NCBI RefSeq assembly: GCF_006716085.1
Contig: NZ_VFON01000001.1
Span: forward strand, 3,228,531 to 3,292,530
Source of the DNA: Leucobacter komagatae
Lineage (GTDB): Bacteria; Actinomycetota; Actinomycetes; Actinomycetales; Microbacteriaceae
DNA: 64,000 nt
Direction: 5' to 3'
The notes beneath the pieces were generated by a model, which worked only from the letters and a program-made list of their open reading frames with translations, was not told the DNA's origin and made no database searches. Below are positions 1 to 64,000 of this stretch, one piece after another (within the stretch, counting starts at the first letter, position 1; each line of letters starts with the position of its first letter). The translations under genes were made by a program, and so were the position numbers.

Positions 1-1
1 A

Positions 2-2740
2 CACGCAGTCAAACCCGCTCCGGACGGAATGGCGCCGATCTCGTCGTCCCGCACCGTCAGTGGTAAGCCCTTGGTCGGGCACGCCGGCGAGTACTCGTTT
101 CCTGGGCTTGGTAACACTGGCGAGATTCGCGCATTCGATGGGCGTTGCATGACGCAGACCGAGCCGATGACCATGATGGCCTGCAACGGCATGGATCTTC
201 AGCAGTTCACGCTCCGTGCTGACGGCCAGCTTGTCGCGGCGTCGACCGGATATGGCATTGTCGGGCGACAGCGGAACTCAACGGACGGTAACCCGCCGAT
301 GTACGCGAACTACGAGGTGATGGGTGGGTCTCAGCTGCGCACCGACCTGCTGAGCCCCTCGACGCCGGACTACCCCGCGTTCTCTGCGCGCTTCCAGTCA
401 TCCGACGCGGTCGCAAGGTCTGCGGTTCTCGTTGGTACGGGCAAGCCCGGAACGGAGGTCAGCCTGAACGGTGGCCCTCGCGTAGTCGTTGGCCCTTACG
501 GTTGGTCTGCAACGGTGACGAACCTGAATCTCGGGCAGAACTCAGTACGTGTTGACGTTTTTGAGGGTGGCCGATGGCTTGAGAGCGCTACAGTCCAGGT
601 CAACCTGCAGCTGAATGCTCTCAGCGCTCAGGTTGATTTCTCGAACGACCTCGCGCAGAACGCGACGATCTCTGGCTACGCGCACCCCGGCGCAGCGGTC
701 GAGATTTGGCAGGGGAACACCCGTGTAACGACTGTCAACGCGAACGGCTCAAACGGATACTTTTCGGCGGGTATCGCCGCACCAAACGCCGGCGGCGTGA
801 AGACCTACACGGTCAAGCAGGTCGTCGGTGGCACGGCAGCTCCCGGCAGCGTTGACGTCTCCGCAGACTACGGCTCAGCCGTCACGATTTCGACACCACT
901 GAACGGGCAGACCCATGGCGGCGGCGCACTGCGTTTCCAGGGTTACGGTGTGCCTGGCGGCAACGTGGTGCTCGCTCAGCGCGGGGTCGCAGGCCAGCTC
1001 GGCTCGGCCACCGTCGCGTCGAACGGCCTGTGGACGATCGACGTCGCAAACGTTGCGAAACGAAACCTCAGCTTTGATGTCACCCAGACGGGTCGCGGAG
1101 CAAACGTCACGACAGCAGCGGTCGAGATCAATCCCGGCGTGAAGGACGAGGAGCTCACCGTGCTCACGCCCGCCGAGGGCGCGAAGCTGAAGGAGGGTAT
1201 CGTCACCTTCACCGGCACCGCGAACGCCGGAGCGTCGATTGAGCTCCGCTCGAACCTGACCGGTGCCCTGCTCGGGTCGACAACGGCGCGTGCCGACAGC
1301 ACCTGGTCTGCCTCGGTGAACCGTGCGCTGACCGCCGGAAACTACACGATTCTTGTGAAGAACGCTGGTCTTGAGGTCGCTCGATCATTCGTGATCGAAG
1401 CCCCCGCGGTGCAGGAGCGCCTGACCGTCGTGACGCCCGCGGCGGGCGCGAAATTGAACCCCGGCACCGTGACCTTCACCGGAACGGCAAACCCCGGCGC
1501 GAAGGTTGAGCTTCGCTCGAACGTGTCAGGTGCACTGCTCGGCAGCACAACCGCGAAGGCAGACGGCACCTGGGTGACCGATGTGAACCGCCAGCTCGGC
1601 GCCGGCGACTACACCATCGTTGTGAAGAACGGCTCGCTCACCGTTCCGCGCTCGTTCACGGTGGGCACGCCCGCCGCTCAGGAGCGCCTCGAAGTGACCG
1701 CTCCGGCAGCGGGGGAGCGGCTGCGCCCCGGCACCGTCACCTTCGTTGGCACGGCGAACCCCGGCGCCCGCATTGAGCTCGTCTCGAACGTCTCGGGCGG
1801 TCTCCTCGGCAGTACGACCGCGAAGTCTGACGGCACCTGGGTGACCGACGTCAACCGTCAGCTCGGCAAGGGCGACTACGTGATCGTCGTGAAGAATGGC
1901 GCGCTCAAAGTGACGCGGGCGTTCTCGATTGGCGATCAGCCCATCGGTGCCCCGCTCACCGTGACAAGCCCCGCGCAGAACGCGGTCCTCGAACCCGGAA
2001 CGGTTGAGTTCATGGGTACTTCCGAGCCCGGCGCCAGCATCGAAATCCGCTCGAAGAGCACCAGCGCGCTGCTCGGCACGGGCACGGCGAGCGGCAGCGG
2101 CAACTGGGCGGTGACGCTGAATCGCAAGCTCGGCGTCGACAACTACTTCCTGCAGGTGAAGTCGGGGAGCCAGACCGTCGACCGTCAGTTCTCGGTCGCT
2201 GAGAAGACGGTGCCCGGGGAGCGACTTGACGTCGTGACCCCGGCCGCGGGCAGCACGCTCCGGAGCGGCCAGGTCACCTTCACCGGTACCGCGAACCCCG
2301 GCGCGAAGGTGCAGCTGCGCTCGAACGTCTCGGGCATCGTGCTCGGGGAAGGGACCGCGAACTCGGCCGGGAACTGGAGCGCGACAACCACGAACGCCCT
2401 CGGCGAGGGCACCTACACGATCGTCGTGGCAAACGGGAAGCTGCGCGTTGAGCGCACGTTCCGCATCTCCGACGCGCCTGTGATCGGGCTGCTCGAAGTG
2501 ACAAGCCCGGCTCAGAACGCGGTCGTCAACCCGGGCCCGGTCACCTTCACGGGCATCGCCGAGCCGGGAGCGAGAGTCGTGCTTCGTTCCAACGTCTCAG
2601 GCCTGACGCTCGGTGAAGGCACAGCGATGGGAAGCGGAAACTGGTCGGTCACGACCAACATGCAGCTCGGCGTCGCCACATACACAATCCTTGTGGAGAG
2701 CTCGGGCAACCAGGTCGCGCGAACCTTCCAGGTGCGATAG
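2..2740 (+). CDS. Large surface/secreted protein with ricin-like N-part and Ig-like repeats (5' partial)
   Basis: The reading frame is open to the left window edge, so the true start and any signal peptide lie outside; the first in-window ATG is at 29. The first ~110 residues carry a ricin-B-type pattern (RCMTQ..., ACNG, QQFTL, DGQL), which in that family binds carbohydrate. Residues ~125-370 hold about three divergent Ig-like domains, and residues ~375-903 hold six near-identical Ig-like domains of ~89 residues, each with TPAxGxxL, VTFTGTAxPGAxxELRSNxSG and a closing YTIxVKNG stretch. No sorting signal or C-terminal membrane segment follows the last repeat. An extracellular adhesin or carbohydrate-binding role is inferred; the ligand is unknown. 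Confidence 0.85.
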   Translation, partial: HAVKPAPDGMAPISSSRTVSGKPLVGHAGEYSFPGLGNTGEIRAFDGRCMTQTEPMTMMACNGMDLQQFTLRADGQLVAASTGYGIVGRQRNSTDGNPPMYANYEVMGGSQLRTDLLSPSTPDYPAFSARFQSSDAVARSAVLVGTGKPGTEVSLNGGPRVVVGPYGWSATVTNLNLGQNSVRVDVFEGGRWLESATVQVNLQLNALSAQVDFSNDLAQNATISGYAHPGAAVEIWQGNTRVTTVNANGSNGYFSAGIAAPNAGGVKTYTVKQVVGGTAAPGSVDVSADYGSAVTISTPLNGQTHGGGALRFQGYGVPGGNVVLAQRGVAGQLGSATVASNGLWTIDVANVAKRNLSFDVTQTGRGANVTTAAVEINPGVKDEELTVLTPAEGAKLKEGIVTFTGTANAGASIELRSNLTGALLGSTTARADSTWSASVNRALTAGNYTILVKNAGLEVARSFVIEAPAVQERLTVVTPAAGAKLNPGTVTFTGTANPGAKVELRSNVSGALLGSTTAKADGTWVTDVNRQLGAGDYTIVVKNGSLTVPRSFTVGTPAAQERLEVTAPAAGERLRPGTVTFVGTANPGARIELVSNVSGGLLGSTTAKSDGTWVTDVNRQLGKGDYVIVVKNGALKVTRAFSIGDQPIGAPLTVTSPAQNAVLEPGTVEFMGTSEPGASIEIRSKSTSALLGTGTASGSGNWAVTLNRKLGVDNYFLQVKSGSQTVDRQFSVAEKTVPGERLDVVTPAAGSTLRSGQVTFTGTANPGAKVQLRSNVSGIVLGEGTANSAGNWSATTTNALGEGTYTIVVANGKLRVERTFRISDAPVIGLLEVTSPAQNAVVNPGPVTFTGIAEPGARVVLRSNVSGLTLGEGTAMGSGNWSVTTNMQLGVATYTILVESSGNQVARTFQVR
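1153..2737 (+). repeat. Six tandem ~267-bp coding repeats (Ig-like domains)
   Basis: Repeat units begin near 1153, 1420, 1687, 1957, 2224 and 2491. Each encodes about 89 residues and opens with an LTVxTPAxGA-like segment. The nucleotide similarity between units is high, so unit number could change by recombination. Confidence 0.85.
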
Positions 2741-2787
2741 CGGTAAGCAGTAGCGAACCGAGTGCAGGCTCCGTTTCGGGGCAGTTC

Positions 2788-2826
2788 GGGGCTGGCGTCT
2801 GGGAATCATTCCCGGCCGCCAGCCCC
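2788..2826 (+). terminator. Hairpin terminator after the surface-protein gene
   Basis: A perfect 10-bp stem (GGGGCTGGCG, 2788-2797, with CGCCAGCCCC, 2817-2826) encloses a second inverted repeat (GGGAAT/ATTCCC). It lies 47 bp after the stop codon at 2740. No T-run follows, as is common in high-GC actinobacteria. Confidence 0.65.
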
Positions 2827-2920
2827 GCCCGCGTGCCCGGTTCGCTGTTGAGTCGCGAAGTGCGGGATACTGGTGGGTGGCGCATTTTCGCCCGCACGCA
2901 CCTTGGGGAGGGCACGCATC

Positions 2921-3445
2921 ATGGATCTGTCGGCTACGAACGAATCACCGCTGAACCGCTACGGATCGCTGGAGGAAGCCCTCGTGCACCGGCGTGCACC
3001 GGTGCCGAACCGCGTGTTTCTGCGCACCATGTTGAACCGGATTCCGGTCGAGCGGCTCATGCGGGCCGAGGGCGGCATCACCGTCGTGCGGTCGGACGGT
3101 GGCCCCGACATTCAGGTGCGCCAGGGCTACTCGGTCGGGTTCATGTCGGAAGAGGACGCGATCGCCGCGGCCGGCAGCGAGGCGCCGCGGTGGCGCAGCA
3201 GTCGTCGGCCCGGGATGTGGGCCGTTGACCACCCCCTGCACGGGCGCGGCTCGATCATCGAGGCCGAGGAGCTCGCGGCCGAGCGTGGCCCAGTGAAGGC
3301 GTCGCGCGCGAAGGGCACCCGGGCTGCGAAGCCGAAGGCCGAGCCGAAGGTGAAGCCCGCGGCCCAGCAGGAGCGCGTGCAGCCAGTCTGCCCGAACTGC
3401 TTCATGATGATGGCGCTGTCGGGCGTCTGCGGCAACTGCTCGTAG
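2921..3445 (+). CDS. Hypothetical protein with C-terminal zinc-ribbon-like motif
   Basis: This 174-residue protein is not one I recognise by name. The ATG at 2921 is preferred over an in-frame ATG at 2873 because GGGGAG lies 10 bases upstream and the protein begins with a sensible MDLSATNES. The middle contains an arginine/tryptophan-containing segment around a WAVDHPLHGRGS motif. A lysine/alanine/proline-rich linker (about residues 120-150) follows. The C-terminus has two CxxC pairs (CPNC and CGNC), which look like a zinc ribbon. A nucleic-acid or zinc-binding role is possible but only inferred. It stands between the terminator of the surface protein and the pseudouridine synthase gene. Confidence 0.7.
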   Translation: MDLSATNESPLNRYGSLEEALVHRRAPVPNRVFLRTMLNRIPVERLMRAEGGITVVRSDGGPDIQVRQGYSVGFMSEEDAIAAAGSEAPRWRSSRRPGMWAVDHPLHGRGSIIEAEELAAERGPVKASRAKGTRAAKPKAEPKVKPAAQQERVQPVCPNCFMMMALSGVCGNCS

Positions 3446-3487
3446 CCCGCGGAGGCCGAGGGTAGCCGCTGGCGGTAGGCTCGTCTG

Positions 3488-4450
3488 GTGCCCCCGCGTT
3501 CTCCATTGCCCCAGCGTATGGGGCTTGACGCCGCCTGGCTGAACACCGCGGCGCGGCCTGGCGAAGACCCGCGGGCGTGGCGCTCAATGCACGACTGGCT
3601 GCACTTCCGGGTCGGCGCGCACATCGATGTCGACGCATTCATCGCGGGCGGCAGGTTCGTGCTCGAGTCGGGCGACCCCGTGCTCGCCGGCGACCCGTAC
3701 CGGTCGAACGTGTTCGTGTGGTTCTATCGCGACCTGCCAGACGAGGCCCCGGTGCCCGGCAGCATTCCGGTGCTGTTCCGCGACGACCGCATCGTTGTCG
3801 TGGATAAGCCGGCCTTCCTCTCGACGATTCCGCGGGGCCGCCACGTGCGCGAGAGCGTCGTCGTGCGCATGCGCCACGAGCTCGGCCTGCCCGAGCTCAC
3901 CCCGATGCACCGCCTCGATCGGGTGACGTCTGGCGTGCTGCTCATGTCGATCGAGCGCAGGTACCGCGGCGCGTACCAGACGATGTTTCAAGACGGCGAG
4001 GTGACAAAGACCTACCGGGCCGTCGCGCCGCTGCTGGAGGGGCTCGAGCTCCCGGCGACGGTGCGGAACCACCTGCACAAGGTGCCGGGAACGATGCAGG
4101 CCGAGGTGCTCACAGGCAAGGAGCCGAACTCGGAGTCGCTCGTCGAGCTTGAGCGCGCGCTGAGCCCCGATGAAGAGGCCCTGCTCGGCGGTGAGCCCGG
4201 TCGCGCGGTGTATCGCCTCACCCCGCGCACGGGCAAGACGCATCAGCTGCGCATCCACCTGTGGAGCCTTGGGATCCCGATCGAGGGAGATCCGCTCTAC
4301 CCGGTGGCCCGTGACGTCGCGATCGATGATTTCACAACGCCGCTCCAGCTGCTCGCGAGCGAGCTGCGGTTCACCGACCCCGTGGACGGCAGCGAGCGAT
4401 GCTTTGTGAGCGAGCGCGCACTGCCGCTCGCGGCGCACCCGGCTACGTAG
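3488..4450 (+). CDS. RluA-family 23S rRNA/tRNA pseudouridine synthase
   Basis: The 320-residue product belongs to the RluA family, which converts specific uridines in rRNA or tRNA to pseudouridine. The family's catalytic signature HRLDRVTSGVLLMS is at about residues 141-154, with the aspartate as the catalytic residue. The downstream RTGKTHQLRIHL block and GDPLYP motif are also typical. The start is a GTG at 3488. An N-terminal S4-like domain is not obvious. The exact target uridine cannot be told from sequence. It is a monocistronic gene with 42 bp upstream and 213 bp downstream free of other genes. Confidence 0.88.
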   Translation: MPPRSPLPQRMGLDAAWLNTAARPGEDPRAWRSMHDWLHFRVGAHIDVDAFIAGGRFVLESGDPVLAGDPYRSNVFVWFYRDLPDEAPVPGSIPVLFRDDRIVVVDKPAFLSTIPRGRHVRESVVVRMRHELGLPELTPMHRLDRVTSGVLLMSIERRYRGAYQTMFQDGEVTKTYRAVAPLLEGLELPATVRNHLHKVPGTMQAEVLTGKEPNSESLVELERALSPDEEALLGGEPGRAVYRLTPRTGKTHQLRIHLWSLGIPIEGDPLYPVARDVAIDDFTTPLQLLASELRFTDPVDGSERCFVSERALPLAAHPAT

Positions 4451-4578
4451 CGCTGGCGTCAGCCTCGGGTTCATGGGAGTCTCCAAACTGCCCCTTGAAC
4501 GTTCCCTGGGCAGCAACTGGGCAGTAGCTGGGAGGCGCAACAACTTCTCTGATTGATTTGTGACGAATCCGGTCGCAC

Positions 4579-4595
4579 CTACGACCTATTCGTAG
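4579..4595. promoter_or_regulatory. Inverted repeat CTACGA-N5-TCGTAG upstream of the Asp23 operon
   Basis: A perfect 6-bp inverted repeat (4579-4584 and 4590-4595) lies 68 bp before the first Asp23 gene in a 213-bp intergenic region. Its placement suits an operator. No regulator can be assigned from sequence. Confidence 0.4.
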
Positions 4596-4663
4596 AGCGA
4601 CGTTCTTCGCTCGAACAGACGGCGCGGCCGTTCGGGCCACGCCACCAATGAGAGGACACTCTG

Positions 4664-5179
4664 ATGGCTACCGAAGAGAAGAACACTAACGCCCCTGCGA
4701 CTGCCGAGGCCGCTGCCGCCTCACGTTCGGCTCAGGCGCCCGCTACCTCCTCCCGCGTTGACCGAGTGCAGTTCTCGCACTCGTCAGGCGAAGAAACCCC
4801 CTCCGAGGGGCGCACCATCGTCGCAGAGGGCGTCGTCGCAAAGATCGCTGGCATCGCCGCACGCGAGGTCTCCGGGGTCTACGCGCTCGGCGGCGGCGGG
4901 GCGCGCGCCCTCGGCGCGATCAGGGACGCAATGAACGCGACCGACCTCACGCAGGGCGTGAAGGTTGAGGTCGGTGAGACGCAGGCTGCCGCAGACATCA
5001 CGATCGTTGTCGACTACCCGGCCCCCATCCAGGAGGTCGCCGAGAACGTGCGCAGCGCCGTCGCGGGCGCCATTAGCCGCATGGTCGGGCTCGAGGTGGT
5101 CGAGGTGAACATCGACGTGAACGATGTCCACCTGCCGAGCGACGACGCTGACGACGACGAAGAGTCGCGCGTCTCATGA
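4664..5179 (+). CDS. Asp23/Gls24 family envelope stress response protein
   Basis: The 171-residue protein has a low-complexity Ala/Thr/Ser-rich N-terminus (1-40). The Asp23/Gls24 (DUF322) domain follows at about residues 45-160, recognisable by TIVAEGVVAKIAGIAAREVSGVYAL and by IxxxVxxxIxRMVGLEVVEVNI. In Gram-positives such proteins associate with the cytoplasmic membrane through AmaP and help the cell resist envelope stress. RBS GAGAGGA precedes the ATG. It is first in a tightly packed operon and overlaps the next gene by 4 bases (ATGA). It ends in an acidic tail rich in Asp. Confidence 0.92.
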   Translation: MATEEKNTNAPATAEAAAASRSAQAPATSSRVDRVQFSHSSGEETPSEGRTIVAEGVVAKIAGIAAREVSGVYALGGGGARALGAIRDAMNATDLTQGVKVEVGETQAAADITIVVDYPAPIQEVAENVRSAVAGAISRMVGLEVVEVNIDVNDVHLPSDDADDDEESRVS

Positions 5180-5367
5180 GCGCCACCGTCACCGGGGCGG
5201 CCATAGGCGCTGTGCTCGCCTTCGCGGGGCTCGTGTTCGGGTTCTGGGGCTTCCTGCTCGTCGCGATCCTTATGGGCCTCGGCGCCCTCGCGGGGCGCGT
5301 CGTGTCTGGCGAGCTTGACCTACGGGCACTCGCGGGCGTCTTCACAGGCAGGCGAACCTCGTCATGA
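5176..5367 (+). CDS. Small membrane protein of the Asp23 locus (DUF2273-like)
   Basis: The 63-residue product has two closely spaced hydrophobic segments (about 5-23 and 25-43), then a short basic tail ending in GRRTSS. Small proteins of this build (DUF2273-like) lie next to Asp23 and AmaP genes in Firmicutes and actinobacteria. It overlaps the preceding Asp23 gene and the following one by 4 bases each, so translation is probably coupled. Its role as membrane partner of the Asp23 proteins is inferred from this arrangement. Confidence 0.8.
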   Translation: MSATVTGAAIGAVLAFAGLVFGFWGFLLVAILMGLGALAGRVVSGELDLRALAGVFTGRRTSS

Positions 5368-5750
5368 GCGCCGCGGCCGTTGAAGCGCCAAGCCGTGCGA
5401 CGGTCGACCCCCACAGCGACACTCGGGGCGCCATCCGCGTCCAACCAAGAGCGCTTGAAAAAGCAGTCCGCGAGGCAGCGGCGACGTGTGCAGGGGCGCC
5501 GCGTGGCGACGTTCGAGTCGAACTCGCGGAGTGGGGCGGCGCCCTGACGGTTCGGATCGCCACAAAGTTGCCGATACCCGCGCTCGAACGCACCGAGGCC
5601 GTGCTGGCCGAGACACCCATAGTCGAGCGCGTTCGCGCGATGCAGCACGCGCTCGTTCGTGATCTCGCTCACCTCACAGGGCGCGACATTCGGCGAGTTT
5701 CGGTGACCGTTACTGGCGCGATCATCCCCGAACGAAAGCGGGTGAGATAA
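5364..5750 (+). CDS. Asp23/Gls24-like protein, short paralogue
   Basis: The 128-residue product resembles the core of an Asp23/Gls24 domain: an N-terminal IRVQPRALEKAVREAAA helix, a VRVELAEWGGALTVRIATKLPIP strand pair, and a final helix leading to VSVTVTGAII. It is shorter and more divergent than the first protein of the operon. It probably forms mixed complexes with it at the membrane (inference). The start overlaps the previous gene by 4 bases. The stop codon TAA is directly followed by the ATG of the next gene. Confidence 0.75.
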   Translation: MSAAAVEAPSRATVDPHSDTRGAIRVQPRALEKAVREAAATCAGAPRGDVRVELAEWGGALTVRIATKLPIPALERTEAVLAETPIVERVRAMQHALVRDLAHLTGRDIRRVSVTVTGAIIPERKRVR

Positions 5751-6329
5751 ATGGCACACGATGTCCTCACGAGGGTCGTGCGACGGGAGACACACTCACC
5801 GCGCACGGTCGCCACGGTCGCCACGCTCGCCGTTGTCGTGGCTCTTGCGGTGTACGTCGGGATCGAGCTCGTACTGCACCTTCTCGGAGCTGCGCCGCTG
5901 CTCGCAAGGCCAGCGGAGGCGCTCGACTGGGTCGCTGCAGCCCCCTTTGAGAGCGCCGGAACGATGGCCATGGCAGCTGTCGTCGCTGTGCTCGGCCTCG
6001 TGCTCGTCGTGCTTGCGATCACGCCCGGCCGGCGGTCTCGACACGAGATCATGGGGCCTCCCCACGCCGTCGTCGTGGACAACGGCGTGGTCGCTGCGGC
6101 TGTCGCCGACAGGGTACGCCGAGAGCTCGACCTCTCGGCGGGAGGGGCGACCGTTGGCATTGCGCACCGCAGTGCTGACGTCACCGTGCGGCCCGAGCCC
6201 GGCCAGGTGATCGAACCCGCTCGCGTACGTGAGATCGCGGCCGACGAGCTCGCGGGGTACGGCCTCACCCCGCGCGTGCGGGTTCGAGCGCGCGTGCTCT
6301 CGAAAGCGCCGGAGGGAGATACCGCATGA
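5751..6329 (+). CDS. Two-TM membrane protein of the Asp23 locus (DUF6286-like)
   Basis: This 192-residue protein has two strong transmembrane segments (about residues 19-42 and 60-83, the latter LVLVVLAITPGRR-like) and a cytoplasmic C-terminal domain of ~100 residues. That domain repeats Asp23-like features (VVAAAVADRVRRELDLS, ADVTVRPEPG). Proteins of this type sit in actinobacterial Asp23 clusters and resemble DUF6286. The ATG is immediately after the previous stop, and the 3' end overlaps the following gene by 4 bases. A scaffold role for Asp23 proteins at the membrane is inferred. Confidence 0.75.
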   Translation: MAHDVLTRVVRRETHSPRTVATVATLAVVVALAVYVGIELVLHLLGAAPLLARPAEALDWVAAAPFESAGTMAMAAVVAVLGLVLVVLAITPGRRSRHEIMGPPHAVVVDNGVVAAAVADRVRRELDLSAGGATVGIAHRSADVTVRPEPGQVIEPARVREIAADELAGYGLTPRVRVRARVLSKAPEGDTA

Positions 6330-6943
6330 ACGCAACGAATCGCGCGGTGAACCGCATCGTGCTGTGCGTCGTCGGGCTCGCACTCTTCGCCGCAGGAGCG
6401 ATCACCGCAGCCGCAGCCGTCTCACCGGACGCGCGACGGTTCTGGGAGTCATTCGTTGACGGCGCTGGAAAGTGGCTCGTCGATACTGACGCGGCAACAC
6501 GAATTCACGAATCGACGACGCTGAGCTGGCTCTCAGCCGGAGTGCTGGCGCTACTCGTCGTCATCGTCACCGTGGCCGTCATCATCGTTCTCCGGCTCGG
6601 CGGGGGTCGCAGCAGCACCGTGACCCGATCTGAGGCGATCGACGGCGCGATTGGCCCCGTGACGGTGTTGCAGGGGTTCGCGCAGGACGCGCTCGGAGAA
6701 TCGCTTCACCGCGACGAGAGCATCCTCGCCGCGAAGGTCACCACGAGCCGTATCCGGGGGGAAGACGTGCTGCACGTCGCTGTGACCCCAAGACAAAACG
6801 CGTCACCCATCATCACTGCACGGACAGTGACGACACTCGTCGACAACCTCGCCAGGTTGACCGGAGCTAAGACTCCGACCTTCGTGTCGATACACGCGGG
6901 CCTGCGGTCGAAGCTCGCCGCAGACCAGGCTAGGGTGCGCTAG
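6326..6943 (+). CDS. AmaP-like Asp23 membrane anchor protein
   Basis: The 205-residue product has two transmembrane helices (about 8-30 and 70-92) separated by ~40 extracytoplasmic residues, then a cytoplasmic domain. This is the layout of alkaline shock response membrane anchor protein AmaP, which tethers Asp23 to the membrane. The C-terminal domain (DGAIGPVTVLQGFAQDAL through VTPRQNASP) is Asp23-like. It is the last of the five overlapping genes that start at 4664. A short CCCCG/CGGGG hairpin follows the stop. Confidence 0.75.
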   Translation: MNATNRAVNRIVLCVVGLALFAAGAITAAAAVSPDARRFWESFVDGAGKWLVDTDAATRIHESTTLSWLSAGVLALLVVIVTVAVIIVLRLGGGRSSTVTRSEAIDGAIGPVTVLQGFAQDALGESLHRDESILAAKVTTSRIRGEDVLHVAVTPRQNASPIITARTVTTLVDNLARLTGAKTPTFVSIHAGLRSKLAADQARVR

Positions 6944-6958
6944 CCCCGTTCGGCGGGG
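6944..6958 (+). terminator. Short GC hairpin between AmaP-like gene and next small gene
   Basis: CCCCG (6944-6948) and CGGGG (6954-6958) form a 5-bp stem directly after the stop codon. It is too short to be a firm terminator and may only attenuate read-through into the next small gene. Confidence 0.3.
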
Positions 6959-6983
6959 AACGGCGCTGAGGGAGAGGAAGAGC

Positions 6984-7199
6984 ATGTTGAAGAACTTGAT
7001 GATCGTCGCAGTGATTGGTGCGGCGGCCTACTGGGTCGGCGTGGAGTCAGCCAAGTCGCGAGGCAAGAACTACGAAGATCTTCGCCATCAGATCGAACGC
7101 TTGTGGACGAGCCCGGAAGCGACGAAAGCGCGGAAGAAGCGGGCGAAGAAGGCGCAGCGTCTCATGAAGAAAGCCCAGAAGCGGGTGCTGAGCGCGTAG
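6984..7199 (+). CDS. Small single-TM, Lys/Arg-rich protein
   Basis: The 71-residue product has one N-terminal hydrophobic segment (residues 4-20). A glutamine/arginine helix follows, then a very basic tail (KARKKRAKKAQRLMKKAQKR). RBS GGAGAGGAAG lies just upstream of the ATG. Similar short proteins close actinobacterial Asp23 clusters. I do not recognise a defined family. A membrane-tethered nucleic-acid or phospholipid-binding role is only a guess from the charge. Confidence 0.65.
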   Translation: MLKNLMIVAVIGAAAYWVGVESAKSRGKNYEDLRHQIERLWTSPEATKARKKRAKKAQRLMKKAQKRVLSA

Positions 7200-7257
7200 C
7201 GCCGGTACCCGCGTCTCACCCATCACCATCACTACCACCACCAAACAGGAGGACACG

Positions 7258-7326
7258 ATGAGCGCAGGAGACAAGATCAAAGCCCCGGGTGCGCTTGAAG
7301 CCGTCACGGACACGTTTACGGACTAA
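7258..7326 (+). CDS. 22-codon ORF with strong RBS, CsbD-like start (possible remnant)
   Basis: An ATG at 7258 preceded by AGGAGG (7248-7253) opens a 22-residue peptide beginning MSAGDKIKA. This start resembles CsbD-type stress proteins, which often lie near Asp23 genes, but the frame stops after 22 codons and the rest does not match CsbD. It could be a decayed csbD or a genuine small peptide. The strong RBS and the terminator hairpin that follows argue that it is translated. Confidence 0.4.
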   Translation: MSAGDKIKAPGALEAVTDTFTD

Positions 7327-7362
7327 CGCGCTCGGGGCGAGGCTCAAACAGCCCCACCCCGA

Positions 7363-7401
7363 GGTCGCCTTGGCTGTGGAATCCCCACAGCCAAGGCGAC
7401 C
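7363..7401 (+). terminator. Perfect 17-bp hairpin terminator of the Asp23 operon
   Basis: Two perfectly complementary 17-base arms (7363-7379 and 7385-7401, core CGCCTTGGCTGTGG) are separated by 5 bases. It follows the small ORF ending at 7326. There is no T-tract, but the length of the stem makes a transcription end very likely. Confidence 0.75.
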
Positions 7402-7532
7402 AGAACAGCTTCGATATACGGAAACAGACAAACTCAGGCCCACTGAACGGTCGCCTACCGAGGATGGACATAGCAGCTTTCGGGCCGCACACAGACTCCG
7501 CAGAACGGCCAGCGCCACGAGGGGAGCGATGG

Positions 7533-8099
7533 ATGAGGGAAGAGCAGCACCGCGATGAGTTCGCTGCGGCCACCGACAGGATCCTCGCCGGGCGCGCTGC
7601 TGACGGAGACGCCGAGGCATTCGCCGCGCTCGTGCGAAGATACGCGCCCATGATGAGCGCCTACGCCAGGCGAATCTTGCCGGGTACATCCGAAATCGAT
7701 GATGTCGTCCAGGAGACGTTCATCACCGCGTGGGAGCAGCTGTCAACCCTTGAGCGCCCGGAACAGGTGAAGAGCTGGCTCATGAGAATCACGAGCCGGA
7801 AAGCGATCGACCGAATCAGGGCAACCAAAGTACACTCCGATTTCCAGGAGGTGGAGATCTCGGTGCCGCAGGCATCGGACCCGCCCCGCCGCGCTGAAGC
7901 TAGCGCGGGGGTTGCGGCGCTCGGCGAGGCGCTCGGCGAACTGCCTGATCGTGAACGTCAGTGCTGGGTGCTCCGAGAAATCGGCGGCCACAGCTACGAG
8001 GAGATCTCTGAGGAACTCGGGATCCCGCTTTCCACGGTGCGCGGGCAACTCGCGCGCGCCCGCAAACACATTATTGTTCGAATGGAGGAGTGGCGATGA
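7533..8099 (+). CDS. RNA polymerase sigma factor, sigma-70/ECF type
   Basis: The ~188-residue product shows a region 2 (FAALVRRYAPMMSAYARRIL, DDVVQETFITAWEQL) at about 25-90 and a region 4 (LGELPDRERQCWVLREIGG, YEEISEELGIPLSTVRGQLARARK) at about 130-185. This is the layout of ECF sigma factors that direct RNA polymerase to stress genes. The ATG at 7533 is preferred over 7464 because GAGGGGAG lies about 5-10 bases upstream. Its stop overlaps the ATG of the next gene (ATGA), which encodes an anti-sigma-like/Asp23 protein. It probably controls the neighbouring envelope-stress operon (inference). Confidence 0.9.
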   Translation: MREEQHRDEFAAATDRILAGRAADGDAEAFAALVRRYAPMMSAYARRILPGTSEIDDVVQETFITAWEQLSTLERPEQVKSWLMRITSRKAIDRIRATKVHSDFQEVEISVPQASDPPRRAEASAGVAALGEALGELPDRERQCWVLREIGGHSYEEISEELGIPLSTVRGQLARARKHIIVRMEEWR

Positions 8100-8710
8100 A
8101 TGCTTCGGACCATCGCGAGCTCCTCGGGCTAGGCCCCGAAGATCTTGATGGGTTTACCATCGAGGAGCTCTCCGACTACATGGAGGCGAACCGCACGCCC
8201 CCTGATTCACGCATAGAACAGTCAGCGGGTTGCCAGCTCGCCCTCGACGCACTTGAACGGTTGAAACGGGTAACACCCAGGTTGCTCGAAGCCGACGCGG
8301 CGGCCGCGCCGCCGATCGACGAGGGGTGGGTGCAGGGAGTGCTCGCGGGCCTCCGGCTCGACGCCCGGGCCGGGCGACGGATGCCCCTTGCGTCGTCAGC
8401 CACCAACGCCGACATCGGGATCACGGAGGGCGCCCTCAGAGCCATCGTTCGCAGCGCCGAACGAGTCGTGCCGGGAGTGTTCATTGGGAAGTGTGGGTTT
8501 CAAGGCGACATCACCGAGATCGGCGCCGCCGCCCGCGTAACCGTGGAGCTCAGTGTGCCGTTTGGGACATCGATTCCCCTGGCCGCCCGGGCCATTCGCG
8601 ACGCGATTCACACGCGACTCGCGACCCACACAACACTGCGTATTGAGGGCGTGGACGTCGCTGTGCACGACATCCACCACATCCCACACCAGACAGAGAA
8701 CGGACCATGA
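8096..8710 (+). CDS. Anti-sigma-like N-terminus joined to an Asp23-like domain
   Basis: The start is the ATG at 8096, in the ATGA overlap with the sigma-factor stop, with GGAGG upstream. Residues ~20-60 (EELSDYMEANRTPPD, IEQSAGCQLALDALERL) follow the helix pattern of zinc-associated anti-sigma domains, but only one cysteine remains and there is no HxxxCxxC. Residues ~100-200 resemble Asp23/Gls24 (ITEGALRAIVRSAERVVPGV, VELSVPFGTSIPLAARAI, LRIEGVDVAVHDI). No membrane segment is present. I infer a cytoplasmic regulator that binds the sigma factor and couples it to the Asp23 assembly at the membrane. Confidence 0.7.
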   Translation: MNASDHRELLGLGPEDLDGFTIEELSDYMEANRTPPDSRIEQSAGCQLALDALERLKRVTPRLLEADAAAAPPIDEGWVQGVLAGLRLDARAGRRMPLASSATNADIGITEGALRAIVRSAERVVPGVFIGKCGFQGDITEIGAAARVTVELSVPFGTSIPLAARAIRDAIHTRLATHTTLRIEGVDVAVHDIHHIPHQTENGP

Positions 8711-9060
8711 GTCAGGCACTTGAAGAACCCCTAGAACAAGCCCTTGAGCGCGCCATACGAGACGTGCCCGGGGTAACTGCTGTATTTCGGGCCGGGTCAC
8801 CGCTCGGGAAGGTTATCGAGGCAAGCGGCGAACTGCTGCGCGGCGAGCGGCGCCCTGGCTCGCTCGTGAAGGTCTCACGCACCGACGATGTTGTTGTCGC
8901 GATTGAAGTCGAGCTCGGGGTGAGCTCAGAAGCCAGCAGCGTGGATACCCTCGAGCGCGTCTACGCCGCTGTACTGGTGCTGTTGAGCACGCAGGGTCTC
9001 GAGCCCGGGCTCATTCGGCTGACGGTTGTGCACATCAGTGGCGAGGGCGCGGGGCTGTAG
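8707..9060 (+). CDS. Third, divergent Asp23-like protein
   Basis: This 117-residue protein overlaps the previous gene by 4 bases. The pattern IRDVPGVTAVFRAG, VVVAIEVELGVSSEASSVDTLERVYAAV and LTVVHISG is reminiscent of the Asp23 fold (VxGVxxV, strand, helix, strand). It has no transmembrane segment. Its position as last gene of the sigma operon suggests it works with the anti-sigma/Asp23 protein. The assignment to Asp23 is by pattern and is uncertain. Confidence 0.6.
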   Translation: MSQALEEPLEQALERAIRDVPGVTAVFRAGSPLGKVIEASGELLRGERRPGSLVKVSRTDDVVVAIEVELGVSSEASSVDTLERVYAAVLVLLSTQGLEPGLIRLTVVHISGEGAGL

Positions 9061-9071
9061 GGCTGCGCCCT

Positions 9072-9090
9072 CGAGGCCTCGGGGGCCTCG
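9072..9090 (+). terminator. Hairpin after sigma/Asp23 operon
   Basis: CGAGGCC (9072-9078) and GGCCTCG (9084-9090) form a 7-bp stem with a 5-base loop, 11 bp after the stop at 9060. It lies just before the SDR gene, whose start is at 9122. Confidence 0.45.
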
Positions 9091-9121
9091 GCGCCCAGTC
9101 AGCTCGCGTAACATTGACGCA

Positions 9122-10651
9122 ATGACCGAGACACCCGCTGAGGCAACGCCCGACGAGAGCGCAATCGACCCCGCGGACCTCGAAACAGCGCTGCGCGTGA
9201 TCGCTGCGGCATCGAAGCTGCCGAGCGAGCACGCCGACGTCGTGGCGATCCGGCGCGCGACGTCAGCGATGTACAAAGCGGCGAAGAGCGAGCGGCGCCG
9301 GGTGCAGCGCAACGAGATCGCTGAGGCGAACCGCGCGGTGATCGAAGCGACCGCGACGGGTGCGCCCGACCGGATCGATGACGAAACCCGCGGCCTCACC
9401 CTCGCCGCGACGTCGGAGGCGAAGTACGTGGGCGAACTGCGCAAGGCGCAGGCCTGCTACATCTGCAAGCAGCCGTACACGAAGGTCGAGTCGTTTTACC
9501 ACCAGCTCTGCCCGAGCTGCGCCGAGTTCAGCCACGGCAAGCGCAACGCCCGCACCGACCTCACCGGCAAGCGCGCGCTGCTCACCGGCGGGCGCGCGAA
9601 GATCGGAATGCACATCGCGCTCAGGCTGCTGCGGGACGGCGCGCACACGACGATCACGACCCGCTTCCCGCGCGACGCCGCGCGCAGGTTCGCGTCGCTG
9701 CCGGACTCGGCCGACTGGATCGACCGCCTCCGAATCGTCGGCATCGACCTGCGCGACCCCTCGCAGGTTGTCAGGCTCGCGGATTCCGTCGCTGCCCGCG
9801 GACCGCTCGACATCCTCATCAACAACGCGGCGCAGACCGTGCGCCGGTCGCCCGGATCGTACTCGCTGCTCGCCGACGCCGAGTCGCAGCCGCTGCCCGC
9901 AGGCGTCTTCCCCGAGACCGAGTCGCTCGGCCACCCGGCCGAGCTGCACCCGCGCGCGCTGCAGTCGTCGGTCGGGGCCGACGGCGCCGTCTCACTCGAT
10001 ACGTTCTCGCCGGCGCTCCTCACGGGCACGGTCGCCGCGGGAATTGAACAGGGCCGCAGCGCCGATGACCTCACGGCGCTCGCGATGGCCGCCGGATCCT
10101 CCTCCCTCGAGAAGCACGCCGACGGTTCGGCGATCGACGCGGGCGGCCTCGTGCCCGACGTTGCCCACGTGAACAGCTGGGTACAGCACGTCCAAGAGGT
10201 CGACCCGATCGAGATGCTCGAGGTGCAGCTGTGCAACTCGACGGCGCCCTTCATTCTCATCAGCCGACTGCGCGCCTCGATGGCCGCGTCGCCCGCTCGC
10301 CGTACCTACGTCGTGAACGTCTCCGCGATGGAGGGGCAGTTCTCTCGCAAGTACAAGGGCCCGGGCCACCCCCACACGAACATGGCGAAGGCCGCTCTGA
10401 ACATGCTCACCCGCACGAGCGCGGAGGAGATGTTCGAGACCGACGGCATCCTCATGACCGCCGTCGACACCGGGTGGATCACCGACGAGCGCCCGCACTA
10501 CACGAAGGTGCGCCTGGCCGAAGAAGGCTTCCACGCCCCGCTCGACCTCGTCGACGGCGCCGCCCGCGTGTACGACCCGATCGTGCGCGGCGAGGCAGGC
10601 GAAGACCTCTACGGCTGCTTCGTGAAGGACTACGAGCCGAGCGCCTGGTAG
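9122..10651 (+). CDS. Zinc-knuckle SDR-family oxidoreductase with atypical active site
   Basis: The 509-residue product is about twice the length of a classical short-chain dehydrogenase. Residues 1-100 form an Ala/Glu-rich helical region, followed by a four-Cys cluster (CYICKQ ... CPSC) at about 107-127. The Rossmann domain starts near 140 (ALLTGGRAKIGMHIALRLL) and includes INNAAQTVRR. The usual YxxxK is replaced by TNMAK, so the catalytic Tyr appears missing. A serine-containing NVSAMEG strand and a later VDTGWITDE are family-like. A ~100-residue insertion sits between the cofactor site and the catalytic region. The substrate is unknown. The ATG at 9122 is preferred to 9026, which overlaps the previous gene. 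Confidence 0.75.
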   Translation: MTETPAEATPDESAIDPADLETALRVIAAASKLPSEHADVVAIRRATSAMYKAAKSERRRVQRNEIAEANRAVIEATATGAPDRIDDETRGLTLAATSEAKYVGELRKAQACYICKQPYTKVESFYHQLCPSCAEFSHGKRNARTDLTGKRALLTGGRAKIGMHIALRLLRDGAHTTITTRFPRDAARRFASLPDSADWIDRLRIVGIDLRDPSQVVRLADSVAARGPLDILINNAAQTVRRSPGSYSLLADAESQPLPAGVFPETESLGHPAELHPRALQSSVGADGAVSLDTFSPALLTGTVAAGIEQGRSADDLTALAMAAGSSSLEKHADGSAIDAGGLVPDVAHVNSWVQHVQEVDPIEMLEVQLCNSTAPFILISRLRASMAASPARRTYVVNVSAMEGQFSRKYKGPGHPHTNMAKAALNMLTRTSAEEMFETDGILMTAVDTGWITDERPHYTKVRLAEEGFHAPLDLVDGAARVYDPIVRGEAGEDLYGCFVKDYEPSAW

Positions 10652-10696
10652 ACCGCCGCGTTTTCCCACGTTGAGCGGCGCGCGGTAGGGAATAAT

Positions 10697-11377
10697 GTGA
10701 CTATGCACGCCGCGTCCCGCCTCCCGCACGTCGTGCGGGGGACGACAGCGGCGGCGGTCGCGACATTCGTCGCACTGTTCTCGCACGTGCTCGCCGGCGG
10801 CGCGATGCCCGAGCCGCTCGGCATCTGCGTGCCGTTCGTGCTCTCGCTGCTCGTGAGCGTGCTGCTCGCGGGCCGCAAGCTGTCGCTCACGAGGCTGTCG
10901 CTGTCGGTGATCGCGAGCCAGACACTGTTCCACACCCTCTTCGTGCTCGGTGCGCCGAGCGCGGGCGGTGCTGGCGCCGGGGCCGCCGGCGGAGCGGTGA
11001 TGAGCGGCCACCAGCACCACGGGCAGATGATGATGCCTCCTGCAGCCGGTTCATCTGCGATGACCGACCACACCGCGATGCTCATCCAGGGCGACGCCGT
11101 CATGTGGCTCTCGCACCTCGCTGGCGCCGCGGTGACGATCCTCTTCCTCTACCGCGGTGAGCAGACGATCCACCAGCTCCGAGCGCTCGCCGAGCGATTC
11201 ATCGCGTGGGCGCAGCACGGCCTCGCGGCCCCGCTGCGCGTGCCCGCCGTGTTCCGCGAGTTGCCGGGGCGCACGGGGCAGCCCACCACGACCGCCGGCT
11301 GGGCGGTACTCACCCAGCTCACCGCGTCAACGCGCAGCCTTCGCGGGCCACCCGCAGTGCCAGGGATCGCCAGCTAG
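10697..11377 (+). CDS. His/Met-rich membrane protein of a copper locus
   Basis: The 226-residue protein has four to five hydrophobic segments (about 12-35, 40-56, 63-88 and 130-150). A loop around residues 100-115 has GHQHHGQMMMPP, which fits copper binding. The GTG at 10697 has AGGG six bases upstream; ATG 10703 is an alternative start. The last ~60 residues are polar. I do not recognise a named family. The following genes encode a PCuAC-type copper chaperone and a PepSY membrane protein, so a part in copper import or supply to cuproenzymes is likely (inference). Confidence 0.6.
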   Translation: MTMHAASRLPHVVRGTTAAAVATFVALFSHVLAGGAMPEPLGICVPFVLSLLVSVLLAGRKLSLTRLSLSVIASQTLFHTLFVLGAPSAGGAGAGAAGGAVMSGHQHHGQMMMPPAAGSSAMTDHTAMLIQGDAVMWLSHLAGAAVTILFLYRGEQTIHQLRALAERFIAWAQHGLAAPLRVPAVFRELPGRTGQPTTTAGWAVLTQLTASTRSLRGPPAVPGIAS

Positions 11378-11405
11378 CACCGCCCGACTTCGGGCCGGCC
11401 GGTGC
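11377..11405 (+). terminator. Hairpin overlapping the stop of the His/Met-rich gene
   Basis: GCACCG (11377-11382) pairs with CGGTGC (11400-11405), with a second inner CCCGA/TCGGG stem. It may end or reduce transcription between the first and second copper genes. Confidence 0.45.
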
Positions 11406-11525
11406 GGCCCCGGCGACCCCTCTCAGCATTTCCAACCACTGCCGCTCGGTTCTTCCGGAGCGGCGCCCGGCCTGCGCCGATTTCGTGTGCGCGGCCGGAG
11501 AATTTGCATGCTTGAAAGGCACACA

Positions 11526-12140
11526 ATGTTGAACACTCATATTCGCGCGACCCGTTTTACTGTGGCGTGTGGCATCGCGCTCCTCGCACTCACCGGGTGC
11601 TCGGCCGGCGAGGCCGCGACCGGCTCCGGCATACACGCCGGGGAACACTCCGGTGAGGCCGGCGCGCACCCCGCGGCTGACTCTGTGACGATCGAGGAGG
11701 CCTGGGTCAAGTCGGCTGAGCAGGGCGAGATGACGGCCGCTTTCGGCCTGCTGAAGAACTCGAGCGAGACCGACGCAAACATCGTCTCGGTCACCTCGAC
11801 CGCGTCACCGATGATGGAACTGCACGAGACCGTCGCGAACGAGTCGGGCCAGATGGTGATGCGCGAGGTCGAGGGCGGCTTCGTCATCCCAGCCAAGGGG
11901 CAGTTCAGCCTCGAGCCCGCGGGCAACCACATCATGATCATGGGGCTGCCGAAGGCAGTGACCGCGGGCGAAGACATCACGTTCACGCTCGAGTTCGCTG
12001 ACGGCTCGAAGCTCGACTTCACCGCGATCGTGAAGGACTACGCGGGCGCCAACGAGAACTACGAGGGCGACCACGGTAGCCACGACGCGCACGGCGGGGC
12101 CGAGGAGCACGCTGAGCACGACGCGCACAGCGGGCACTGA
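11526..12140 (+). CDS. PCuAC-type copper chaperone lipoprotein
   Basis: The 204-residue product has a lipoprotein signal peptide ending in LALTGC at about residue 22, so it should be membrane-anchored outside the cytoplasm. The PCuAC (DUF461) domain covers about residues 48-170. It has a MMELHE motif, spaced methionines (GQMVMREV) and GNHIMIMG, which together form the His/Met copper(I) site of the family. The C-terminus is His/Glu/Asp-rich (HGSHDAHGG, HAEHDAHSGH), an additional metal-binding tail. The ATG at 11526 follows GAAAGG. It precedes the PepSY gene by 8 bp. Confidence 0.88.
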   Translation: MLNTHIRATRFTVACGIALLALTGCSAGEAATGSGIHAGEHSGEAGAHPAADSVTIEEAWVKSAEQGEMTAAFGLLKNSSETDANIVSVTSTASPMMELHETVANESGQMVMREVEGGFVIPAKGQFSLEPAGNHIMIMGLPKAVTAGEDITFTLEFADGSKLDFTAIVKDYAGANENYEGDHGSHDAHGGAEEHAEHDAHSGH

Positions 12141-12148
12141 GGATCGCG

Positions 12149-13597
12149 ATGACGACCTCAACCGCACCCTCAGAGGCGGCGCCGCGCGCCCCGCACGGCC
12201 CGCCAAACGGCCAGAGGCCAAAGCCCCAGCGGGGCTGGTTCGCCCAGCTCCTCCTCCGGCTGCACTTCTACGCGGGCGTGCTCGTCGGCCCGTTCATCTT
12301 GATCGCCGCGGTGTCGGGAGGGCTCTACGCCCTCACGCCCGTGATCGAGAAGGCCGTGTATGCGCACGAGCTGCGGGCGCCGGTCTCGGACACGCAGCTC
12401 TCGCTCGCCGAGCAGATTCGCGCCGCTCAGCAGTACGTCGGAGACGACGTCGCGCCGAGCGCGGTTCGGCCCGCGCCAGAGCCGGGAGCTACCACCCGAG
12501 TACTGTTTGCTGACGCCTCGCTCGGCGGCAGTGAGTCACGGGCGGTGTTCATCGACCCGGCGACGGCCGAGATCCGCGGTGACCTGACGGTCTACGGTAC
12601 GAGCGGCGCACTGCCACTGCGCACCTGGGTCGACAACCTGCATCGCAACCTCAACCTCGGCGAGCCGGGCCGCTTCTACAGCGAGCTCGCCGCGTCGTGG
12701 CTCGGGATCATCGCGCTCGCGGGCCTCGGGCTCTGGATCGTGCGCATCAGAAAGTCGCGCACGAAGAAGGACTTCGTGCGCCCGAACCGCGCGTACCGGG
12801 GATACCGGAAGACACTGAGCTGGCACACGTCGGTCGGCATCTGGGTGCTGCTTGGCGCACTGTTCCTGTCTGCGACCGGCATCACCTGGTCGCAGTACGC
12901 GGGCGGCAACGTCGGGGTCGTGCGCGCGGCGCTCGGCGGTGGGACTCCCGCGCTCACGACGAGCCTCGACGGCGCAGCGTCCTCGGGCGACGAGCACGCG
13001 CACCACCACGGGCCCGTCGCCGCGCCGACAGGCGAGGCGAACCCCGACACGTTCGACGCGATGCTCGCGATCGCGCAGCGCATCAACGTGAACACGGGCC
13101 TCGTTGAGATCACACCGCCGGCCGAGCCGGGTCAGGCCTGGGTCATGAAAGAGATCCAGGCCGCGTTCCCGACCGAGGTTGACCAGGTCGCGATCAATGG
13201 CAGCACGATGGAGGTGATCGACAGGCTCGACTTCGCGGACTACCCGCCGCTCGCGAAGCTCAGCCGGTGGGGGATCGACCTGCACATGGGAGCAATGTTC
13301 GGGCTCTTCAACCAGCTCGTCCTGTTCCTCATCGCCGCGGGCATCGCAACCCTCGTCGTGCTCGGCTACCTCATGTGGTGGCGCAGGCGACCGACGCGCA
13401 CCTCGCCGCTCGAATTCGCGAGCCCGCCGCGCCGCGGCGTCGTTCGCGAAGCCCCGTGGTGGGGGATCGGGGCCGTGGCCGTCGCAGCGATCGGGATCGG
13501 CGTGCTGCTCCCGTTCGTCGGCTGGACGCTCCTCGCGTTCGTGATCATCGACACCGTCATCGGCGTGGTGAGGGCGCGCCGAGCAACGGCCGCATAG
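12149..13597 (+). CDS. PepSY-associated transmembrane protein
   Basis: The 482-residue product has four main transmembrane helices (about 42-63, 185-205, 230-252 and 385-408, plus two near the C-terminus) and PepSY-like periplasmic regions. Conserved histidines in HRNLNLGEPGRFYSELAASWLG and WHTSVGIWVLLG match the COG3182 family, which includes putative metal reductases and uptake proteins. A loop near residue 275 is His-rich (EHAHHHG). It follows the PCuAC gene closely, so I infer a function in copper (less likely iron-siderophore) reduction or transfer at the membrane. Confidence 0.85.
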   Translation: MTTSTAPSEAAPRAPHGPPNGQRPKPQRGWFAQLLLRLHFYAGVLVGPFILIAAVSGGLYALTPVIEKAVYAHELRAPVSDTQLSLAEQIRAAQQYVGDDVAPSAVRPAPEPGATTRVLFADASLGGSESRAVFIDPATAEIRGDLTVYGTSGALPLRTWVDNLHRNLNLGEPGRFYSELAASWLGIIALAGLGLWIVRIRKSRTKKDFVRPNRAYRGYRKTLSWHTSVGIWVLLGALFLSATGITWSQYAGGNVGVVRAALGGGTPALTTSLDGAASSGDEHAHHHGPVAAPTGEANPDTFDAMLAIAQRINVNTGLVEITPPAEPGQAWVMKEIQAAFPTEVDQVAINGSTMEVIDRLDFADYPPLAKLSRWGIDLHMGAMFGLFNQLVLFLIAAGIATLVVLGYLMWWRRRPTRTSPLEFASPPRRGVVREAPWWGIGAVAVAAIGIGVLLPFVGWTLLAFVIIDTVIGVVRARRATAA

Positions 13598-13604
13598 GCG
13601 CGGT

Positions 13605-13633
13605 GGGGTGGGCCTGATCGTCAGGCCCACCCC
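13605..13633 (+). terminator. Perfect 13-bp hairpin terminator of the copper operon
   Basis: GGGGTGGGCCTGA (13605-13617) and TCAGGCCCACCCC (13621-13633) form a perfect 13-bp stem with a 3-base loop, 7 bp after the PepSY stop codon. Confidence 0.8.
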
Positions 13634-13716
13634 GCCGTGGTCTTCCGAGAACGCTCTGGTCGAGGCCAGGGCGATACTGTAATCTTCAAGACCGCAGACC
13701 TCGGGAGGGAGGGGCC

Positions 13717-14169
13717 ATGAGCGTGAATGTTGCGGACTCGATTGATCGCCAGATCATCGATGCCCTACGCACAAACGGCCGGCGCCCTTTTCGGCAGATC
13801 GCCTCAGACTTGGGCGTGAGCGAATCAACCGTGAGGTCACGGTTTGCGCGCCTCTCGGAACTCGGGATCTTGCAGGTCGTGGGGCTCGCAGACCTCCACG
13901 GTGTTGGGGCGGTCGAGGGACACGTCTCGGTGCAGGTCGTCGGTGGGGCGGCGAGGCAGCTCGCGCAAGAGCTCGCTCAACGAGCCGAAGTGAAACTTGT
14001 TGCCGCGGCGATCGGTGCTGCCGACCTCATCCTCGACGTTGCGTTCCAGAATCTTGGCGACTTCCACCGATTCATCAACATTGAGCTACCTGCGTACGAG
14101 GGCGTTCGGAGGATTGAGTATGTTCGCACGGGGGAACTCGTGAAGGACTCGTATGTGTGGGCGAAGTGA
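13717..14169 (+). CDS. Lrp/AsnC family transcriptional regulator
   Basis: The 150-residue product has an N-terminal winged helix (DRQIIDALRTNGRRPFRQIA, VSESTVRSRFARL) at about 8-60. A RAM/AsnC ligand-binding domain follows at about 70-145 (VSVQVVGGAARQLAQEL, LILDVAFQNLGDFHRFI). Such regulators sense amino acids or related small molecules. The ATG follows GGGAGGGAG. It is convergent with a second Lrp-type gene only 1 bp away. Which genes it controls is not visible; the neighbouring nitrilase-BKACE gene or importer are candidates. Confidence 0.9.
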   Translation: MSVNVADSIDRQIIDALRTNGRRPFRQIASDLGVSESTVRSRFARLSELGILQVVGLADLHGVGAVEGHVSVQVVGGAARQLAQELAQRAEVKLVAAAIGAADLILDVAFQNLGDFHRFINIELPAYEGVRRIEYVRTGELVKDSYVWAK

Positions 14170-14170
14170 G

Positions 14171-14644
14171 TTAGACGCGTGTTCGGTGTTGACCAGTGCC
14201 ACCGCGCAGGCCCCGCCACGAATGGTCTTTCTCAAAACTCGTGAGCACTGACGTTCGAATGTCGCTGATGCCAGCGATCGAGCGAACGGTGTCGAGTACG
14301 CGCTGCGACTCGGCGAGCGTTCCGCAGGTGAGCTCGACGTAGATCTCGTGCGAACCAACTCCAGAGGCCACGCGGTTCGTGTGGTGCAACTGCGCGAGTG
14401 CGAGGCAGACCTCCTCAACGCGTGACGGGTGTTCGACCGTCACGAACAGTCGCAGTGCCTGCATGCCGAGGGAGATCGGGTTGCAGAGCGCGACGATGAC
14501 GAGAATATCGTTGTCGATCATCCGCTGCACGCGGTTTCGAATCGTTGCCTCGCTGAGGTTAAGCTTGGCCGCGATCGCCGTGAACGGGGTTCGGCCGTCG
14601 CGGCCAAGTATGGTCAGGATCGATGCGTCGTGGTCGTCGAGCAT
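14171..14644 (-). CDS. Lrp/AsnC family transcriptional regulator
   Basis: The 157-residue product carries the AsnC-type helix-turn-helix (DASILTILGRDGRTPFTAIA, NLSEATIRNRVQRM) at about 5-60. The RAM domain follows (LRLFVTVEHPSRVEEVCLAL, EIYVELTCGTLAESQRVL). It lies 48 bp downstream of the nitrilase-BKACE fusion gene on the same strand, so they are probably co-transcribed and this protein may respond to a substrate or product of that enzyme (inference). Confidence 0.9.
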   Translation of the reverse strand: MLDDHDASILTILGRDGRTPFTAIAAKLNLSEATIRNRVQRMIDNDILVIVALCNPISLGMQALRLFVTVEHPSRVEEVCLALAQLHHTNRVASGVGSHEIYVELTCGTLAESQRVLDTVRSIAGISDIRTSVLTSFEKDHSWRGLRGGTGQHRTRV

Positions 14645-14692
14645 CTCCTGGACCTCGGCTTTCTCTTCTGGGGACCGCTCGGTATTCGAGCG

Positions 14693-16234
14693 CTAGTGAT
14701 TCGTGGCGTGTACCTCATCGTAAATGCGGAAGGCCTCGGCGACCTGCACGCTGTTCGACGCGATCTCGCCGCGCTCGTCGCTCACGACGTCCTCGATTCC
14801 GACTCGTACCTCGACGCCGTCTTCGATCGCGGCCCGAACGACGGGCCAGGTTGTGCCCTCGAGCCCGTGGTAGAGGAGAGGCGCGGTGACACCGCCCGCG
14901 CGCAACGCCGCCGCCATCTCTCGACAATCACGAACAGCCTGATCAGGGTCTTCAGCGAGTGGCTCGATGAGAACGCGGACGTTGAGGTGCAGGGTGGGCG
15001 AGGCGAGGAGCGCCGGGATGTCGTCCATGGACCACACCGCGCTCTCAAGGATCATCCCGCGGTCGACGACCGCCTGAGCGGCCTCAGCCGCCCCCTCCTC
15101 GCAAAAAGCCACAGAGGCAAAGTCTGGGAGCCACTCCGTCTCCCACGAGCGGATCTTGTTCATGCGATCGTCGTGACCAGCGCAGGTCCACAGCCCCGTT
15201 GTCGTGCCCACGACGATCGCGGGATCCTGCTCGCGAACCGCTCGCACCATCGCAGCGATGTGTTCGGGATCAATCGTCTGGCCACCGTCAGGTGTGCGGG
15301 CGTGAGCGTGCACGACGTTGGCCCCCGCCCGCACCGAAGCGGCGGCCTCGGCAGCAATCTCTTGGACAGAGATTGGCACGAGCGGGGTTTCTGTGATCTC
15401 GCGGCCGCCGTTGACCGCGGCCTTGATGAACAGCTTCGGCTTGACGGAGTAGTCGAGCGCGATGCGGCGGTTCGCGAGGGCGGGGAGAGTGCGGCGCACC
15501 TGCGCGGTTCGGGACGTCGTCGCGTCGGCCGAGCACCATGCCGTGTCAGTGTCGCCCGCCGCTGCCACCACGACGCCGAGGGGGTCGATGACGACGCTCG
15601 CCGCGATGCAGTCGTCGGCCGAGTTGCCGCTCGCGGCCAGCCAGGTGGTGCTCTCGATGGCCCTGGCTCGCAGCAGTGTGCTCCAGTGATCTTCCTTGCC
15701 CCTTCCGGCCATCCACGCGGCGCTCACCGCGATGAGTTCAGCACCCCTGTCGACGAGTGACCGGGTGAGCTCAGGGAAACGAAGGTCGTAGCAGTTCACG
15801 AGCCCAACGCGCGTTCCGCCCAGCTCGACGACGGGAGGGAGATCTTCGCCTGGCTGGATACGGTTCGACTCTTGGTACGCGAACGCGTCATAGAGGTGAA
15901 GCTTGCGGTAGCTGCCCCGCACGGTGCCGTCGGTGTCGACTGCGAGAATGGTGTTGAAGGGGCGGCTGAGACCACTCGGCTCGACACCCGAGGCAGTGAG
16001 CGCGATGCCGTGCTCCTTCGCGATGCGGCGGAGACCGTCACGGAAGGCATCCCAGTGGTCGGCCGCAAACGCCGCGAGTGAGCCCTCAATCAGGCCCGTT
16101 TGCACCATCGCCTCCTCGGGGAGCACGAGGAGCCGGTTTCCCGCCGACGCCGCCTCGTGGGCGAGCGCTTCAATCTGCGCAAGGTTTTCGTGGAGGTCAG
16201 CCGTGGGCGCGAACTGCGCTGCTGCAATTTTCAT
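14693..16234 (-). CDS. Nitrilase/omega-amidase-BKACE (DUF849) fusion enzyme
   Basis: The 513-residue product joins two enzymes. Residues 1-260 are a carbon-nitrogen hydrolase with the Glu-Lys-Cys triad (E40 in LVLPEE, K111 in RKLHLYD, C148 in NCYDLRFPEL). Residues ~265-513 match BKACE/DUF849 beta-keto acid cleavage enzymes: KPKLFIKAAVNGG, VHAHARTPDGG with the two metal-binding His, and VGIEDVVSDERGEIASN. The nitrilase part would release ammonia from an amide or nitrile; the BKACE part exchanges a beta-keto acid with acetyl-CoA. The ATG at 16234 is preferred to upstream codons because it begins the conserved MKIAAAQFAP. It faces away from the ABC importer. Confidence 0.88.
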   Translation of the reverse strand: MKIAAAQFAPTADLHENLAQIEALAHEAASAGNRLLVLPEEAMVQTGLIEGSLAAFAADHWDAFRDGLRRIAKEHGIALTASGVEPSGLSRPFNTILAVDTDGTVRGSYRKLHLYDAFAYQESNRIQPGEDLPPVVELGGTRVGLVNCYDLRFPELTRSLVDRGAELIAVSAAWMAGRGKEDHWSTLLRARAIESTTWLAASGNSADDCIAASVVIDPLGVVVAAAGDTDTAWCSADATTSRTAQVRRTLPALANRRIALDYSVKPKLFIKAAVNGGREITETPLVPISVQEIAAEAAASVRAGANVVHAHARTPDGGQTIDPEHIAAMVRAVREQDPAIVVGTTTGLWTCAGHDDRMNKIRSWETEWLPDFASVAFCEEGAAEAAQAVVDRGMILESAVWSMDDIPALLASPTLHLNVRVLIEPLAEDPDQAVRDCREMAAALRAGGVTAPLLYHGLEGTTWPVVRAAIEDGVEVRVGIEDVVSDERGEIASNSVQVAEAFRIYDEVHATNH

Positions 16235-16310
16235 GGGGTTCCGATCGTCTGTGGAGGGGTGCCGCGGGTGCATGGAGGGCCGCGGGAACGGCACTCATTC
16301 TTGCGCCAGG

Positions 16311-16330
16311 CGGCGGGCAAAAGCCCGCCG
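16311..16330. terminator. 8-bp GC hairpin in the divergent promoter region
   Basis: CGGCGGGC and GCCCGCCG (16311-16318 and 16323-16330) form an 8-bp stem with loop AAAA. It sits between the two divergent genes and may isolate them or act in the 5' leader of the fusion-enzyme mRNA. Confidence 0.4.
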
Positions 16331-16374
16331 AATTTCGAATTCCGTGGTTTTTGAAACCGAAATCGCATCTCATC

Positions 16375-16402
16375 GCAGAACTCGCAACACAAGTGGTTCT
16401 GC
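16375..16402. promoter_or_regulatory. Inverted repeat GCAGAAC-N14-GTTCTGC, possible operator
   Basis: A perfect 7-bp inverted repeat (16375-16381 and 16396-16402) ends 4 bp before the -35 box of the importer promoter. This position fits a regulator of the divergent enzyme and importer genes, such as the nearby Lrp or RpiR proteins. Confidence 0.45.
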
Positions 16403-16406
16403 ACCG

Positions 16407-16435
16407 TTGTTGGCGACTCGGCCGAAACATATGAT
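16407..16435 (+). promoter_or_regulatory. Sigma-70-type promoter of the ABC importer operon
   Basis: TTGTTG (16407-16412), a 17-bp spacer and TATGAT (16430-16435) give a near-consensus vegetative promoter, with transcription expected to start near 16442. It stands out in a GC-rich background. Confidence 0.6.
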
Positions 16436-16474
16436 GGGGGCCTCCACAACTGCAGAAATGTGGAGAAGCACAAC

Positions 16475-18271
16475 ATGACAATGTTCGGCTACTCGGAGTA
16501 TCGCTCCGAGGTCCTCGGGAACATCCTGCGGGCACAGCAGAAAGGTAATGGAGCCTTGAAACACAAGAACGGTTCTCCCCGAAAGGCGAGAGCACTGAAA
16601 GTCGCAGCCCTCGGGCTTGCCGCGGCCTTCACCCTGGCAGGGTGCGCTTCGGCACCCGCTGGTGAAACACAAGAGGCCGCATCGGGCGGCATTGCTGTAG
16701 TCGCGCTCACGCAGGAGCCGGGGATGCTGAGCCCAATGTTCAGCACGCAGAGTGGGTCAAACCTCACCTACGCGTTCGTTGTCGAACCGCTGTTCACAAC
16801 ACTCGACTCGGGCGAGCGCGTGCCCAACCTCGCGTCAGAGATCCCTACCAAAGACAACGGGCTGATCAGCGACGACGGCCTCACCGTCACCTACACGCTT
16901 CACGAGGGCATCACCTGGTCAGACGGTGAGCCGTTCACGGCTGATGACCTCGCGTTCACGATCGATGTCACCAAAGAACCAGACACGGTCGCCATTCCCG
17001 ATGCTGAGTACGCCGCCATCGCGTCGTACACCGTGAACGACCCGCAGACCATTTCGGTCCAGTTCACAACAACGCAGCCGAACTACCTGAACCTCTTCAA
17101 ACAGGTTCTGCCGAAGCACCGTTTCGAGGGCACGAGTATTAGCTCTGACGACCCTGAGCTGCGCGAGCCGACCGGCACCGGCCCCTTCGCTATCAGCGAA
17201 TGGAGCTCGGGCAACGAGATCAAGTTCACGCGCAACGAAAACTACTGGCGTAAAGACTCGCAGCCGAAGCTCGACGGCGTGACCGTGAAGATCAACCCCG
17301 ATCTCACAACCGCCGTCAACGGGTTTACGCGCGGTGAGTTCGATCTGGTCTTCGGGCTCACGGCGGGCGACCTCGACGAGGTTGCCGCGGCCGTCGACTC
17401 CGGGGCGCCGATTGAACTGCACGAGAAGCCAGAGAACACAGGGTTCGTCGAGTGGCTGTGGATCAACAACTCAGACAAGGGGCAGCTTGGCACGCCCCAC
17501 CCCGTGCTGGGTGACCCCGCCATGCGCGAAGCAATTGACTACGCGATCGACCGCGAAGGAGTACTTGCTGATGTGCTCGGCGGGTTTGGCACCCTCAGCA
17601 ATTCGCTGGTGTACGCGGGCTTCGGCGGCGAGCTCACGAAGACGGTGCCGTTTGACACGGCCAAGGCGAACGGGATTCTCGACAAGGCAGGTTGGGCGCT
17701 CGGCTCGGACGGTATCCGCGCCAAAGACGGCATCCGAGCATCGGTGAAGTTCCAGACGATCAGCGGGGACGAGGTGCGCGCCCTCTATCAGCAGGTCATC
17801 CAGCAGAACCTCAAAGAGATCGGGGTCGAGACCGTCATTGAGAACGTGCCGTCAAACCTCATGTTTGGCGATGCCAAAGACGGCGGGCTGCTCGCGACCG
17901 GGAACTTCGACATCATGATGTCGCGGGCCGGCAAACTCCCAGACCCGACCGAGTGGATGATGGAGTTCGTATCCTCGCAGATTCCTGACGGCCCCGAGGA
18001 TTCCGGCTACTCCTACGCGTGGTGGAGCAGCCCCGAGTACGACGCCCTCTTCGCTACGGTCGCGTCAGAGATGGACCCGGCCCTCCGCGAGGACGCAGTG
18101 CACCAGGCCAACGCACTGTTTGCGAGCGAACGCCCCGCGATCCCGATCTATGCCGCTCCCACCGCGTGGGCATGGTCGACGGAGCTCACGGGCGTGACCG
18201 ATGACTCGTGGAATGGCCCGTGGGATACGACGAGCTCGGTCAACTGGGCCTTTACCGGAGCGAGTGAGTAG
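16475..18271 (+). CDS. ABC importer solute-binding lipoprotein, family 5 (peptide type)
   Basis: The product of ~598 residues is an SBP_bac_5 protein (DppA/OppA type). It has a lipoprotein signal LAAAFTLAGC and family motifs such as VPNLASEIPT, TVTYTLHEGITWSDGEPFTADD and DPEL near TGTGPFAI. It would bind peptides or other small amides outside the membrane and hand them to the permeases encoded next. ATG 16475 has GGAGAA 7 bases upstream, but gives a long ~55-residue pre-lipobox region; TTG 16556 with AAAGG upstream would give a normal signal peptide and is a serious alternative start. Confidence 0.88.
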   Translation: MTMFGYSEYRSEVLGNILRAQQKGNGALKHKNGSPRKARALKVAALGLAAAFTLAGCASAPAGETQEAASGGIAVVALTQEPGMLSPMFSTQSGSNLTYAFVVEPLFTTLDSGERVPNLASEIPTKDNGLISDDGLTVTYTLHEGITWSDGEPFTADDLAFTIDVTKEPDTVAIPDAEYAAIASYTVNDPQTISVQFTTTQPNYLNLFKQVLPKHRFEGTSISSDDPELREPTGTGPFAISEWSSGNEIKFTRNENYWRKDSQPKLDGVTVKINPDLTTAVNGFTRGEFDLVFGLTAGDLDEVAAAVDSGAPIELHEKPENTGFVEWLWINNSDKGQLGTPHPVLGDPAMREAIDYAIDREGVLADVLGGFGTLSNSLVYAGFGGELTKTVPFDTAKANGILDKAGWALGSDGIRAKDGIRASVKFQTISGDEVRALYQQVIQQNLKEIGVETVIENVPSNLMFGDAKDGGLLATGNFDIMMSRAGKLPDPTEWMMEFVSSQIPDGPEDSGYSYAWWSSPEYDALFATVASEMDPALREDAVHQANALFASERPAIPIYAAPTAWAWSTELTGVTDDSWNGPWDTTSSVNWAFTGASE

Positions 18272-18276
18272 TACTG

Positions 18277-19245
18277 ATGAGTTCATACCTCCTGCGGCGA
18301 CTTCTGCAGTCGATCCCGCTGCTTTTCGGAATCAGCGTGCTGGTGTTTCTGCTCATGCAGATGACACCCGGCGGGCCGATGTCCGTCGGGGAAGGTAATG
18401 CATCTGCGGCCACGGCCGCGCAACTCGAACGGTTGCGCGGCCGGTACGGCCTCGATGATCCGCTCATCATGCAGTACTTCAACTGGCTCCGAGGCGTGGT
18501 CACCGGCGACTGGGGGAGCTCGTACCTCACCGGCCGCCCCGTCCTCGAAGTAATCGGCGAGCGGGTGCCTACAACGCTGTTGCTCACCCTCACCGCCTTT
18601 GTCTTGTCGCTCATCTTCGCCTTGCTGATTGGCGTTCAGTCAGGGGTGAAGAAGGACGGCTGGTTTGACCACCTCGCGACCGGGCTTACCTACGCCGGGC
18701 TCGCCGTGCCAGGGTTCTGGCTCGCGCTCATGCTGATCTTCATCTTCTCGTATAGCCTCGGGTGGCTGCCAAGCTCGGGGTTGCGCGACCTTCGAGCCTC
18801 GCACGATGGAGCGGGGGCGGCGCTCGATCTCGCGAAACACTTGGTGCTGCCAGTGCTGTCGCTCGTGCTCGTTTCAATCGCGGGGCTCGCCCGCCACGTG
18901 CGCTCCTCGGTCATTGAGGTCCTCGACAAAGACTACATTCGCTCAGCTCGGGCGAGCGGCCTCCCCGAGCGCATGGTGATTCAGAGCCACGTGCTGAAGA
19001 ACGCGTCGCTGCCGGTCGTCACTATTGCGGTGCTCATGCTCCCCGAACTCTTCCTCGGCGCGGTGGTGACCGAGACGATCTTCGGCTTGCCCGGCATGGG
19101 GCGCCTCTTTGTTGAATCGGCAGACATGCGCGACTACCCGGTGCTCCTCGGCATCCTCATGATCGCCGCCCTTCTCGTGCTTCTCGCGAACCTCATCGCC
19201 GATGTTGTGTACAGCCGGCTCGACCCAAGGATCAGCTATGAATAG
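18277..19245 (+). CDS. ABC importer permease, DppB type
   Basis: The 322-residue product has six predicted membrane spans and begins with the characteristic MSSYLLRRLLQSIPLLFGISVLVFLLM. The PGGP motif in the first periplasmic loop and the EAA-type loop near residues 220-240 (DYIRSARASGLPERMVI) mark it as the DppB-type permease. It follows the solute-binding gene by 5 bp and overlaps the next permease by 8 bp. Confidence 0.93.
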   Translation: MSSYLLRRLLQSIPLLFGISVLVFLLMQMTPGGPMSVGEGNASAATAAQLERLRGRYGLDDPLIMQYFNWLRGVVTGDWGSSYLTGRPVLEVIGERVPTTLLLTLTAFVLSLIFALLIGVQSGVKKDGWFDHLATGLTYAGLAVPGFWLALMLIFIFSYSLGWLPSSGLRDLRASHDGAGAALDLAKHLVLPVLSLVLVSIAGLARHVRSSVIEVLDKDYIRSARASGLPERMVIQSHVLKNASLPVVTIAVLMLPELFLGAVVTETIFGLPGMGRLFVESADMRDYPVLLGILMIAALLVLLANLIADVVYSRLDPRISYE

Positions 19246-20134
19246 GACTGCTGCACCAAAAACCCAGGTGGTGCCCGTCGGGCGTCAGACGGATACGGAG
19301 TTCTTCGCGCTCTTCTGGCGCAACAAGCCAGCGCGGTTCGGCCTCATCGCCTTCGCATCGATTGTGTTGCTCGTCATCGTCGGTCCGTTTGTCGTGCCGT
19401 TCACCCCCGAACAAATCGACCTTTCGGCGAAGGGGCAGGCGCCCTCGCTCGCTCACCTCATGGGAACCGACGAGCTTGGTCGAGACGTGCTGGCTCGCGT
19501 GCTTGACGGTGGACGACTCACGATCTTGGTCGCGGTCATCGCCGTAGGCGTGGCGATCACGCTCGGTATCATCGTCGGGGCGCTCGCCGGCTACTTCGGC
19601 GGTTGGATCGACAACCTGCTCATGCGCATCGCCGACGTGTTCTACTCGATGCCCGCGCTCTTCGTCGTGATCTTGCTCGTCGCCCTGATCGGCCCCGGGT
19701 TCGGGTCGATTATCCTCGCGATTTCTGCTTTCAGCTGGATGACGACGGCCCGGCTCTTACGAGCAAGTATTCTCAGCCTGAAGAAGTCAGACTTTGTGCA
19801 GGCTGCGCGCGGCCTCGGCGCGACGGATCTCCGGCTCATCGTGCTCCACATCCTGCCGAACGCGCTCGCACCAATCTTTGTCGCTGCAACGCTCGGTATC
19901 GCCTCTGCAGTGCTCACCGAGTCGGCGCTCTCGTTCCTTGGTCTCGGCTTCCAGGCACCCCAGGCAACTTGGGGCGGCCTCCTTGAGGAGGCACAGCGCG
20001 CCGTCATCAGCGGCGGCCAATGGTGGAGGGGGCTCTTCCCCGGGATCATGATCTTCCTCGTGATCCTCTCGGTCAACTTCATCGGCGAGGGCCTCAACCA
20101 GGCCATCCAGGGGCGGAAGGAGCACACCTCGTGA
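19238..20134 (+). CDS. ABC importer permease, DppC type
   Basis: The product of 298 residues is a DppC-like permease with an N-terminal cytoplasmic stretch, FWRNKPARFGLIAF leading into the first helix, the HLMGTDELGRDVLARVL motif, and an EAA loop at about 190-210 (FVQAARGLGATDLRLI). The start is the ATG at 19238, which overlaps the DppB gene's stop. An upstream GTG at 19202 lies within that gene and is not favoured. Confidence 0.92.
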   Translation: MNRTAAPKTQVVPVGRQTDTEFFALFWRNKPARFGLIAFASIVLLVIVGPFVVPFTPEQIDLSAKGQAPSLAHLMGTDELGRDVLARVLDGGRLTILVAVIAVGVAITLGIIVGALAGYFGGWIDNLLMRIADVFYSMPALFVVILLVALIGPGFGSIILAISAFSWMTTARLLRASILSLKKSDFVQAARGLGATDLRLIVLHILPNALAPIFVAATLGIASAVLTESALSFLGLGFQAPQATWGGLLEEAQRAVISGGQWWRGLFPGIMIFLVILSVNFIGEGLNQAIQGRKEHTS

Positions 20135-20949
20135 GCTCACCACATCTTGAAATTGAGAACCTGACGATTGGGTTTGAATCGAGCGGTCGCGTGCTGGTCG
20201 AAGGTGTCTCGATCATCGTCGAGCGGGGCAACGCGACCGCGCTCGTCGGCGAGAGCGGCTCGGGCAAAACGCTCAGCATGCTCGCTGTCATGGGCCTGCT
20301 CCCGGAAGGAATCACGGTCTTGGGTGGTGATGTCAGGCTCGACGGCACCAGCCTACTCAGCCTCGACCCGCGAGCGCGCAGGCGGCTCAACGGCAGTGAG
20401 ATCGGTCTCGTGCCGCAAGACGCGATGGCAGCGCTGAACCCGACGCTCGATATCCAAACGCAGTTCGAGCTTGTGCTTCGCACGCACCTGCGGATGAGCA
20501 AGGCCGCTTCCCGGAAGCGTACGGTCGAGCTCCTCGACCAGGTCGGTATCCCTGAACCGGAGTCCAAGCTGAAGCGCTACGCCCACGAATTCTCCGGCGG
20601 GCAGCGGCAGCGTGTGATGATCGCGCTGGCGCTGAGTTGCGGGCCGAAGATGCTCATCGCTGACGAACCGACCACAGCGCTCGATGTGACCATCCAACAA
20701 CAGATTCTCGATCTCGTGGCCCGACTCCGCGAAGAACTCGACATGACTGTGATGTGGATCACCCACGACCTCGGTGTGGTCGCGGGCCTGGCAGACGACG
20801 TTGCCGTGCTGCGCAGCGGAAAGCTCGTCGAGCACGGCAGCGCAGAGCAGATCTTCTTTGCCTCAGAGCACGACTACACCAGACAACTGCTCGCGGCCAC
20901 TCCAACGCTGTTTGACGGGGCCCCAGATTCGGAAGGCGCTGCGCAATGA
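20131..20949 (+). CDS. ABC importer ATP-binding protein, DppD type
   Basis: The 272-residue product is an ATPase with Walker A GESGSGKT (about residue 40), signature [15 protein letters not shown] and Walker [13 protein letters not shown]. It also has the H-loop WITHDLGVV. It starts at GTG 20131, which overlaps the permease stop; GGAAGGA is 10-16 bases upstream. The C-terminal ~30 residues ([10 protein letters not shown]) are typical of the DppD/OppD group. Confidence 0.93.
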
Positions 20950-21836
20950 ACACCGGAGAAACGCTCGTTGAGGTCGAGAACCTGAGCTATGCCTACCCGA
21001 GGCCGCGCGGCCTCTTCCGTCGAAGCACGCCGGCCCCGCCAGCGATCGATGACGTGAGCTTCACCATTGGGCGAGGGGAGATCGTCGCACTCGTCGGCGA
21101 GAGCGGGTCAGGCAAGTCGACGATCGGCAGGCTGCTGCTTGGGATGCTGAGGCCGAGTGCCGGGCACGTTCGCTTCGATGGGCAAGACGTGCACGCACTC
21201 CGCGGGCGCGAAAGCAGAGCGCACCGCCACAACTACCAGATGGTGTTTCAAGACCCGTACTCGTCGCTGAACCCGAGAATGGGGGTTGGCGATGCGGTCG
21301 TCGAAGCGCTACAGATCACCGGTACCCTCCCCGCGAGTGAGCGCGAAGCGGTCGCGCGGGAACTGCTCAGCCGCGTGCGCCTCGCTGACGAGATGTTTGA
21401 CAGGCGCCCAGCCGAGCTCTCTGGCGGGCAACGCCAACGCGTGGGCATTGCTCGGGCCCTCGCCGCTCGCCCCCGACTCCTCGTCGCCGACGAGGCGCTT
21501 GCCTCGCTCGACGTCTCGATCCAGGCGCAGATCGCGCAGGTGCTTGGCGAGCTGAACGAACAGGAGGGGCTGTCGATGCTGTTCATCACACACGACCTCG
21601 CTATGGCGCGACAGCTCGCCACTCGCATCATCGTCTTGAACAAGGGGCGAATCGTAGAGTCTGGGCCGGCCGCGGAGATCATCAGGTCTCCGCACGATGA
21701 CTACACCCGAGCATTGATCGACGCCGTGCCGATCGCGAACCCCACGATTGCGCGTGCTCGGCAGCGAGCTCGGCTCGCATCAACTCGCGCGTCGGCAACG
21801 CCTGCGTCGCACACCCCTGAAAGGAATCCTCAGTGA
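20946..21836 (+). CDS. ABC importer ATP-binding protein, DppF type
   Basis: The 296-residue product has Walker A GESGSGKST, the Q-loop MVFQDPYSSLNPRM, signature [15 protein letters not shown] and Walker B LLVADEALASLD. The last differs from the common DEPTSALD but keeps the catalytic Glu. It pairs with the previous ATPase in a dipeptide-type importer. The 3' end has ~20 Ala/Ser/Arg-rich residues and overlaps the next gene by 4 bases. Confidence 0.93.
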   Translation: MNTGETLVEVENLSYAYPRPRGLFRRSTPAPPAIDDVSFTIGRGEIVALVGESGSGKSTIGRLLLGMLRPSAGHVRFDGQDVHALRGRESRAHRHNYQMVFQDPYSSLNPRMGVGDAVVEALQITGTLPASEREAVARELLSRVRLADEMFDRRPAELSGGQRQRVGIARALAARPRLLVADEALASLDVSIQAQIAQVLGELNEQEGLSMLFITHDLAMARQLATRIIVLNKGRIVESGPAAEIIRSPHDDYTRALIDAVPIANPTIARARQRARLASTRASATPASHTPERNPQ

Positions 21837-22960
21837 CCGTATCGTTCCCATTTCACCATTTCGCAGGTTCTCACCACGAGGTCGGGCGCCAGCACGGAGC
21901 GGCGTTGCGGCAGCAGATCGCGGTGCACCTCGACAGACTGCAGCGCAGGTTTGAGCGCCAAGGCATCACGATCGCGCAGGCTGAGGCAGCCGCGCTCGAC
22001 TACCGATCAAGTATCCGCGAAGTCTCTGTTGGTCTTGATGAGGAGATTCACGGGCTTGCTGAAGGCGCCGAAATCACACTCGGAGCGGCCTTCTTGTTGC
22101 AGCTGCGCGCCGAGGTGTTCGTGCAGCTTGTCGGCAAGCACGGGGCCGAACAAGAGTGCACGACGTTCGCGATTCTGCCGGAGCGCGGCTCTGAGAATCG
22201 GGGCTTCGTTGGGCAGAATGCCGACCTGCCCGCGATGTACCACGACCTGATGACGGTCGTTCGGGTGAGCGTCGATGACGAGCCCGAGCTACTCATGGTG
22301 ATCCCTGCCGGGCAGATCTCGTACATCGGCATCAATAACGCCGGGCTCGGGGTGTTCGGCAACTACTTGCACTGCGCGAGCTGGCGCGACGGCTTCCCCC
22401 GCTACCTGTACACCCGCGTTGCCTTGCGCGAAGCATCAGTCGAAGCGGCCGAAGCTGCGCTGCGACGCCTCCACCGGGCCTCCTCGCGCAACGTCATCAT
22501 GCTCGATGCCGGCGGTACCGCTGTCGACCTTGAAAACACCGCCGAATCGATGGTGTCGATCCAGCCGGCCCAGGGCTTCCTCGCGCACGCCAATCACTAC
22601 CTCGACCCCAGCCTGCAGCACAACGAATCGAACCCGTGGCTCGAGAACTCGCAGCTTCGCTACGAGCGGCTCGCTGGCTCGATCGCGGCCGGGGGAACGG
22701 ACATCGCGCCGCGCGATATCGCTGAGATGCTCCGTGACCGAAGCGACATTGGCAACGAGCTCTCGATCTACCCCGAAGACGATGATCGGGGAGTTGATGA
22801 GGAAGACCGGAACATGACGGTGACCTCGGTGATCGCTGAACCCGGTCGCGGGCAGATCTGGGTCGCGAGCGGACCGCCCTCACGTCACGAGTACAGGCGC
22901 TTCTCGTTCGCTGACGCGGGAGAGCCCCAGCAACACGGCACGGCTGAGTCCGTGCTCTGA
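21833..22960 (+). CDS. C45 family autoproteolytic acyltransferase/hydrolase (AAT type)
   Basis: The 375-residue product fits the family of acyl-CoA:6-aminopenicillanic acid acyltransferases (peptidase family C45), Ntn hydrolases that self-cleave before a catalytic Cys. Here this is Cys109 in QECTTFAIL. Other family features are GSHHEVGRQHGAALRQ at the N-terminus, GQNADLP, and GINNAGLGVFGN. Relatives act on N-acylated amino compounds and beta-lactam side chains. It is translated from a GTG overlapping the importer ATPase gene, so the imported substrate is probably an N-acyl or peptide-like amide (inference). Confidence 0.88.
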   Translation: MTVSFPFHHFAGSHHEVGRQHGAALRQQIAVHLDRLQRRFERQGITIAQAEAAALDYRSSIREVSVGLDEEIHGLAEGAEITLGAAFLLQLRAEVFVQLVGKHGAEQECTTFAILPERGSENRGFVGQNADLPAMYHDLMTVVRVSVDDEPELLMVIPAGQISYIGINNAGLGVFGNYLHCASWRDGFPRYLYTRVALREASVEAAEAALRRLHRASSRNVIMLDAGGTAVDLENTAESMVSIQPAQGFLAHANHYLDPSLQHNESNPWLENSQLRYERLAGSIAAGGTDIAPRDIAEMLRDRSDIGNELSIYPEDDDRGVDEEDRNMTVTSVIAEPGRGQIWVASGPPSRHEYRRFSFADAGEPQQHGTAESVL

Positions 22961-22986
22961 CCTCACGACCGAACGAAGGAGAAACC

Positions 22987-23859
22987 ATGAAACACACAAC
23001 AGACGGTGAGCGGCTATCGTTCTACCAGTTCGGCGCAACGACCGTGTTCGCGAGCCGGATGGATCAGCGGTTCTCGTACTGCCTGTACGTGCCGGAGAGC
23101 TACGACGAGAGCGCCCCGGGGGAGTACTCGCTCATCGTCGCGATTCACGGAACCGGCCGCGATGCGCCTCGCCTCCGCAACGAGTTCATCGAATTCGCTG
23201 AGGCCGAGCAGTGCTTCGTGCTCGTGCCGCTCTTCCCGGCAGGCATCGGCACCGCCGGCGACCTCGACGCCTATAAATACCTGGCGTCGGACGACGCTCG
23301 GTATGACCTCGTGCTGCTCGACATGGTCAAGGAGATCGAAGAGATCTACCTGTTGAACTTCGACAGGTTCCTGCTGAACGGGTTCTCTGGCGGAGGGCAC
23401 TTCACTCACCGGTTCTTGTACGTTCATCCCGAGCGGCTTGCGGGGGTTTCGATCGTGTCGCCCGGAGTCGTCACGCTGTGCGACTCGAACCGGCCGTGGC
23501 CAGCCGGCGTGGGGCAGCTCGAAGACACGTTTGGGCGTGCCTTCGACGCGGCAGAGGTCGCTCGTGTTCCCGCGAACCTTGTGGTGGGTGACGACGACGT
23601 TCAGACCTGGGAGATCTCGGTCGCCCCCAGTCACCCCGTCTACATTCCCGGCGTCAACGCCGCGGGCGTCACCCGGGTAACGCGGCTGCAAGCTCTCGCG
23701 CAGTCGTTGCGTGAGAACGGAAACGAGGTGACCGTCGACCTTGTGCCGGGCGTTGCGCACGAGGGCTATCACCTTCTGAAGCCGACGTTTCGAGCATTCC
23801 GCCAGATGCTTGCGGCGGCAAGGCCCGCGGGCGAGGGGGCTGCGCAGGTGCGGCCATGA
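22987..23859 (+). CDS. Alpha/beta hydrolase of the importer operon
   Basis: The 290-residue product has an oxyanion region IVAIHGTGRD and a nucleophile elbow NGFSGGGHFTHRF (Ser about residue 136), so it is an alpha/beta hydrolase near the esterase/PHB-depolymerase-like group. The His of the triad is probably in GVAHEGYH near residue 258. No signal peptide is present, so it acts in the cytoplasm. It sits 26 bp after the C45 gene with GAAGGAG before the ATG, and overlaps the RpiR gene by 4 bases. It may cleave an ester or amide of the imported compound. Confidence 0.82.
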   Translation: MKHTTDGERLSFYQFGATTVFASRMDQRFSYCLYVPESYDESAPGEYSLIVAIHGTGRDAPRLRNEFIEFAEAEQCFVLVPLFPAGIGTAGDLDAYKYLASDDARYDLVLLDMVKEIEEIYLLNFDRFLLNGFSGGGHFTHRFLYVHPERLAGVSIVSPGVVTLCDSNRPWPAGVGQLEDTFGRAFDAAEVARVPANLVVGDDDVQTWEISVAPSHPVYIPGVNAAGVTRVTRLQALAQSLRENGNEVTVDLVPGVAHEGYHLLKPTFRAFRQMLAAARPAGEGAAQVRP

Positions 23860-24797
23860 GCGATCTCGAGCAGGATCCGCAGCTGGATAACCCGGGTGAT
23901 GTACTCACGCGGATCAACGAGCGGCTCGCCGGGCTGACCGCTGCGGAAACCAAGGTTGCGCAGTACATTGCCGCACAGCCAGAGCAAGCCTTGCTCATGA
24001 GCGCGGTACAACTCGGCGAGGTGCTTGGCGCGAGCGACATGACCGTTGTGCGCACCGCTCGCTCGCTTGGGTACACAGGATGGCCTGAGCTGCGTCGCGC
24101 CCTCGGGTCGCAGCTCGCTCTCACCGTGAGCCCGGCAAAGCGGCTCTCGACCAGGTTGACCGTGACGAAGCGTGAGTCTCACGGGAGCCTCTTGGATATC
24201 GTGTTCGAGGAGGCGCGAGAGCGGCTCGCAACGTCGCGGAACTACGTCGACACCGAGGAATTCTCGCGTGCCGTTCGGCTCGTGAGTGCCGCGGGCACGG
24301 TGCACGCGTTCGGTGTCGGGGTTTCGGCGGTGTCTGCCGAGTACCTCGCAGTGAAGCTTCTGCGGCGCGGCATCTCAGCACGCAAAGCACAGGGCATGGG
24401 GTTCGCGTTCGCAGACTCGCTGCTCGGGCTGCGCGCGGGCGACCTGCTCGTCGCTTTCGCTCCAGGCAGTGAGTTCAGCGAGCTCGACGTTGCGTTCCTT
24501 GAGGCTCGCAGGCTCGGCGTATCGACGCTGCTGTTTACGGACAAGTACCGTGACACTTACGTCGACCGCGTGGATTGCGTCATTCGCACCGCGAGTTCTG
24601 CCGGGGGCCTGACCGGGGAGAACCTTCCCGCGATGGTCGCGATCGACGCACTCGTACTCGCCGTGGGACACGTCGACCCGGATACGGCACTCGCCACGTC
24701 GCGGCGCCTGAACAAGATTCGGCGCGCGCTCAGGCGGCAACCGGGTGCGACGAAGTCGAAGACGACCGCTCAAGACGAGGAGAACGAGACAGCATGA
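23856..24797 (+). CDS. MurR/RpiR family transcriptional regulator
   Basis: The 313-residue product has an N-terminal HTH_6 (LTAAETKVAQYIAAQPEQALLMSAVQLGEVLGASDMTVVR) and a C-terminal SIS domain (about 140-270, GVGVSAVSAEYLAVKLLRRG, and GDLLVAFAPGSEFSELD). Such regulators often sense phosphorylated sugars or amino-sugar-like effectors. It is inside the importer operon and likely controls it. It overlaps the previous gene by 4 bases and the RraA-like gene by an ATGA. Confidence 0.9.
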   Translation: MSDLEQDPQLDNPGDVLTRINERLAGLTAAETKVAQYIAAQPEQALLMSAVQLGEVLGASDMTVVRTARSLGYTGWPELRRALGSQLALTVSPAKRLSTRLTVTKRESHGSLLDIVFEEARERLATSRNYVDTEEFSRAVRLVSAAGTVHAFGVGVSAVSAEYLAVKLLRRGISARKAQGMGFAFADSLLGLRAGDLLVAFAPGSEFSELDVAFLEARRLGVSTLLFTDKYRDTYVDRVDCVIRTASSAGGLTGENLPAMVAIDALVLAVGHVDPDTALATSRRLNKIRRALRRQPGATKSKTTAQDEENETA

Positions 24798-25468
24798 GGA
24801 TGACAATCGGGCGGCTTCCCGGGACGCTTCCCGCGGAACAGCTTTCCGCGCTCAAGAACCTGAGCTACCCAACCCTTGGCCACTATCTCGAAGAGGGCTT
24901 CGTTGACCCCGAAATCCGAATGCTTGTCGGTTCCGGTGAGAACATCGCGGGGACCGCGGTGACTGTGCGAACCACTGCGACGGATTCGACTGCGCTGCAC
25001 CACGCGGCTGGGTTGATCGAGCCCGGCCAAGTGCTTGTGCTCGACACCGGAGGAGACCGATTCCACGCCCCGCTCGGGGAGGTCGTGGCGACGCAGCTGC
25101 GCGTCCGTGGTGCCGCCGGTGTGATCGTCGACGGCGTGGTCACGGACATCGTGCAATTGCGAAGCATCGGCGTGCCCGTGTACGCGCGAGGAACGAGCCT
25201 GCTCACGACGAAACTGCTCGGCGCCGGTGGCGGAGGAATCGGGGTTCCCGTGGTCTGTGGCGGGGTCGGTGTCTCGCCCGGAGACATTATTCTTGCCGAT
25301 GCAAATGGGGTGCTCTCGCTCACGGCCGCGGCGCTCGAGGCGGTCTTCGCAGTGGCGGAGGAAGACGACGCAAGCGAACCTGAGTTACTGCGCGCCATTG
25401 CTGACGGTCAGTTGTTGGGGGCCCTCACAGGCGCGACGGCGCTCGTGGATGAGATGACGCGCCCGTGA
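24794..25468 (+). CDS. RraA-like aldolase/decarboxylase family protein
   Basis: The 224-residue product is an RraA-family protein (formerly dimethylmenaquinone methyltransferase-like). It carries the family motifs GTAVTVRT, PGQVLVLDTGGD, GAAGVIVDGVVTDI and VSPGDIILADANGV. Characterised relatives act as 4-hydroxy-4-methyl-2-oxoglutarate aldolase or oxaloacetate decarboxylase. The ATG 24794 overlaps the RpiR stop and AGGAG is upstream. It would take part in the late steps of a catabolic route (inference). Confidence 0.87.
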   Translation: MRMTIGRLPGTLPAEQLSALKNLSYPTLGHYLEEGFVDPEIRMLVGSGENIAGTAVTVRTTATDSTALHHAAGLIEPGQVLVLDTGGDRFHAPLGEVVATQLRVRGAAGVIVDGVVTDIVQLRSIGVPVYARGTSLLTTKLLGAGGGGIGVPVVCGGVGVSPGDIILADANGVLSLTAAALEAVFAVAEEDDASEPELLRAIADGQLLGALTGATALVDEMTRP

Positions 25469-25506
25469 AACGATGGGAGGCTGGTGACACCAGCCTCCCA
25501 TCGTTT
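25468..25506. terminator. Bidirectional terminator, perfect 19-bp arms
   Basis: Two perfectly complementary 19-base arms (25468-25486 and 25488-25506, core ATGGGAGGCTGGTG) meet across one base, giving a hairpin that ends in TTT on the plus strand and in TTTCAC on the minus strand. It lies between convergent genes. Confidence 0.88.
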
Positions 25507-25513
25507 GGCTACG

Positions 25514-26620
25514 TTAGAGCGGGTTCGCGCTCAAACTCTCGGTATTGAACAGCACAACGGTGCTCGACTCGGTGAGCCCAATCTCAGCGCGTGCGGCGAG
25601 CGACAGCCGCCTGGCGCCGGCGAGCGTCGCCGCCCCGCACGGCCCCGAATCAACGCCCTCGGCCTGCAGCGTCGCGACCGCGGCGCGGGCGTCGTCGTCG
25701 GTGACGAGCACGGCTGCATCGGCGCCCGCTTGCAGCACGGGCCACGCAAGGTCAGACACTGTGCCGCAATTCAGCCCGAGCATCACGGTGTGTGCGGTGT
25801 CGACGGGGCCTGGCTCGCCGGTAGTGAGTGCGTGGAACACTGAGGGGGCTGTCTCCGGCTCGACGATAGCTACCGAGGGTGAGCCCTCACCACCGCGGAA
25901 ATGAGCGACGATGGCCTGTGCGAGTGAGCCGACACCTGCCGGTGCGAGAGCGAGGTCGACGGCCTCGATCTCGAGCTGGGCGAGCTGCTCGTCGAGCTCA
26001 TCGAGCATCGTGCTGTACCCGTCAACGATCCAGCCCGGAATCTCGTGATATCCCTCCCATGCGGTGTCTTGGATCACGAGCGCTGCGTCACCGTGGGAGT
26101 CTGCGGCGTCTCGCATGGCGGCAACGACATCGTCGTATGGCAGCGCGAGGAGGTGCGTCGTTGCGCCCTCGCCCGAGATCGCTGACATCGCCGCCTCGGT
26201 GAGCGTGTCCGGGTAAAAGATGGTGCACGCAAGTCCAATCAAACGCGCGGTGTGCGCGACCGCGCGGCCGTGGTTCCCGTCTGTTGCAGCGAAGAGCGTG
26301 ACCGGCGGGTGCGAGGGCGCCTGCGCCCGCAGCTCGTCGAGGGACAGCGTAGTCGCGCTGCCCCAACGGGCGGAGAGCGCGCGGGCGATTGCGTACGAAG
26401 CGCCAAGAATCTTGAATGCGGGGAGGCCGAGTCGCGAGGACTCATCTTTCACGAGAACGCGGCCAACGCCAAGTTCGGCCGCGACCGCGGGGAGGTTGAC
26501 CAGCGGTGTCGGGTGGTAGCCAGGGAAGCCCGCGTGGAAGGCGCGCACGTCGTCGGAGGGTCGCGCGAGCTGCGCGGTACGGGCGGACGGGTTGAGATAG
26601 AGCGAAGGTGATGTCTGCAT
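25514..26620 (-). CDS. PLP enzyme of the diaminopropionate ammonia-lyase type
   Basis: The 368-residue product is a fold type II PLP enzyme. The start FPGYHPTPLVNLPAVAAELGVGRVLVKDESSRLGLPAFKILGAS contains the lysine (AFKILG, about residue 70) that would bind PLP. This N-terminus matches 2,3-diaminopropionate ammonia-lyase (DpaL), which gives pyruvate and two ammonia. The PLP phosphate loop is probably in GVGSLAQAIV. Threonine-dehydratase-like activity is the alternative. A divergent LysR regulator lies 80 bp upstream. Confidence 0.82.
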   Translation of the reverse strand: MQTSPSLYLNPSARTAQLARPSDDVRAFHAGFPGYHPTPLVNLPAVAAELGVGRVLVKDESSRLGLPAFKILGASYAIARALSARWGSATTLSLDELRAQAPSHPPVTLFAATDGNHGRAVAHTARLIGLACTIFYPDTLTEAAMSAISGEGATTHLLALPYDDVVAAMRDAADSHGDAALVIQDTAWEGYHEIPGWIVDGYSTMLDELDEQLAQLEIEAVDLALAPAGVGSLAQAIVAHFRGGEGSPSVAIVEPETAPSVFHALTTGEPGPVDTAHTVMLGLNCGTVSDLAWPVLQAGADAAVLVTDDDARAAVATLQAEGVDSGPCGAATLAGARRLSLAARAEIGLTESSTVVLFNTESLSANPL

Positions 26621-26700
26621 TCCTGAAGTCTCGCAAGACCTTTCGTCTAATAAAAGCGGATATTGTTGGATAGTATCGTCCCTAATTTACGGAGGATGGC
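26621..26700. promoter_or_regulatory. Divergent promoter and LysR-box region
   Basis: The 80-bp gap between the PLP-enzyme and LysR genes is unusually AT-rich. It contains the imperfect dyad ATATTGTTGGATAGTAT (26660-26676 approx.), of T-N11-A type, a likely LysR site. GGAGG (26691-26695) is the RBS of the LysR gene. Confidence 0.5.
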
Positions 26701-27645
26701 GTGTCGGAGATCCGTCGGTTGCAGACCTTTCTCGACTTCGCGCGACTCGGCACAGTCGCGGCAGTAGCCGAGGCGACTCAGTACAGCACCTCCGCGGTCT
26801 CCCAGCAGCTTGAGAAGCTTGCGGGCGAGATTGGTGTGCCCCTCGTGCAGCCACACGGAAGGCTGCTGAAACTCACGGCGGCGGGGGAGACTCTCGCAAG
26901 AGAAGCGCCAACCGTGCTCGACGCCTGGGACAGGGCAAGATCAAGAGCCCTTGCGACGACTGGAGAGGTTCGCGGCGCCGTCGCCATCGCGGCGTTCCAA
27001 TCGGGGTGTCTCGCGCTCTTCCCCAGATTGCTTGCAGCCCTCCGCACTGAGCACCCGGGCGTACGTGTGAGCTGTACGCAGGCGGAGCCCGATCGAGCAA
27101 TCGTGGCTCTGCGGGCGCGCGAGATCGATATTGCGATCGTTGAGCGTTACGCCGGGCAGCACCCCGAACCCCATTCTGACCTGGCAGAACTGTATCTCGG
27201 TGACGACGACATGCTGCTTGCGGTTCCAGCGGAGTGGGGGCCGGTCACCGAACTCACGCAACTCGCAGAGCACCCCTGGGTGTTTGAAGAACGTGGTGGG
27301 CCCGAACGGGCGTGGGCGGAAGCGCTCTGCCACGAGGCAGGGTTTGCACCGGTCGTCGCGCATGAGACGTCTGACGTCATCGTTCGCTGCGCGATGGTTG
27401 CCTCTGGCGCCGCCGCGGCATTTATTCCGGCGCTCACACCCGAGCCGCTGCGCCTTGGCGCAATCTGCACGCCGCTCCCACGCGCCCAGTCGCGCAGCCT
27501 GGTCGCGCTCACCAGGTCGAGCGCTTCCGCGGACGCAGCAATCGCGGCCGTGGTGCAGAGTTTGGCCACGGTTGCGGTGCGCACGACTGCTCGGGCTCGT
27601 GGTGCTGGCGAGCGTTCTGGTCTGGCCGCACAGGCCAGCAGTTAG
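26701..27645 (+). CDS. LysR family transcriptional regulator
   Basis: The 314-residue product has an N-terminal winged helix (RRLQTFLDFARLGTVAAVAEATQYSTSAVSQQLEKL) and a LysR substrate-binding domain at about 95-290. The start is GTG 26701 with GGAGG five bases before. It is divergent from the diaminopropionate ammonia-lyase-like gene, the classic arrangement for a LysR regulator and its target. The inducer is not predictable but may be the amino acid substrate of that enzyme. Confidence 0.92.
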   Translation: MSEIRRLQTFLDFARLGTVAAVAEATQYSTSAVSQQLEKLAGEIGVPLVQPHGRLLKLTAAGETLAREAPTVLDAWDRARSRALATTGEVRGAVAIAAFQSGCLALFPRLLAALRTEHPGVRVSCTQAEPDRAIVALRAREIDIAIVERYAGQHPEPHSDLAELYLGDDDMLLAVPAEWGPVTELTQLAEHPWVFEERGGPERAWAEALCHEAGFAPVVAHETSDVIVRCAMVASGAAAAFIPALTPEPLRLGAICTPLPRAQSRSLVALTRSSASADAAIAAVVQSLATVAVRTTARARGAGERSGLAAQASS

Positions 27646-27752
27646 GTGAGCTCGGGCGCTCGGGCGTGCAGTTTGCGCAGCGGCGCGGTCAATTTGCGCA
27701 CAGTTTCGCTCGGCTGCCCGTCGGCACGCCCGGCCGCTCTTACGCTTCTCAG

Positions 27753-29447
27753 ATGCACCTGATTTCTCGCCGTTCCCGCACACCCAGGCCTGTATCCACG
27801 ACGACCCTGTCGCCTCTCGCGCTCGCCGTCGCGGCAGCGATCGCCTTTGGTGGGGTGGGGCTCTCTGCAGCCGCACCCGCTGTCGCCGCGCCCATTCAGG
27901 CTGAGTCGCCTGGGCGATTGCCCGTTCCCCTAGGCGAGACGGAGCTCTCCGCGCCAGGGGTGGTTGATGTGGAGACAACCACGGTGCTGAACATCATCAA
28001 CGCACCGACCAGCTACGGTGGCTTCGCGATTCTCAGTGCGATTGTTGAACCGACGGGGCCAGCCATCCTCATGGGCCAGAGCGTCGAATTCGAGTCCGAC
28101 GGCGTGAGCATTGGCTCAAGCCCGCTGCTCTATGTAAGTGGGGGAAAGTTCATCTCGCTGCTCCCTGTGGCCTACGTGCCCGATGCAGGGACGCACTCAA
28201 TCATCGCCCGGTTTGCGGGTGCGTACGATGAGACCACGGGAAACAATGCGCTCCCGTCCGCGAGCGCGCCATACGAAATGGTAGTCGCTCCGGTAGCGAC
28301 TGAGACGTGGATCACCGCTGCGCCGAGCACGGTTCTGGCCTTCGAACAGGTGGACATCTCGGCACGAGTCTCCTCTCCAGTCCCTGGGGCGAAAGGGCGG
28401 GTCGCGCTCTTCGCAGACGAGAGCCCGGTTGCGTACGCTGACCTCAGCGAAGACGGAAGCGCGAACTTCGTGGGCGTTTCCCTGCCGTGGGGCACTACCG
28501 CTCTCCGCGCCAAGTTCCTCGGAGGGGAAACCCGAAACTTCGCCGAGTCGACTTCCGTCGCGCAGCAGGTGTCTGTGACTGCGCTTGGCACCGCAGTGAC
28601 ACTCGAGGTCCCGCCGAGCACTGTCAGGGCCGACGAAACCCTGACTTTCTCGGGAACAGTGAGCAACACGGACGAGGCTAGCCGGGTAGATCCGCGCGGC
28701 GAGATCCAGATTCTCGTCGACGGTACTGTTCAGTACTCCGCTGTTCTTGGCGCGAGCGCAGATTCCACCGAGGGTGACGGGGCTGCGCAGTTCGCGATCG
28801 AGGCAGGTGAACTCTCGCTCGGAGAGCACTCCGTTCAGGCGCGTTTCCTTCCCAGCCCCGGCTTCTCGGGAGCCGAAAGCGCTGAGTTCGCGTTCCGAAT
28901 GCTCGGCGTTGAGACCGAGATCACGCCGGCTGAAGAGACTATGCGGGTCGCCCCCGGTGCGAGACTACCCTTGCCTGTCACGGTGACTGCCCTCGGGGCT
29001 GACGATCAGCCGAACGTCCCAGCTGACGGCAACGTTCAGGCCTTCATCGACAACCAGCCCTTCGGTGAGGCGTTCACCGTAGAGGGCGGTGTAGGCCGCG
29101 GCGAGCTTCCCCCGCTCGAGGTCGGTGAACACGAGGTTGAGCTTCGGTTCACCCCCGCCGACCACGGGCGGCTGAAAAGCTCAGCGATTGTGGCGGTGAT
29201 CGTCGCAGCCGAAGATGATGGAGGCACAGATGGAGGCACAGATGGAGACACAGATGGAGGTACCGATGGTGACTCTGATGGCGCGAGCCCAGAGCCGAAG
29301 CACCCCGATACCTCCGGCAAGAGTGAGCAAACGGCTGTGCTCGGCGCGACGGGGTCGGAGACCCCGCTGATCCTGCTCGGCGGCCTTGGCGCGCTGCTAC
29401 TTGGAGCCGGCGCTATTCTTGGCGGGCGGCGACTGCGGCGCAGGTAG
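27753..29447 (+). CDS. Cell-wall-anchored Ig-like surface protein with LAxTG-like sorting signal
   Basis: The ATG at 27753 starts a ~564-residue protein with a typical signal peptide (RRSRTP through ...AAAPAVAAP). The body has four Ig-like/beta domains, with motifs such as PTGPAILMGQSVEF, ARVSSPVPGAKGRVALF, and VPPSTVRADETLTFSG. A DGGTDGD repeat region and a Pro/Ser linker (SPEPKHPDTSGKS) come next. The C-terminus carries LGATGSE, a hydrophobic span and RRLRRR, which fits a variant LAxTG signal recognised by class E sortases. The sortase itself is not in this window. Function: adhesion or surface structure, inferred. Confidence 0.8.
   Translation: MHLISRRSRTPRPVSTTTLSPLALAVAAAIAFGGVGLSAAAPAVAAPIQAESPGRLPVPLGETELSAPGVVDVETTTVLNIINAPTSYGGFAILSAIVEPTGPAILMGQSVEFESDGVSIGSSPLLYVSGGKFISLLPVAYVPDAGTHSIIARFAGAYDETTGNNALPSASAPYEMVVAPVATETWITAAPSTVLAFEQVDISARVSSPVPGAKGRVALFADESPVAYADLSEDGSANFVGVSLPWGTTALRAKFLGGETRNFAESTSVAQQVSVTALGTAVTLEVPPSTVRADETLTFSGTVSNTDEASRVDPRGEIQILVDGTVQYSAVLGASADSTEGDGAAQFAIEAGELSLGEHSVQARFLPSPGFSGAESAEFAFRMLGVETEITPAEETMRVAPGARLPLPVTVTALGADDQPNVPADGNVQAFIDNQPFGEAFTVEGGVGRGELPPLEVGEHEVELRFTPADHGRLKSSAIVAVIVAAEDDGGTDGGTDGDTDGGTDGDSDGASPEPKHPDTSGKSEQTAVLGATGSETPLILLGGLGALLLGAGAILGGRRLRRR
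29216..29285 (+). repeat. 12-bp-period tandem repeat (GATGGAGGCACA-like)
   Basis: About five copies of a 12-base unit (GATGGAGGCACA, with variants) encode a DGGT/DGDT stretch in the wall-proximal part of the surface protein. Copy number could vary by slippage. Confidence 0.8.
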
Positions 29448-29472
29448 CGATCCAGGGCCGATGCCCCGGTGT

Positions 29473-29949
29473 TTAGCGGAAGAACACCGAGAAACCGAGC
29501 GTCGCGAGCACACCGAAGACGACGCCCCACAGGATGATCGAGATGATCTGCCAGAAGATGACCTGATTCTTCGGCGCGCCGAATGACACCATTGCCGCCG
29601 ACGTGATCTGGCTCGGCAGGAAGAGCTGCCCGAGCAGGCTTACGCCGGGCACGCCGAAGCGGTCAAAGCGCTCCTTGAGCTTCGCGCGGCGCGGAGTGAG
29701 CTCTTTCGCCTCTTTCCCCTGGGTCGCCTTCGCGCGCACACCGTGGGCGGTGAGCACAAAGATCAGCATTGAGATGACGTTGCCGATAACTGCGGCAGCG
29801 ACGGCGATCACCGGGTTGATACCGACGAGCACGCCGATGGCCGACCCGAAGTACGACTCCACGAACGGGATCGCTGCGATGAGGAAAACGCCGAACCACT
29901 GGAGGAACTCGGGGAGGGACGCGGTGAAATCCTGAAGCGACTCGAGCAT
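29473..29949 (-). CDS. Small multidrug-export family membrane protein
   Basis: The 158-residue product begins at ATG 29949 with GAAAGG six bases upstream. It has four hydrophobic segments (about 14-36, 44-67, 100-125 and 130-156) and the motif GVPGVSLLGQLFLPSQITSAAM, as found in the Sm_multidrug_ex family. Substrates and direction of transport are unknown. It is convergent with the surface-protein gene (25 bp apart) and divergent from the following two-component system. Confidence 0.82.
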   Translation of the reverse strand: MLESLQDFTASLPEFLQWFGVFLIAAIPFVESYFGSAIGVLVGINPVIAVAAAVIGNVISMLIFVLTAHGVRAKATQGKEAKELTPRRAKLKERFDRFGVPGVSLLGQLFLPSQITSAAMVSFGAPKNQVIFWQIISIILWGVVFGVLATLGFSVFFR

Positions 29950-30144
29950 GATGACCTTTCGAAGTATGACGGCGAGGTGCCGCGGTACACCAATCGTTTC
30001 GCAGGCCGCGGCACCCCAGTAGTGCCGCGGTGTCACCGCTCCGTGTGAGATTCCGTTGGCCCGAGCCATGACATTTGTCATGCGTCGCGTGTGCGGAGTC
30101 TTGTCGGGTCCGTTCGTGCCACTGCTGCCCGTATGCTGACACTG

Positions 30145-31335
30145 ATGTCTGCACAGAAGAACACACGAACCCCCTTCGAGGGGGTGAACGCAACCTGGAA
30201 CTACACGCTCGGCTCGATTGTGTTCCTGTTCCTGATGCTTGACCTGATCGTCATTGCCGACCTGGTCGTCCGCTACCTGGAGACCGGGTCGATGCTGCTG
30301 CGTGTACTCGTGGCCGTCTGCGTGCTGGCGTCGGCCACCCGTATCAGGTACTGCTGGTTCTTGCGCGGAGACTCTGAGGGCCGCCTTCCACACGTCGGCT
30401 GGACGATCGCGCTGTTCGCGCCCGCTGTTGCCGCGTGGGGGCTCGCATTCGTGCTGCCAGAGGGTTCGGTTTACGCTGCGGCGCAGCTCTGGTTCTCGGG
30501 AGTGCTGTTCGCAATCGTGCTGCGGCGCGCGCTCCGGTGGCTCGTGATGCTCGCACTGGCGGTGGCGACCGCGATCCCGATCTTTGTGCGCGCGCTCCTC
30601 GGCGACGAGGGGCTGGAGCTGACCGAGCGCGGCGCCGGGCCGTTCGTCATGATGTACGGGCTGCTGCTGCCGTTCATGTTGATCTCGAGCCTTTGGCTGT
30701 GGCGCGTTGTGTGGCGGCTCGACGAGGCCAGGCATCTTGCCGCGGAACTCGCGGTCACCCAGGAGCGGCTGCGGTTCGCTGCCGACCTCCACGACATTCA
30801 GGGGCACCACCTGCAGGTCATCGCGCTGAAGGCAGAGCTCGTTGAACGCACGCTCGAGGCGAAGCCCGAGTACGCGGCCGAGCAGGTTGGGGAGATCCGC
30901 CTCATCGCGAAGGAGGCGCTCGAGGAGACCCGCTCGCTCGTCGCAGGGCTCCGCGAGGTTGCGCTCGACGTCGAACTGGAGAACGCCCGCGAGGTGCTCA
31001 CGCTCTCGGGTGCGGAGTGCGAGCTCGATATTGCGGGGACGCCCTCGGGTCGCGAGGCGCAGCGGGTGCTTGCGTTCGCGGTTCGCGAGGCGACAACAAA
31101 CATCCTGCGCCACAGCGGCGCGACAGCCGCCAAGCTCGCGCTTCGCCCGGCACGTGGGGGCTACGAGCTGGTCGTCACGAACAACGGCCTTGTTGAGGGG
31201 TACGAGCAGGGGAGCGGAAGTGGGCTTTCCGGTTTGCGGGAGCGCGTCGCGGCGTTGGGCGGCACTCTCTCTGCGGGGGCCTTGAATGACAACTTTGAAC
31301 TACGACTCTGGGTGCCAGAAGGAGCAACAACGTGA
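30145..31335 (+). CDS. Sensor histidine kinase, HisKA_3/NarL-partner type
   Basis: The ~396-residue product has five to six membrane helices over residues 1-175 (for example VFLFLMLDLIVIADLVV and PFMLISSLWLWRVVW). The HisKA_3 domain has its phosphate-accepting His in ADLHDIQGHHLQVIAL (about residue 213). A C-terminal HATPase_c domain follows (VREATTNILRHS and GSGLSGLRERVAALGG). The architecture resembles DesK/LiaS-type membrane sensors. It overlaps the response-regulator gene by 4 bases. ATG 30145 is chosen, 30133 being an alternative. Confidence 0.9.
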   Translation: MSAQKNTRTPFEGVNATWNYTLGSIVFLFLMLDLIVIADLVVRYLETGSMLLRVLVAVCVLASATRIRYCWFLRGDSEGRLPHVGWTIALFAPAVAAWGLAFVLPEGSVYAAAQLWFSGVLFAIVLRRALRWLVMLALAVATAIPIFVRALLGDEGLELTERGAGPFVMMYGLLLPFMLISSLWLWRVVWRLDEARHLAAELAVTQERLRFAADLHDIQGHHLQVIALKAELVERTLEAKPEYAAEQVGEIRLIAKEALEETRSLVAGLREVALDVELENAREVLTLSGAECELDIAGTPSGREAQRVLAFAVREATTNILRHSGATAAKLALRPARGGYELVVTNNGLVEGYEQGSGSGLSGLRERVAALGGTLSAGALNDNFELRLWVPEGATT

Positions 31336-31982
31336 GCGAAGAACTGGGCAGGCACACTGCATCGCCGAAGGGCGGCCCGATCCGGCTGCTCATCGCTGAC
31401 GACGAGCACCTCATCCGGAGCGCGCTCGAAGCGTTGCTCGGGCTCGAACCCGACATCGAAGTGGTCGCCGGAACCGACAACGGCGCGAGTGCGGCCGAGC
31501 TCGCGATCGAGTTGCAGCCTGACATCTGCCTGCTCGACCTCGAGATGCCACAGGCAGACGGAATCGAGGCTGCCGAGCGGATCGCGGCCAAGGTTCCCAC
31601 CGCCCGCGTCATCATCGTGACGCGGCATGCCAGGCCCGGGGTGCTCAGGCGGGCGCTCGCCGCAAAGATCGCTGGTTTCGTGCCGAAGTCGACGCCAGCG
31701 GGCGACCTCGCGAACGTCATCCGTGACGTCGCGGCGGGCAAGCGCTACATTGACCCCGAGATCGCTGCGGCCGCGCTGACCGCCGAGCGCAGCCCGCTCA
31801 CCGACCGGGAGCTCGACGTGCTGCGGGCGACGCGGACGTCGTCAAGCGTGCAGGAGATCGCCGACGCGCTCTTCCTCTCGGCTGGGACGGTGCGAAACTA
31901 CCTCTCCGCGGCCATGACGAAGCTCGGTGCGAGCAACCGCTACGACGCGGCCGAGCACGCCTGGCAGCAGGGGTGGATCTAG
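31332..31982 (+). CDS. NarL/FixJ family response regulator
   Basis: The 216-residue protein has a receiver domain (RLLIADDEHLIRSALEALL ... ICLLDLEMPQADG, phosphoacceptor Asp about residue 65) and a LuxR-type helix-turn-helix (LTDRELDVLRATRTSSSVQEIADALFLSAGTVRNYLSA). The GTG start is in the overlap with the kinase gene. Targets are unknown; the small multidrug-export gene next door is a candidate. Confidence 0.93.
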   Translation: MSEELGRHTASPKGGPIRLLIADDEHLIRSALEALLGLEPDIEVVAGTDNGASAAELAIELQPDICLLDLEMPQADGIEAAERIAAKVPTARVIIVTRHARPGVLRRALAAKIAGFVPKSTPAGDLANVIRDVAAGKRYIDPEIAAAALTAERSPLTDRELDVLRATRTSSSVQEIADALFLSAGTVRNYLSAAMTKLGASNRYDAAEHAWQQGWI

Positions 31983-32034
31983 GCCCGCCGGCCCCTCCGC
32001 CCTCGCCCGCCGGCCCCTCACCATCCTCCCCCCC

Positions 32035-32100
32035 CTCAATTTCTCGAGAACACGCCAAACTCCCCGGGTATTTGGGGAACAGCAGATTATTTGGGTGGGA
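32035..32100. repeat. Dispersed intergenic element, copy A (TTCTCGAGAA-bearing)
   Basis: This sequence shares a 27-base block (23 matches, CTCAxTTTCTCGAGxxCAC-CCAAACT) plus CCGG and a final TTTGGGTGGG with the region at 57732-57807. It contains the palindrome TTCTCGAGAA and is followed by G-rich repeats in both places. Confidence 0.55.
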
Positions 32101-32111
32101 GCGGGCGGGAA

Positions 32112-32190
32112 GGGAGCGCGGCAGCGGGATCGCGGCAGCGGCAGCGGCAGCGGGAGCGGGATCGCGGCAGCGGCAGCGGGGTCGCGCCCG
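32112..32190 (+). repeat. GCGGCA/GCGGGA hexamer-type simple repeat
   Basis: A run of GCGGCA, GCGGGA and GGATCGCGGCA units fills most of the gap before the ankyrin gene. It has no coding appearance, and three GGATCGCGGCAGCGG-like copies recur within it. Confidence 0.75.
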
Positions 32191-32202
32191 CGGCAGCCCG
32201 CC

Positions 32203-32997
32203 CTACACCCCGCCCGCGGCCTGAATGAGCTCGGCAAGCGCCCACGAACCACGCGCCTGAGCGTTGGCGAGGGGAGTGTTGCCCTGGCCGTCTCGGAGGT
32301 TCGGGTCGGCCCCGCCTGCGAGTAGCAACCGCACGGTCTCCTGATGGTCAGGTCCGTCGGTGCCGAGCAGCACGGCCTCCTGCAGCGCCGTCCAACCGAG
32401 GTTGTTCACGTGGTTCGGGTCGATGCCCGCGGCCAGCAGCATGCGGGTCACCTCGACGTGGCCGTGCTCGCCGGCCGGGATCAGCGCGGTACCGCCAAAG
32501 CGGTTGGTGCTCTTCAAATCGGCCCCGTGCGCGAGCGTCAGGCGAAGGATCTCGTTGTACCCCTCGGCGCCCGCATACAGGTACGCGCTGTCCTCGATAT
32601 CGTCCTTCGCGTTCACGTCAGCACCGGCCTCGATGAGGGCTGTCGCGGCGGCGACGGCGTTTGCCTTCGTTGCTGCGACGAGGGGAGTCCTGCCGGCCTC
32701 ACCACGAAGCTCGAGGTCTGCCCCCCGCTCAATTGCCGACCGGACCCCGTCGCCATCGTCGGCGGCGACCGCGGCGGCGAGGTCGGCGTTCGCCTGCGGG
32801 TCTGGCTGCACGGGTTCGGGCTTCGGCGTTGGGGTCGCCGCGGGTGGCTTCGGGGACGCCGTGGGCTGGCGCGACTCAGGTTCGGCGGCGCAGCCCGCGA
32901 GCAACGTTACCCCAGCAACGAGGAGAGCTGGGAGCACGAGGCGCGTACGACCGAGCGGCCTGGCGGTGTGTGAACGGGCGGGGAAGATACGTGCCAC
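32203..32997 (-). CDS. Ankyrin-repeat lipoprotein
   Basis: The 264-residue product starts at a GTG (32997) with AGGAG 8 bases upstream. It has an LPALLVAGVTLLAGC lipobox (Cys about residue 36). A Pro/Thr-rich linker (PTASPKPPAATPTPKPEP) follows. Four to five ankyrin repeats then cover residues ~90-255 (for example GRTPLVAATKANAVAAATALIEAGADVNAKDD and GNTPLANAQARG). It would be anchored to the outer face of the membrane. Ankyrin domains bind other proteins; the partner is unknown. Confidence 0.9.
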   Translation of the reverse strand: MARIFPARSHTARPLGRTRLVLPALLVAGVTLLAGCAAEPESRQPTASPKPPAATPTPKPEPVQPDPQANADLAAAVAADDGDGVRSAIERGADLELRGEAGRTPLVAATKANAVAAATALIEAGADVNAKDDIEDSAYLYAGAEGYNEILRLTLAHGADLKSTNRFGGTALIPAGEHGHVEVTRMLLAAGIDPNHVNNLGWTALQEAVLLGTDGPDHQETVRLLLAGGADPNLRDGQGNTPLANAQARGSWALAELIQAAGGV

Positions 32998-33222
32998 TGG
33001 TGATTCTCCTCGGGGTGCGGTGAGTGCTCGCAATAGTAATCCTCGGAGCTGTGCCGGAGCGGGGCGGCCGGCGCCCGCGCGCCGGTAGCGACAGTATGCA
33101 AACTGCACACCACCGACGGCGAGCTGGGCCAACAACGGCCCGAAATCGCGTGAAATTGGCTCGTAGCATTGCGAGTGCAACCGGGCAGGAGGTCATCGTG
33201 GACCACCCGGGAAAGGACGGCA

Positions 33223-34800
33223 ATGAGGCTGAAACACCTGCTCTGGGAATCTCCCGCCGCTGGCTCGGAGCGCGACTGCATCGGTGACGAGCGCGGCATT
33301 CTGAGCTACCAGGAAACTGACATCCAGGCCCGGGCGCTCGCGCGGCAGCTCGCCGAGGCTGGCATCGGGGAGGGCGACGTGGTCGCGCTCATGCTTGAGA
33401 ACAGCGTCGAGCTGCTGCTCGGGATACTCGCTGCCTGGCTCCTTGGCGCGGCCGCGACCCCGATCAACCCGACGTTCACCGAGCGCGAGCTGAACTACCA
33501 GCTTGAGGATTCGAACGCGAAGCTCCTCATCGCAGACGAGCACACGTCGGTCGCAGCCAACGGGCTCGCGATCGCGCGCCTTGATCTCGCTGACATCCGT
33601 GCACGACTCCGCGGCCCCGTTGCAGCAGGCAGCCCAGGCGGCCCAGGCAGCCCAGGCAGCCCAGGCAGCCCCGTTGGCCCAGCCAGGCCTGGCTCACCAC
33701 TCCCGACCCCCGAAACGCCGGCCGACCAGCTCGCACTGCTCATTTACACGAGCGGGTCGACGGGGCAGCCGAAGGGCGTCATGCTCGACCACGCGAACCT
33801 GCACGCGATGGCTGAGGGGCTCGCGACCCACACAGCGATCACCGCGGACGATCGCGCACTCGTCGTACTCCCGATGTTTCACGTCAACGCAATCTGCGTG
33901 AGCTGGCTGGCGCCGATGCTCGTCGGCGGGTCAACGGTCATTATGCCCCGGTTCACGCCGACGGGTCTGCTCGATGCAATCGCACGCTTCCGGCCCACCT
34001 ACTTCTCGGTGGTTCCAGCAATTCTTGCGAAGCTCGTTGAGTTGCCGAGAGACACCCCGGTGGACTTCAGCTCCGTTCGGTTTGTGATCTGCGGGGCGGC
34101 CCCGGTCTCGGCCGAGCTGCTGCAGCTCAGTGCTGACCGCTTCGGCCTACACATCATCGAGGGCTACGGCCTCACTGAGTCAACGTGCGCGTCGGCGTGT
34201 ATCCCCCTCGCGGGCCCCCACAAGATCGGCACAGTCGGGCCGGCACTCGCTGGCCAGCGGATCAAGCTCACGGACCCCGATGGGAACCCCGTGCCGACGG
34301 GCGAGCGCGGCGAGGTGCGAATTAGCGGGCCCACCATTATGCGCGGCTACCTCGGGCGCCCCGAAGCAACCGCCGAGACGATCGTCGATGGCTGGCTCCG
34401 CACAGGAGATGTCGGCGTGCTCGACGAAGACGGATATCTCAGGATCGTCGACCGCATCAAAGACATGATCATTCGCGGCGGCGAGAACCTGTACCCGAAA
34501 GAGATCGAGGCACACCTGGCGGCCCACCCAGCGGTGCTCGAATCGGCGGTCGTTGGTGCGCAGCACCCGCAGCTCGGCGAGGTGCCCGTCGCGTATGTCG
34601 TGCTGCTGCCGGGGGCGGAAGCGACGAGCGCCGACCTCCTCGCGCACTGCGCGGCGGGCCTCATGAAAGTGAAGGTTCCGGCACGGCTCACGCTTGTCGA
34701 CGACCTACCCCGCAACCCCGTCGGCAAGGTCGACAAGCCCGAACTGCGCAGGCAGACCCCGCCGGTCGCCGAGCCCGTCCGTCAGCGGGTGAGCGCCTGA
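33223..34800 (+). CDS. AMP-dependent acyl-CoA synthetase/ligase
   Basis: The 525-residue product has the AMP-binding signature YTSGSTGQPKG, the EGYGLTEST motif, YLRIVDRIKDMI and NPVGKVDK with the catalytic Lys. It activates a carboxylic acid with ATP and CoA. It starts at ATG 33223 with GAAAGGA upstream. An odd collagen-like insertion (GSPGGPGSPGSPGSP, about residues 135-152) lies just before the P-loop region and is encoded by a 9-bp tandem array. It is probably part of the catabolic/lipid region with the following DUF3556 gene. The specific acid is unknown. Confidence 0.9.
   Translation: MRLKHLLWESPAAGSERDCIGDERGILSYQETDIQARALARQLAEAGIGEGDVVALMLENSVELLLGILAAWLLGAAATPINPTFTERELNYQLEDSNAKLLIADEHTSVAANGLAIARLDLADIRARLRGPVAAGSPGGPGSPGSPGSPVGPARPGSPLPTPETPADQLALLIYTSGSTGQPKGVMLDHANLHAMAEGLATHTAITADDRALVVLPMFHVNAICVSWLAPMLVGGSTVIMPRFTPTGLLDAIARFRPTYFSVVPAILAKLVELPRDTPVDFSSVRFVICGAAPVSAELLQLSADRFGLHIIEGYGLTESTCASACIPLAGPHKIGTVGPALAGQRIKLTDPDGNPVPTGERGEVRISGPTIMRGYLGRPEATAETIVDGWLRTGDVGVLDEDGYLRIVDRIKDMIIRGGENLYPKEIEAHLAAHPAVLESAVVGAQHPQLGEVPVAYVVLLPGAEATSADLLAHCAAGLMKVKVPARLTLVDDLPRNPVGKVDKPELRRQTPPVAEPVRQRVSA
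33628..33672 (+). repeat. Five-copy 9-bp tandem repeat inside the synthetase gene
   Basis: Units GGCAGCCCA, GGCGGCCCA, GGCAGCCCA, GGCAGCCCA and GGCAGCCCC stand in tandem and keep frame, so unit changes would lengthen or shorten the protein by three residues. Confidence 0.9.
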
Positions 34801-34937
34801 CGGCGGCCTGCGTCTGACGGCGAATCGACCGTCACCCCGGTTGTCGGCCCCAAGGCTGACAGCACTCATTGCGGTACCCAAAACGGGATTGAATGCCGCG
34901 TCCTATCCAAGAGAAACCTGTCACCAAAGGAGTTGTC

Positions 34938-36929
34938 ATGGGTTTTACCGAAACGAGGTTCCCGAATGTGGAGCCCGAAACGTTCATTCAACGCCCGCTG
35001 CGGGAACGACTGAAGGTACTCACGACGCAGTGGGCCGAGTGGGGGTTCGGCGCCGCGCGAAACATCTCGGTGCTCTACCTCGCAAAGGTCTTCGGCGCGT
35101 GGCTCATCGGCGGCGTGCTGCTCGTCACGCTTACCTCGCACCTGAACCCGCTTGATCCGGGGTCGTGGTGGATGAACCCCATCGTGTATCAGAAGCTGCT
35201 CGTCATGACGATGCTGCTCGACGCCATTGGGGTCGCGGGTTCGTGGGGCCCGCTCGCAGGCAAGTTCGGCCCGCTCACCGGCGGGATACTGTTCTGGTCC
35301 AGGCCCGGGACGATCAAGCTCAGCCCCTACAAGTGGGTTCCGTTCACCGGCGGCAACCGTCGAACCGTGTTCGACGTGTTCCTCTACTACGGGTTCCTGT
35401 TCGCCATGGGCACTGCCCTGCTCATGCCGGGCCAGACGGCTGCCGAGCTACCGGCGCTCGCCAGGTTCCAGGCGTTCCTCACGGACCCCGCGAACGGCGT
35501 CCCTGCCTGGCTTTCGCAGCACGCCGAGAGCTTCCTGCTCATTCAGACGACGCCGCTCATTTTCGCGGTCGCTCTGCTGCTCGTCATCGGTCTGCGCGAC
35601 AAGACGATCTTCCTCGCTGCCCGCGCAGAGCAGTACCTGCTGCCGATCGTCTTCTTCATCGTGTTCCCGAACTTCTTCGAGGTCTCGGACATGATTATCG
35701 CGCTGAAGATCTTCCTCGTCACGGTCTGGGTCGGGGCCGGCTTCTCGAAGCTCAACCGACACTTCAGCCTGGTCATCCCGCCGATGCTCAGCAACACTCC
35801 GTTCTGGCCGCCGCGCTGGCTGAAGAAGTCGATGTACAAGGACTTCGAGGGCAGCGACCTGCGCCCGAGCCGCCCCGCGCACCTCATCGCCCACGTGCTC
35901 GGCACGATCGTCGAGATCGGCGCGCCACTCGTGATGCTGTTCGTCGCTGGCGGTGCGCTCGGAGGCCAACTCACCGTGACCCTCGCGACGCTGCTCATGG
36001 TCGGGTTCTGCCTGTTCATCATCTCGACCTTCCCGCTCGCCGTGCCACTCGAGTGGAACATGCTGTTCGCGATCTGCGCCGTCGTCTTCTTCATCGGCTA
36101 CCCGAACGGCGTGGGGTTCAGCGTGTTCGATATGTCGCAGTCGTGGCTGCCGTTCGCGGTGATCGCGATCCCGGTGTTCTTCGTGATCTTCGGCAGCATC
36201 CGCCCCGACAAGGTGTCGTTCCTCGCGTCGCTCCGGCAGTACGGTGGCAACTGGGCCTCAGCGCTCTGGGCGATCCACCCCGACGCCGAGCGCAAGCTGC
36301 ACCGCGTCTACCGGCCGACGACCGACCAGATCGACCAGCTCCAGACGATGGGGCTGCCGTACCCGCTCGCCGAGACTTTCCTGCAGATGACCATCGGGTG
36401 GCGGTCGCTGCACTCACAGGGCCGCGGGCTGTTCTCCGTGCTTCTTGAAGACGTGCCAGACATCGACCACCGTCGGGTGCGCGAAGCAGAGTTCGGGTGC
36501 AACGCCATGATCGGCTTCAACTTCGGAGAGGGGCACTTCCACAACGAAGAACTCATCGCAGCGATCCAGGAGCAAGCTCAGTTCGAGCCGGGGGAATTCA
36601 TCGTCGCCTGGGTGGAGTCTGAAGCACTGTGGAGTGGGGTGCAGGAGTACCGCCTCATCGACGCGGCGCTCGGCGTCGTCGAGCGGGGCCACTGGCGGGT
36701 GAAAGACGCTGTGGCAGCCCAGCCGTGGCTACCCGATGGGCCGATCCCGCTGACGGTGACGTGGCGCTCGCCCGAATTCGAGCAGCTCCGGTTCACCGCA
36801 ACCGATATTGTTGGGCCAGATGCGGTGCCAGAACCGCTCGACGACGCAGAGACGCTCGGAGTGGATACCGCCGCGCTCAACCAGTTCGTCGCCGAATCGG
36901 AGCAACTCGTGGAGGTTAGGAAGCCATGA
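34938..36929 (+). CDS. DUF3556 transmembrane protein
   Basis: The 663-residue product fits DUF3556, a membrane protein family known from Mycobacterium and relatives. The first part has about nine membrane segments (from residue ~40, e.g. ISVLYLAKVFGAWLIGGVLL, to ~400, PFAVIAIPVFFVIF). The C-terminal ~200 residues are soluble (WAIHPDAERKLHRVYRPTTDQ; GFNFGEGHFHNEELIAAI). Function is not established; the family lies near FAD oxidoreductases. The ATG follows AAAGGAG. It overlaps the FAD-oxidoreductase gene by 4 bases. Confidence 0.85.
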   Translation: MGFTETRFPNVEPETFIQRPLRERLKVLTTQWAEWGFGAARNISVLYLAKVFGAWLIGGVLLVTLTSHLNPLDPGSWWMNPIVYQKLLVMTMLLDAIGVAGSWGPLAGKFGPLTGGILFWSRPGTIKLSPYKWVPFTGGNRRTVFDVFLYYGFLFAMGTALLMPGQTAAELPALARFQAFLTDPANGVPAWLSQHAESFLLIQTTPLIFAVALLLVIGLRDKTIFLAARAEQYLLPIVFFIVFPNFFEVSDMIIALKIFLVTVWVGAGFSKLNRHFSLVIPPMLSNTPFWPPRWLKKSMYKDFEGSDLRPSRPAHLIAHVLGTIVEIGAPLVMLFVAGGALGGQLTVTLATLLMVGFCLFIISTFPLAVPLEWNMLFAICAVVFFIGYPNGVGFSVFDMSQSWLPFAVIAIPVFFVIFGSIRPDKVSFLASLRQYGGNWASALWAIHPDAERKLHRVYRPTTDQIDQLQTMGLPYPLAETFLQMTIGWRSLHSQGRGLFSVLLEDVPDIDHRRVREAEFGCNAMIGFNFGEGHFHNEELIAAIQEQAQFEPGEFIVAWVESEALWSGVQEYRLIDAALGVVERGHWRVKDAVAAQPWLPDGPIPLTVTWRSPEFEQLRFTATDIVGPDAVPEPLDDAETLGVDTAALNQFVAESEQLVEVRKP

Positions 36930-38374
36930 CCACAGCGGTCGTAGTGGGAAGCGGGCCCAACGGGCTCGCGGCCGCGACCGTGCTTGCCCGCGCCGGTGTC
37001 AACGTCACCGTCGTCGAAGCGGCGAACCAGCTCGGAGGGGGAGCTCGCTCAGTCGAGTCCCCCCTCGAGGGGCTGGTGCAGGATCACTGCGCGGCCGTGC
37101 ACCCGATGGCGCCAGGATCGCCTTTCTTCAAGACGCTCGACTTGCCGGCGATGGGCGTCGAGTGGGCGTATGCCCCGATCGACGCAGCCCACCCGCTTGA
37201 CCGCGGCGAGCCCGGCATCCTGCGGACCTCGATCGATGAGACCGCCGCTGGCCTCGGGCGTGACGGCTCCCGCTGGGCTGCCGCGTTCGGCCCCTCGGCT
37301 CGCGCGTTCGACACGCTCTCGGGGGTCATCATGGCCCCGATGCTGCGCGTGCCGCGGCACCCGATGCTGCTCGCCCGGATGGGGCTCGTCGCCGGCCCGC
37401 CGCCCGCGCTCGTCGGAAAGATCTTCCGCGAGGAGCGCGCCCGCGCGCTGTTCATGGGCGTCGCGGCGCACGCGCTGCAGCCGCTCACGCAGCCGCTCGT
37501 GACGGGCATCGGAGCCGGCATCATCATCGCAGGGCATGCGGTCGGCTGGCCGGTAGTGAAGGGCGGCACCGGGGTATTCACCGGCGCGCACATCGCTCTA
37601 CTGCGCGGCCTCGGCGTGCGCTTCGAGACCGGCCAACTGGTCACCCGACTCCACGAGTTGCCCCCGCGAGACATCACCATTCTCGACGTGCACCCGCGCG
37701 CTGCCGCCGGCATTCTTGCGGAGCAGCAGCCAGAGCAGGATCGCCGGGCGTACCGCAGATTTGTGCCGGGACCAGCGGCATTCAAGGTTGACTTCGCGGT
37801 GTCGGGCGGGGTTCCCTGGCGCGACCCCGAGATCGCGCAGGCGGGCACCGTCCACCTGGGTGGCGCGGCGGCAGAGATCGTCGCCGCCGAGCGCGTTATC
37901 GCTGCCGGGCGGATGCCGGAGCGGCCCTTCGTGCTCGTCGGTCAACAGGCCGCCGCCGACCCCGCGCGAGCGAACGGCGACATCCACCCCGTGTACGCCT
38001 ACGCGCACGTGCCCAACGGCTACCCGGGCGACGCCACCGAACACATCATCGCGCAGATCGAGCGGTTCGCACCGGGGTTCCGAGACCGGATCGTCGGCCT
38101 CCGTGCCCGCACGCCGGCCGAGAGCGAAGCCGAGAATGCGAACTTCATCGGCGGCGACATTCTCACCGGCGCGAAGTCTCCCCTCCAGTTCCTTCTCGGC
38201 CCCCGGCTCAGCGCTCAGCCCTACGACACTGGAACGCCCGGTGTCTACCTGTGCTCGGCTGCGACGCCGCCCGGCCCTGGGATTCACGGGATGGGCGGGT
38301 TCAACGCGGCGAACCGCGCCCTCGACGTGCTGCAGCGGGGAAGCCGCGCGCCGCTCGAGAGGATAGGGGCGTGA
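36926..38374 (+). CDS. FAD-dependent oxidoreductase, phytoene-desaturase (CrtI)-like
   Basis: The 482-residue protein starts with the dinucleotide-binding pattern VVGSGPNGLAAATVLARAGVNVTVVEA. The end carries PGPGIHGMGGFNAANRAL, typical of the CrtI/COG1233 group of FAD oxidoreductases. A HAVGWPVVKGGTGVFTGAHIALLRGLGV region is also family-like. The substrate is unknown; carotenoid work is possible but no carotenoid genes are seen here. It is translationally coupled to the DUF3556 gene and to the PucR gene. Confidence 0.85.
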   Translation: MTTAVVVGSGPNGLAAATVLARAGVNVTVVEAANQLGGGARSVESPLEGLVQDHCAAVHPMAPGSPFFKTLDLPAMGVEWAYAPIDAAHPLDRGEPGILRTSIDETAAGLGRDGSRWAAAFGPSARAFDTLSGVIMAPMLRVPRHPMLLARMGLVAGPPPALVGKIFREERARALFMGVAAHALQPLTQPLVTGIGAGIIIAGHAVGWPVVKGGTGVFTGAHIALLRGLGVRFETGQLVTRLHELPPRDITILDVHPRAAAGILAEQQPEQDRRAYRRFVPGPAAFKVDFAVSGGVPWRDPEIAQAGTVHLGGAAAEIVAAERVIAAGRMPERPFVLVGQQAAADPARANGDIHPVYAYAHVPNGYPGDATEHIIAQIERFAPGFRDRIVGLRARTPAESEAENANFIGGDILTGAKSPLQFLLGPRLSAQPYDTGTPGVYLCSAATPPGPGIHGMGGFNAANRALDVLQRGSRAPLERIGA

Positions 38375-39708
38375 CGGGCCGCGGAAGCGAGGGCGCTGCC
38401 GGTTCAGGGCAGCCCGCGCCTCGCAGGGTGGTTCGCCCGGAGTCTGCGGCTCACGACCTGCAGCTGCGCGAACTCATCGCCCGCGTGGGGTACACCCTGC
38501 AGGAGGACACGCCACAGATCGTCGACGAGATGACAGCGCTGCTGTCAGACAGGGTCGCGGGTCTCGACCAAGACGCCCAACTCGTGCAGATGCTGCGCGC
38601 GAGCGTTGACGGAAACGTGTGGACCATCGGGCACATCCTCACGAACGACATCGCGATTGAATCAGTTCAGCCGAGCACGGCCGCCGTCGAGTACGCCATG
38701 CGGCTCGCGCAGCGCGACGTGCAGCTTGGCTCGCTCACGCGCGCGTACTACCTTGGCCAATCGATGGTGGTTCGCCGAGGCATCGACATGGTCGACGCGC
38801 TCGGGCTCGACGACCAAGACCTGCAAATGAACCTCGTCCGCCGCATCACCGACGTGATTCACAACTACATTGACTGGATGCTCCAGTACGTGACGAACGT
38901 CTTCGTCGCCGAGCAGGCAAAATGGTGGACCGCGCGTGCGGTGACGAATGCGGCAGCCGTGCTCAAGACACTGCGCGGCGAGCCGATCTCGTCCGCTGGG
39001 TTCGAAGCGCGCACGAAGTACTCGCTTGATCAGCACCACATCGCGCTCATCGCGTGGCTCGAGTTCGACAATTCGACGACGGAGGATCAGCGGCAGGTCG
39101 ACCAGCTGCTCAGACGGATAGCCGCGATCCTGCAGTCAACGAAGCCGCCGCTGATCACCGCTGCGGATCGTACGACGGCGTGGGCATGGGTCGCGACCCC
39201 GACAACCGAGCTTGCACCTGATGCCCTCACACGCATCGCGAAGCTCGCCGAGTCTGCCGAGGCGAACAATGTGCGGGTTGCCATTGGGGTGCCCGGCAGC
39301 GGCGTCTCAGGGTTCAGGCGCAGCCACGAGCAGGCCGCGAAGGCGCGGCTCGTCGCGCTCGGCGCCCAGCGGTTCCGAGAAGCCCAGCTGGTGGCGTTCA
39401 GCGACCCCGACGTCGGGTTTCTGTCACTGCTCATGCACGACACGAAGAGCGCTATAACGTGGACCCGGGAGGTGCTCGGGGACGTCGCGTCCGAGGGGGA
39501 GCAGCAGGCCGCGCTTCGCGAGACGCTTGCGACGTTCTACGCGACCGGCGAGAACTCCTCGAAGACGGCCGAGCTGCTCGGGCTGCACCGCAACACCGTG
39601 CGCCAGCGAGTCGCGAAGTTCGAGTCTGAGCGCGGCGGCAGGCGAGCCGATGGCATGGAGATTTCGCTCGCGCTGAAGCTCTTCGACCTACTTGGCGAGG
39701 GTAGCTGA
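38371..39708 (+). CDS. PucR family transcriptional regulator
   Basis: The 445-residue product starts at GTG 38371, which overlaps the FAD-enzyme stop. The long N-terminal sensor region (to ~380) is helix-rich and has no named motif. The C-terminal HTH_30 region (TFYATGENSSKTAELLGLHRNTVRQRVAKFES) is typical of PucR/CdaR-type regulators. It likely controls the DUF3556/FAD operon or the opposite PucR region. Its last 21 bases overlap the 3' end of the next gene on the minus strand. Confidence 0.87.
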   Translation: MTGRGSEGAAGSGQPAPRRVVRPESAAHDLQLRELIARVGYTLQEDTPQIVDEMTALLSDRVAGLDQDAQLVQMLRASVDGNVWTIGHILTNDIAIESVQPSTAAVEYAMRLAQRDVQLGSLTRAYYLGQSMVVRRGIDMVDALGLDDQDLQMNLVRRITDVIHNYIDWMLQYVTNVFVAEQAKWWTARAVTNAAAVLKTLRGEPISSAGFEARTKYSLDQHHIALIAWLEFDNSTTEDQRQVDQLLRRIAAILQSTKPPLITAADRTTAWAWVATPTTELAPDALTRIAKLAESAEANNVRVAIGVPGSGVSGFRRSHEQAAKARLVALGAQRFREAQLVAFSDPDVGFLSLLMHDTKSAITWTREVLGDVASEGEQQAALRETLATFYATGENSSKTAELLGLHRNTVRQRVAKFESERGGRRADGMEISLALKLFDLLGEGS

Positions 39709-41451
39709 CGCAGCCCGCGCCGCGAGCTCAAGCTGCAGCGCAGCGAGGAGGCGGTCTTCCGTGCGGCTGAGGTCGAGCCCGGTGATCTCCTGCGCGCGCT
39801 GCAGCCTGTAGCGCAGCGTGTTCGGGTGCACCCCGAGCAGGCGGGCCGCCTCGCGCGCGTTGAAGCCCGTGTCGACGTAGCGCCGCAGGCTCGCAACGAG
39901 TTCGGCCCCGTGCCGCTCGTCGTAGTCGCGCAGCGTGTCGAACCGCGGGTCGATGAGCTCCGGCCGTTCGCCGAGCAGCTCGAATGCCTCTCGCAGCAGC
40001 ACGGACGTGCGCGACTGGGTGAGGGAAGTGACGCGGGTGCCGCTCCCAGCGATCGCATCGAGCACCCGGTCTGCCTCGGCGCGGGCCCCGGCAACCTCCT
40101 CAAACCCCGTGACGGGGGCGACGATCGCGACCCGCATTGGCGTCGTCTCGGGGGGCATCGAACGCGCGCCGGGGGCATCGAACTTCGCGACGAGCATCTC
40201 CGCCCACTCCTCAAGCCTGTGGCCGCCCGAGAGGTTTGGAAGCAGCACGTAGGCGCGCTCTCCGAGCAGCACGAACCGCGCCTGCGGCGCAAACGCCCCG
40301 ACGTGCAACCGCAGCATCTTCGCAACCCCGGCGACCCCAACCCCGGCAACCCCGGCGACCCCGGCAACACTGGCGACCGCCCCGCCCCCGTCCTCGGCGG
40401 CGCCCGGCAGCGCGATGCCGATCAGCGCCGCGTCGCCGAGCGTCGGCAGACCGAGAAACGCTGACGCAGTGCCCGCGTCGATCCCGCCGCGCTCCCCGAA
40501 CACCCGCTGCAGCATGAGCTCCGTCGCCGACGGTGCCTCGAGCTCGCGCGTGAGCACGCGTGACGCCGCTGAGGCGCCACCCCGCACGACTGTCTCGGCG
40601 TCGGGGCTGAACCCGTTCGCGCCCTCCTGCACCCAGATCGAGCCGATGAACTGGCCGCTGGGGGAGTGAATTCCGGTCACCAATCGCGGCCGCATCCCGA
40701 GTTCGGCGTGCGCAGGAACGGCGACGACCTCGGTCGTGTTCTGGATCCGCTTCACCACGCCCCAGGCGCCGAGCAGCACCATCGAGTCCTCCGGCGCGAC
40801 CCGGCCGAGGATGGCCCGGGCCCGGAGCCCGTCGGCGGTGCCGTCGGACGGGGAATAGGCGAGCACGCTCGAGTCGGGGCGCTCGATCGTCACCATGCCG
40901 CCGGCGCCCGCGGCGATCACGGACGCGAGCTCGGCGAGGTCGCTGAACGCGGCGTTTTCGCCCGCGCCGGGCGGGGCCGTCTCGCGTGACTGCGCCCGTT
41001 CGAGCCGCCGGTGGATCGCGGCGAGCAGCAGGTCCCAGCGCGCCATACGATCGACCACAATCATCGCCAGCCCGGCCTCGGAGGCGGCCGCTCGCAGGGC
41101 GGGCCCGTCGATGTCCTCCTTGACCATGAGGGCGACGGGGCGCTCAGCGTCGGGCCGCGCGCCCAAGCCGCGGAGCCACGTCGCCACGTGCTCCGCTGCG
41201 ACGCCGACGGGCAGTACGAGGTCGGCCGGCGGCGCGGACGGAACGGGGGAGGCAAGGTCGGCAAACTCGGCGAGCGCGACGGTGTGTACGCGGGGCGTGG
41301 GCCGCGATCCGGATCCTGGTTCGGGCTCGGCGGGAACCAGTTCGCGGACCGCGGCGTCGAGTGCGGTCGCGATCTCGGAGAGCGGGATCGCGCCCGCGTG
41401 CGGGCGATCCAGTTCTTCCGCGCGCGCGAACTGTCCGTACATAGTGCCCAT
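39688..41451 (-). CDS. PucR family transcriptional regulator
   Basis: The 587-residue product has an N-terminal PucR-like sensor (about 1-150, MVKEDIDGPALRAAASEAGLAMIVVDRMARWDLLLAAI), a middle region, and a C-terminal HTH (VDTGFNAREAARLLGVHPNTLRYRLQRAQEITGLDLS). ATG 41451 is used; upstream sequence up to 42042 lies in the BrnQ region and is not coding. A Val-Ala-Gly insertion (SVAGVAGVAGVGVAGVAK) comes from a 9-bp repeat. It is divergent from BrnQ and is a candidate regulator of the amino acid operon. Confidence 0.88.
   Translation of the reverse strand: MGTMYGQFARAEELDRPHAGAIPLSEIATALDAAVRELVPAEPEPGSGSRPTPRVHTVALAEFADLASPVPSAPPADLVLPVGVAAEHVATWLRGLGARPDAERPVALMVKEDIDGPALRAAASEAGLAMIVVDRMARWDLLLAAIHRRLERAQSRETAPPGAGENAAFSDLAELASVIAAGAGGMVTIERPDSSVLAYSPSDGTADGLRARAILGRVAPEDSMVLLGAWGVVKRIQNTTEVVAVPAHAELGMRPRLVTGIHSPSGQFIGSIWVQEGANGFSPDAETVVRGGASAASRVLTRELEAPSATELMLQRVFGERGGIDAGTASAFLGLPTLGDAALIGIALPGAAEDGGGAVASVAGVAGVAGVGVAGVAKMLRLHVGAFAPQARFVLLGERAYVLLPNLSGGHRLEEWAEMLVAKFDAPGARSMPPETTPMRVAIVAPVTGFEEVAGARAEADRVLDAIAGSGTRVTSLTQSRTSVLLREAFELLGERPELIDPRFDTLRDYDERHGAELVASLRRYVDTGFNAREAARLLGVHPNTLRYRLQRAQEITGLDLSRTEDRLLAALQLELAARAASATLAK
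40326..40376 (-). repeat. 9-bp tandem repeat inside the minus-strand PucR gene
   Basis: Units CCCCGGCGA, CCCCGGCAA and variants occur five times with one 6-base gap, giving the Val-Ala-Gly stretch of the protein. The frame is kept. Confidence 0.85.
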
Positions 41452-41593
41452 AATATCCCGATAAATTAGGTACTTTGCCCGAGGAATGGGGCTGGCCTCG
41501 TGTGGTTCGATGGAGCGGACGTGCGGCGACGACTGGCTTTTCGAGCCTGCCCACACGCCGCCAGATTTCTTTTGCCAGCTCAAGGAGGAGAAC

Positions 41594-41677
41594 GTGCAAC
41601 ACACGCCTTTCGCGCCTGAGGGACCCTCAGCCGCCGTGCCCAACCAGACCAGCTCGACCCGAGGGGGTGCGCGATGA
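41594..41677 (+). CDS. 27-residue coupled leader ORF upstream of BrnQ
   Basis: GTG 41594 stands 3 bases after an ideal AAGGAGGAG. The short frame (MQHTPFAPEGPSAAVPNQ to GGAR) ends in CGATGA and overlaps the BrnQ ATG by 4 bases. The BrnQ start itself has only a weak GGGGG, so the carrier is probably translated by coupling. I know no named family for it. It could instead be an incidental ORF, but the RBS quality argues against it. Confidence 0.5.
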   Translation: MQHTPFAPEGPSAAVPNQTSSTRGGAR

Positions 41678-43083
41678 CCAGAGACCGGAAACTCTCGCCG
41701 TTCCAGATGCTGGCCCTCGGCCTGCTGCTCTTCGCCATGTTCCTCGGTGCGGGTAACACGATCTTCGCCCCGATGGTCGGTCAGGCCGCGGGCAGCGAGA
41801 TGTGGATCCCGATGTCGGGCTTCCTCATCACCGGCGTCGGCCTCGTGCTCCTCGCGATCGTCGCCCTCACGATGGCCGGCGGCACGGTAGAGCAGCTCGC
41901 CTCGCGCGTGCACCCCGTGTACTCGTTCGTGTTCTGCATCCTGCTGTTCCTCGCGCTTGGGCCGCTCTACGTGAACCCGCGCACGACCTCGGTTGTGTAC
42001 GAGATCTCGGTGAAGCCGATCCTCGGCCCCGAGCTCACGCAAGGCACCTGGCCGCTCATCATCTTCTCGGTGATCTTCACGCTGCTCGGCGTCTACCTCT
42101 CACTCACGCCGTCGAAGCTCGTCGACCGCGTTGGCAAGGTCATCACGCCGATCTTCTCGGTGCTGCTCATCATCATCGTCGTGAAGTCGCTCATCACCCC
42201 GATGGGTGAGCTGCACCCCGCCGTCGACCCCTACAAGAACGGCGCGTTCATTAAGGGCTTCACCGAGGGTTACCTCACGATGGACGCGCTCGCGGCCCTG
42301 GTGTTCGCCGGCGTCTTCATCCAGTCGATTCGCGGCCAGGGCATCACGACCCGCAAGGGCATCTCGTTCACGTTCTTGAAGGCCGGCATCATCACGGTCA
42401 TAGGCCTCGCGCTGCTGCACATCTCGCTCGCCTGGATCGGTGGTTCGAGCGTCGACTCGATCGGCCGCCCCGACAACGGTGGAACTGTCATCGCCGAGGC
42501 GGCCCGCACGCTGCTCGGCTACCCGGGGGTGCTGATGATCGGCCTCGTCATCTTCCTCACCGGCATCACGACGCTCGTCGCGTGCCTCACCGCAGTCGCT
42601 GACTACTTCGCAAAGCAGTTCCCGAAGGTGTCGTACAAGGCGTGGGTATGGATCCACGCCACAGTCGGTCTCGTCATCGCGAACTTCGGGCTGCAGGCAG
42701 TGCTTTCCGCTGCGCTCCCGATCCTTTTCCTGCTCTACCCGCTCGGCATGACCCTCATCGTGCTCGCGCTCCTCGACCGCTTCTTCGGCGGGCGCCGCGC
42801 GGTCTACGTCGGGGCGACCATCGGGGCCGGATCGATCGCGATCCTCGACGCAGTGAAGGCGTCGGGCAACTTCGTCGACGAGCTCAACGGCTTCTTCTCG
42901 TGGCTGCCCATGTTCGCCGACAACGGCGGGTGGATCATCCCCGCGGTGCTCGGCGGCGTGATCGGCTACGTCGTTGGGCTGGCGAAGGGTGAGCCCGCGA
43001 TCGACCGCACCGCGCACATCTCCGTGATTGACGAACCCGTCACCGACCACTCCGAGGCGCGTGCCTCCTCACGAAAGGCGTAA
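41674..43083 (+). CDS. brnQ: Branched-chain amino acid carrier (BrnQ family)
   Basis: The 469-residue membrane protein has about 12 helices. Its first segment (LGLLLFAMFLGAGNTIFAPMVGQAAG) is characteristic of LIVCS/BrnQ carriers, which import Leu/Ile/Val with sodium or protons. The DNGGTVIAEAARTLLGYPGVLMIGLVIFLTGITTLVACLTAVADYF segment is also typical. Its operon partners handle D-amino acids and cyclic imino acids, so the true substrate may be broader than the branched-chain amino acids. Confidence 0.93.
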   Translation: MTRDRKLSPFQMLALGLLLFAMFLGAGNTIFAPMVGQAAGSEMWIPMSGFLITGVGLVLLAIVALTMAGGTVEQLASRVHPVYSFVFCILLFLALGPLYVNPRTTSVVYEISVKPILGPELTQGTWPLIIFSVIFTLLGVYLSLTPSKLVDRVGKVITPIFSVLLIIIVVKSLITPMGELHPAVDPYKNGAFIKGFTEGYLTMDALAALVFAGVFIQSIRGQGITTRKGISFTFLKAGIITVIGLALLHISLAWIGGSSVDSIGRPDNGGTVIAEAARTLLGYPGVLMIGLVIFLTGITTLVACLTAVADYFAKQFPKVSYKAWVWIHATVGLVIANFGLQAVLSAALPILFLLYPLGMTLIVLALLDRFFGGRRAVYVGATIGAGSIAILDAVKASGNFVDELNGFFSWLPMFADNGGWIIPAVLGGVIGYVVGLAKGEPAIDRTAHISVIDEPVTDHSEARASSRKA

Positions 43084-43090
43084 CACCCGC

Positions 43091-44332
43091 ATGACCCGTG
43101 TCATCGTGATCGGAGCCGGCGCTGTCGGCCTGGCATCCGCGTACTACCTCCGCAAGGCCGGCCACGAGGTGACCGTTGTCGACCAGGCGCCGCTCGCGGC
43201 GAAAGCCTCGGGGCACAACGCGGGCTGGTTGATTCCGAGCATGTCGACACCGGTCCCAGCGCCCGGCATGATGCTGCAGGCCATGAAGTGGATGGTGCAG
43301 CCCGACAGCCCGCTGTACGTGACACCCTCGCTCAAGCCGAGCTTCATCGGGTTCATGCTGCGCATGCTTCGTAGCTGCACCGACGCGCGCTTCCGCGAGG
43401 GGTCGGCGGTGCTCGCCGCGCTCAGCGCGACGGCGCTGTCGGACTTTGACGAGCTCGCGTCCGAGGGCGTCGAATTCGAGCAGCACGAGCAGCCGTTGTC
43501 GATGCTCTTCACCGACGGACACAAGGTCGAGGGCCGGGTCACCGAGCTCGAACTCTTGGACGGCAAGCTGCCCGGGTTTTCGTGGAACCACATGAGCGAG
43601 GCAGACCTGAAGGCGCACAAGCCCGTGCTCTCAGACCGGGTGGTTGCCGGCATCGAGTCGCGGGGCGACCGCTCGGTCGACCCCGGCTCGTTCGTGCGCG
43701 GCCTCGCGGCGGCCTGCGAGCGCGAGGGCGTCGAGCTCAGGCTTGGCGCGCCCGCATCGCTCGAGCAGGCCACCGGTGGTGGCGTCTCCGTACAGGTGGG
43801 CGCCGAGACGCTCCGAGCCGACCGAGTCGTCGTCGCCGCTGGCGCCTGGACCAACGAGGTGCTGCGCGGCATCGGCGAGCGCGTGCCGCTGCAGTCGGGC
43901 AAGGGCTACGGCTACGACTTCCCGGTCGTGCCCGGCGGCCCGACGAAGCCGATTTACCTCGCCGAGGCGAAGGTGGCGATCACGCCGCTCGACACGAAGG
44001 TGCGACTTGCTGGCACGATGGGCTTCACCGGCGTCGATGAGTCGATCAAGCGTCGCCGCGCCGGCGGTATCCTCACCGGTGTGAGCGGATACTTCGAGGG
44101 CTGGCCCGACATCGACGGTGCCCCCGAACCGTGGACGGGGCTGCGCCCGACGACGCCAGACGGCCTCCCGATCATCGGCGCGCTCGCGAAGCACCCGAAC
44201 GTGCTTGTCGCGACGGGGCACGTCATGCTCGGCATCAGCCTGGCGCCCACGACGGGCAAGCTCATCACCGACCTCGTTGGTGGCGGCCCCGTGCCCGAGC
44301 TGTTGCGGGGCGTCTCCGCGAACCGCTTCTAG
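43091..44332 (+). CDS. D-amino-acid dehydrogenase-like FAD oxidoreductase
   Basis: The 413-residue product begins with the FAD motif VIVIGAGAVGLASAYYLRKAGHEVTVVD and has the DAO-family segment GLRPTTPDGLPIIGALAKHPNVLVATGHVMLGISLAPTTGKLI. It resembles DadA and related membrane-side D-amino acid dehydrogenases that form keto acids or cyclic imines. ATG 43091 lies 7 bp after the BrnQ stop. The upstream codon at 43028 lies in BrnQ. Confidence 0.9.
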   Translation: MTRVIVIGAGAVGLASAYYLRKAGHEVTVVDQAPLAAKASGHNAGWLIPSMSTPVPAPGMMLQAMKWMVQPDSPLYVTPSLKPSFIGFMLRMLRSCTDARFREGSAVLAALSATALSDFDELASEGVEFEQHEQPLSMLFTDGHKVEGRVTELELLDGKLPGFSWNHMSEADLKAHKPVLSDRVVAGIESRGDRSVDPGSFVRGLAAACEREGVELRLGAPASLEQATGGGVSVQVGAETLRADRVVVAAGAWTNEVLRGIGERVPLQSGKGYGYDFPVVPGGPTKPIYLAEAKVAITPLDTKVRLAGTMGFTGVDESIKRRRAGGILTGVSGYFEGWPDIDGAPEPWTGLRPTTPDGLPIIGALAKHPNVLVATGHVMLGISLAPTTGKLITDLVGGGPVPELLRGVSANRF

Positions 44333-44390
44333 GCTCGGGCAGCCGCCCCTCGCCGAACCCCTTCACCACCCAGCCAGCAAGGAGAACTCC

Positions 44391-45320
44391 ATGATTGCCC
44401 CGACCGGACTGCCGTTCCTCTCAGCCGCGGACGTGCGCGCCCAGATCGACCCAGACACCGCGCGCGGCCTCATCGAGCGCGCGCTGCTGGAGGGCTTCGA
44501 CCCGGCCGATGACCCCGCGAGGCAGTCGGTTGACGCTGGGGCGGGGCACCTGCTGCTCATGCCGTCGAGCCTCGGGCAGTCGGTCGGGGTGAAGATCGCG
44601 TCGGTCTCGCCCGACAACCCTGCGAAGGGCAAGCCCCGCATTCAGGCCCTTTACCTGCTCATGGACGCTGAGACCCTCACTCCCCAGCTGCTCGTTGACG
44701 GGTCGGCGCTCACGGTGATCCGCACGCCCGCGACCACCGCGGTCGCGGTTGACAGGCTCGCGGAGCCCGACGCGCAGCGTCTCGTCGTGTTCGGTAGCGG
44801 GCCGCAGGCGATCGACCACGTCGTCGCCTTCTCGCGCATCCGCGAGCTCACCGACATCAAGCTTGTCGGGCGCAACCCCGAGCGCACCGCACCAGCGGTG
44901 GCGAAGCTCGCCGAGCTCGGGATCTCGGCGAGCGTCGGCACCCCCGCGGACGTCGCCGAAGCCGACATCGTGCTCTGCGCGACGTCGGCAAAAGACCCGG
45001 TGTTTGACGGTTCGCTCGTGCGCGACGGCGCCTGCGTTGCCGCGATGGGCTCGCACGAGCCCGACAGGCGCGAGATCCCGGGCGACCTCATGGGCCGCGC
45101 GCTCGTCGTCGTCGAAGACCAGGCGACCGCGCTGCGCGAGGCCGGCGACGTCATCATGGCGGCGGCCGAGGGGAACCTTGACGTCAACTCGATGCAGCCC
45201 CTCGCAGGCCTCGTGCGGGGCGAGATTGTGCGCGACCCCAGCCGCCCGAACGTCTTCAAGGGCACGGGTATGTCGTGGCAAGACCTTGCTGTCGCGTCGG
45301 GGCTGACGCCGCCCGCGTAG
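44391..45320 (+). CDS. Ornithine cyclodeaminase/mu-crystallin family (ketimine reductase-like)
   Basis: The 309-residue product has the OCD fold: GHLLLMPSSLGQSVGVKIASVSPDNPAKGKP early on, LTVIRTPATTAVAV, and the Rossmann motif VFGSGPQAIDHVVAF. Members reduce cyclic ketimines (delta-1-pyrroline-2-carboxylate to L-proline) or act as alanine dehydrogenase or ornithine cyclodeaminase. The ATG follows AAGGAG. After the D-amino-acid dehydrogenase it could reduce the imine formed, converting D- to L-imino acids (inference). Confidence 0.87.
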   Translation: MIAPTGLPFLSAADVRAQIDPDTARGLIERALLEGFDPADDPARQSVDAGAGHLLLMPSSLGQSVGVKIASVSPDNPAKGKPRIQALYLLMDAETLTPQLLVDGSALTVIRTPATTAVAVDRLAEPDAQRLVVFGSGPQAIDHVVAFSRIRELTDIKLVGRNPERTAPAVAKLAELGISASVGTPADVAEADIVLCATSAKDPVFDGSLVRDGACVAAMGSHEPDRREIPGDLMGRALVVVEDQATALREAGDVIMAAAEGNLDVNSMQPLAGLVRGEIVRDPSRPNVFKGTGMSWQDLAVASGLTPPA

Positions 45321-45353
45321 CTTCACCGACCGGAATCCTTGCGGGGCCCGCCG

Positions 45354-46376
45354 CTACTCGGTTGCCCCCACGCGAACGAGCATCTTGCCGGTGTTCGCGC
45401 CGCGCATCATCGCGAGGAACGCGTCGATGGTGTTGTCGATGCCGTCGACGATGGTTTCGTCGTAGGCGATCTTGCCCTCGCCAAACCACGCGGACATGCG
45501 TTCGGTGAACTCGGGCAGCTTGTCCCAGTGCGCACCGACGGTGAAGCCCTGCATCGTGAGTGCGCGAGTGATCATGTTCGCCATGTTCGAGGGGCCGACG
45601 GGGCGCTCGGTGGCGTTGTACGCGGCGATCGCACCGCAAAGCGCGAGCCTACCGCCGTCGTTCATCGCGGCGAGGGCGCCCTCGAGGTGGTCTCCGCCGA
45701 CGTTGTCGAAGAACACGTCGACCCCGTCGGGCGCTGCCTCTGCGAGCAGCTTTCGCACCGGGCCGTCTTTGTAGTTGAACGCCGCGTCGTAGCCGTACTT
45801 CTCGGTCAGCAGCGCCACCTTCTCTGGCGAGCCTGCCGACCCGACCACCCTGCCAGCGCCCAAGAGCTTCGCGATCTGGCCTGCGGCGGTGCCGACGGCG
45901 CCCGCGGCGCCCGAGATGAAGACGGTGTCGCCCTCGCGCAGGCCCGCGATGGTCGTGAGGCCGACGTAGGCGGTGAGCCCGGTCATGCCGAGCATGTGCA
46001 GGTGGACGGAGAGCGGTACTCCGGCGAGTTCGGGCAGTGCCCGGAACTTCGCGCCGTCGGCCTGCGCCACGTCGGTCCAGCCGTGCTGGTGCAAGACGGC
46101 GGTGCCGACGGGCAGTGAATCGTTCGCTGACTCGACGACCCTGCCGACGGCCCCGCCAGAGATCACGGCGCCGAGCTCGTAGGGCGCAACGTAGCTGCGG
46201 GCATCGCTCATGCGCCCGCGCATGTACGGGTCGACCGAGACGAACTCGTTGCGCACCCGCACCTCGCCAGGCGCGAGATCGCCGTACTCGACGGTAGCGG
46301 TCTCGAAGTCTTCGTGCACGGGCCAGCCTGTGGGGCGGCGGGCGAGGCGAATTTGGGTGCTCGTTGACTGACTCAT
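45354..46376 (-). CDS. Zinc-independent MDR-type NADP-dependent oxidoreductase
   Basis: The 340-residue product has the MDR cofactor motif GAAGAVGTAAGQIAKLLGAGRVVGSAGS, an N-terminal DPYMRGRMSDARSYVAPYELG, and FDNVGGDHLEGALAAM. These are hallmarks of the leukotriene-B4-dehydrogenase/curcumin-reductase group acting on enones and quinones. It lies 60 bp downstream of the DUF1304 gene on the same strand, so they share the TetR-controlled promoter. Confidence 0.9.
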   Translation of the reverse strand: MSQSTSTQIRLARRPTGWPVHEDFETATVEYGDLAPGEVRVRNEFVSVDPYMRGRMSDARSYVAPYELGAVISGGAVGRVVESANDSLPVGTAVLHQHGWTDVAQADGAKFRALPELAGVPLSVHLHMLGMTGLTAYVGLTTIAGLREGDTVFISGAAGAVGTAAGQIAKLLGAGRVVGSAGSPEKVALLTEKYGYDAAFNYKDGPVRKLLAEAAPDGVDVFFDNVGGDHLEGALAAMNDGGRLALCGAIAAYNATERPVGPSNMANMITRALTMQGFTVGAHWDKLPEFTERMSAWFGEGKIAYDETIVDGIDNTIDAFLAMMRGANTGKMLVRVGATE

Positions 46377-46436
46377 GTGTGCTCCTTTGTGAGGTGGGGT
46401 ACGTGAAAGCGGGAGGTGGATGCGGGGGCCGCCCGG

Positions 46437-46826
46437 CTACCCGAGGAGACCGATCGCCAGCGCGATGATGCCGAGCGCCGGCACGAGGCCCTGCTTCGCT
46501 GCGGCGCCAAGCTTGTCTGGTGACGAGAGGCCAAGCACGAGGCTTGCCGCGACCATAGAGCCCGCGCCTGTGAAGACCAGGGTTGCCCCCACGGGCACGT
46601 TGCCCAGCGCTACGACGACGATGCCGAGGAACACGGCGACCGCGAGAAACAGGTTGTAGAACCCCTGATTGAAGGCGAGCGTGCGCTGCGCCTCGGCCTG
46701 CTCGACGGTGCCCGTGCCAAACGTGCGGCGCGCCCGCGCGCTCGTCCAGGCGATGGATTCGAGGTAGAAGATGAACACGTGGATGAGTGCCGCAATACCG
46801 GTCAGCACAAGGCCTGTGATCATCAT
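46437..46826 (-). CDS. DUF1304 membrane protein
   Basis: The 129-residue product begins MMITGLVLTGIAALIHVFIFYLES and has the typical FGTGTVEQAEAQRTLAFNQGFYNLFLA of DUF1304 (four membrane segments). ATG 46826 is preferred over frames extending to 46922 because the upstream stretch is a promoter/operator. Function is unknown; its co-expression with an NADP oxidoreductase suggests stress or xenobiotic response. Confidence 0.85.
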   Translation of the reverse strand: MMITGLVLTGIAALIHVFIFYLESIAWTSARARRTFGTGTVEQAEAQRTLAFNQGFYNLFLAVAVFLGIVVVALGNVPVGATLVFTGAGSMVAASLVLGLSSPDKLGAAAKQGLVPALGIIALAIGLLG

Positions 46827-46880
46827 GGGTGGCTCGATTCTCTCGGTGAGCGCCGGCCGCGGGCCGCGTTCGCAAAATTC

Positions 46881-46922
46881 TGTAACGGTCAGTACAATAT
46901 AACGAGAGGGGCGTTCGCGCAA
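46881..46922. promoter_or_regulatory. Divergent TetR operator and promoter
   Basis: On the minus strand TTGCGC (46922-46917), a 17-bp spacer and TATTGT (46899-46894) form a promoter for the DUF1304/oxidoreductase operon. TGTAACGGTCAGTACA (46881-46896), with TGTA/TACA ends, overlaps the -10 and is the probable TetR operator. The TetR gene begins at 46941 on the other strand. Confidence 0.6.
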
Positions 46923-46940
46923 TCATTTTGAGGAGACAGT

Positions 46941-47534
46941 ATGGGTCGCACGCAGCAGTTCGACACCGCGGAGGTCGTGCGCGCGGCTCGAGGCGTGTTC
47001 TGGGCGAACGGGTACGAAGCGAGCTCGATCCCTGACCTCGAATCGGCCACGGGGCTGAAGCGCTCGAGCATCTACCACGCGTTCGGGTCGAAGCAGGGGC
47101 TGTTTGAGACCGTCATCGAGAGCTACCTGACCGAGGTCATCCGCCCCCGGCTCGCGCCGCTCACCGCCCCAACGGTCGCCGCGGGCGCGCTCGAGGGGTA
47201 CCTCGCCGGGCTGCGCGCGGCGCTCCTCGATGCGGGCACGACGGCCGCGACGAGCGGTTGCCTGCTCGTGAACGCTGCGGGCGCGCCGATCTCGCAGGAC
47301 GCCACCGTCTCACGGGTCATCGCCGACTATCGGGCTGAGCTGCGGGGAGCCTTCGCGAACGGCGTCGCCGCCAGGTTTCCGGCAGCGGCCGACACCGAGG
47401 TGGCCGTGCTTGCCGATGTCTGCACGGGCCTCGTGATCGCTGCCGTCGCGCTCGTGCGCGTCACCCCGGATGCGGCGGTCGCGAGCATCGACGCCGCGCT
47501 CGCGCTCATCGGCGAGCGCGCCGCACAGGGCTGA
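46941..47534 (+). CDS. TetR/AcrR family transcriptional regulator
   Basis: The 197-residue product has the TetR HTH (SSIPDLESATGLKRSSIYHAFGSKQGLFETVIESYL, about 25-60) and a TetR_C-type ligand domain. The ATG follows GAGGAGA. The divergent layout with a palindrome overlapping the opposing promoter suggests it represses the oxidoreductase/DUF1304 pair and is relieved by a small electrophile or drug (inference). Confidence 0.92.
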   Translation: MGRTQQFDTAEVVRAARGVFWANGYEASSIPDLESATGLKRSSIYHAFGSKQGLFETVIESYLTEVIRPRLAPLTAPTVAAGALEGYLAGLRAALLDAGTTAATSGCLLVNAAGAPISQDATVSRVIADYRAELRGAFANGVAARFPAAADTEVAVLADVCTGLVIAAVALVRVTPDAAVASIDAALALIGERAAQG

Positions 47535-47597
47535 GGGCTGCAGGGCTGAGGTCACAGGGCCGCGACGCAGCGCGCCAGCACGCCGACACTCCGGCGC

Positions 47598-47628
47598 TTG
47601 ACCCGACCGCTGGGTTCGTCGCTATGCT
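47598..47628 (+). promoter_or_regulatory. Promoter of the thiamine-uptake operon
   Basis: TTGACC (47598-47603) and TATGCT (47623-47628; or GCTATG with 17-bp spacing) precede the riboswitch, giving a start near 47634. Confidence 0.5.
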
Positions 47629-47645
47629 GAGGGTTCCAGTACACA

Positions 47646-47738
47646 TCCGCTGGGGGGGCCCGAACGGGCTGAGATTTGCCGAATGAGGCGAACCACCCCA
47701 GGAACCTGATCTCGTTAGCACGAGCGGAGGGAAGCGGT
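47646..47738 (+). ncRNA. TPP riboswitch (THI element)
   Basis: The conserved pieces are in order: P1 strand CCGCT (47647-47651), GGGCTGAGATT, AACCTGATCTCGTTAGCACGAGCGGAGGGAAG, and P1 closing strand AGCGG (47733-47737). The RBS GGAGGGAAG is part of the conserved 3' strand, so ligand binding should hide it and shut off translation of the downstream gene. Confidence 0.93.
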
Positions 47739-47742
47739 CACT

Positions 47743-48039
47743 ATGTTGATCCATGTTCATGTCTCACCCACTCCCATGGGAGACGAAAACGGTCGGTACA
47801 GCTGCGTCGAAGGCGCGATTCGCGTCATCGAGCAGAGCGGCCTCGAATACGAGGTCGGCGCGCTCGGCACGACCATTCAGGGACCGGCTGACGAGCTGTG
47901 GCCGCTCATGCGCGAGCTGCACGACGCGACGCTTACGGCCGGGGCCGATCGCGTGATGACGCACTTCCGCATCCTCGAAGCGAAGGACGACGTCATCGAA
48001 GCCTCGATGACCGACCTCGCCGCCCGCATCACGCACTAG
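47743..48039 (+). CDS. Thiamine-binding YkoF/MTH1187-type protein
   Basis: The 98-residue product (MLIHVHVSPTPMGDENG; IEQSGLEYEVGALGTTIQGPADELWPLM) belongs to the MTH1187/YkoF family of thiamine-binding domain proteins. It lies directly behind a TPP riboswitch and in front of a thiamine-precursor-type ABC importer, so it may bind thiamine or hydroxymethylpyrimidine in the cytoplasm. Confidence 0.85.
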   Translation: MLIHVHVSPTPMGDENGRYSCVEGAIRVIEQSGLEYEVGALGTTIQGPADELWPLMRELHDATLTAGADRVMTHFRILEAKDDVIEASMTDLAARITH

Positions 48040-48052
48040 CCCGCCGGCCGCC

Positions 48053-48826
48053 GTGAGAATCCTCACGCGGCAGATCCTCCCCGTGTTCCTCGCCGTCGCA
48101 GGCCTGGTGCTCGCGTGGGGTCTGCTCGTGCGCTTCACAGGCGTGCCCGCGTACCTCATCCCGTCGCCCTCAAGCGTGTGGGCGGCGGGCTGGGGCGATC
48201 GGGCGCTGCTCGGCTCGCACCTCGCCGCGACGCTCAAGATCGCGCTCTCGGGTTTCGCGCTCGGGGCGCTCGGTGGCGTCGCGATCGGGATCGCGCTTGG
48301 CCTGTCCGCCACCCTGCGACGGGCGGCAGAACCGCTGCTCATCGCGAGCCAGGCGATCCCGCCCGTCGTGCTCGCGCCGATCCTCATCTCTGCGATGGGG
48401 TTCGGGGCGTTCCCGAAGATCCTTGTCGTGGCGCTCGGCGCGTTCTTCCCGATCGCGATTAGCGCGAGCGCGGCGATGCGCGACGCCGACAGGTACCTCG
48501 TCGACCTGCTGGTTTCGATGGGTGCGTCACCGTTCACGGTGCTGCGCCGGGTGAGGCTGCCGGGGGCGATCCCCGCGATCGTCGCGGGTGCGAAGGTCGC
48601 CGCGAGCTACGTCGTGTTTAGCGCAATCATCGCCGAGTGGATGGGCTCCTCCATCGGGCTCGGCGTCTACCTCCAACGTTCACAGGCGAGTTACCGGATG
48701 GATCAGCTCTTCGCCGCGGTCGGCGTCATCGCCGTGCTCGGCGTGCTGCTCTTCTGGCTCGCATCCCTGATCGGCGACACCGTGCTGGCGCGGTTCCGAT
48801 CCACACCCAACAGAAAGGGCGTCTAA
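48053..48826 (+). CDS. ABC permease of the thiamine/HMP importer (ThiX type)
   Basis: The 257-residue permease starts at GTG 48053 and has about six membrane spans and an EAA-type loop near residues 155-175 (FTVLRRVRLPGAIPAIVAG). It is related to nitrate/sulfonate/ThiX permeases. The position behind the TPP riboswitch points to uptake of thiamine or its pyrimidine precursor. Confidence 0.88.
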   Translation: MRILTRQILPVFLAVAGLVLAWGLLVRFTGVPAYLIPSPSSVWAAGWGDRALLGSHLAATLKIALSGFALGALGGVAIGIALGLSATLRRAAEPLLIASQAIPPVVLAPILISAMGFGAFPKILVVALGAFFPIAISASAAMRDADRYLVDLLVSMGASPFTVLRRVRLPGAIPAIVAGAKVAASYVVFSAIIAEWMGSSIGLGVYLQRSQASYRMDQLFAAVGVIAVLGVLLFWLASLIGDTVLARFRSTPNRKGV

Positions 48827-48828
48827 CC

Positions 48829-49935
48829 ATGGCCGCTCACACAAAGACCACGAAGACCACAAAGCTCTCGAAGGCCGCAACCGCCACGACCGCGACCGCC
48901 GCGCGCCGCACCGGGGTCGCCGCGGCACTCGCAGGCTCGCTGCTGCTCGCGGGCTGCGCCGCGTCGGGCCCCGGGGCAAACGGGGGCGGTGGCACCGACG
49001 GCGGCTCGGCCGCCGGGGGAACCGCGCTCACCCCCGTCACGCTTATGCTCAACTGGACGCCGAATGCGCACCACGCGGGCATCTACTACGCGAAGGATCA
49101 CGGGCTGTACGAGGAGGCCGGTCTCGACGTTGAGATCCTTGAACCGGGCGACGGGATCGGGGCCGATGCCTCGGTCGCCGAGGGCCGCGCAGAGTTCGGC
49201 ATCTCGCAGGCCGAGTCGCTGCTGCCCGCGCGCGCGGCCGGGATGGACCTCGAGGCGGTCGCGACGCTCCTGCCCGTGAACGACTCGGTGCTCATGGGCG
49301 TGAAGCGCTCGGGCTTCAGCGAGAAACTGAGCTCGCTCGCCGGCCTCACCTACGGCGGTTACGGCGGGGCGCTCGAGACCGAGATTATGTCGGCGCTCAC
49401 GACCTGCGGCGGCGGGGACCCAAAGGAGGTCGAATTCATCGAGATCGGTAACGTCGATTACCTCGCGGGCCTCGAACAGGGCAAGTTTGACGTGACCTGG
49501 GTCTTCGGCGGCTGGGACGCGCAGCGCGCGAAGGCCGCAGCCGACGACGTGGTGATTCTGCCGATGGCCGACCACCAAGACTGCATCCCGAACTGGTACA
49601 CGCCCGTGATCGTTGGCAACGCCACGAACATGGCGAAGGATCCGGCGACCGCGGAAGCCTTCCTCAACGCAACGAGCCGAGGCTACGACGAGGTCGTGCG
49701 TGACCCCGCCGCGGGCGCCAAGGCGCTCCTTGAAGCCGCGCCCGAGCTCGACGAGGGGCTCGTGGAACGCGCGGTCGCCTACTACGCGCCCCGCTTCACC
49801 GCCCAGGGGAAGTTTGGCGAGATGGACGAGACGGTGTGGCAGACCTTCACCGACTTCCTCGTGCAGGCGAAAATGCTCGACGACGCCTCGCCCGTCGAGG
49901 GAGCATGGACCAACGAGTACCTGCCGGGCGACTAG
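48829..49935 (+). CDS. ABC solute-binding lipoprotein, NMT1/THI5-like (ThiY type)
   Basis: The 368-residue product has a lipobox (AGSLLLAGC, Cys about residue 43) and the NMT1/THI5 core (TLMLNWTPNAHHAGIYYAKDHGLYEEAGLDVEIL), recognised in ThiY proteins that bind formylaminopyrimidine/HMP. ATG 48829 follows AGAAAGG and is 2 bp past the permease stop. It would deliver a thiamine precursor to the permease. Confidence 0.9.
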   Translation: MAAHTKTTKTTKLSKAATATTATAARRTGVAAALAGSLLLAGCAASGPGANGGGGTDGGSAAGGTALTPVTLMLNWTPNAHHAGIYYAKDHGLYEEAGLDVEILEPGDGIGADASVAEGRAEFGISQAESLLPARAAGMDLEAVATLLPVNDSVLMGVKRSGFSEKLSSLAGLTYGGYGGALETEIMSALTTCGGGDPKEVEFIEIGNVDYLAGLEQGKFDVTWVFGGWDAQRAKAAADDVVILPMADHQDCIPNWYTPVIVGNATNMAKDPATAEAFLNATSRGYDEVVRDPAAGAKALLEAAPELDEGLVERAVAYYAPRFTAQGKFGEMDETVWQTFTDFLVQAKMLDDASPVEGAWTNEYLPGD

Positions 49936-49936
49936 C

Positions 49937-50716
49937 GTGAGCACCCTCAGGGTCGAGTCGATCTCGCACGCGTTCCCGCAGCCCGGCGCGGGCTGGTTCT
50001 CGCGCCGGGGGCGCGGCGTGCCCGTGCTCGAGGACGTCTCGTTTGAGGCCGAGGCCGGCACACTGACGGCCATCCTCGGGCCGAGCGGCTGCGGGAAATC
50101 GACGCTGCTTAGGCTACTCGCGGGCCTCGAGGCCCCGACCTCCGGGCGAGCGCTCCTCGGCGGGGCGCAGCTGTCGGGCAAGCCCGGCGGGGTCGCGTAT
50201 CACCCGCAGCGCGACGCCCTGCTCCCGTGGCTGCGGGTGCTCGACAACGCGACGCTCGGGGCGGAGACCTGCGGCCGCGACCGCGCTACGGCGAGGGCGG
50301 AGGCGCTCGCGCTGCTTGAACGCTTCGGGCTCGCGGGGAACGCCGAGGCGTGGCCCGACGAGCTGTCGGGCGGCATGCGCCAGCGGGTCGCGCTCATGCG
50401 CACCTTCCTGATGCCGCAAAAGGTGCTCGCGCTCGACGAGCCGCTCGGCGCGCTCGACGCCCTCACCCGGAGACAGCTGCAGCACTGGCTCACGGGCATC
50501 GTGGCGAGCGACGGTCGGCCGATCCTGCTCGTCACGCACGACATTGACGAGGCGCTGCTGCTCGCCGATCGGATCCTCGTCTTGAGCGCGCGGCCCGGGC
50601 GCATCGTGCACGTCGAAGAGCGACCCGACGCGGCGACCAGGCTGCGCGAGCACGATGACGGGGGCGACCGCGGGGCCGCGCGCAGGCTGCTCGGCTGGCT
50701 CGGCGGCAGTGCGTAA
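49937..50716 (+). CDS. ABC ATP-binding protein of the thiamine/HMP importer (ThiZ type)
   Basis: The 259-residue ATPase has Walker A GPSGCGKST, signature LSGGMRQRVALMRTF, Walker B LALDEPLGALD and H-loop LVTHDIDEALLLAD. GTG 49937 is one base past the previous stop. It completes the importer with the ThiX and ThiY type genes. Confidence 0.9.
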   Translation: MSTLRVESISHAFPQPGAGWFSRRGRGVPVLEDVSFEAEAGTLTAILGPSGCGKSTLLRLLAGLEAPTSGRALLGGAQLSGKPGGVAYHPQRDALLPWLRVLDNATLGAETCGRDRATARAEALALLERFGLAGNAEAWPDELSGGMRQRVALMRTFLMPQKVLALDEPLGALDALTRRQLQHWLTGIVASDGRPILLVTHDIDEALLLADRILVLSARPGRIVHVEERPDAATRLREHDDGGDRGAARRLLGWLGGSA

Positions 50717-50722
50717 GCTGGC

Positions 50723-52381
50723 ATGATGACTGCAACTCTCGTCGCCCAGGCGATCGCGGGCGGATACGCGCACCGCACCCTCTTCGAAGACCTCGACCTC
50801 ACTGTCGCCCCGGGCGATGTCGTCGGGGTCGTCGGGGTGAACGGCGCCGGGAAGTCGACGCTGCTGCGCATCCTCGGGGGCGAGCTCGTGCCCCAGTCGG
50901 GCACCGTGCAGCTCGCGCCGCAGGACGCGTTCGTCGGCTGGCTGCCGCAGGAGCACGAGCGCGTCGCGGGCGAGACCGTCGCCGCCTACGTCGCCAGGCG
51001 CACCGGCTGCGCGCAGGCGACGGTCGAGATGGACCGGGCGGCGGAGGCCCTCGGAGACCCCGCCGCGCAGGGAGCGGGGGATCCGGATCCCGCAGACGTG
51101 TACTCCGCGGCGCTCGACCGGTGGCTCGCGAGCGGCGCGGCCGACCTCGAAGAACGCCTCCCGGCCGTGCTCGCCGAGCTGGGTCTGGGGCTCGCCCCCG
51201 AGGCGCTCATGACCTCGCTGTCGGGCGGCCAGGCAGCGCGCGTCGGCCTCGCCGCGCTGCTCCTGTCGCGGTTCGACATCGTGCTGCTCGACGAGCCGAC
51301 GAACGACCTCGACCTCGATGGCCTTGAGCGGCTCGAGGGCTTCGTACAGGGGTTGCGCGGCGGCGCGGTGCTCGTGAGCCACGACCGCGAGTTTCTCGCG
51401 CGCTGCGTGACGAAGGTGCTCGAGCTCGACCTCGCCCAGAACAGCAACCGGGTGTTCGGCGGCGGCTACGACGCGTACCTCGAGGAGCGCGAGATCGTCC
51501 GCCAGCACAAGCGCGACGACTACGAGGAGTTCGCCGCGAAGAAAGCAGACCTCGTATCGCGGGCCCGCACGCAGCGCGAGTGGTCAAGCCAGGGCGTGAG
51601 AAATGCGATGAAGAAGGCGCCCGATAACGACAAGATTCGCCGCGCGGCGTCGATGGAATCGAGCGAGAAGCAGGCGCAGAAGGTGCGGCAGATGGAGAGC
51701 CGCATTAGGCGCCTCGAAGAGGTCGAGGAGCCGCGCAAGGAGTGGCAGCTCGAGTTCACCATCGGGCAGGCGCCCCGGTCGAGCTCCGTCGTCGCGACGC
51801 TGAACGGCGCGGTCGCCAGGCAGGGCGACTTCACGCTCGGGCCGGTGTCGCTGCAGCTCAACGCGGGGGAGCGGGTCGGCATCACGGGGCCGAACGGCGC
51901 CGGGAAGTCGACGCTGCTCCGGCTGCTCCTCGGCAGGCAGGAGCCCGACTCGGGGAGCGCCGCGCTCGGCACGTCGGTCGCGATCGGTGAAATCGACCAG
52001 GCCCGATCGCTGTTTGCGGGCAGTGAGCCGCTCGCCGACGCGTTTGAGGCGCTCGTGCCCGAGATGACGTCGGCGGATGTGCGCACACTGCTCGCGAAGT
52101 TCGGGTTGAAGGCCGACCACGTGCTCCGCCCGGCGGGTGACCTGTCGCCAGGTGAGCGCACCCGCGCCGGGCTGGCGCTGCTGCAGGCGCGCGGGGTGAA
52201 CGTGCTCGTGCTCGACGAGCCGACGAACCACCTCGACCTGCCCGCGATTGAGCAGCTCGAGCAAGCGCTCGAAAGCTACGAGGGCGCGCTGCTGCTCGTC
52301 ACGCACGATCGGCGCATGCTGAACACGGTGCGGCTCGACCGCCGCTGGCACGTCGAGGCGGGCGGCGTCGTAGAGCTGTAG
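50723..52381 (+). CDS. ABC-F family ATP-binding protein
   Basis: The 552-residue product has two ATPase cores. The first has GVNGAGKST, LSGGQAARVGLAALLL and LLDEPTNDLDLDGL; the second has GPNGAGKST, LSPGERTRAGLALL and LVLDEPTNHLDL. The helical linker in between (about 240-330, KKADLVSRARTQREW, EKQAQKVRQMESRIRRLEE) is typical of ABC-F proteins, which act on ribosomes and lack membrane domains. It starts 6 bp after the importer operon (ATG 50723 or 50726) and is probably a translation factor, not a transporter. Confidence 0.9.
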   Translation: MMTATLVAQAIAGGYAHRTLFEDLDLTVAPGDVVGVVGVNGAGKSTLLRILGGELVPQSGTVQLAPQDAFVGWLPQEHERVAGETVAAYVARRTGCAQATVEMDRAAEALGDPAAQGAGDPDPADVYSAALDRWLASGAADLEERLPAVLAELGLGLAPEALMTSLSGGQAARVGLAALLLSRFDIVLLDEPTNDLDLDGLERLEGFVQGLRGGAVLVSHDREFLARCVTKVLELDLAQNSNRVFGGGYDAYLEEREIVRQHKRDDYEEFAAKKADLVSRARTQREWSSQGVRNAMKKAPDNDKIRRAASMESSEKQAQKVRQMESRIRRLEEVEEPRKEWQLEFTIGQAPRSSSVVATLNGAVARQGDFTLGPVSLQLNAGERVGITGPNGAGKSTLLRLLLGRQEPDSGSAALGTSVAIGEIDQARSLFAGSEPLADAFEALVPEMTSADVRTLLAKFGLKADHVLRPAGDLSPGERTRAGLALLQARGVNVLVLDEPTNHLDLPAIEQLEQALESYEGALLLVTHDRRMLNTVRLDRRWHVEAGGVVEL

Positions 52382-52527
52382 GGGGCGCGAGGGTGCTGAG
52401 CCGCGGGGCCGCTGGGCTGTGGCGTCAACCTGGGTGCCAGATCAGACGTGTCAAGGAAAGGCTGTTAGGATTTCGCAGAGAACGCGGGCCTGAGCGGCCC
52501 GCCGCCGAAGCTCAAGCAGGAGAGTCA

Positions 52528-52974
52528 ATGGCTATCGCGAACACCGAGACCGCACCCGCAGGCGTCGAAACAGCGACTCCCGAGGCGGTGGCGCCGGAGG
52601 TCAAACGCTCGGCTGCTGACCGGTTCATGCGCCGCCTCCTGCGCGTCGAGGGCGCGAAGAAGACGCCGTTCATCAACCGTGATGCGCACCGTAACTTCCG
52701 CGTCGCGCTCATCATCTCGGGCGTGCGCTGCCTCATCACCTACCTGCTGATCCCGATCCTCGTGCCCATCCTCGGCGTCGCCGGCGTGCTCGCCGCGCCC
52801 ATCGGCATCGCGCTGTGCGTCGTCGCAGCGGTGAACGGCGTCGTGAGCGTGCGCCGTTTCTGGATCAGCGATCACCGCGGCAAGTGGATGTACACCTGGT
52901 TCATCGTGATCGTGTTCGTCATCCTCACGGTCGCGATGGTCTCCGATATCGCACGGATTGTGAGCCCCGCATGA
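52528..52974 (+). CDS. Small membrane protein of unknown function
   Basis: The 148-residue product has a Glu/Ala-rich start, a basic amphipathic segment (FMRRLLRVEGAKKTPFINRDAHRNFRVALII) and two to three hydrophobic segments (about 70-90, 92-112 and 122-142). It resembles widely conserved actinobacterial small membrane proteins of unknown function. The ATG follows CAGGAGA. It overlaps the next gene by 4 bases. Confidence 0.75.
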   Translation: MAIANTETAPAGVETATPEAVAPEVKRSAADRFMRRLLRVEGAKKTPFINRDAHRNFRVALIISGVRCLITYLLIPILVPILGVAGVLAAPIGIALCVVAAVNGVVSVRRFWISDHRGKWMYTWFIVIVFVILTVAMVSDIARIVSPA

Positions 52975-53150
52975 CCCCGAACGACAGCACCCAGCCCGAC
53001 ACCGCAGAGCGCGGTAGCGTTCAGCCCGAGGCCGAACTCGTCGACGACAACCCCGAGCAGGTCCCCGCGAAAGCCTGGGTGACGATGGCGATCTTCGCGG
53101 TGTTCGTGATCGCCTTCGGCACCTGCGCGTCGACCTTCATGTTCAACTAG
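52971..53150 (+). CDS. Small single-TM protein, partner of the previous gene
   Basis: The 59-residue product has an acidic, polar N-terminus and one transmembrane helix (AWVTMAIFAVFVIAFGTCASTFMF, about 33-57). It is coupled by an ATGA overlap to the gene before. It overlaps the 3' end of the convergent symporter gene by 4 bases. Confidence 0.7.
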   Translation: MTPNDSTQPDTAERGSVQPEAELVDDNPEQVPAKAWVTMAIFAVFVIAFGTCASTFMFN

Positions 53151-54052
53151 ACAGAGCTCGCCGCGGCGCTGTTTGCCGCACCCTCGGCTGCGTCCACCCG
53201 GCGGTACGCCGCCCGGAGGCCGAAGCCGAACGCGAGCGCGACGAAGAACATGAGCACGCCGTAGACGGCGGCCGGGAGCGACAGCTCCGTGTTGCCGAGC
53301 ACCGTCTGCGCGATCACAATGGCGAGCGTTGCGTTGTGGATGCCGATCTCAAACGAACTCGCGATGGCCTGGGTACGCCCGACCCTGAGGAGCCTCGGGA
53401 CGAAGAAGCCGACGCTCAGGCTCAGCAGGCAGAACAGCACCGTGATGAGCGCGAGCTGGCCGAGGTTCTCGAGCAGCATGTCGAGGTTCGACACGATCGC
53501 GCCCGCGATGACGACGATCAGGATGACGACCGAGGCGACCCTGACGGGCTTGTCCATCCTGTCGGCGAAGGTCGGCCACTGCCACCGTACAAACATGCCG
53601 AGCGCGACCGGAAGCAGCACGATCGCGAAGACCTCGATCGTCTTCGACAGCTGCAGACCAAGCGTTTCCTCCCCGGGCATGAAGTGGGCGATCGCGAGGT
53701 TCGTGATGAGCGGCAGCGTGAAGACCGCGATGACCGAGTTCAGGGCCGTGAGCGAGATGTTGAGCGCAACATCGCCGCGGAACAGGTGGCTGTAGAGGTT
53801 CGCAGTAGTACCGCCGGGTGAGGCCGCGAGCATCATCATGCCGACCGCGAGTACCGGCGAGAGGTTGAACGCGAGCACGAGGCCGAAGCAGAGTGCGGGG
53901 AGGATGAGCAGCTGGCACACGAGCGCTATGAACACCGCCCGCGGGTGCTTCGCAATCCTGGTGAAGTCTCCGACCCGGAGGCTCAGGCCGAGGCCGAGCA
54001 TGATGATGCCGAGGGCGACGGGTAATCCGATGGTGGTCAACGCTGATCCCAT
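53147..54052 (-). CDS. Bile acid:sodium symporter (BASS) family protein
   Basis: The 301-residue product has about nine membrane helices and family motifs (MMMLAASPGGTTANLYSHLFRGDVALNISLTALNSVIAV; FEIGIHNATLAIVIAQT). It would carry an organic anion or other small molecule with sodium; actual substrates of actinobacterial members are not established. ATG 54052 is chosen from several close in-frame starts. No good RBS is seen, so translation may be leaderless or use GTG 54058. Confidence 0.85.
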   Translation of the reverse strand: MGSALTTIGLPVALGIIMLGLGLSLRVGDFTRIAKHPRAVFIALVCQLLILPALCFGLVLAFNLSPVLAVGMMMLAASPGGTTANLYSHLFRGDVALNISLTALNSVIAVFTLPLITNLAIAHFMPGEETLGLQLSKTIEVFAIVLLPVALGMFVRWQWPTFADRMDKPVRVASVVILIVVIAGAIVSNLDMLLENLGQLALITVLFCLLSLSVGFFVPRLLRVGRTQAIASSFEIGIHNATLAIVIAQTVLGNTELSLPAAVYGVLMFFVALAFGFGLRAAYRRVDAAEGAANSAAASSV

Positions 54053-54162
54053 AGCCACAGTATGAACGATGCGACGGCAAAAGTCTCGCATTGGGGGAGG
54101 ACAGCGTTCCCGTTGGCGGAGCTGCCCTCCCTGGTGCGGCGTCAAGGTCGATTAGCGGCGTA

Positions 54163-54234
54163 GGCCGACCGATCCACAGGCCGACCGACCCGCAGGTTGA
54201 CCGACCCACAGGTCGACCGACCCACAGTTCGACC
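54163..54234. repeat. 16-bp tandem repeat, 4.5 copies
   Basis: Units such as GGTCGACCGACCCACA begin at 54163, 54179, 54195 and 54211, with a fifth partial unit to 54234. It fills the gap between the two minus-strand genes and runs up to the ABC-F stop codon. Confidence 0.85.
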
Positions 54235-54235
54235 G

Positions 54236-55909
54236 CTAGCCGGTTGCCGGGCTGAGCACCAGCTGCGGCCACGCTGCGGCGTCGCGCAGCAGCTGGCGGT
54301 CGTGAGAAGACAGCACCACCGCGACTTCGGTCGCGCCAAGCGCTTCGGTCAGTTCGTCTACGAGCGCGATGGACAAATGGTTTGTGGGCTCGTCGAGCAG
54401 CAGTAGGTTGGGGCGCGTCGCGAGCACGAGCGCGAGGTCGAGTCGTCGTTTCTGACCCATCGACAGTTCGCTCACGCGCTTTGCCACCTCCGCCGGGCGC
54501 AACAGGCCCAGCTGTGAGAGCCCGATTGCCTCCTCCTCGTGCACTCTGCCGCGGGCGACGAGTTTGCTGATGACATCCGCGAACACGTCGGCGGCGTGGA
54601 GCTCGCCGGGCACAAGGGATTCCTGGCGAAGCCACCCGATTCGCGCCTCATTGTGGGTGCCAACTCGCCCGAAGGTGGGCTTGAGATCACCAGCAGCGAC
54701 CGCGAGCAGCGTCGATTTCCCGGCCCCGTTCGGCCCAGTCACAACGAGTCTGTCGCCCCTGCTCAGCGTGAGCGAGATCGGGCCAGCGAGGCGACCGGTG
54801 ACGCCGACGTCGTCGAGCGCGAGCAGCTCGACGCCTGAGGGCGCAGTGAGGTCGGGGAAGCTGAACTCCTGTGGCGGTGGTGGGATAGTGACGGCGTGCG
54901 CTTCGAGCGCCTCCTGCCTCCTGTGCACGCTCTGGACGAGGCCGCCCGCCCGGGTAGCACGAGCGTGCTTTCCGGTGCCCTTTTCCGGGCGCCAACCTGA
55001 CACGAGCCGGTTCTGCGCCTGTGACAGGCTTTCCTGGAGCCTCGCTGCTTCGGCACGCTGCTGTTCGTAGGCTTGGTCCCATCGGGCGCGCTCGGCAAGC
55101 CTGCCCTCCCGGTACCCGGCGTAGCCGTTGCCGTAGACCCGCAAGCGGTTGTCGGGTGTGGGGTCGAGGTCGATGATCGTCTCCGCAGCGTCTGCAAGGA
55201 GCGCTCGGTCGTGGCTGACGAACACGACGCCGCCGGCACGCTGCCGAATCTGCGCCGTCAAGAACTCGAGCCCGCTGCGGTCGAGGTGGTTCGTCGGCTC
55301 GTCGAGCAGCAGAAAGTCGTCGTCGGCGCCGAGGAGGCAAGCGAGCCGCACGCGGTAGCGCTGCCCAACCGACAGCCTGTCGAGCGGGGTTCGCATGTCG
55401 GTCTCCGCGCCGAGCGCCTCGAGCGCGATGGTGACTCGCCGCTCCGCGTCCCAGGCGTCGAGGGCCTGGGCCGTCTCGAGCGCCTCGGCGTAGGCTGACT
55501 CAGCAGCTGCTGAGTCAGCGCTCGCTGAACCGCCGCCCGCGGGGACACCGCCAGCGAGTGCGGCAGCTGCCGTGTCGAGGGCGGCGAGCGCAGCGAGCGG
55601 CCGTGCGATGGCACGGGCGACGGCGTCGCCGACGGTGCTGCCGGCGTCTGCCTCCATTTCCTGTTCCGCGATAGCGAGCGTGCCGATGCGGTGGACGGTG
55701 CCCTCATCGGGCTGGATGCTGCCCTCGAGGGTATGCAGCAGCGTCGTCTTACCGCGGCCGTTCTCGCCGACGATCCCGATGCGCGATATTGGCGTGACAA
55801 CGAGATCGACGTCGTTCAGGACCCGCTGCGGTCCTCGGAGAACAGTGACGCCTGACACGGTGAGCTGGGCGCGATGGCGCGCCGAAATGGACGTTGTAGG
55901 GGTATGCAT
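54236..55909 (-). CDS. ABC-F ribosomal-protection (antibiotic-resistance-type) protein
   Basis: The 557-residue product has two ABC cores (GENGRGKTT, LSVGQRYRVRLACLL, LLLDEPTNHLD; then GPNGAGKST, LSMGQKRRLDLALVL, LLLDEPTNHLS). It has no membrane domain and an interdomain linker typical of ABC-F proteins that displace macrolides, lincosamides or pleuromutilins from the ribosome. Its opening (LTVSGVTVLRGPQRVLNDVDLVVTPISRIGIVGENG) resembles the actinobacterial LmrC/TlrC-like group. It begins at ATG 55909 with AAGGAAC 5 bases upstream. A long 5' leader with a tiny ORF and hairpin precedes it. Confidence 0.87.
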   Translation of the reverse strand: MHTPTTSISARHRAQLTVSGVTVLRGPQRVLNDVDLVVTPISRIGIVGENGRGKTTLLHTLEGSIQPDEGTVHRIGTLAIAEQEMEADAGSTVGDAVARAIARPLAALAALDTAAAALAGGVPAGGGSASADSAAAESAYAEALETAQALDAWDAERRVTIALEALGAETDMRTPLDRLSVGQRYRVRLACLLGADDDFLLLDEPTNHLDRSGLEFLTAQIRQRAGGVVFVSHDRALLADAAETIIDLDPTPDNRLRVYGNGYAGYREGRLAERARWDQAYEQQRAEAARLQESLSQAQNRLVSGWRPEKGTGKHARATRAGGLVQSVHRRQEALEAHAVTIPPPPQEFSFPDLTAPSGVELLALDDVGVTGRLAGPISLTLSRGDRLVVTGPNGAGKSTLLAVAAGDLKPTFGRVGTHNEARIGWLRQESLVPGELHAADVFADVISKLVARGRVHEEEAIGLSQLGLLRPAEVAKRVSELSMGQKRRLDLALVLATRPNLLLLDEPTNHLSIALVDELTEALGATEVAVVLSSHDRQLLRDAAAWPQLVLSPATG

Positions 55910-55994
55910 GTAGTTCCTTGTGCCTGGCGCACACCGGTGCCTGCTGCGGCTGGGGTTATCGAGCAACAGTGCCTGCGGGGTGCGCAAATAACGG

Positions 55995-56010
55995 TGACCC
56001 GGTGGGGTCA
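55995..56010 (-). terminator. Attenuator hairpin in the ABC-F leader
   Basis: On the minus strand TGACCC (56010-56005), a 4-base loop and GGGTCA (56000-55995) form a 6-bp stem. A few bases on, the transcript reads TTATTT. This looks like a weak intrinsic terminator between the leader peptide and the ABC-F start. Confidence 0.45.
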
Positions 56011-56063
56011 AAGCTGGGCTCGCCGCGCTCGGAAGTACTCACGAGGGGCGGGCAGAGCAGCCG

Positions 56064-56084
56064 TTACAGGAAGAAGTAATGCAT
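56064..56084 (-). CDS. Leader peptide MHYFFL of the ABC-F gene
   Basis: A minimal 6-codon ORF (Met-His-Tyr-Phe-Phe-Leu, stop TAA) begins 6 bases after the probable -10 box, so its mRNA is likely leaderless. Aromatic leader peptides like this stall drug-bound ribosomes in front of resistance genes in known cases. Expression is inferred. Confidence 0.55.
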   Translation of the reverse strand: MHYFFL

Positions 56085-56090
56085 GATTCA

Positions 56091-56118
56091 AGCGTACAGG
56101 AGTGGCCGCTGCGCGCAA
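56091..56118 (-). promoter_or_regulatory. Promoter of the ABC-F gene
   Basis: On the minus strand TTGCGC (56118-56113), a 16-bp spacer and TACGCT (56096-56091) precede the leader-peptide ATG at 56084 by 6 bases. The gene would be transcribed with a ~175-nt leader. Confidence 0.5.
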
Positions 56119-56155
56119 GCGCCGCCTGCGAGGGCCCGGCCCGCGGGCCCTCCTG

Positions 56156-57595
56156 CTACCCGAGCGCGTCGACGATCGCGGCCCGGCGCTGCGCCACAGT
56201 CTCCGACCGCTCGTTGAACACCCGCGTCGCGCGGCCCTCGCCAAACGCTGGCCAGCCGGGGTCACCGTCGCGGATGAACGCGACCCAGGCCGCGTGCATC
56301 TCCCTGCCGAGGCCGGCTGGCGCCCCCTCGCCGTTCAGGCGCACGGCGTCTTCGTCTTCGAGAAGGTCGAACGCGAATGCAAGATCGAGAGCGTGAGCCG
56401 CTCGCAGGTCGCGAACGGGGCTCTCCCACGCGAACTCGTAGACGAACGTCGGCGCGGTGCGGGCGCGCGCGACCCTCGTTGCCGGTGCCCGGAGGAGCTT
56501 GTCGGTGACGATCTGCCCAAGCTGCTCCCCGGGGGTCGCCGAGGGGAAGGCCTTGCGGACAGCGCGGGCGGCCCGGCCCGGCACCCGCATCGCGAGCCGC
56601 GCGATCCACGCCTTCGCCCCGCTGATACCCGCGAGCGCCTCGGGCGTGAACCAGAGCCGGTACTCGTCGGTGTTCGTGCCGATCAGGATCGGGGTATCGA
56701 TGCCCGCGAGCGCGTCGACGGGGGAGGCGGGGAGAGATTCCGGATCCAGAGCGAGCGCGTACCCCGGCGTCCCGCTGAGGGGCGACGACCCGGCAGCGAT
56801 CTCGCTGCGCGCCCGAAGCAGGTCCGCGGGTTCGGCGGCGGCGAACGCCTCCCGCGACGTGGAAATGCCGAGCTGCTTCGCGATCGCGTCAGACGCACGG
56901 CGGGCTTTTACCGCGTCGACAGCCTCGAGCGGGCCGGATTGGATGATCGCTCGGGCGGCCTTTGCCCGGGCCTGCGGCTGCGAGAGGAGTGCGGCGACGA
57001 GGGCCCCACCGGCGGACTCGCCCATGATGGTGATGCGGCCCGGGTCGCCGCCGAACGCCGCGACCTCGCGGTGCGCCCAGTCGAGCGCGGCCTGCGCATC
57101 ACGCAAGCCGAGGTTCAGCGGTGCGCCGTCGAGCACGCTGAAGCCCTCGGCGCCCAGTCGATAGTTCGCCGAGACGAAGACGATGCCGTCGCGCGCGAAG
57201 GTGCGGCCGTCGTACCCGCTCTGCGCCGCGGCACCGCGCTCGAGCGCCCCGCCGTGGAGCCACAGCACGACGGGCGCGCCCGCGGCGTCTGCTGGCGCCC
57301 ACACGTTCACGGTCAGGATCTCCGTGCCCTCGATCGCGGGCACCTTGATGAGTTCGCCGAGGCTGCCCTGGTAGGGCGTCTGCGGGGCGGTCGGGCCGAA
57401 TGCTTTGGCTTGGAGCGGTTCATTCCACGCCTCGGGCTGCTCGGGGGCGCGGAATCGGAGCTCGCCAAATGGCGCCTTGGCGTAGGGAATCCCGAGGAAG
57501 CGGCGAATCCCGTTGGACTCTGAACCGACGACCTCTCCGAGCGTGGTCGTGACCGTCGTCGTGTTTGCGCTGCGCTGCGCCTCAGCATCTCCCAT
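56156..57595 (-). CDS. Type-B carboxylesterase/lipase family protein
   Basis: The 479-residue product has the carboxylesterase-B signature: oxyanion-hole HGGALERG, the elbow FGGDPGRITIMGESAGG (catalytic Ser about residue 196), and an early RFLGIPYAKAPFGELRFRAPEQPEAW. The catalytic His is probably in RAAHALDLAFAFDLLED near residue 400. There is no signal peptide. Its substrate is not predictable; it hydrolyses esters. Confidence 0.9.
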   Translation of the reverse strand: MGDAEAQRSANTTTVTTTLGEVVGSESNGIRRFLGIPYAKAPFGELRFRAPEQPEAWNEPLQAKAFGPTAPQTPYQGSLGELIKVPAIEGTEILTVNVWAPADAAGAPVVLWLHGGALERGAAAQSGYDGRTFARDGIVFVSANYRLGAEGFSVLDGAPLNLGLRDAQAALDWAHREVAAFGGDPGRITIMGESAGGALVAALLSQPQARAKAARAIIQSGPLEAVDAVKARRASDAIAKQLGISTSREAFAAAEPADLLRARSEIAAGSSPLSGTPGYALALDPESLPASPVDALAGIDTPILIGTNTDEYRLWFTPEALAGISGAKAWIARLAMRVPGRAARAVRKAFPSATPGEQLGQIVTDKLLRAPATRVARARTAPTFVYEFAWESPVRDLRAAHALDLAFAFDLLEDEDAVRLNGEGAPAGLGREMHAAWVAFIRDGDPGWPAFGEGRATRVFNERSETVAQRRAAIVDALG

Positions 57596-57731
57596 GAAGC
57601 CTCCTATGTTGGCTTAAGAGTATTGGGTGCGGGCGTTGTGCGGCTAGTTCGGGGTTGGGTTCGGTGCGGGGCGTTCGGGTCCGCTGGGGCCCGTTGGGTT
57701 GGGTTCGCCGCCGCTGCCACACCCGCCACAC

Positions 57732-57807
57732 CTCATTTTCTCGAGTTCACACCAAACTTGGCCGGAATTACACGTGTTCTCGAGAATTTGGGGTGCTTGG
57801 GTGGGGC
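57732..57807. repeat. Dispersed intergenic element, copy B
   Basis: It shares with 32035-32100 a 27-base block (23 identical), CCGG and a TTTGGG/TGGGTGGGG end. TTCTCGAG occurs twice (57738-57745 and 57777-57784), the second extended to TTCTCGAGAA. Confidence 0.55.
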
Positions 57808-57843
57808 GGGGTGCTTGGGTGGGGCGGGGTGCTGGGGCGGGGC
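57790..57843 (+). repeat. Three-copy 18-bp G-rich tandem repeat
   Basis: The unit GGGGTGCTTGGGTGGGGC occurs at 57790 and 57808 and in a variant at 57826. The plus strand has several runs of three or four G, fit for a G-quadruplex. Confidence 0.85.
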
Positions 57844-58041
57844 CTAGGCGGCGTGGAGGCCGCGGGAACCCCGGTGTCTCCAACGAACACGGGTGTTCCT
57901 GACGCACGAAAAGATACGGGTCAGGCGCGGGAATGGAAGCGCACACCGGGCGTTGACTTCATCTGGGCCGAGCCGATTCACCGGCCAGCCAGAAGACCAG
58001 TAGCGCCAATAGTTCAGCGCCCTCGAAAGGATGCACCTCGC

Positions 58042-58644
58042 ATGACCACCCACTCTGAGCAGCCGCTCATCAAGATTATCGTCGGAAGCGTACGCCCGGT
58101 GCGCGTTGGCGATCAGCTCGCGGCGGCCCTCGCACCCGCGCTGGCTGAGGCGACTGGCGCCCGCGTGGAGATCGTCGACCTTGCAGAGGTTGGCCTCCCG
58201 CTGCTCGACGAGCCGCTGATGCCCGCGATCGGTCAGTACGAGCACGACCACACCAAAGCGTGGAGCGCGACCATCTCGGAGAGCGACGCGGTCGTGTTCT
58301 TGACCCCGCAGTACAACGGCGGGTACCCGGCCGCGCTGAAGAACGCGATCGACTTCCTCTTCCACGAGTGGAAGGCAAAGCCGACGTTCGTGGTGAGCTA
58401 CGGCGGGCACGGCGGCGGAGCAGCTGCTGCGCAGCTGCGCAGCGTGCTCGAGTTCATCGGCCTTGACATTGTCGCGCCCAACGTCGAGCTCACGCTGCCG
58501 CGGGAGTCGTACGGATCGGATGGGCGCCTGGTCGACGCGAAGCCTATTCTCGTTTCGCATGACGCCGCTGTTGAAGCGGCGGCGGCACGCCTCTCAGAGA
58601 AGTTGCGCGAGCGAGCAGAGCTGAACGCGGTCGCCGGCGCGTAA
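58042..58644 (+). CDS. NADPH-dependent FMN reductase family protein
   Basis: The 200-residue product has the flavodoxin-like fold of NADPH-dependent FMN reductases: IIVGSVRPVRVGDQLAAAL, then FLTPQYNGGYPAALKNAIDFLFHEW, then FVVSYGGHGGGAAAAQL. It reduces flavins or quinones with NADPH. ATG 58042 is in frame, with GAAAGGA (58025-58031) upstream; the ATG at 58031 is out of frame. Confidence 0.88.
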   Translation: MTTHSEQPLIKIIVGSVRPVRVGDQLAAALAPALAEATGARVEIVDLAEVGLPLLDEPLMPAIGQYEHDHTKAWSATISESDAVVFLTPQYNGGYPAALKNAIDFLFHEWKAKPTFVVSYGGHGGGAAAAQLRSVLEFIGLDIVAPNVELTLPRESYGSDGRLVDAKPILVSHDAAVEAAAARLSEKLRERAELNAVAGA

Positions 58645-58668
58645 GCTCATGCCCAGGAGGGCAGCTGC

Positions 58669-59613
58669 GTGGGGTATTTCGGGAACGCGGGGTCGGTGAC
58701 GCCGCGTGTGACCGTCGTCGGTGAGGCGCTCATCGACGTCGTGTTGCACGCCGATGGGCGCACCGAGCGCGTGCCCGGCGGTAGCCCGGCGAACGTCGCG
58801 CTCGGGGTAGCCCGGCTCGGGGTCGACACTGCCTTCCTGGGATGCATCGGGCGCGACGGCGACGGTGAGGTGGTTGTCGAACGCCTGAGCGCGGCGGGCG
58901 TCACTGTGCTGCCGGGGTCGCTGAGCGCGGCCCGCACCCCGACCGCTGAGGCCTTGATCGATGAGTCGGGCGACGCGACCTACCGCTTCGACGTGGCCTG
59001 GCACCTGCCGCCAGAGGAAGACGTCGCCCTGTCCGAAGTGCTGCACATCGGCTCGTACAGCGCATTCCTGCAGCCGGGGGCCGACACCGTGCGTGAACTC
59101 GCGCGCCGCTCCCGCGAGGCGGGCCGCCTCACAATCTTCGACCCGAACATCCGACCCGCCCTCGTCGGGGAGCCGGGCCCGGTGCGGGAGCGCTTTGAGG
59201 GGCTCGTTGCCCTTGCCGACATCGTGAAACTCTCGGACGAGGACGCTGGCTGGCTGTACCCCGGGGAATCGGAGGAGGGGGTGCTGCGCCGGATCCTTGA
59301 GCTTGGTGCGGGCCTCGCCGCGATCACCCGAGGGGCCGACGGCGCAACCCTCGCAACCGACTCCGAAATGGTGCGGGTTGCCGCGAAACGAGTGGGCGTC
59401 GTCGACACGATTGGTGCCGGCGACAGCTTCACCGCGGCGCTGATACAGAGTCTCGCGTCGCTGACGCCCCAAGCCATCCCGCTCCTTGACACGGCAGAAC
59501 TCCGGGCGCTCGGCCGCCGGGCGGCGGTCGCGGCAGGCCTCACGGTCGCGCGCCGAGGGGCAGACCTCCCGTCACTCGCCGAGCTCGAAGCGGCTCTTGA
59601 GGCAAGCCCCTGA
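58669..59613 (+). CDS. PfkB-family carbohydrate kinase (fructokinase-like)
   Basis: The 314-residue product has the two PfkB signatures: VPGGSPANVALGVARLGVDTAFLGCIGRDGDG near the start and DTIGAGDSFTAALI near the end with the catalytic Asp. The likely substrate is a hexose such as fructose or a nucleoside. GTG 58669 follows AGGAGGG. It is 24 bp behind the reductase gene. Confidence 0.9.
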   Translation: MGYFGNAGSVTPRVTVVGEALIDVVLHADGRTERVPGGSPANVALGVARLGVDTAFLGCIGRDGDGEVVVERLSAAGVTVLPGSLSAARTPTAEALIDESGDATYRFDVAWHLPPEEDVALSEVLHIGSYSAFLQPGADTVRELARRSREAGRLTIFDPNIRPALVGEPGPVRERFEGLVALADIVKLSDEDAGWLYPGESEEGVLRRILELGAGLAAITRGADGATLATDSEMVRVAAKRVGVVDTIGAGDSFTAALIQSLASLTPQAIPLLDTAELRALGRRAAVAAGLTVARRGADLPSLAELEAALEASP

Positions 59614-59741
59614 GACGAGCCCCGCCGGCAGAATCCCGCCACGCTGAGGCCGCTCGGCGTTCTCCGAGCCGAGTGAGGCAGAGTCGAAGTACACCTGTCG
59701 GCGAGCCCGCCCGCAGTGAGGCCGAAAGGAGCCGGATCGCA

Positions 59742-60674
59742 ATGACGCGCATCAGTGACGAAGGGCGACTGCGGGAGCTGCTCGAACCAGACGGCGGTGA
59801 GTTTTCTGAGATTCCCAGCGGCACGCTGAACTACTCACTCACGGGGGAAGCCCGCAACGGCACGGTGCTGCTCATCGCGGGGCTGTCGATGCAGCGCACC
59901 GACTGGTCGCCCGAGCTCATCGCCGGGCTCCATGAAGCCGGGTACGCGACGCTCGCCGCCGACAACCGTGACGCGGGCAGGTCGCGCATGAACGACAGCA
60001 TCCCCACGGACTACAGCCTCGCCGACATGGCGACCGACCTGCGCGATCTGCTCGAAACGCTCGACCCCAACGCCGCCCACACCAACCCTGGCCCCGTGCA
60101 CGTCGTCGGTATGTCGATGGGCGGGATGCTCGCGCAGCATCTCGCGATGCTCGCCCCCGAGCGCGTGAGGTCGCTCACGTCGCTCATGTCAACGACGGGG
60201 GCCCGCGAGGTTGGCCGCCCCGAACAGGCGAGCAAATGGGTGTTCCTCACACCTGCCCCGACCGACAGTCGCGACGCCTACCTCGCGTACGCGCAGCGCT
60301 ACCACGAGGCGCTCGCCGGGCCGTTTTTCGCCGACCCCGAGCGCGCTCGACAGACGGCTGAGATGGCGTGGGATCGCGGGCTCTCGCCGGCAGGCACGGC
60401 GAGGCAGCTCGCGGCGATCCAATCGGACGGCGACCGCACCGAGAGGCTGCGCGCCCTGCGAGTGCCGACGCTCGTCGCCCACGGTGACGCCGACCCGCTG
60501 ATCGGTATCTCCGGTGGCGTCGCGACCGCAGCCGCGATCCCCGGCGCGAGCATGTACGCGATCCCGGGCATGGGTCACACGGTTCCGTGGCAGCGAGCCG
60601 CCGAGCTCACGGCCCGCCTCGTCGCCCACTTCGCTGCGGCGGCCGCTTCCGTCGACAGGGCGCACGGTCGCTAG
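59742..60674 (+). CDS. Alpha/beta hydrolase
   Basis: The 310-residue product has the nucleophile elbow VGMSMGGMLAQHLAML (Ser about residue 122), and GMGHTVPW near the end provides the His. DGDRTERLRALRVPTLVAHGDADPLIG is the strand with the acid. ATG 59742 follows GAAAGGAG. It is a cytoplasmic lactonase/esterase-like enzyme of unknown substrate. Confidence 0.87.
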   Translation: MTRISDEGRLRELLEPDGGEFSEIPSGTLNYSLTGEARNGTVLLIAGLSMQRTDWSPELIAGLHEAGYATLAADNRDAGRSRMNDSIPTDYSLADMATDLRDLLETLDPNAAHTNPGPVHVVGMSMGGMLAQHLAMLAPERVRSLTSLMSTTGAREVGRPEQASKWVFLTPAPTDSRDAYLAYAQRYHEALAGPFFADPERARQTAEMAWDRGLSPAGTARQLAAIQSDGDRTERLRALRVPTLVAHGDADPLIGISGGVATAAAIPGASMYAIPGMGHTVPWQRAAELTARLVAHFAAAAASVDRAHGR

Positions 60675-60766
60675 GCTCGGGGAGGAAAAGAAAAAGGAGA
60701 CGCCCCGAACGGACTACGCTTGAGGCTCGCATCCCACCCGGTCACTGAACGCTTGAGGAAGACCCC

Positions 60767-61438
60767 ATGAACATCCTGATCGTAGAAGACGACGCCCGCG
60801 TCGCCGAGGCGCTGAGCGCCTATCTGCGGCAGGCGGGGTACACGACGCACCGAGCGGCCGATGGCGCGTCGGGCATCGAAGCGGTGGGGCAAGACACCGA
60901 GGCAGTGATCCTTGACCTCGGGCTCCCTGACATGGATGGCCTCGACGTGTGCCGGCGTATCCGCGGCGTGAGCAGCGTGCCGATCATCATTGCGACGGCC
61001 CGCTCGAACGTCGAGTCGCGCATCAAGGGGCTGCATGCCGGCGCCGACGATTTCGTCGTGAAACCCTACGACGTGCGCGAGCTCATCGCCCGTATCGAAG
61101 CGGTCACTAGGCGCGCCCGTTCGGCCGCGCCCTCACCCGACGAGAGCTCGAACGTCGAACTCGACGGTCTGTACATTGATTTCGCGAACCGGCTCGTGCT
61201 CGCCGAGGGCGCCCCGGTCGAGCTCACCCCGAAAGAGTTCGACATTCTCGCGGTGCTCGCGCGCTACCCGGGTGTCGTGACCCCCCGCGATCGGCTCATC
61301 CGTGAGGTGTGGGGAACCGATTGGACGGGCTTCAGTAGGTCGCTCGAGGTGCACGTCGCCTCGATTCGGCGCAAGCTGAACCGGCCCTCGCTCATCGCGA
61401 CCGTGCGCGGCGTCGGCTATCGGTTGACGGCCGGATAG
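60767..61438 (+). CDS. OmpR/PhoB family response regulator (TctD-like context)
   Basis: The 223-residue product has a receiver domain (MNILIVEDDARVAEALSAYLRQAG; phosphoacceptor Asp about residue 51 in VILDLGLPDMDG; Lys about 101 in DDFVVKPYD) and a winged helix (LTPKEFDILAVLARYPGVVTPRDRLIREVWG; VRGVGYRLT). It is followed 3 bp on by its kinase. The CTCAAG direct repeats at the window end fit the site type of this family. Confidence 0.94.
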   Translation: MNILIVEDDARVAEALSAYLRQAGYTTHRAADGASGIEAVGQDTEAVILDLGLPDMDGLDVCRRIRGVSSVPIIIATARSNVESRIKGLHAGADDFVVKPYDVRELIARIEAVTRRARSAAPSPDESSNVELDGLYIDFANRLVLAEGAPVELTPKEFDILAVLARYPGVVTPRDRLIREVWGTDWTGFSRSLEVHVASIRRKLNRPSLIATVRGVGYRLTAG

Positions 61439-61441
61439 CCC

Positions 61442-62830
61442 GTGCGCAGGCGGCTCTTCATCGTCTTTCTGGTGCCGATGACGATCATCCTCGTGGCGCT
61501 CGGCGGCGCGTACGGCTGGAGCGCCGCACGGTCGATTCAGCAGCAGGTCACCTCGCAGCTGCTCAGCGACCTCAGCTACTTTACGACGGGCGCGAGCCAG
61601 GCGCTGCGGGCGGGCGATCCCGCCATGATCGAGACGGAGCTGCGGCGGTATGGCTCGCTGTACGACGCCGAGGTCGTCGTCTATGACCGCTCGGGTGCGC
61701 CGTGGGCCGCGAGCGTGCGAACCCCAACGCTGTCCGAGGAAACGACGAGTCAGGTGAACCTCGCGCTCTCGGGGCGGCGCGGCGAGCCCGCGGGGGAGAT
61801 GCTCCCCTGGGTGAAGGGCGAGACCGTCATCGTCGAGCCCGTCTTTGACGACGGCAGCGTGATTGGTGCGGTGCACATCTCGGCGAGCACCGATGGGCCG
61901 CGGCGCGCGATCCTCACCCAGTGGAGCGCGCTCGTGATCGTGAGCGGCCTGATCATCCTCGCGCTCGTGTGGGCGGTGTATCGACTCGCGAGCTGGGTGC
62001 TGCGGCCGCTGCACCGGCTCGACGCCGCGATGGCCGCGATCGAGCACGGCGAGATGGGCGCGCGTATTGACGACGAGACGGGGCCGCCCGAGGCGCGGCG
62101 CATGGTGCGCATGTTTAACCAGATGGCCGACGAGATCGAGCGCGTGATGACGCGGCAGCAGGAGTTCGTCATGAACGCTTCGCATGAGCTGCGTAACCCG
62201 CTCGGCGCGCTCCTCATGCGGGTCGAATACCTCGCCACGGGGCTCGACGAGGGGTGGATCGACGACGTCGAGCACGCCCGCGAAGAGGGCCGGCGCATGA
62301 CCCGCATCCTCGACACGCTGCTGAACGTCGCGCGCGATGGGAAGTCAGACTCGGCGTTCGTCGCCGTCGACCTCGCGGCGCTCGCGGAGGATCGCGCGGC
62401 CGGCTGGCACGAGCGCGCCGCCGACTCGTGGGTGGTGTTTCACACGCGGGCCGTGGGCGACGTGTGGGCCGTCACCGACCGCATGGCAGTCGAAACCGCG
62501 CTCGACGCGATCATCGACAACGCGCTGAAGTTCGCGCCTCGCGGAAGCGCGATCGACCTCTCGGTGACGACGCGGGAGGGCGAGCACGTGATCTCGGTTC
62601 GGGATCGGGGCCGGGGGCTTGAACCCGAGCAGCTCGAGCAGGCGACCGCGAGGTTCTGGCGCAGCCCGCAAGATCAGAACGTGCCGGGGTCGGGGCTCGG
62701 CCTCGCCATCGCCTCTGACCTGCTGCACACGCTCGGCGGGCGGCTGCGGTTGTCGTCGCCAACGGGTGGCGGTCTCGAAGTTGAGCTCATCCTGCCGGGC
62801 GCGAGCGAGAGCGGGGGCGAGCGTGCGTAG
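61442..62830 (+). CDS. HAMP-containing sensor histidine kinase
   Basis: The 462-residue product has two membrane helices (about 4-25 and 160-185) bounding an extracytoplasmic sensor. A HAMP segment (about 186-240, LRPLHRLDAAMAAIEHGEMGARI), HisKA with the phospho-His in EFVMNASHELRNPLGALLMR (about residue 244) and HATPase_c motifs (DNALKFAP, DRGRGLEPEQ, GSGLGLAIASDLL) follow. The start is GTG 61442. It shares its end with the GTG of the TAXI gene. Confidence 0.92.
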   Translation: MRRRLFIVFLVPMTIILVALGGAYGWSAARSIQQQVTSQLLSDLSYFTTGASQALRAGDPAMIETELRRYGSLYDAEVVVYDRSGAPWAASVRTPTLSEETTSQVNLALSGRRGEPAGEMLPWVKGETVIVEPVFDDGSVIGAVHISASTDGPRRAILTQWSALVIVSGLIILALVWAVYRLASWVLRPLHRLDAAMAAIEHGEMGARIDDETGPPEARRMVRMFNQMADEIERVMTRQQEFVMNASHELRNPLGALLMRVEYLATGLDEGWIDDVEHAREEGRRMTRILDTLLNVARDGKSDSAFVAVDLAALAEDRAAGWHERAADSWVVFHTRAVGDVWAVTDRMAVETALDAIIDNALKFAPRGSAIDLSVTTREGEHVISVRDRGRGLEPEQLEQATARFWRSPQDQNVPGSGLGLAIASDLLHTLGGRLRLSSPTGGGLEVELILPGASESGGERA

Positions 62831-63803
62831 GGGCGACGGGGAGCGAAGGCTCTCACCGCGGGCCACGAGCCGCGCCCTCTTGGGCGGGCTCGCGGCGCTG
62901 ACGCTTGCGCTCTCGGGCTGCAGCGCCGCGGCGAACAACGCGGAGCAGCTTGTGATCGCGGGCGGCGCGTCGACAGGGATCTACTACTCGTACGGCGGCG
63001 CCCTCGCGGGCGAGCTCCGTGGCGAGGGGCTCGACGCCGTCGTCGCGACGAGCGGAGGCTCCGTTGACAATCTCTTGCGGGTCGGCAGGGGCGAGGCGAT
63101 TCTCGGGTTCGCGCAGGCCGACGCGGCCGCAGATGCGATCTCGGGTGTCGGGGCCTTCGACGTGCCGCTTCCTGTCCAGGGGGTCGCCAGGGTCTATGAC
63201 GAGTACGTGCAGGTGGTCGTGCCCGAGGAGTCACCGGCCGAGCATATCCCTGACCTCGCGGGGCTACGCGTCTCCGTCGGCGAGGTGAACTCCGGTGTCA
63301 CCGTCATCTCCGATCGCGTGCTGCGCGCCGCCGGGATCGATGAGGGCGACTTTGTGCCCGTGCGTCTCGGGCTCGACGATTCGGTTGCTGCGCTCGCTCG
63401 CAGGCGACATCGACGCGTTCTTCTGGGTGGGCGGCGGTGCCGACACCCGGCATCCAGAGCTGTCGAAGACAACCCCGCTGCGGATGCTACCGATCCGGCC
63501 GAGACCGTTGAGAAGGTGAACTCGGGCCACGCCGGCGTCTATCGGCTCTCCGATTTCCCGGTCGCACCTACGGAGCGGCTGAACCGGTCGAGACGATGAC
63601 GATCCCGAACTACCTTGTCGCGGCCGCCGATGCGCCCGAGCGCCTCGTCTACGAGGTCGCGCGCACCCTGTTCGAGTCGCGCACCGACATCGCCCGCACC
63701 GTCCCCGCCGCCGCGCTACTCGACCGGCGACAGGCGATCTTCACGAGCCCGCTGCCGCTCCACCAGTGGGCCGCGAAGTACTTACGTCGAGAGCCGCCAC
63801 TAG
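62823..63803 (+). pseudogene. TAXI-type TRAP solute-binding lipoprotein gene with several frameshifts
   Basis: The gene begins GTG 62823, overlapping the kinase, with an LALSGC lipobox. The TAXI core (LVIAGGASTGIYYSYGGALAGEL, then LRVSVGEVNSGV) runs in frame to about 63400. After SVAAL the expected GDIDAFFWVGG appears in another frame. VPTPGIQ follows in a third, and the original frame returns for VEKVNSGHAGVYRLSDF. The MTIPNYLVAAADAPERLVYEV end is again shifted, and KY-YVESRH with stop TAG 63801-63803 needs one more shift. At least four single-base changes lie in 63400-63790, so this is a pseudogene or a sequencing/assembly problem. Confidence 0.8.
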
Positions 63804-63846
63804 CCGCAGGGGGCCCTCGCGCAGGCGGCGCTCGCCGCCGCTGAAC

Positions 63847-63886
63847 CTCAAGAGAAGCTCAAGACGAGCCTCAAGATACCCTCAAC
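63847..63886 (+). promoter_or_regulatory. Four CTCAAG direct repeats, probable response-regulator site
   Basis: CTCAAG occurs at 63847, 63858 and 63870 and CTCAAC at 63881, giving 11-12-11-base spacing. Such 10-12-bp direct repeats are typical OmpR/PhoB-family binding arrays. The two-component genes upstream (60767-62830) are the obvious candidates. The array ends before possible promoter elements (TAGCGT near 63917) for a gene beyond the window. Confidence 0.55.
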
Positions 63887-64000
63887 GCCCGTGACTTTGG
63901 AGATTCGCGCTCACTAGCGTGGGGCTGATCGGTTTCAGGACGAGCAAGCGACTCGCTCTTCGAACCTGGCAACCCAAGCAGTGTGCCGACGCAGCGCAGC

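Follow-up and report, generated by a model that had tools for sequence, protein, structure and literature searches.

A likely anti-sigma factor with an Asp23 domain, encoded behind an ECF sigma factor and beside an Asp23 operon

What does a protein that ends in an Asp23-like domain do directly behind the gene of an ECF sigma factor, and which genes would the two proteins govern? This question arose in a 64,000-nucleotide stretch of a 3.75 Mb genome (G000:C1:3228531-3292530), which we call the window. On balance, we judge it probable that the ECF sigma factor and its overlapping partner, a likely anti-sigma factor in which a zinc-binding anti-sigma (ZAS)-type domain without three of its four ligands is joined to an Asp23 domain, govern mainly the neighbouring Asp23 operon. 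A sigma/anti-sigma pair is the simplest reading because the conserved overlapping partner appears to descend from zinc anti-sigma domains. The promoter of the Asp23 operon is the simplest target because it is the only promoter that comes and goes with the pair.

The sigma gene, its overlapping partner and their neighbours

The genes between 4664 and 9060 all lie on the + strand, in the order Asp23, DUF2273, 128-aa protein, DUF6286-like, AmaP-like, 71-aa protein, CsbD remnant, hairpin, sigma factor, 204-aa protein and 117-aa protein (Table 1). An earlier note on this DNA had described three features that we could confirm: (i) an ECF-type sigma gene that overlaps the 204-aa gene by ATGA, the ATG at 8096 lying inside the sigma stop; (ii) a five-gene Asp23/AmaP-like operon beside the pair, found at 4664-6943, 5' of the sigma gene, with its DUF6286-like and AmaP-like genes below the model cut-offs; and (iii) a flanking third Asp23-like gene. 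The 117-aa product of this third gene had no Pfam match at E <= 10, though its family profile matched Asp23 (hhalign 74 %, E 2.8e-5), and it is likely a partner in the same complex. Absent from the earlier note is a second ATGA overlap, between the 204-aa and 117-aa genes, so that the sigma, 204-aa and 117-aa genes follow one another by successive overlaps.

The sigma factor has the ECF layout: Pfam models for region 2 (Sigma70_r2) and region 4 (Sigma70_r4_2) each scored 60.9 bits, and region 3 scored 13.7 bits, under its cut-off of 25.3. Against the AmaP model NF033218 (cut-off 55 bits), the three genes within 5364-6943 scored 17.2, 16.6 and 20.1 bits.

Table 1. Coordinates of features at the Asp23 and sigma locus, counted from the first letter of the window
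Feature	Position	Strand	Evidence or remark
Predicted ECF-type promoter of the Asp23 operon	4557..4588	+	-35 TTTGTGAC (4557-4564), N17, -10 CGAC (4582-4585), then CTA
Asp23 protein, 171 aa	4664..5179	+	PF03780, 92.4 bits
DUF2273 small membrane protein, 63 aa	5176..5367	+	PF10031, 28.0 bits, above cut-off 25.4
128-aa protein of the Asp23 operon	5364..5750	+	Weak match to AmaP model, 17.2 bits, cut-off 55
DUF6286-like protein, 192 aa	5751..6329	+	PF19803, 30.5 bits, below cut-off 35
AmaP-like protein, 205 aa	6326..6943	+	NF033218, 20.1 bits, below cut-off 55
71-aa small operon protein	6984..7199	+	tblastn homologue, 21 of the 80 loci
Perfect 17-bp inverted repeat, 5-nt loop, no T run after it	7363..7401		Between Asp23 operon and sigma gene
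ECF sigma factor, 188 aa, regions 2 and 4	7533..8099	+	Pfam; homologue beside the 204-aa gene in all 80 loci
Likely anti-sigma factor, degenerate ZAS-type domain plus Asp23 domain, 204 aa	8096..8710	+	ATGA overlap with sigma gene
N-terminal helical anti-sigma-like domain, residues 14-91	8135..8368	+	AlphaFold helices; ligand columns
Asp23 domain, residues 95-195	8378..8680	+	pLDDT, Pfam, hhalign
Third, diverged Asp23-like protein, 117 aa	8707..9060	+	ATGA overlap with 204-aa gene; hhalign

We note some features around the junction of the two units. A 22-codon ORF at 7258-7326 (MSAGDKIKA...TFTD) resembles both ends of a gene type that we take to be the CsbD family and that is present, in at least 36 of the 80 related loci, within the 1.3 kb preceding the sigma gene; by sequence likeness, the middle of the window's copy seems to have been lost. 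Of the 80 loci, 16 have inverted repeats of at least 12 bp within the 400 bp preceding the sigma gene, whereas none of the 80 did after a single shuffle of each stretch. In the window the hairpin, which may be a terminator, an attenuator or a processing site, separates the Asp23 operon from the sigma unit, and we counted this against our main reading. Elsewhere in this genome, the first 14.5 kb of contigs G000:C1 and G000:C2 hold common sequences in opposite orientation (C1:777/C2:13720; C1:10943/C2:3477), and these common starts are a repeat or an assembly overlap.

The earlier note had proposed that adjacency of the pair be surveyed across genomes, and the survey placed it beyond chance. We kept the best 80 of 163 relatives of the 204-aa protein, found by patterns that contain its degenerate motif; the nearest named homologues are from Leucobacter (Microbacteriaceae). 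A sigma homologue lay directly upstream in all 80 loci, with an identical one-base step between stop and start in each. The sigma gene is also directly upstream in 13 more distant or divergent loci (L020, L023-L026, L028, L031, L118-L123, but not L030). An ORF follows the 204-aa gene in 80/80 loci, by the same one-base step in 63 (at least two ORFs were picked in the wrong frame), and tblastn found a homologue of the window's third protein in 48 of the 80. An Asp23 homologue stood upstream on the same strand in 65 loci and head to head with the sigma gene in five. None was seen in ten: the sequence upstream of sigma is shorter than 1.7 kb in five of these (L046, L089, L090, L102, L110) and longer in the other five (L063, L064, L073, L083, L097).

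Co-occurrence was complete in the Microbacteriaceae genomes examined. Among these 69 genomes, 31 carried both a 204-aa homologue and Asp23, 38 carried neither, and none was mixed (Fisher p 2.5e-20, uncorrected for relatedness). A PF03780 family search found no Asp23 domain in the 38 pair-less genomes, eight of which are less than 90 % complete or more than 5 % contaminated. This pattern could reflect transfer of the whole island. One genome, G006, has a second island (L203, L268) with its own promoter, Asp23, DUF2273, DUF6286-like, AmaP-like, sigma and 204-aa homologues, and four others (G035, G057, G060, G481) each hold more than one copy of Asp23 and of the 204-aa protein; the island would thus seem to be duplicated as a whole.

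Two domains of the 204-aa protein

The C-terminal half of the 204-aa protein bears out the earlier description of it as Asp23-like. It scored 28.4 bits against PF03780, just above the curated cut-off of 28, and its profile aligned with that of the adjacent operon's Asp23 family (hhalign 95.6 %, E 1.2e-8). AlphaFold modelled the domain confidently, with mean pLDDT of 80-98 in ten-residue blocks over residues 101 to 190.

The N-terminal half, which the earlier note had likened to an anti-sigma helix bundle and proposed to compare with anti-sigma families, gave a divided answer. By itself it matched no family in Pfam or in further family models, and the Pfam zf-HC2 model gave sub-threshold matches, in two of ten relatives that keep the zinc motif. 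Comparison of profiles did reveal a relationship. Among 103 family proteins (100 different sequences, window included, with some species present twice and L004 and L033 identical), ten relatives of the same layout have an intact C-H-C-C motif. Their invariant residues are C15-G16...H34...C38-P39..C41: CG precedes the first helix, and H-x3-C-P-x-C falls at the second helix. The N-terminal family (77 rows, including the ten ZAS-intact members) aligned with zf-HC2 domains at hhalign 93.1 %, E 3.3e-7, and the ten intact members alone at 94.7 %, E 5.8e-8; the Asp23 control reached 0.1 %. The zf-HC2 reference comprised 14 of 15 domains from five genomes, one duplicate being omitted. A profile of 30 degenerate members without the intact ones (A9) matched ZAS domains weakly (hhalign 23.5 %, E 8.7e-4) and returned no anti-sigma factor among its PDB profile matches. 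With two other profiles, the PDB chain 3hug_B ranked first (A4, E 0.0024) or was the sole match (A3, E 0.05), aligned in register with the H-C-C of the zinc motif. We take 3hug_B to be RslA, the sigma-L anti-sigma factor of M. tuberculosis.

A tree of the 103 proteins places loss of the zinc site in a single event (98 % of 200 bootstrap trees; branch support 98/62; bootstrap not fully settled). In the 93 degenerate members the first ligand is always absent, His is found in none, the second Cys has become Ser in 91 and Asn in two, and the last Cys is kept in 92. The window protein has a gap, R, S and C in the four ligand columns, leaving Cys46 (8231-8233) as its sole ligand, and it lacks the H-x3-C-x2-C plus further ligand that defines ZAS. 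Ligand columns and tree together therefore indicate a protein that is not ZAS by motif and yet is ZAS-descended. Neither the ten intact sites in 103 proteins nor their absence from the best 80 of 163 relatives (0/80) is a natural frequency, because the search patterns contain the degenerate motif.

Structure prediction placed helices at residues 14-17, 22-30, 38-41, 44-70 and 76-91 (pTM 0.53 and 0.59 in two models). Searched by Foldseek and VIA, the N-terminal model alone matched no anti-sigma structure in the PDB. The anti-sigma likeness stands as descent, by profile comparison through the ZAS-intact homologues and 3hug_B. By these sequence comparisons, the N-terminus descends from a ZAS-type anti-sigma domain, which is an anti-sigma domain (ASD) in the wide sense.

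A predicted promoter before the Asp23 operon

The earlier note had also suggested a link between envelope assembly and transcription, and there is now a likely, predicted target promoter before the Asp23 operon. Of 70 loci with Asp23, 64 carry the element GTGAC-N17-CGTC ahead of that gene, within the longer consensus TTTGTGACG...CGTCTTA. By chance, the best pair was present in 6 to 8 loci when the sequences were Markov-shuffled (five sets), and 310-bp windows drawn at random from these loci scored 2.3 of 70 on average and 7 at most. Among the six upstream regions without the strict element, four have CGAC (L033, L034, L087, L101), one has GTGAT (L047), and in L062 we found none. Where Asp23 and sigma lie head to head (five loci), it is Asp23 that the element accompanies. 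Looser forms were recognised by eye in L161, L162, L163, L168, L028 and L031, with CTCTTA in place of CGTC in L161, L162 and L028; L161 and L162 are from ZAS-intact congeners outside the 16 genomes scanned below.

We scanned whole genomes of 16 of the 25 Leucobacter congeners with the pair, and 16 of the 29 without it, for TTTGTGACRN16CGWCYNA, a pattern derived from these same loci. At up to one mismatch, the pair-carrying genomes held 30 sites, and the Asp23 promoter was matched in 16 of 16 (17 sites, as G006 has two loci). Perfect sites numbered 13 in these genomes, and 12 were Asp23 promoters. The sigma-less congeners had no perfect site and 14 sites at one mismatch, in nine genomes. The 13 sites away from Asp23 in the pair-carrying set are thus close to background (14 in the sigma-less set; 6 and 13 with reversed-pattern controls). 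The window's site, 79 bp before the Asp23 start, is a perfect match and one of two sites at up to one mismatch in its genome. A perfect copy away from Asp23 lies at positions 1501-1532 of L221 (G016:C1:2439729-2439760) and is not directly followed by a clear ORF.

In Microbacteriaceae the element rarely stands immediately ahead of the sigma gene (3 to 5 of 80 loci, L063, L064 and L073 among them). Six distant genomes of the same class (6-10 Mb) carry the ZAS-intact form, and there a variant, GTSACR-N14-GTGTCCWAC or a near form, precedes sigma in L118, L119, L120, L122 and L123. It also precedes divergent Asp23 in L120 and L123. In L118 and L119 the variant abuts the longest sigma ORF, whose actual start may therefore lie more internally. 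Exact variant sites numbered six genome-wide, in five of the six distant genomes (not G390), all at the sigma/Asp23 locus, and six comparison genomes held one (G317). With one mismatch the pattern is loose, giving 56 sites in 12 genomes versus 26 for a reversed control. Locus L121 of G390 has the pair and no variant site. Because the variant also precedes the sigma gene, autoregulation would join the loop in these distant relatives.

A proposed circuit, its rivals and known systems

We propose a circuit in which the N-terminal helices, by homology to ZAS anti-sigma domains, would bind the sigma factor and keep it inactive, and the C-terminal Asp23 domain would dock, like with like, on an Asp23 layer tethered to the membrane by the AmaP-like proteins. 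Depletion or disturbance of that layer would alter docking and release sigma, the sign of this feedback being our choice. Free sigma (7533-8099) would then recognise the conserved GTGAC-N17-CGTC and transcribe the Asp23 operon, and fresh Asp23 would rebuild the layer until the anti-sigma factor recaptured sigma, making the circuit a homeostat. Sensing of the layer by an Asp23 domain would fit the reports on Asp23 and AmaP in S. aureus (PMC6954212). More tentatively, and as a possibility that falls short of an even chance, we suggest that the Asp23 domain of the anti-sigma factor gauges the Asp23 membrane layer by homotypic contact, its free or bound state setting a sigma factor that has a single real target, the operon of that layer. 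Such a one-promoter homeostat would count its own product, and an ancestral zinc sensor would have been swapped for the sensing of assembly.

Another reading keeps the sigma/anti-sigma switch for the Asp23 operon and moves the signal: the Asp23 domain would merely place or dimerise the protein, and the anti-sigma domain would respond, to zinc or thiol chemistry in the ZAS-intact relatives and through Cys46 or proteolysis in the window. ZAS domains are described as responsive to oxidative stress (PMC8999054), and all but one of the 93 degenerate members keep the last ligand Cys. Three of the four ligands have been lost in this lineage, yet the Asp23 domain and the link to the Asp23 operon persist, and we regard this reading as unlikely. 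A second rival holds that the 204-aa protein is no anti-sigma factor and serves instead as an accessory Asp23 subunit or a positive sigma cofactor co-expressed with sigma. The weak likeness of the degenerate-only profile to ZAS domains and the N-terminus without a fold match speak for such a role; because homologues with an intact ZAS site likewise follow a sigma homologue, and the overlap is identical throughout the 80 loci, we find it distinctly improbable.

The element might also be read by another sigma factor, with the pair serving other genes and merely co-travelling as part of the island. That the island is wholly present or wholly absent would be expected on such a reading, which also draws on the general lack of the element just before the sigma gene in Microbacteriaceae and on G390, where the pair occurs without it. 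Against this stand the variant before the sigma gene itself in five distant loci and the lack of any perfect site in the sigma-less congeners, and we consider it very improbable. We retain the sigma/anti-sigma pair acting on the Asp23 operon as our main reading.

The sigma/204-aa arrangement is present in many actinobacteria, and its predicted control of mainly the one Asp23 operon would allow a cell to gauge the Asp23 layer that it makes. If the circuit holds, actinobacteria use an Asp23 domain to gauge the Asp23 layer; the state of that layer would then be reported by one promoter fusion, making what Asp23 senses or builds directly testable. ECF/Asp23 pairs, in the literature examined so far predicted only, would also gain a domain explanation and a candidate target promoter.

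The pairing itself is not new. Groups ECF286 and ECF292 reportedly go back to the ECF reclassification of Casas-Pastor et al. As described in a review section, both are encoded beside soluble Asp23-family proteins predicted as anti-sigma factors, with no experimental data, so the pairing of an ECF sigma factor with a soluble, Asp23-type putative anti-sigma factor is already in print (PMC8999054). The window's sigma gene likewise adjoins such a gene, and we liken the systems by this neighbourhood; for these groups the review section gives no mechanism, domain layout or promoter (PMC8999054). In the literature searched we found no experimental study of an ECF/Asp23-protein pair, and the ECF classification paper, which lay outside that search, may hold a promoter motif or a domain description.

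In S. aureus, Asp23 depends on sigma B, and we know of no Asp23-fused anti-sigma factor there. There AmaP anchors filaments of Asp23 at the membrane, and cells deleted for asp23 or for amaP show a strongly induced cell wall stress response; the same report calls what Asp23 does at the molecular level unclear to date (PMC6954212). As in the window, Asp23 occurs together with AmaP-type membrane proteins, although those of the window score under the AmaP cut-off. Among anti-sigma factors, RslA (3hug_B) is the top PDB profile match and shares the H-x3-C-x2-C register; it differs in being listed as a probable membrane protein and in having the full zinc motif, and the match spans only the ZAS part of the 108-residue chain. 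ChrR of Rhodobacter sphaeroides, like the window protein, is soluble and joins an N-terminal anti-sigma domain to a separate C-terminal domain that is a possible sensor (PMC8999054). ChrR combines ZAS with a cupin domain, whereas in the window protein Asp23 takes the place of the cupin and the zinc site has been lost.
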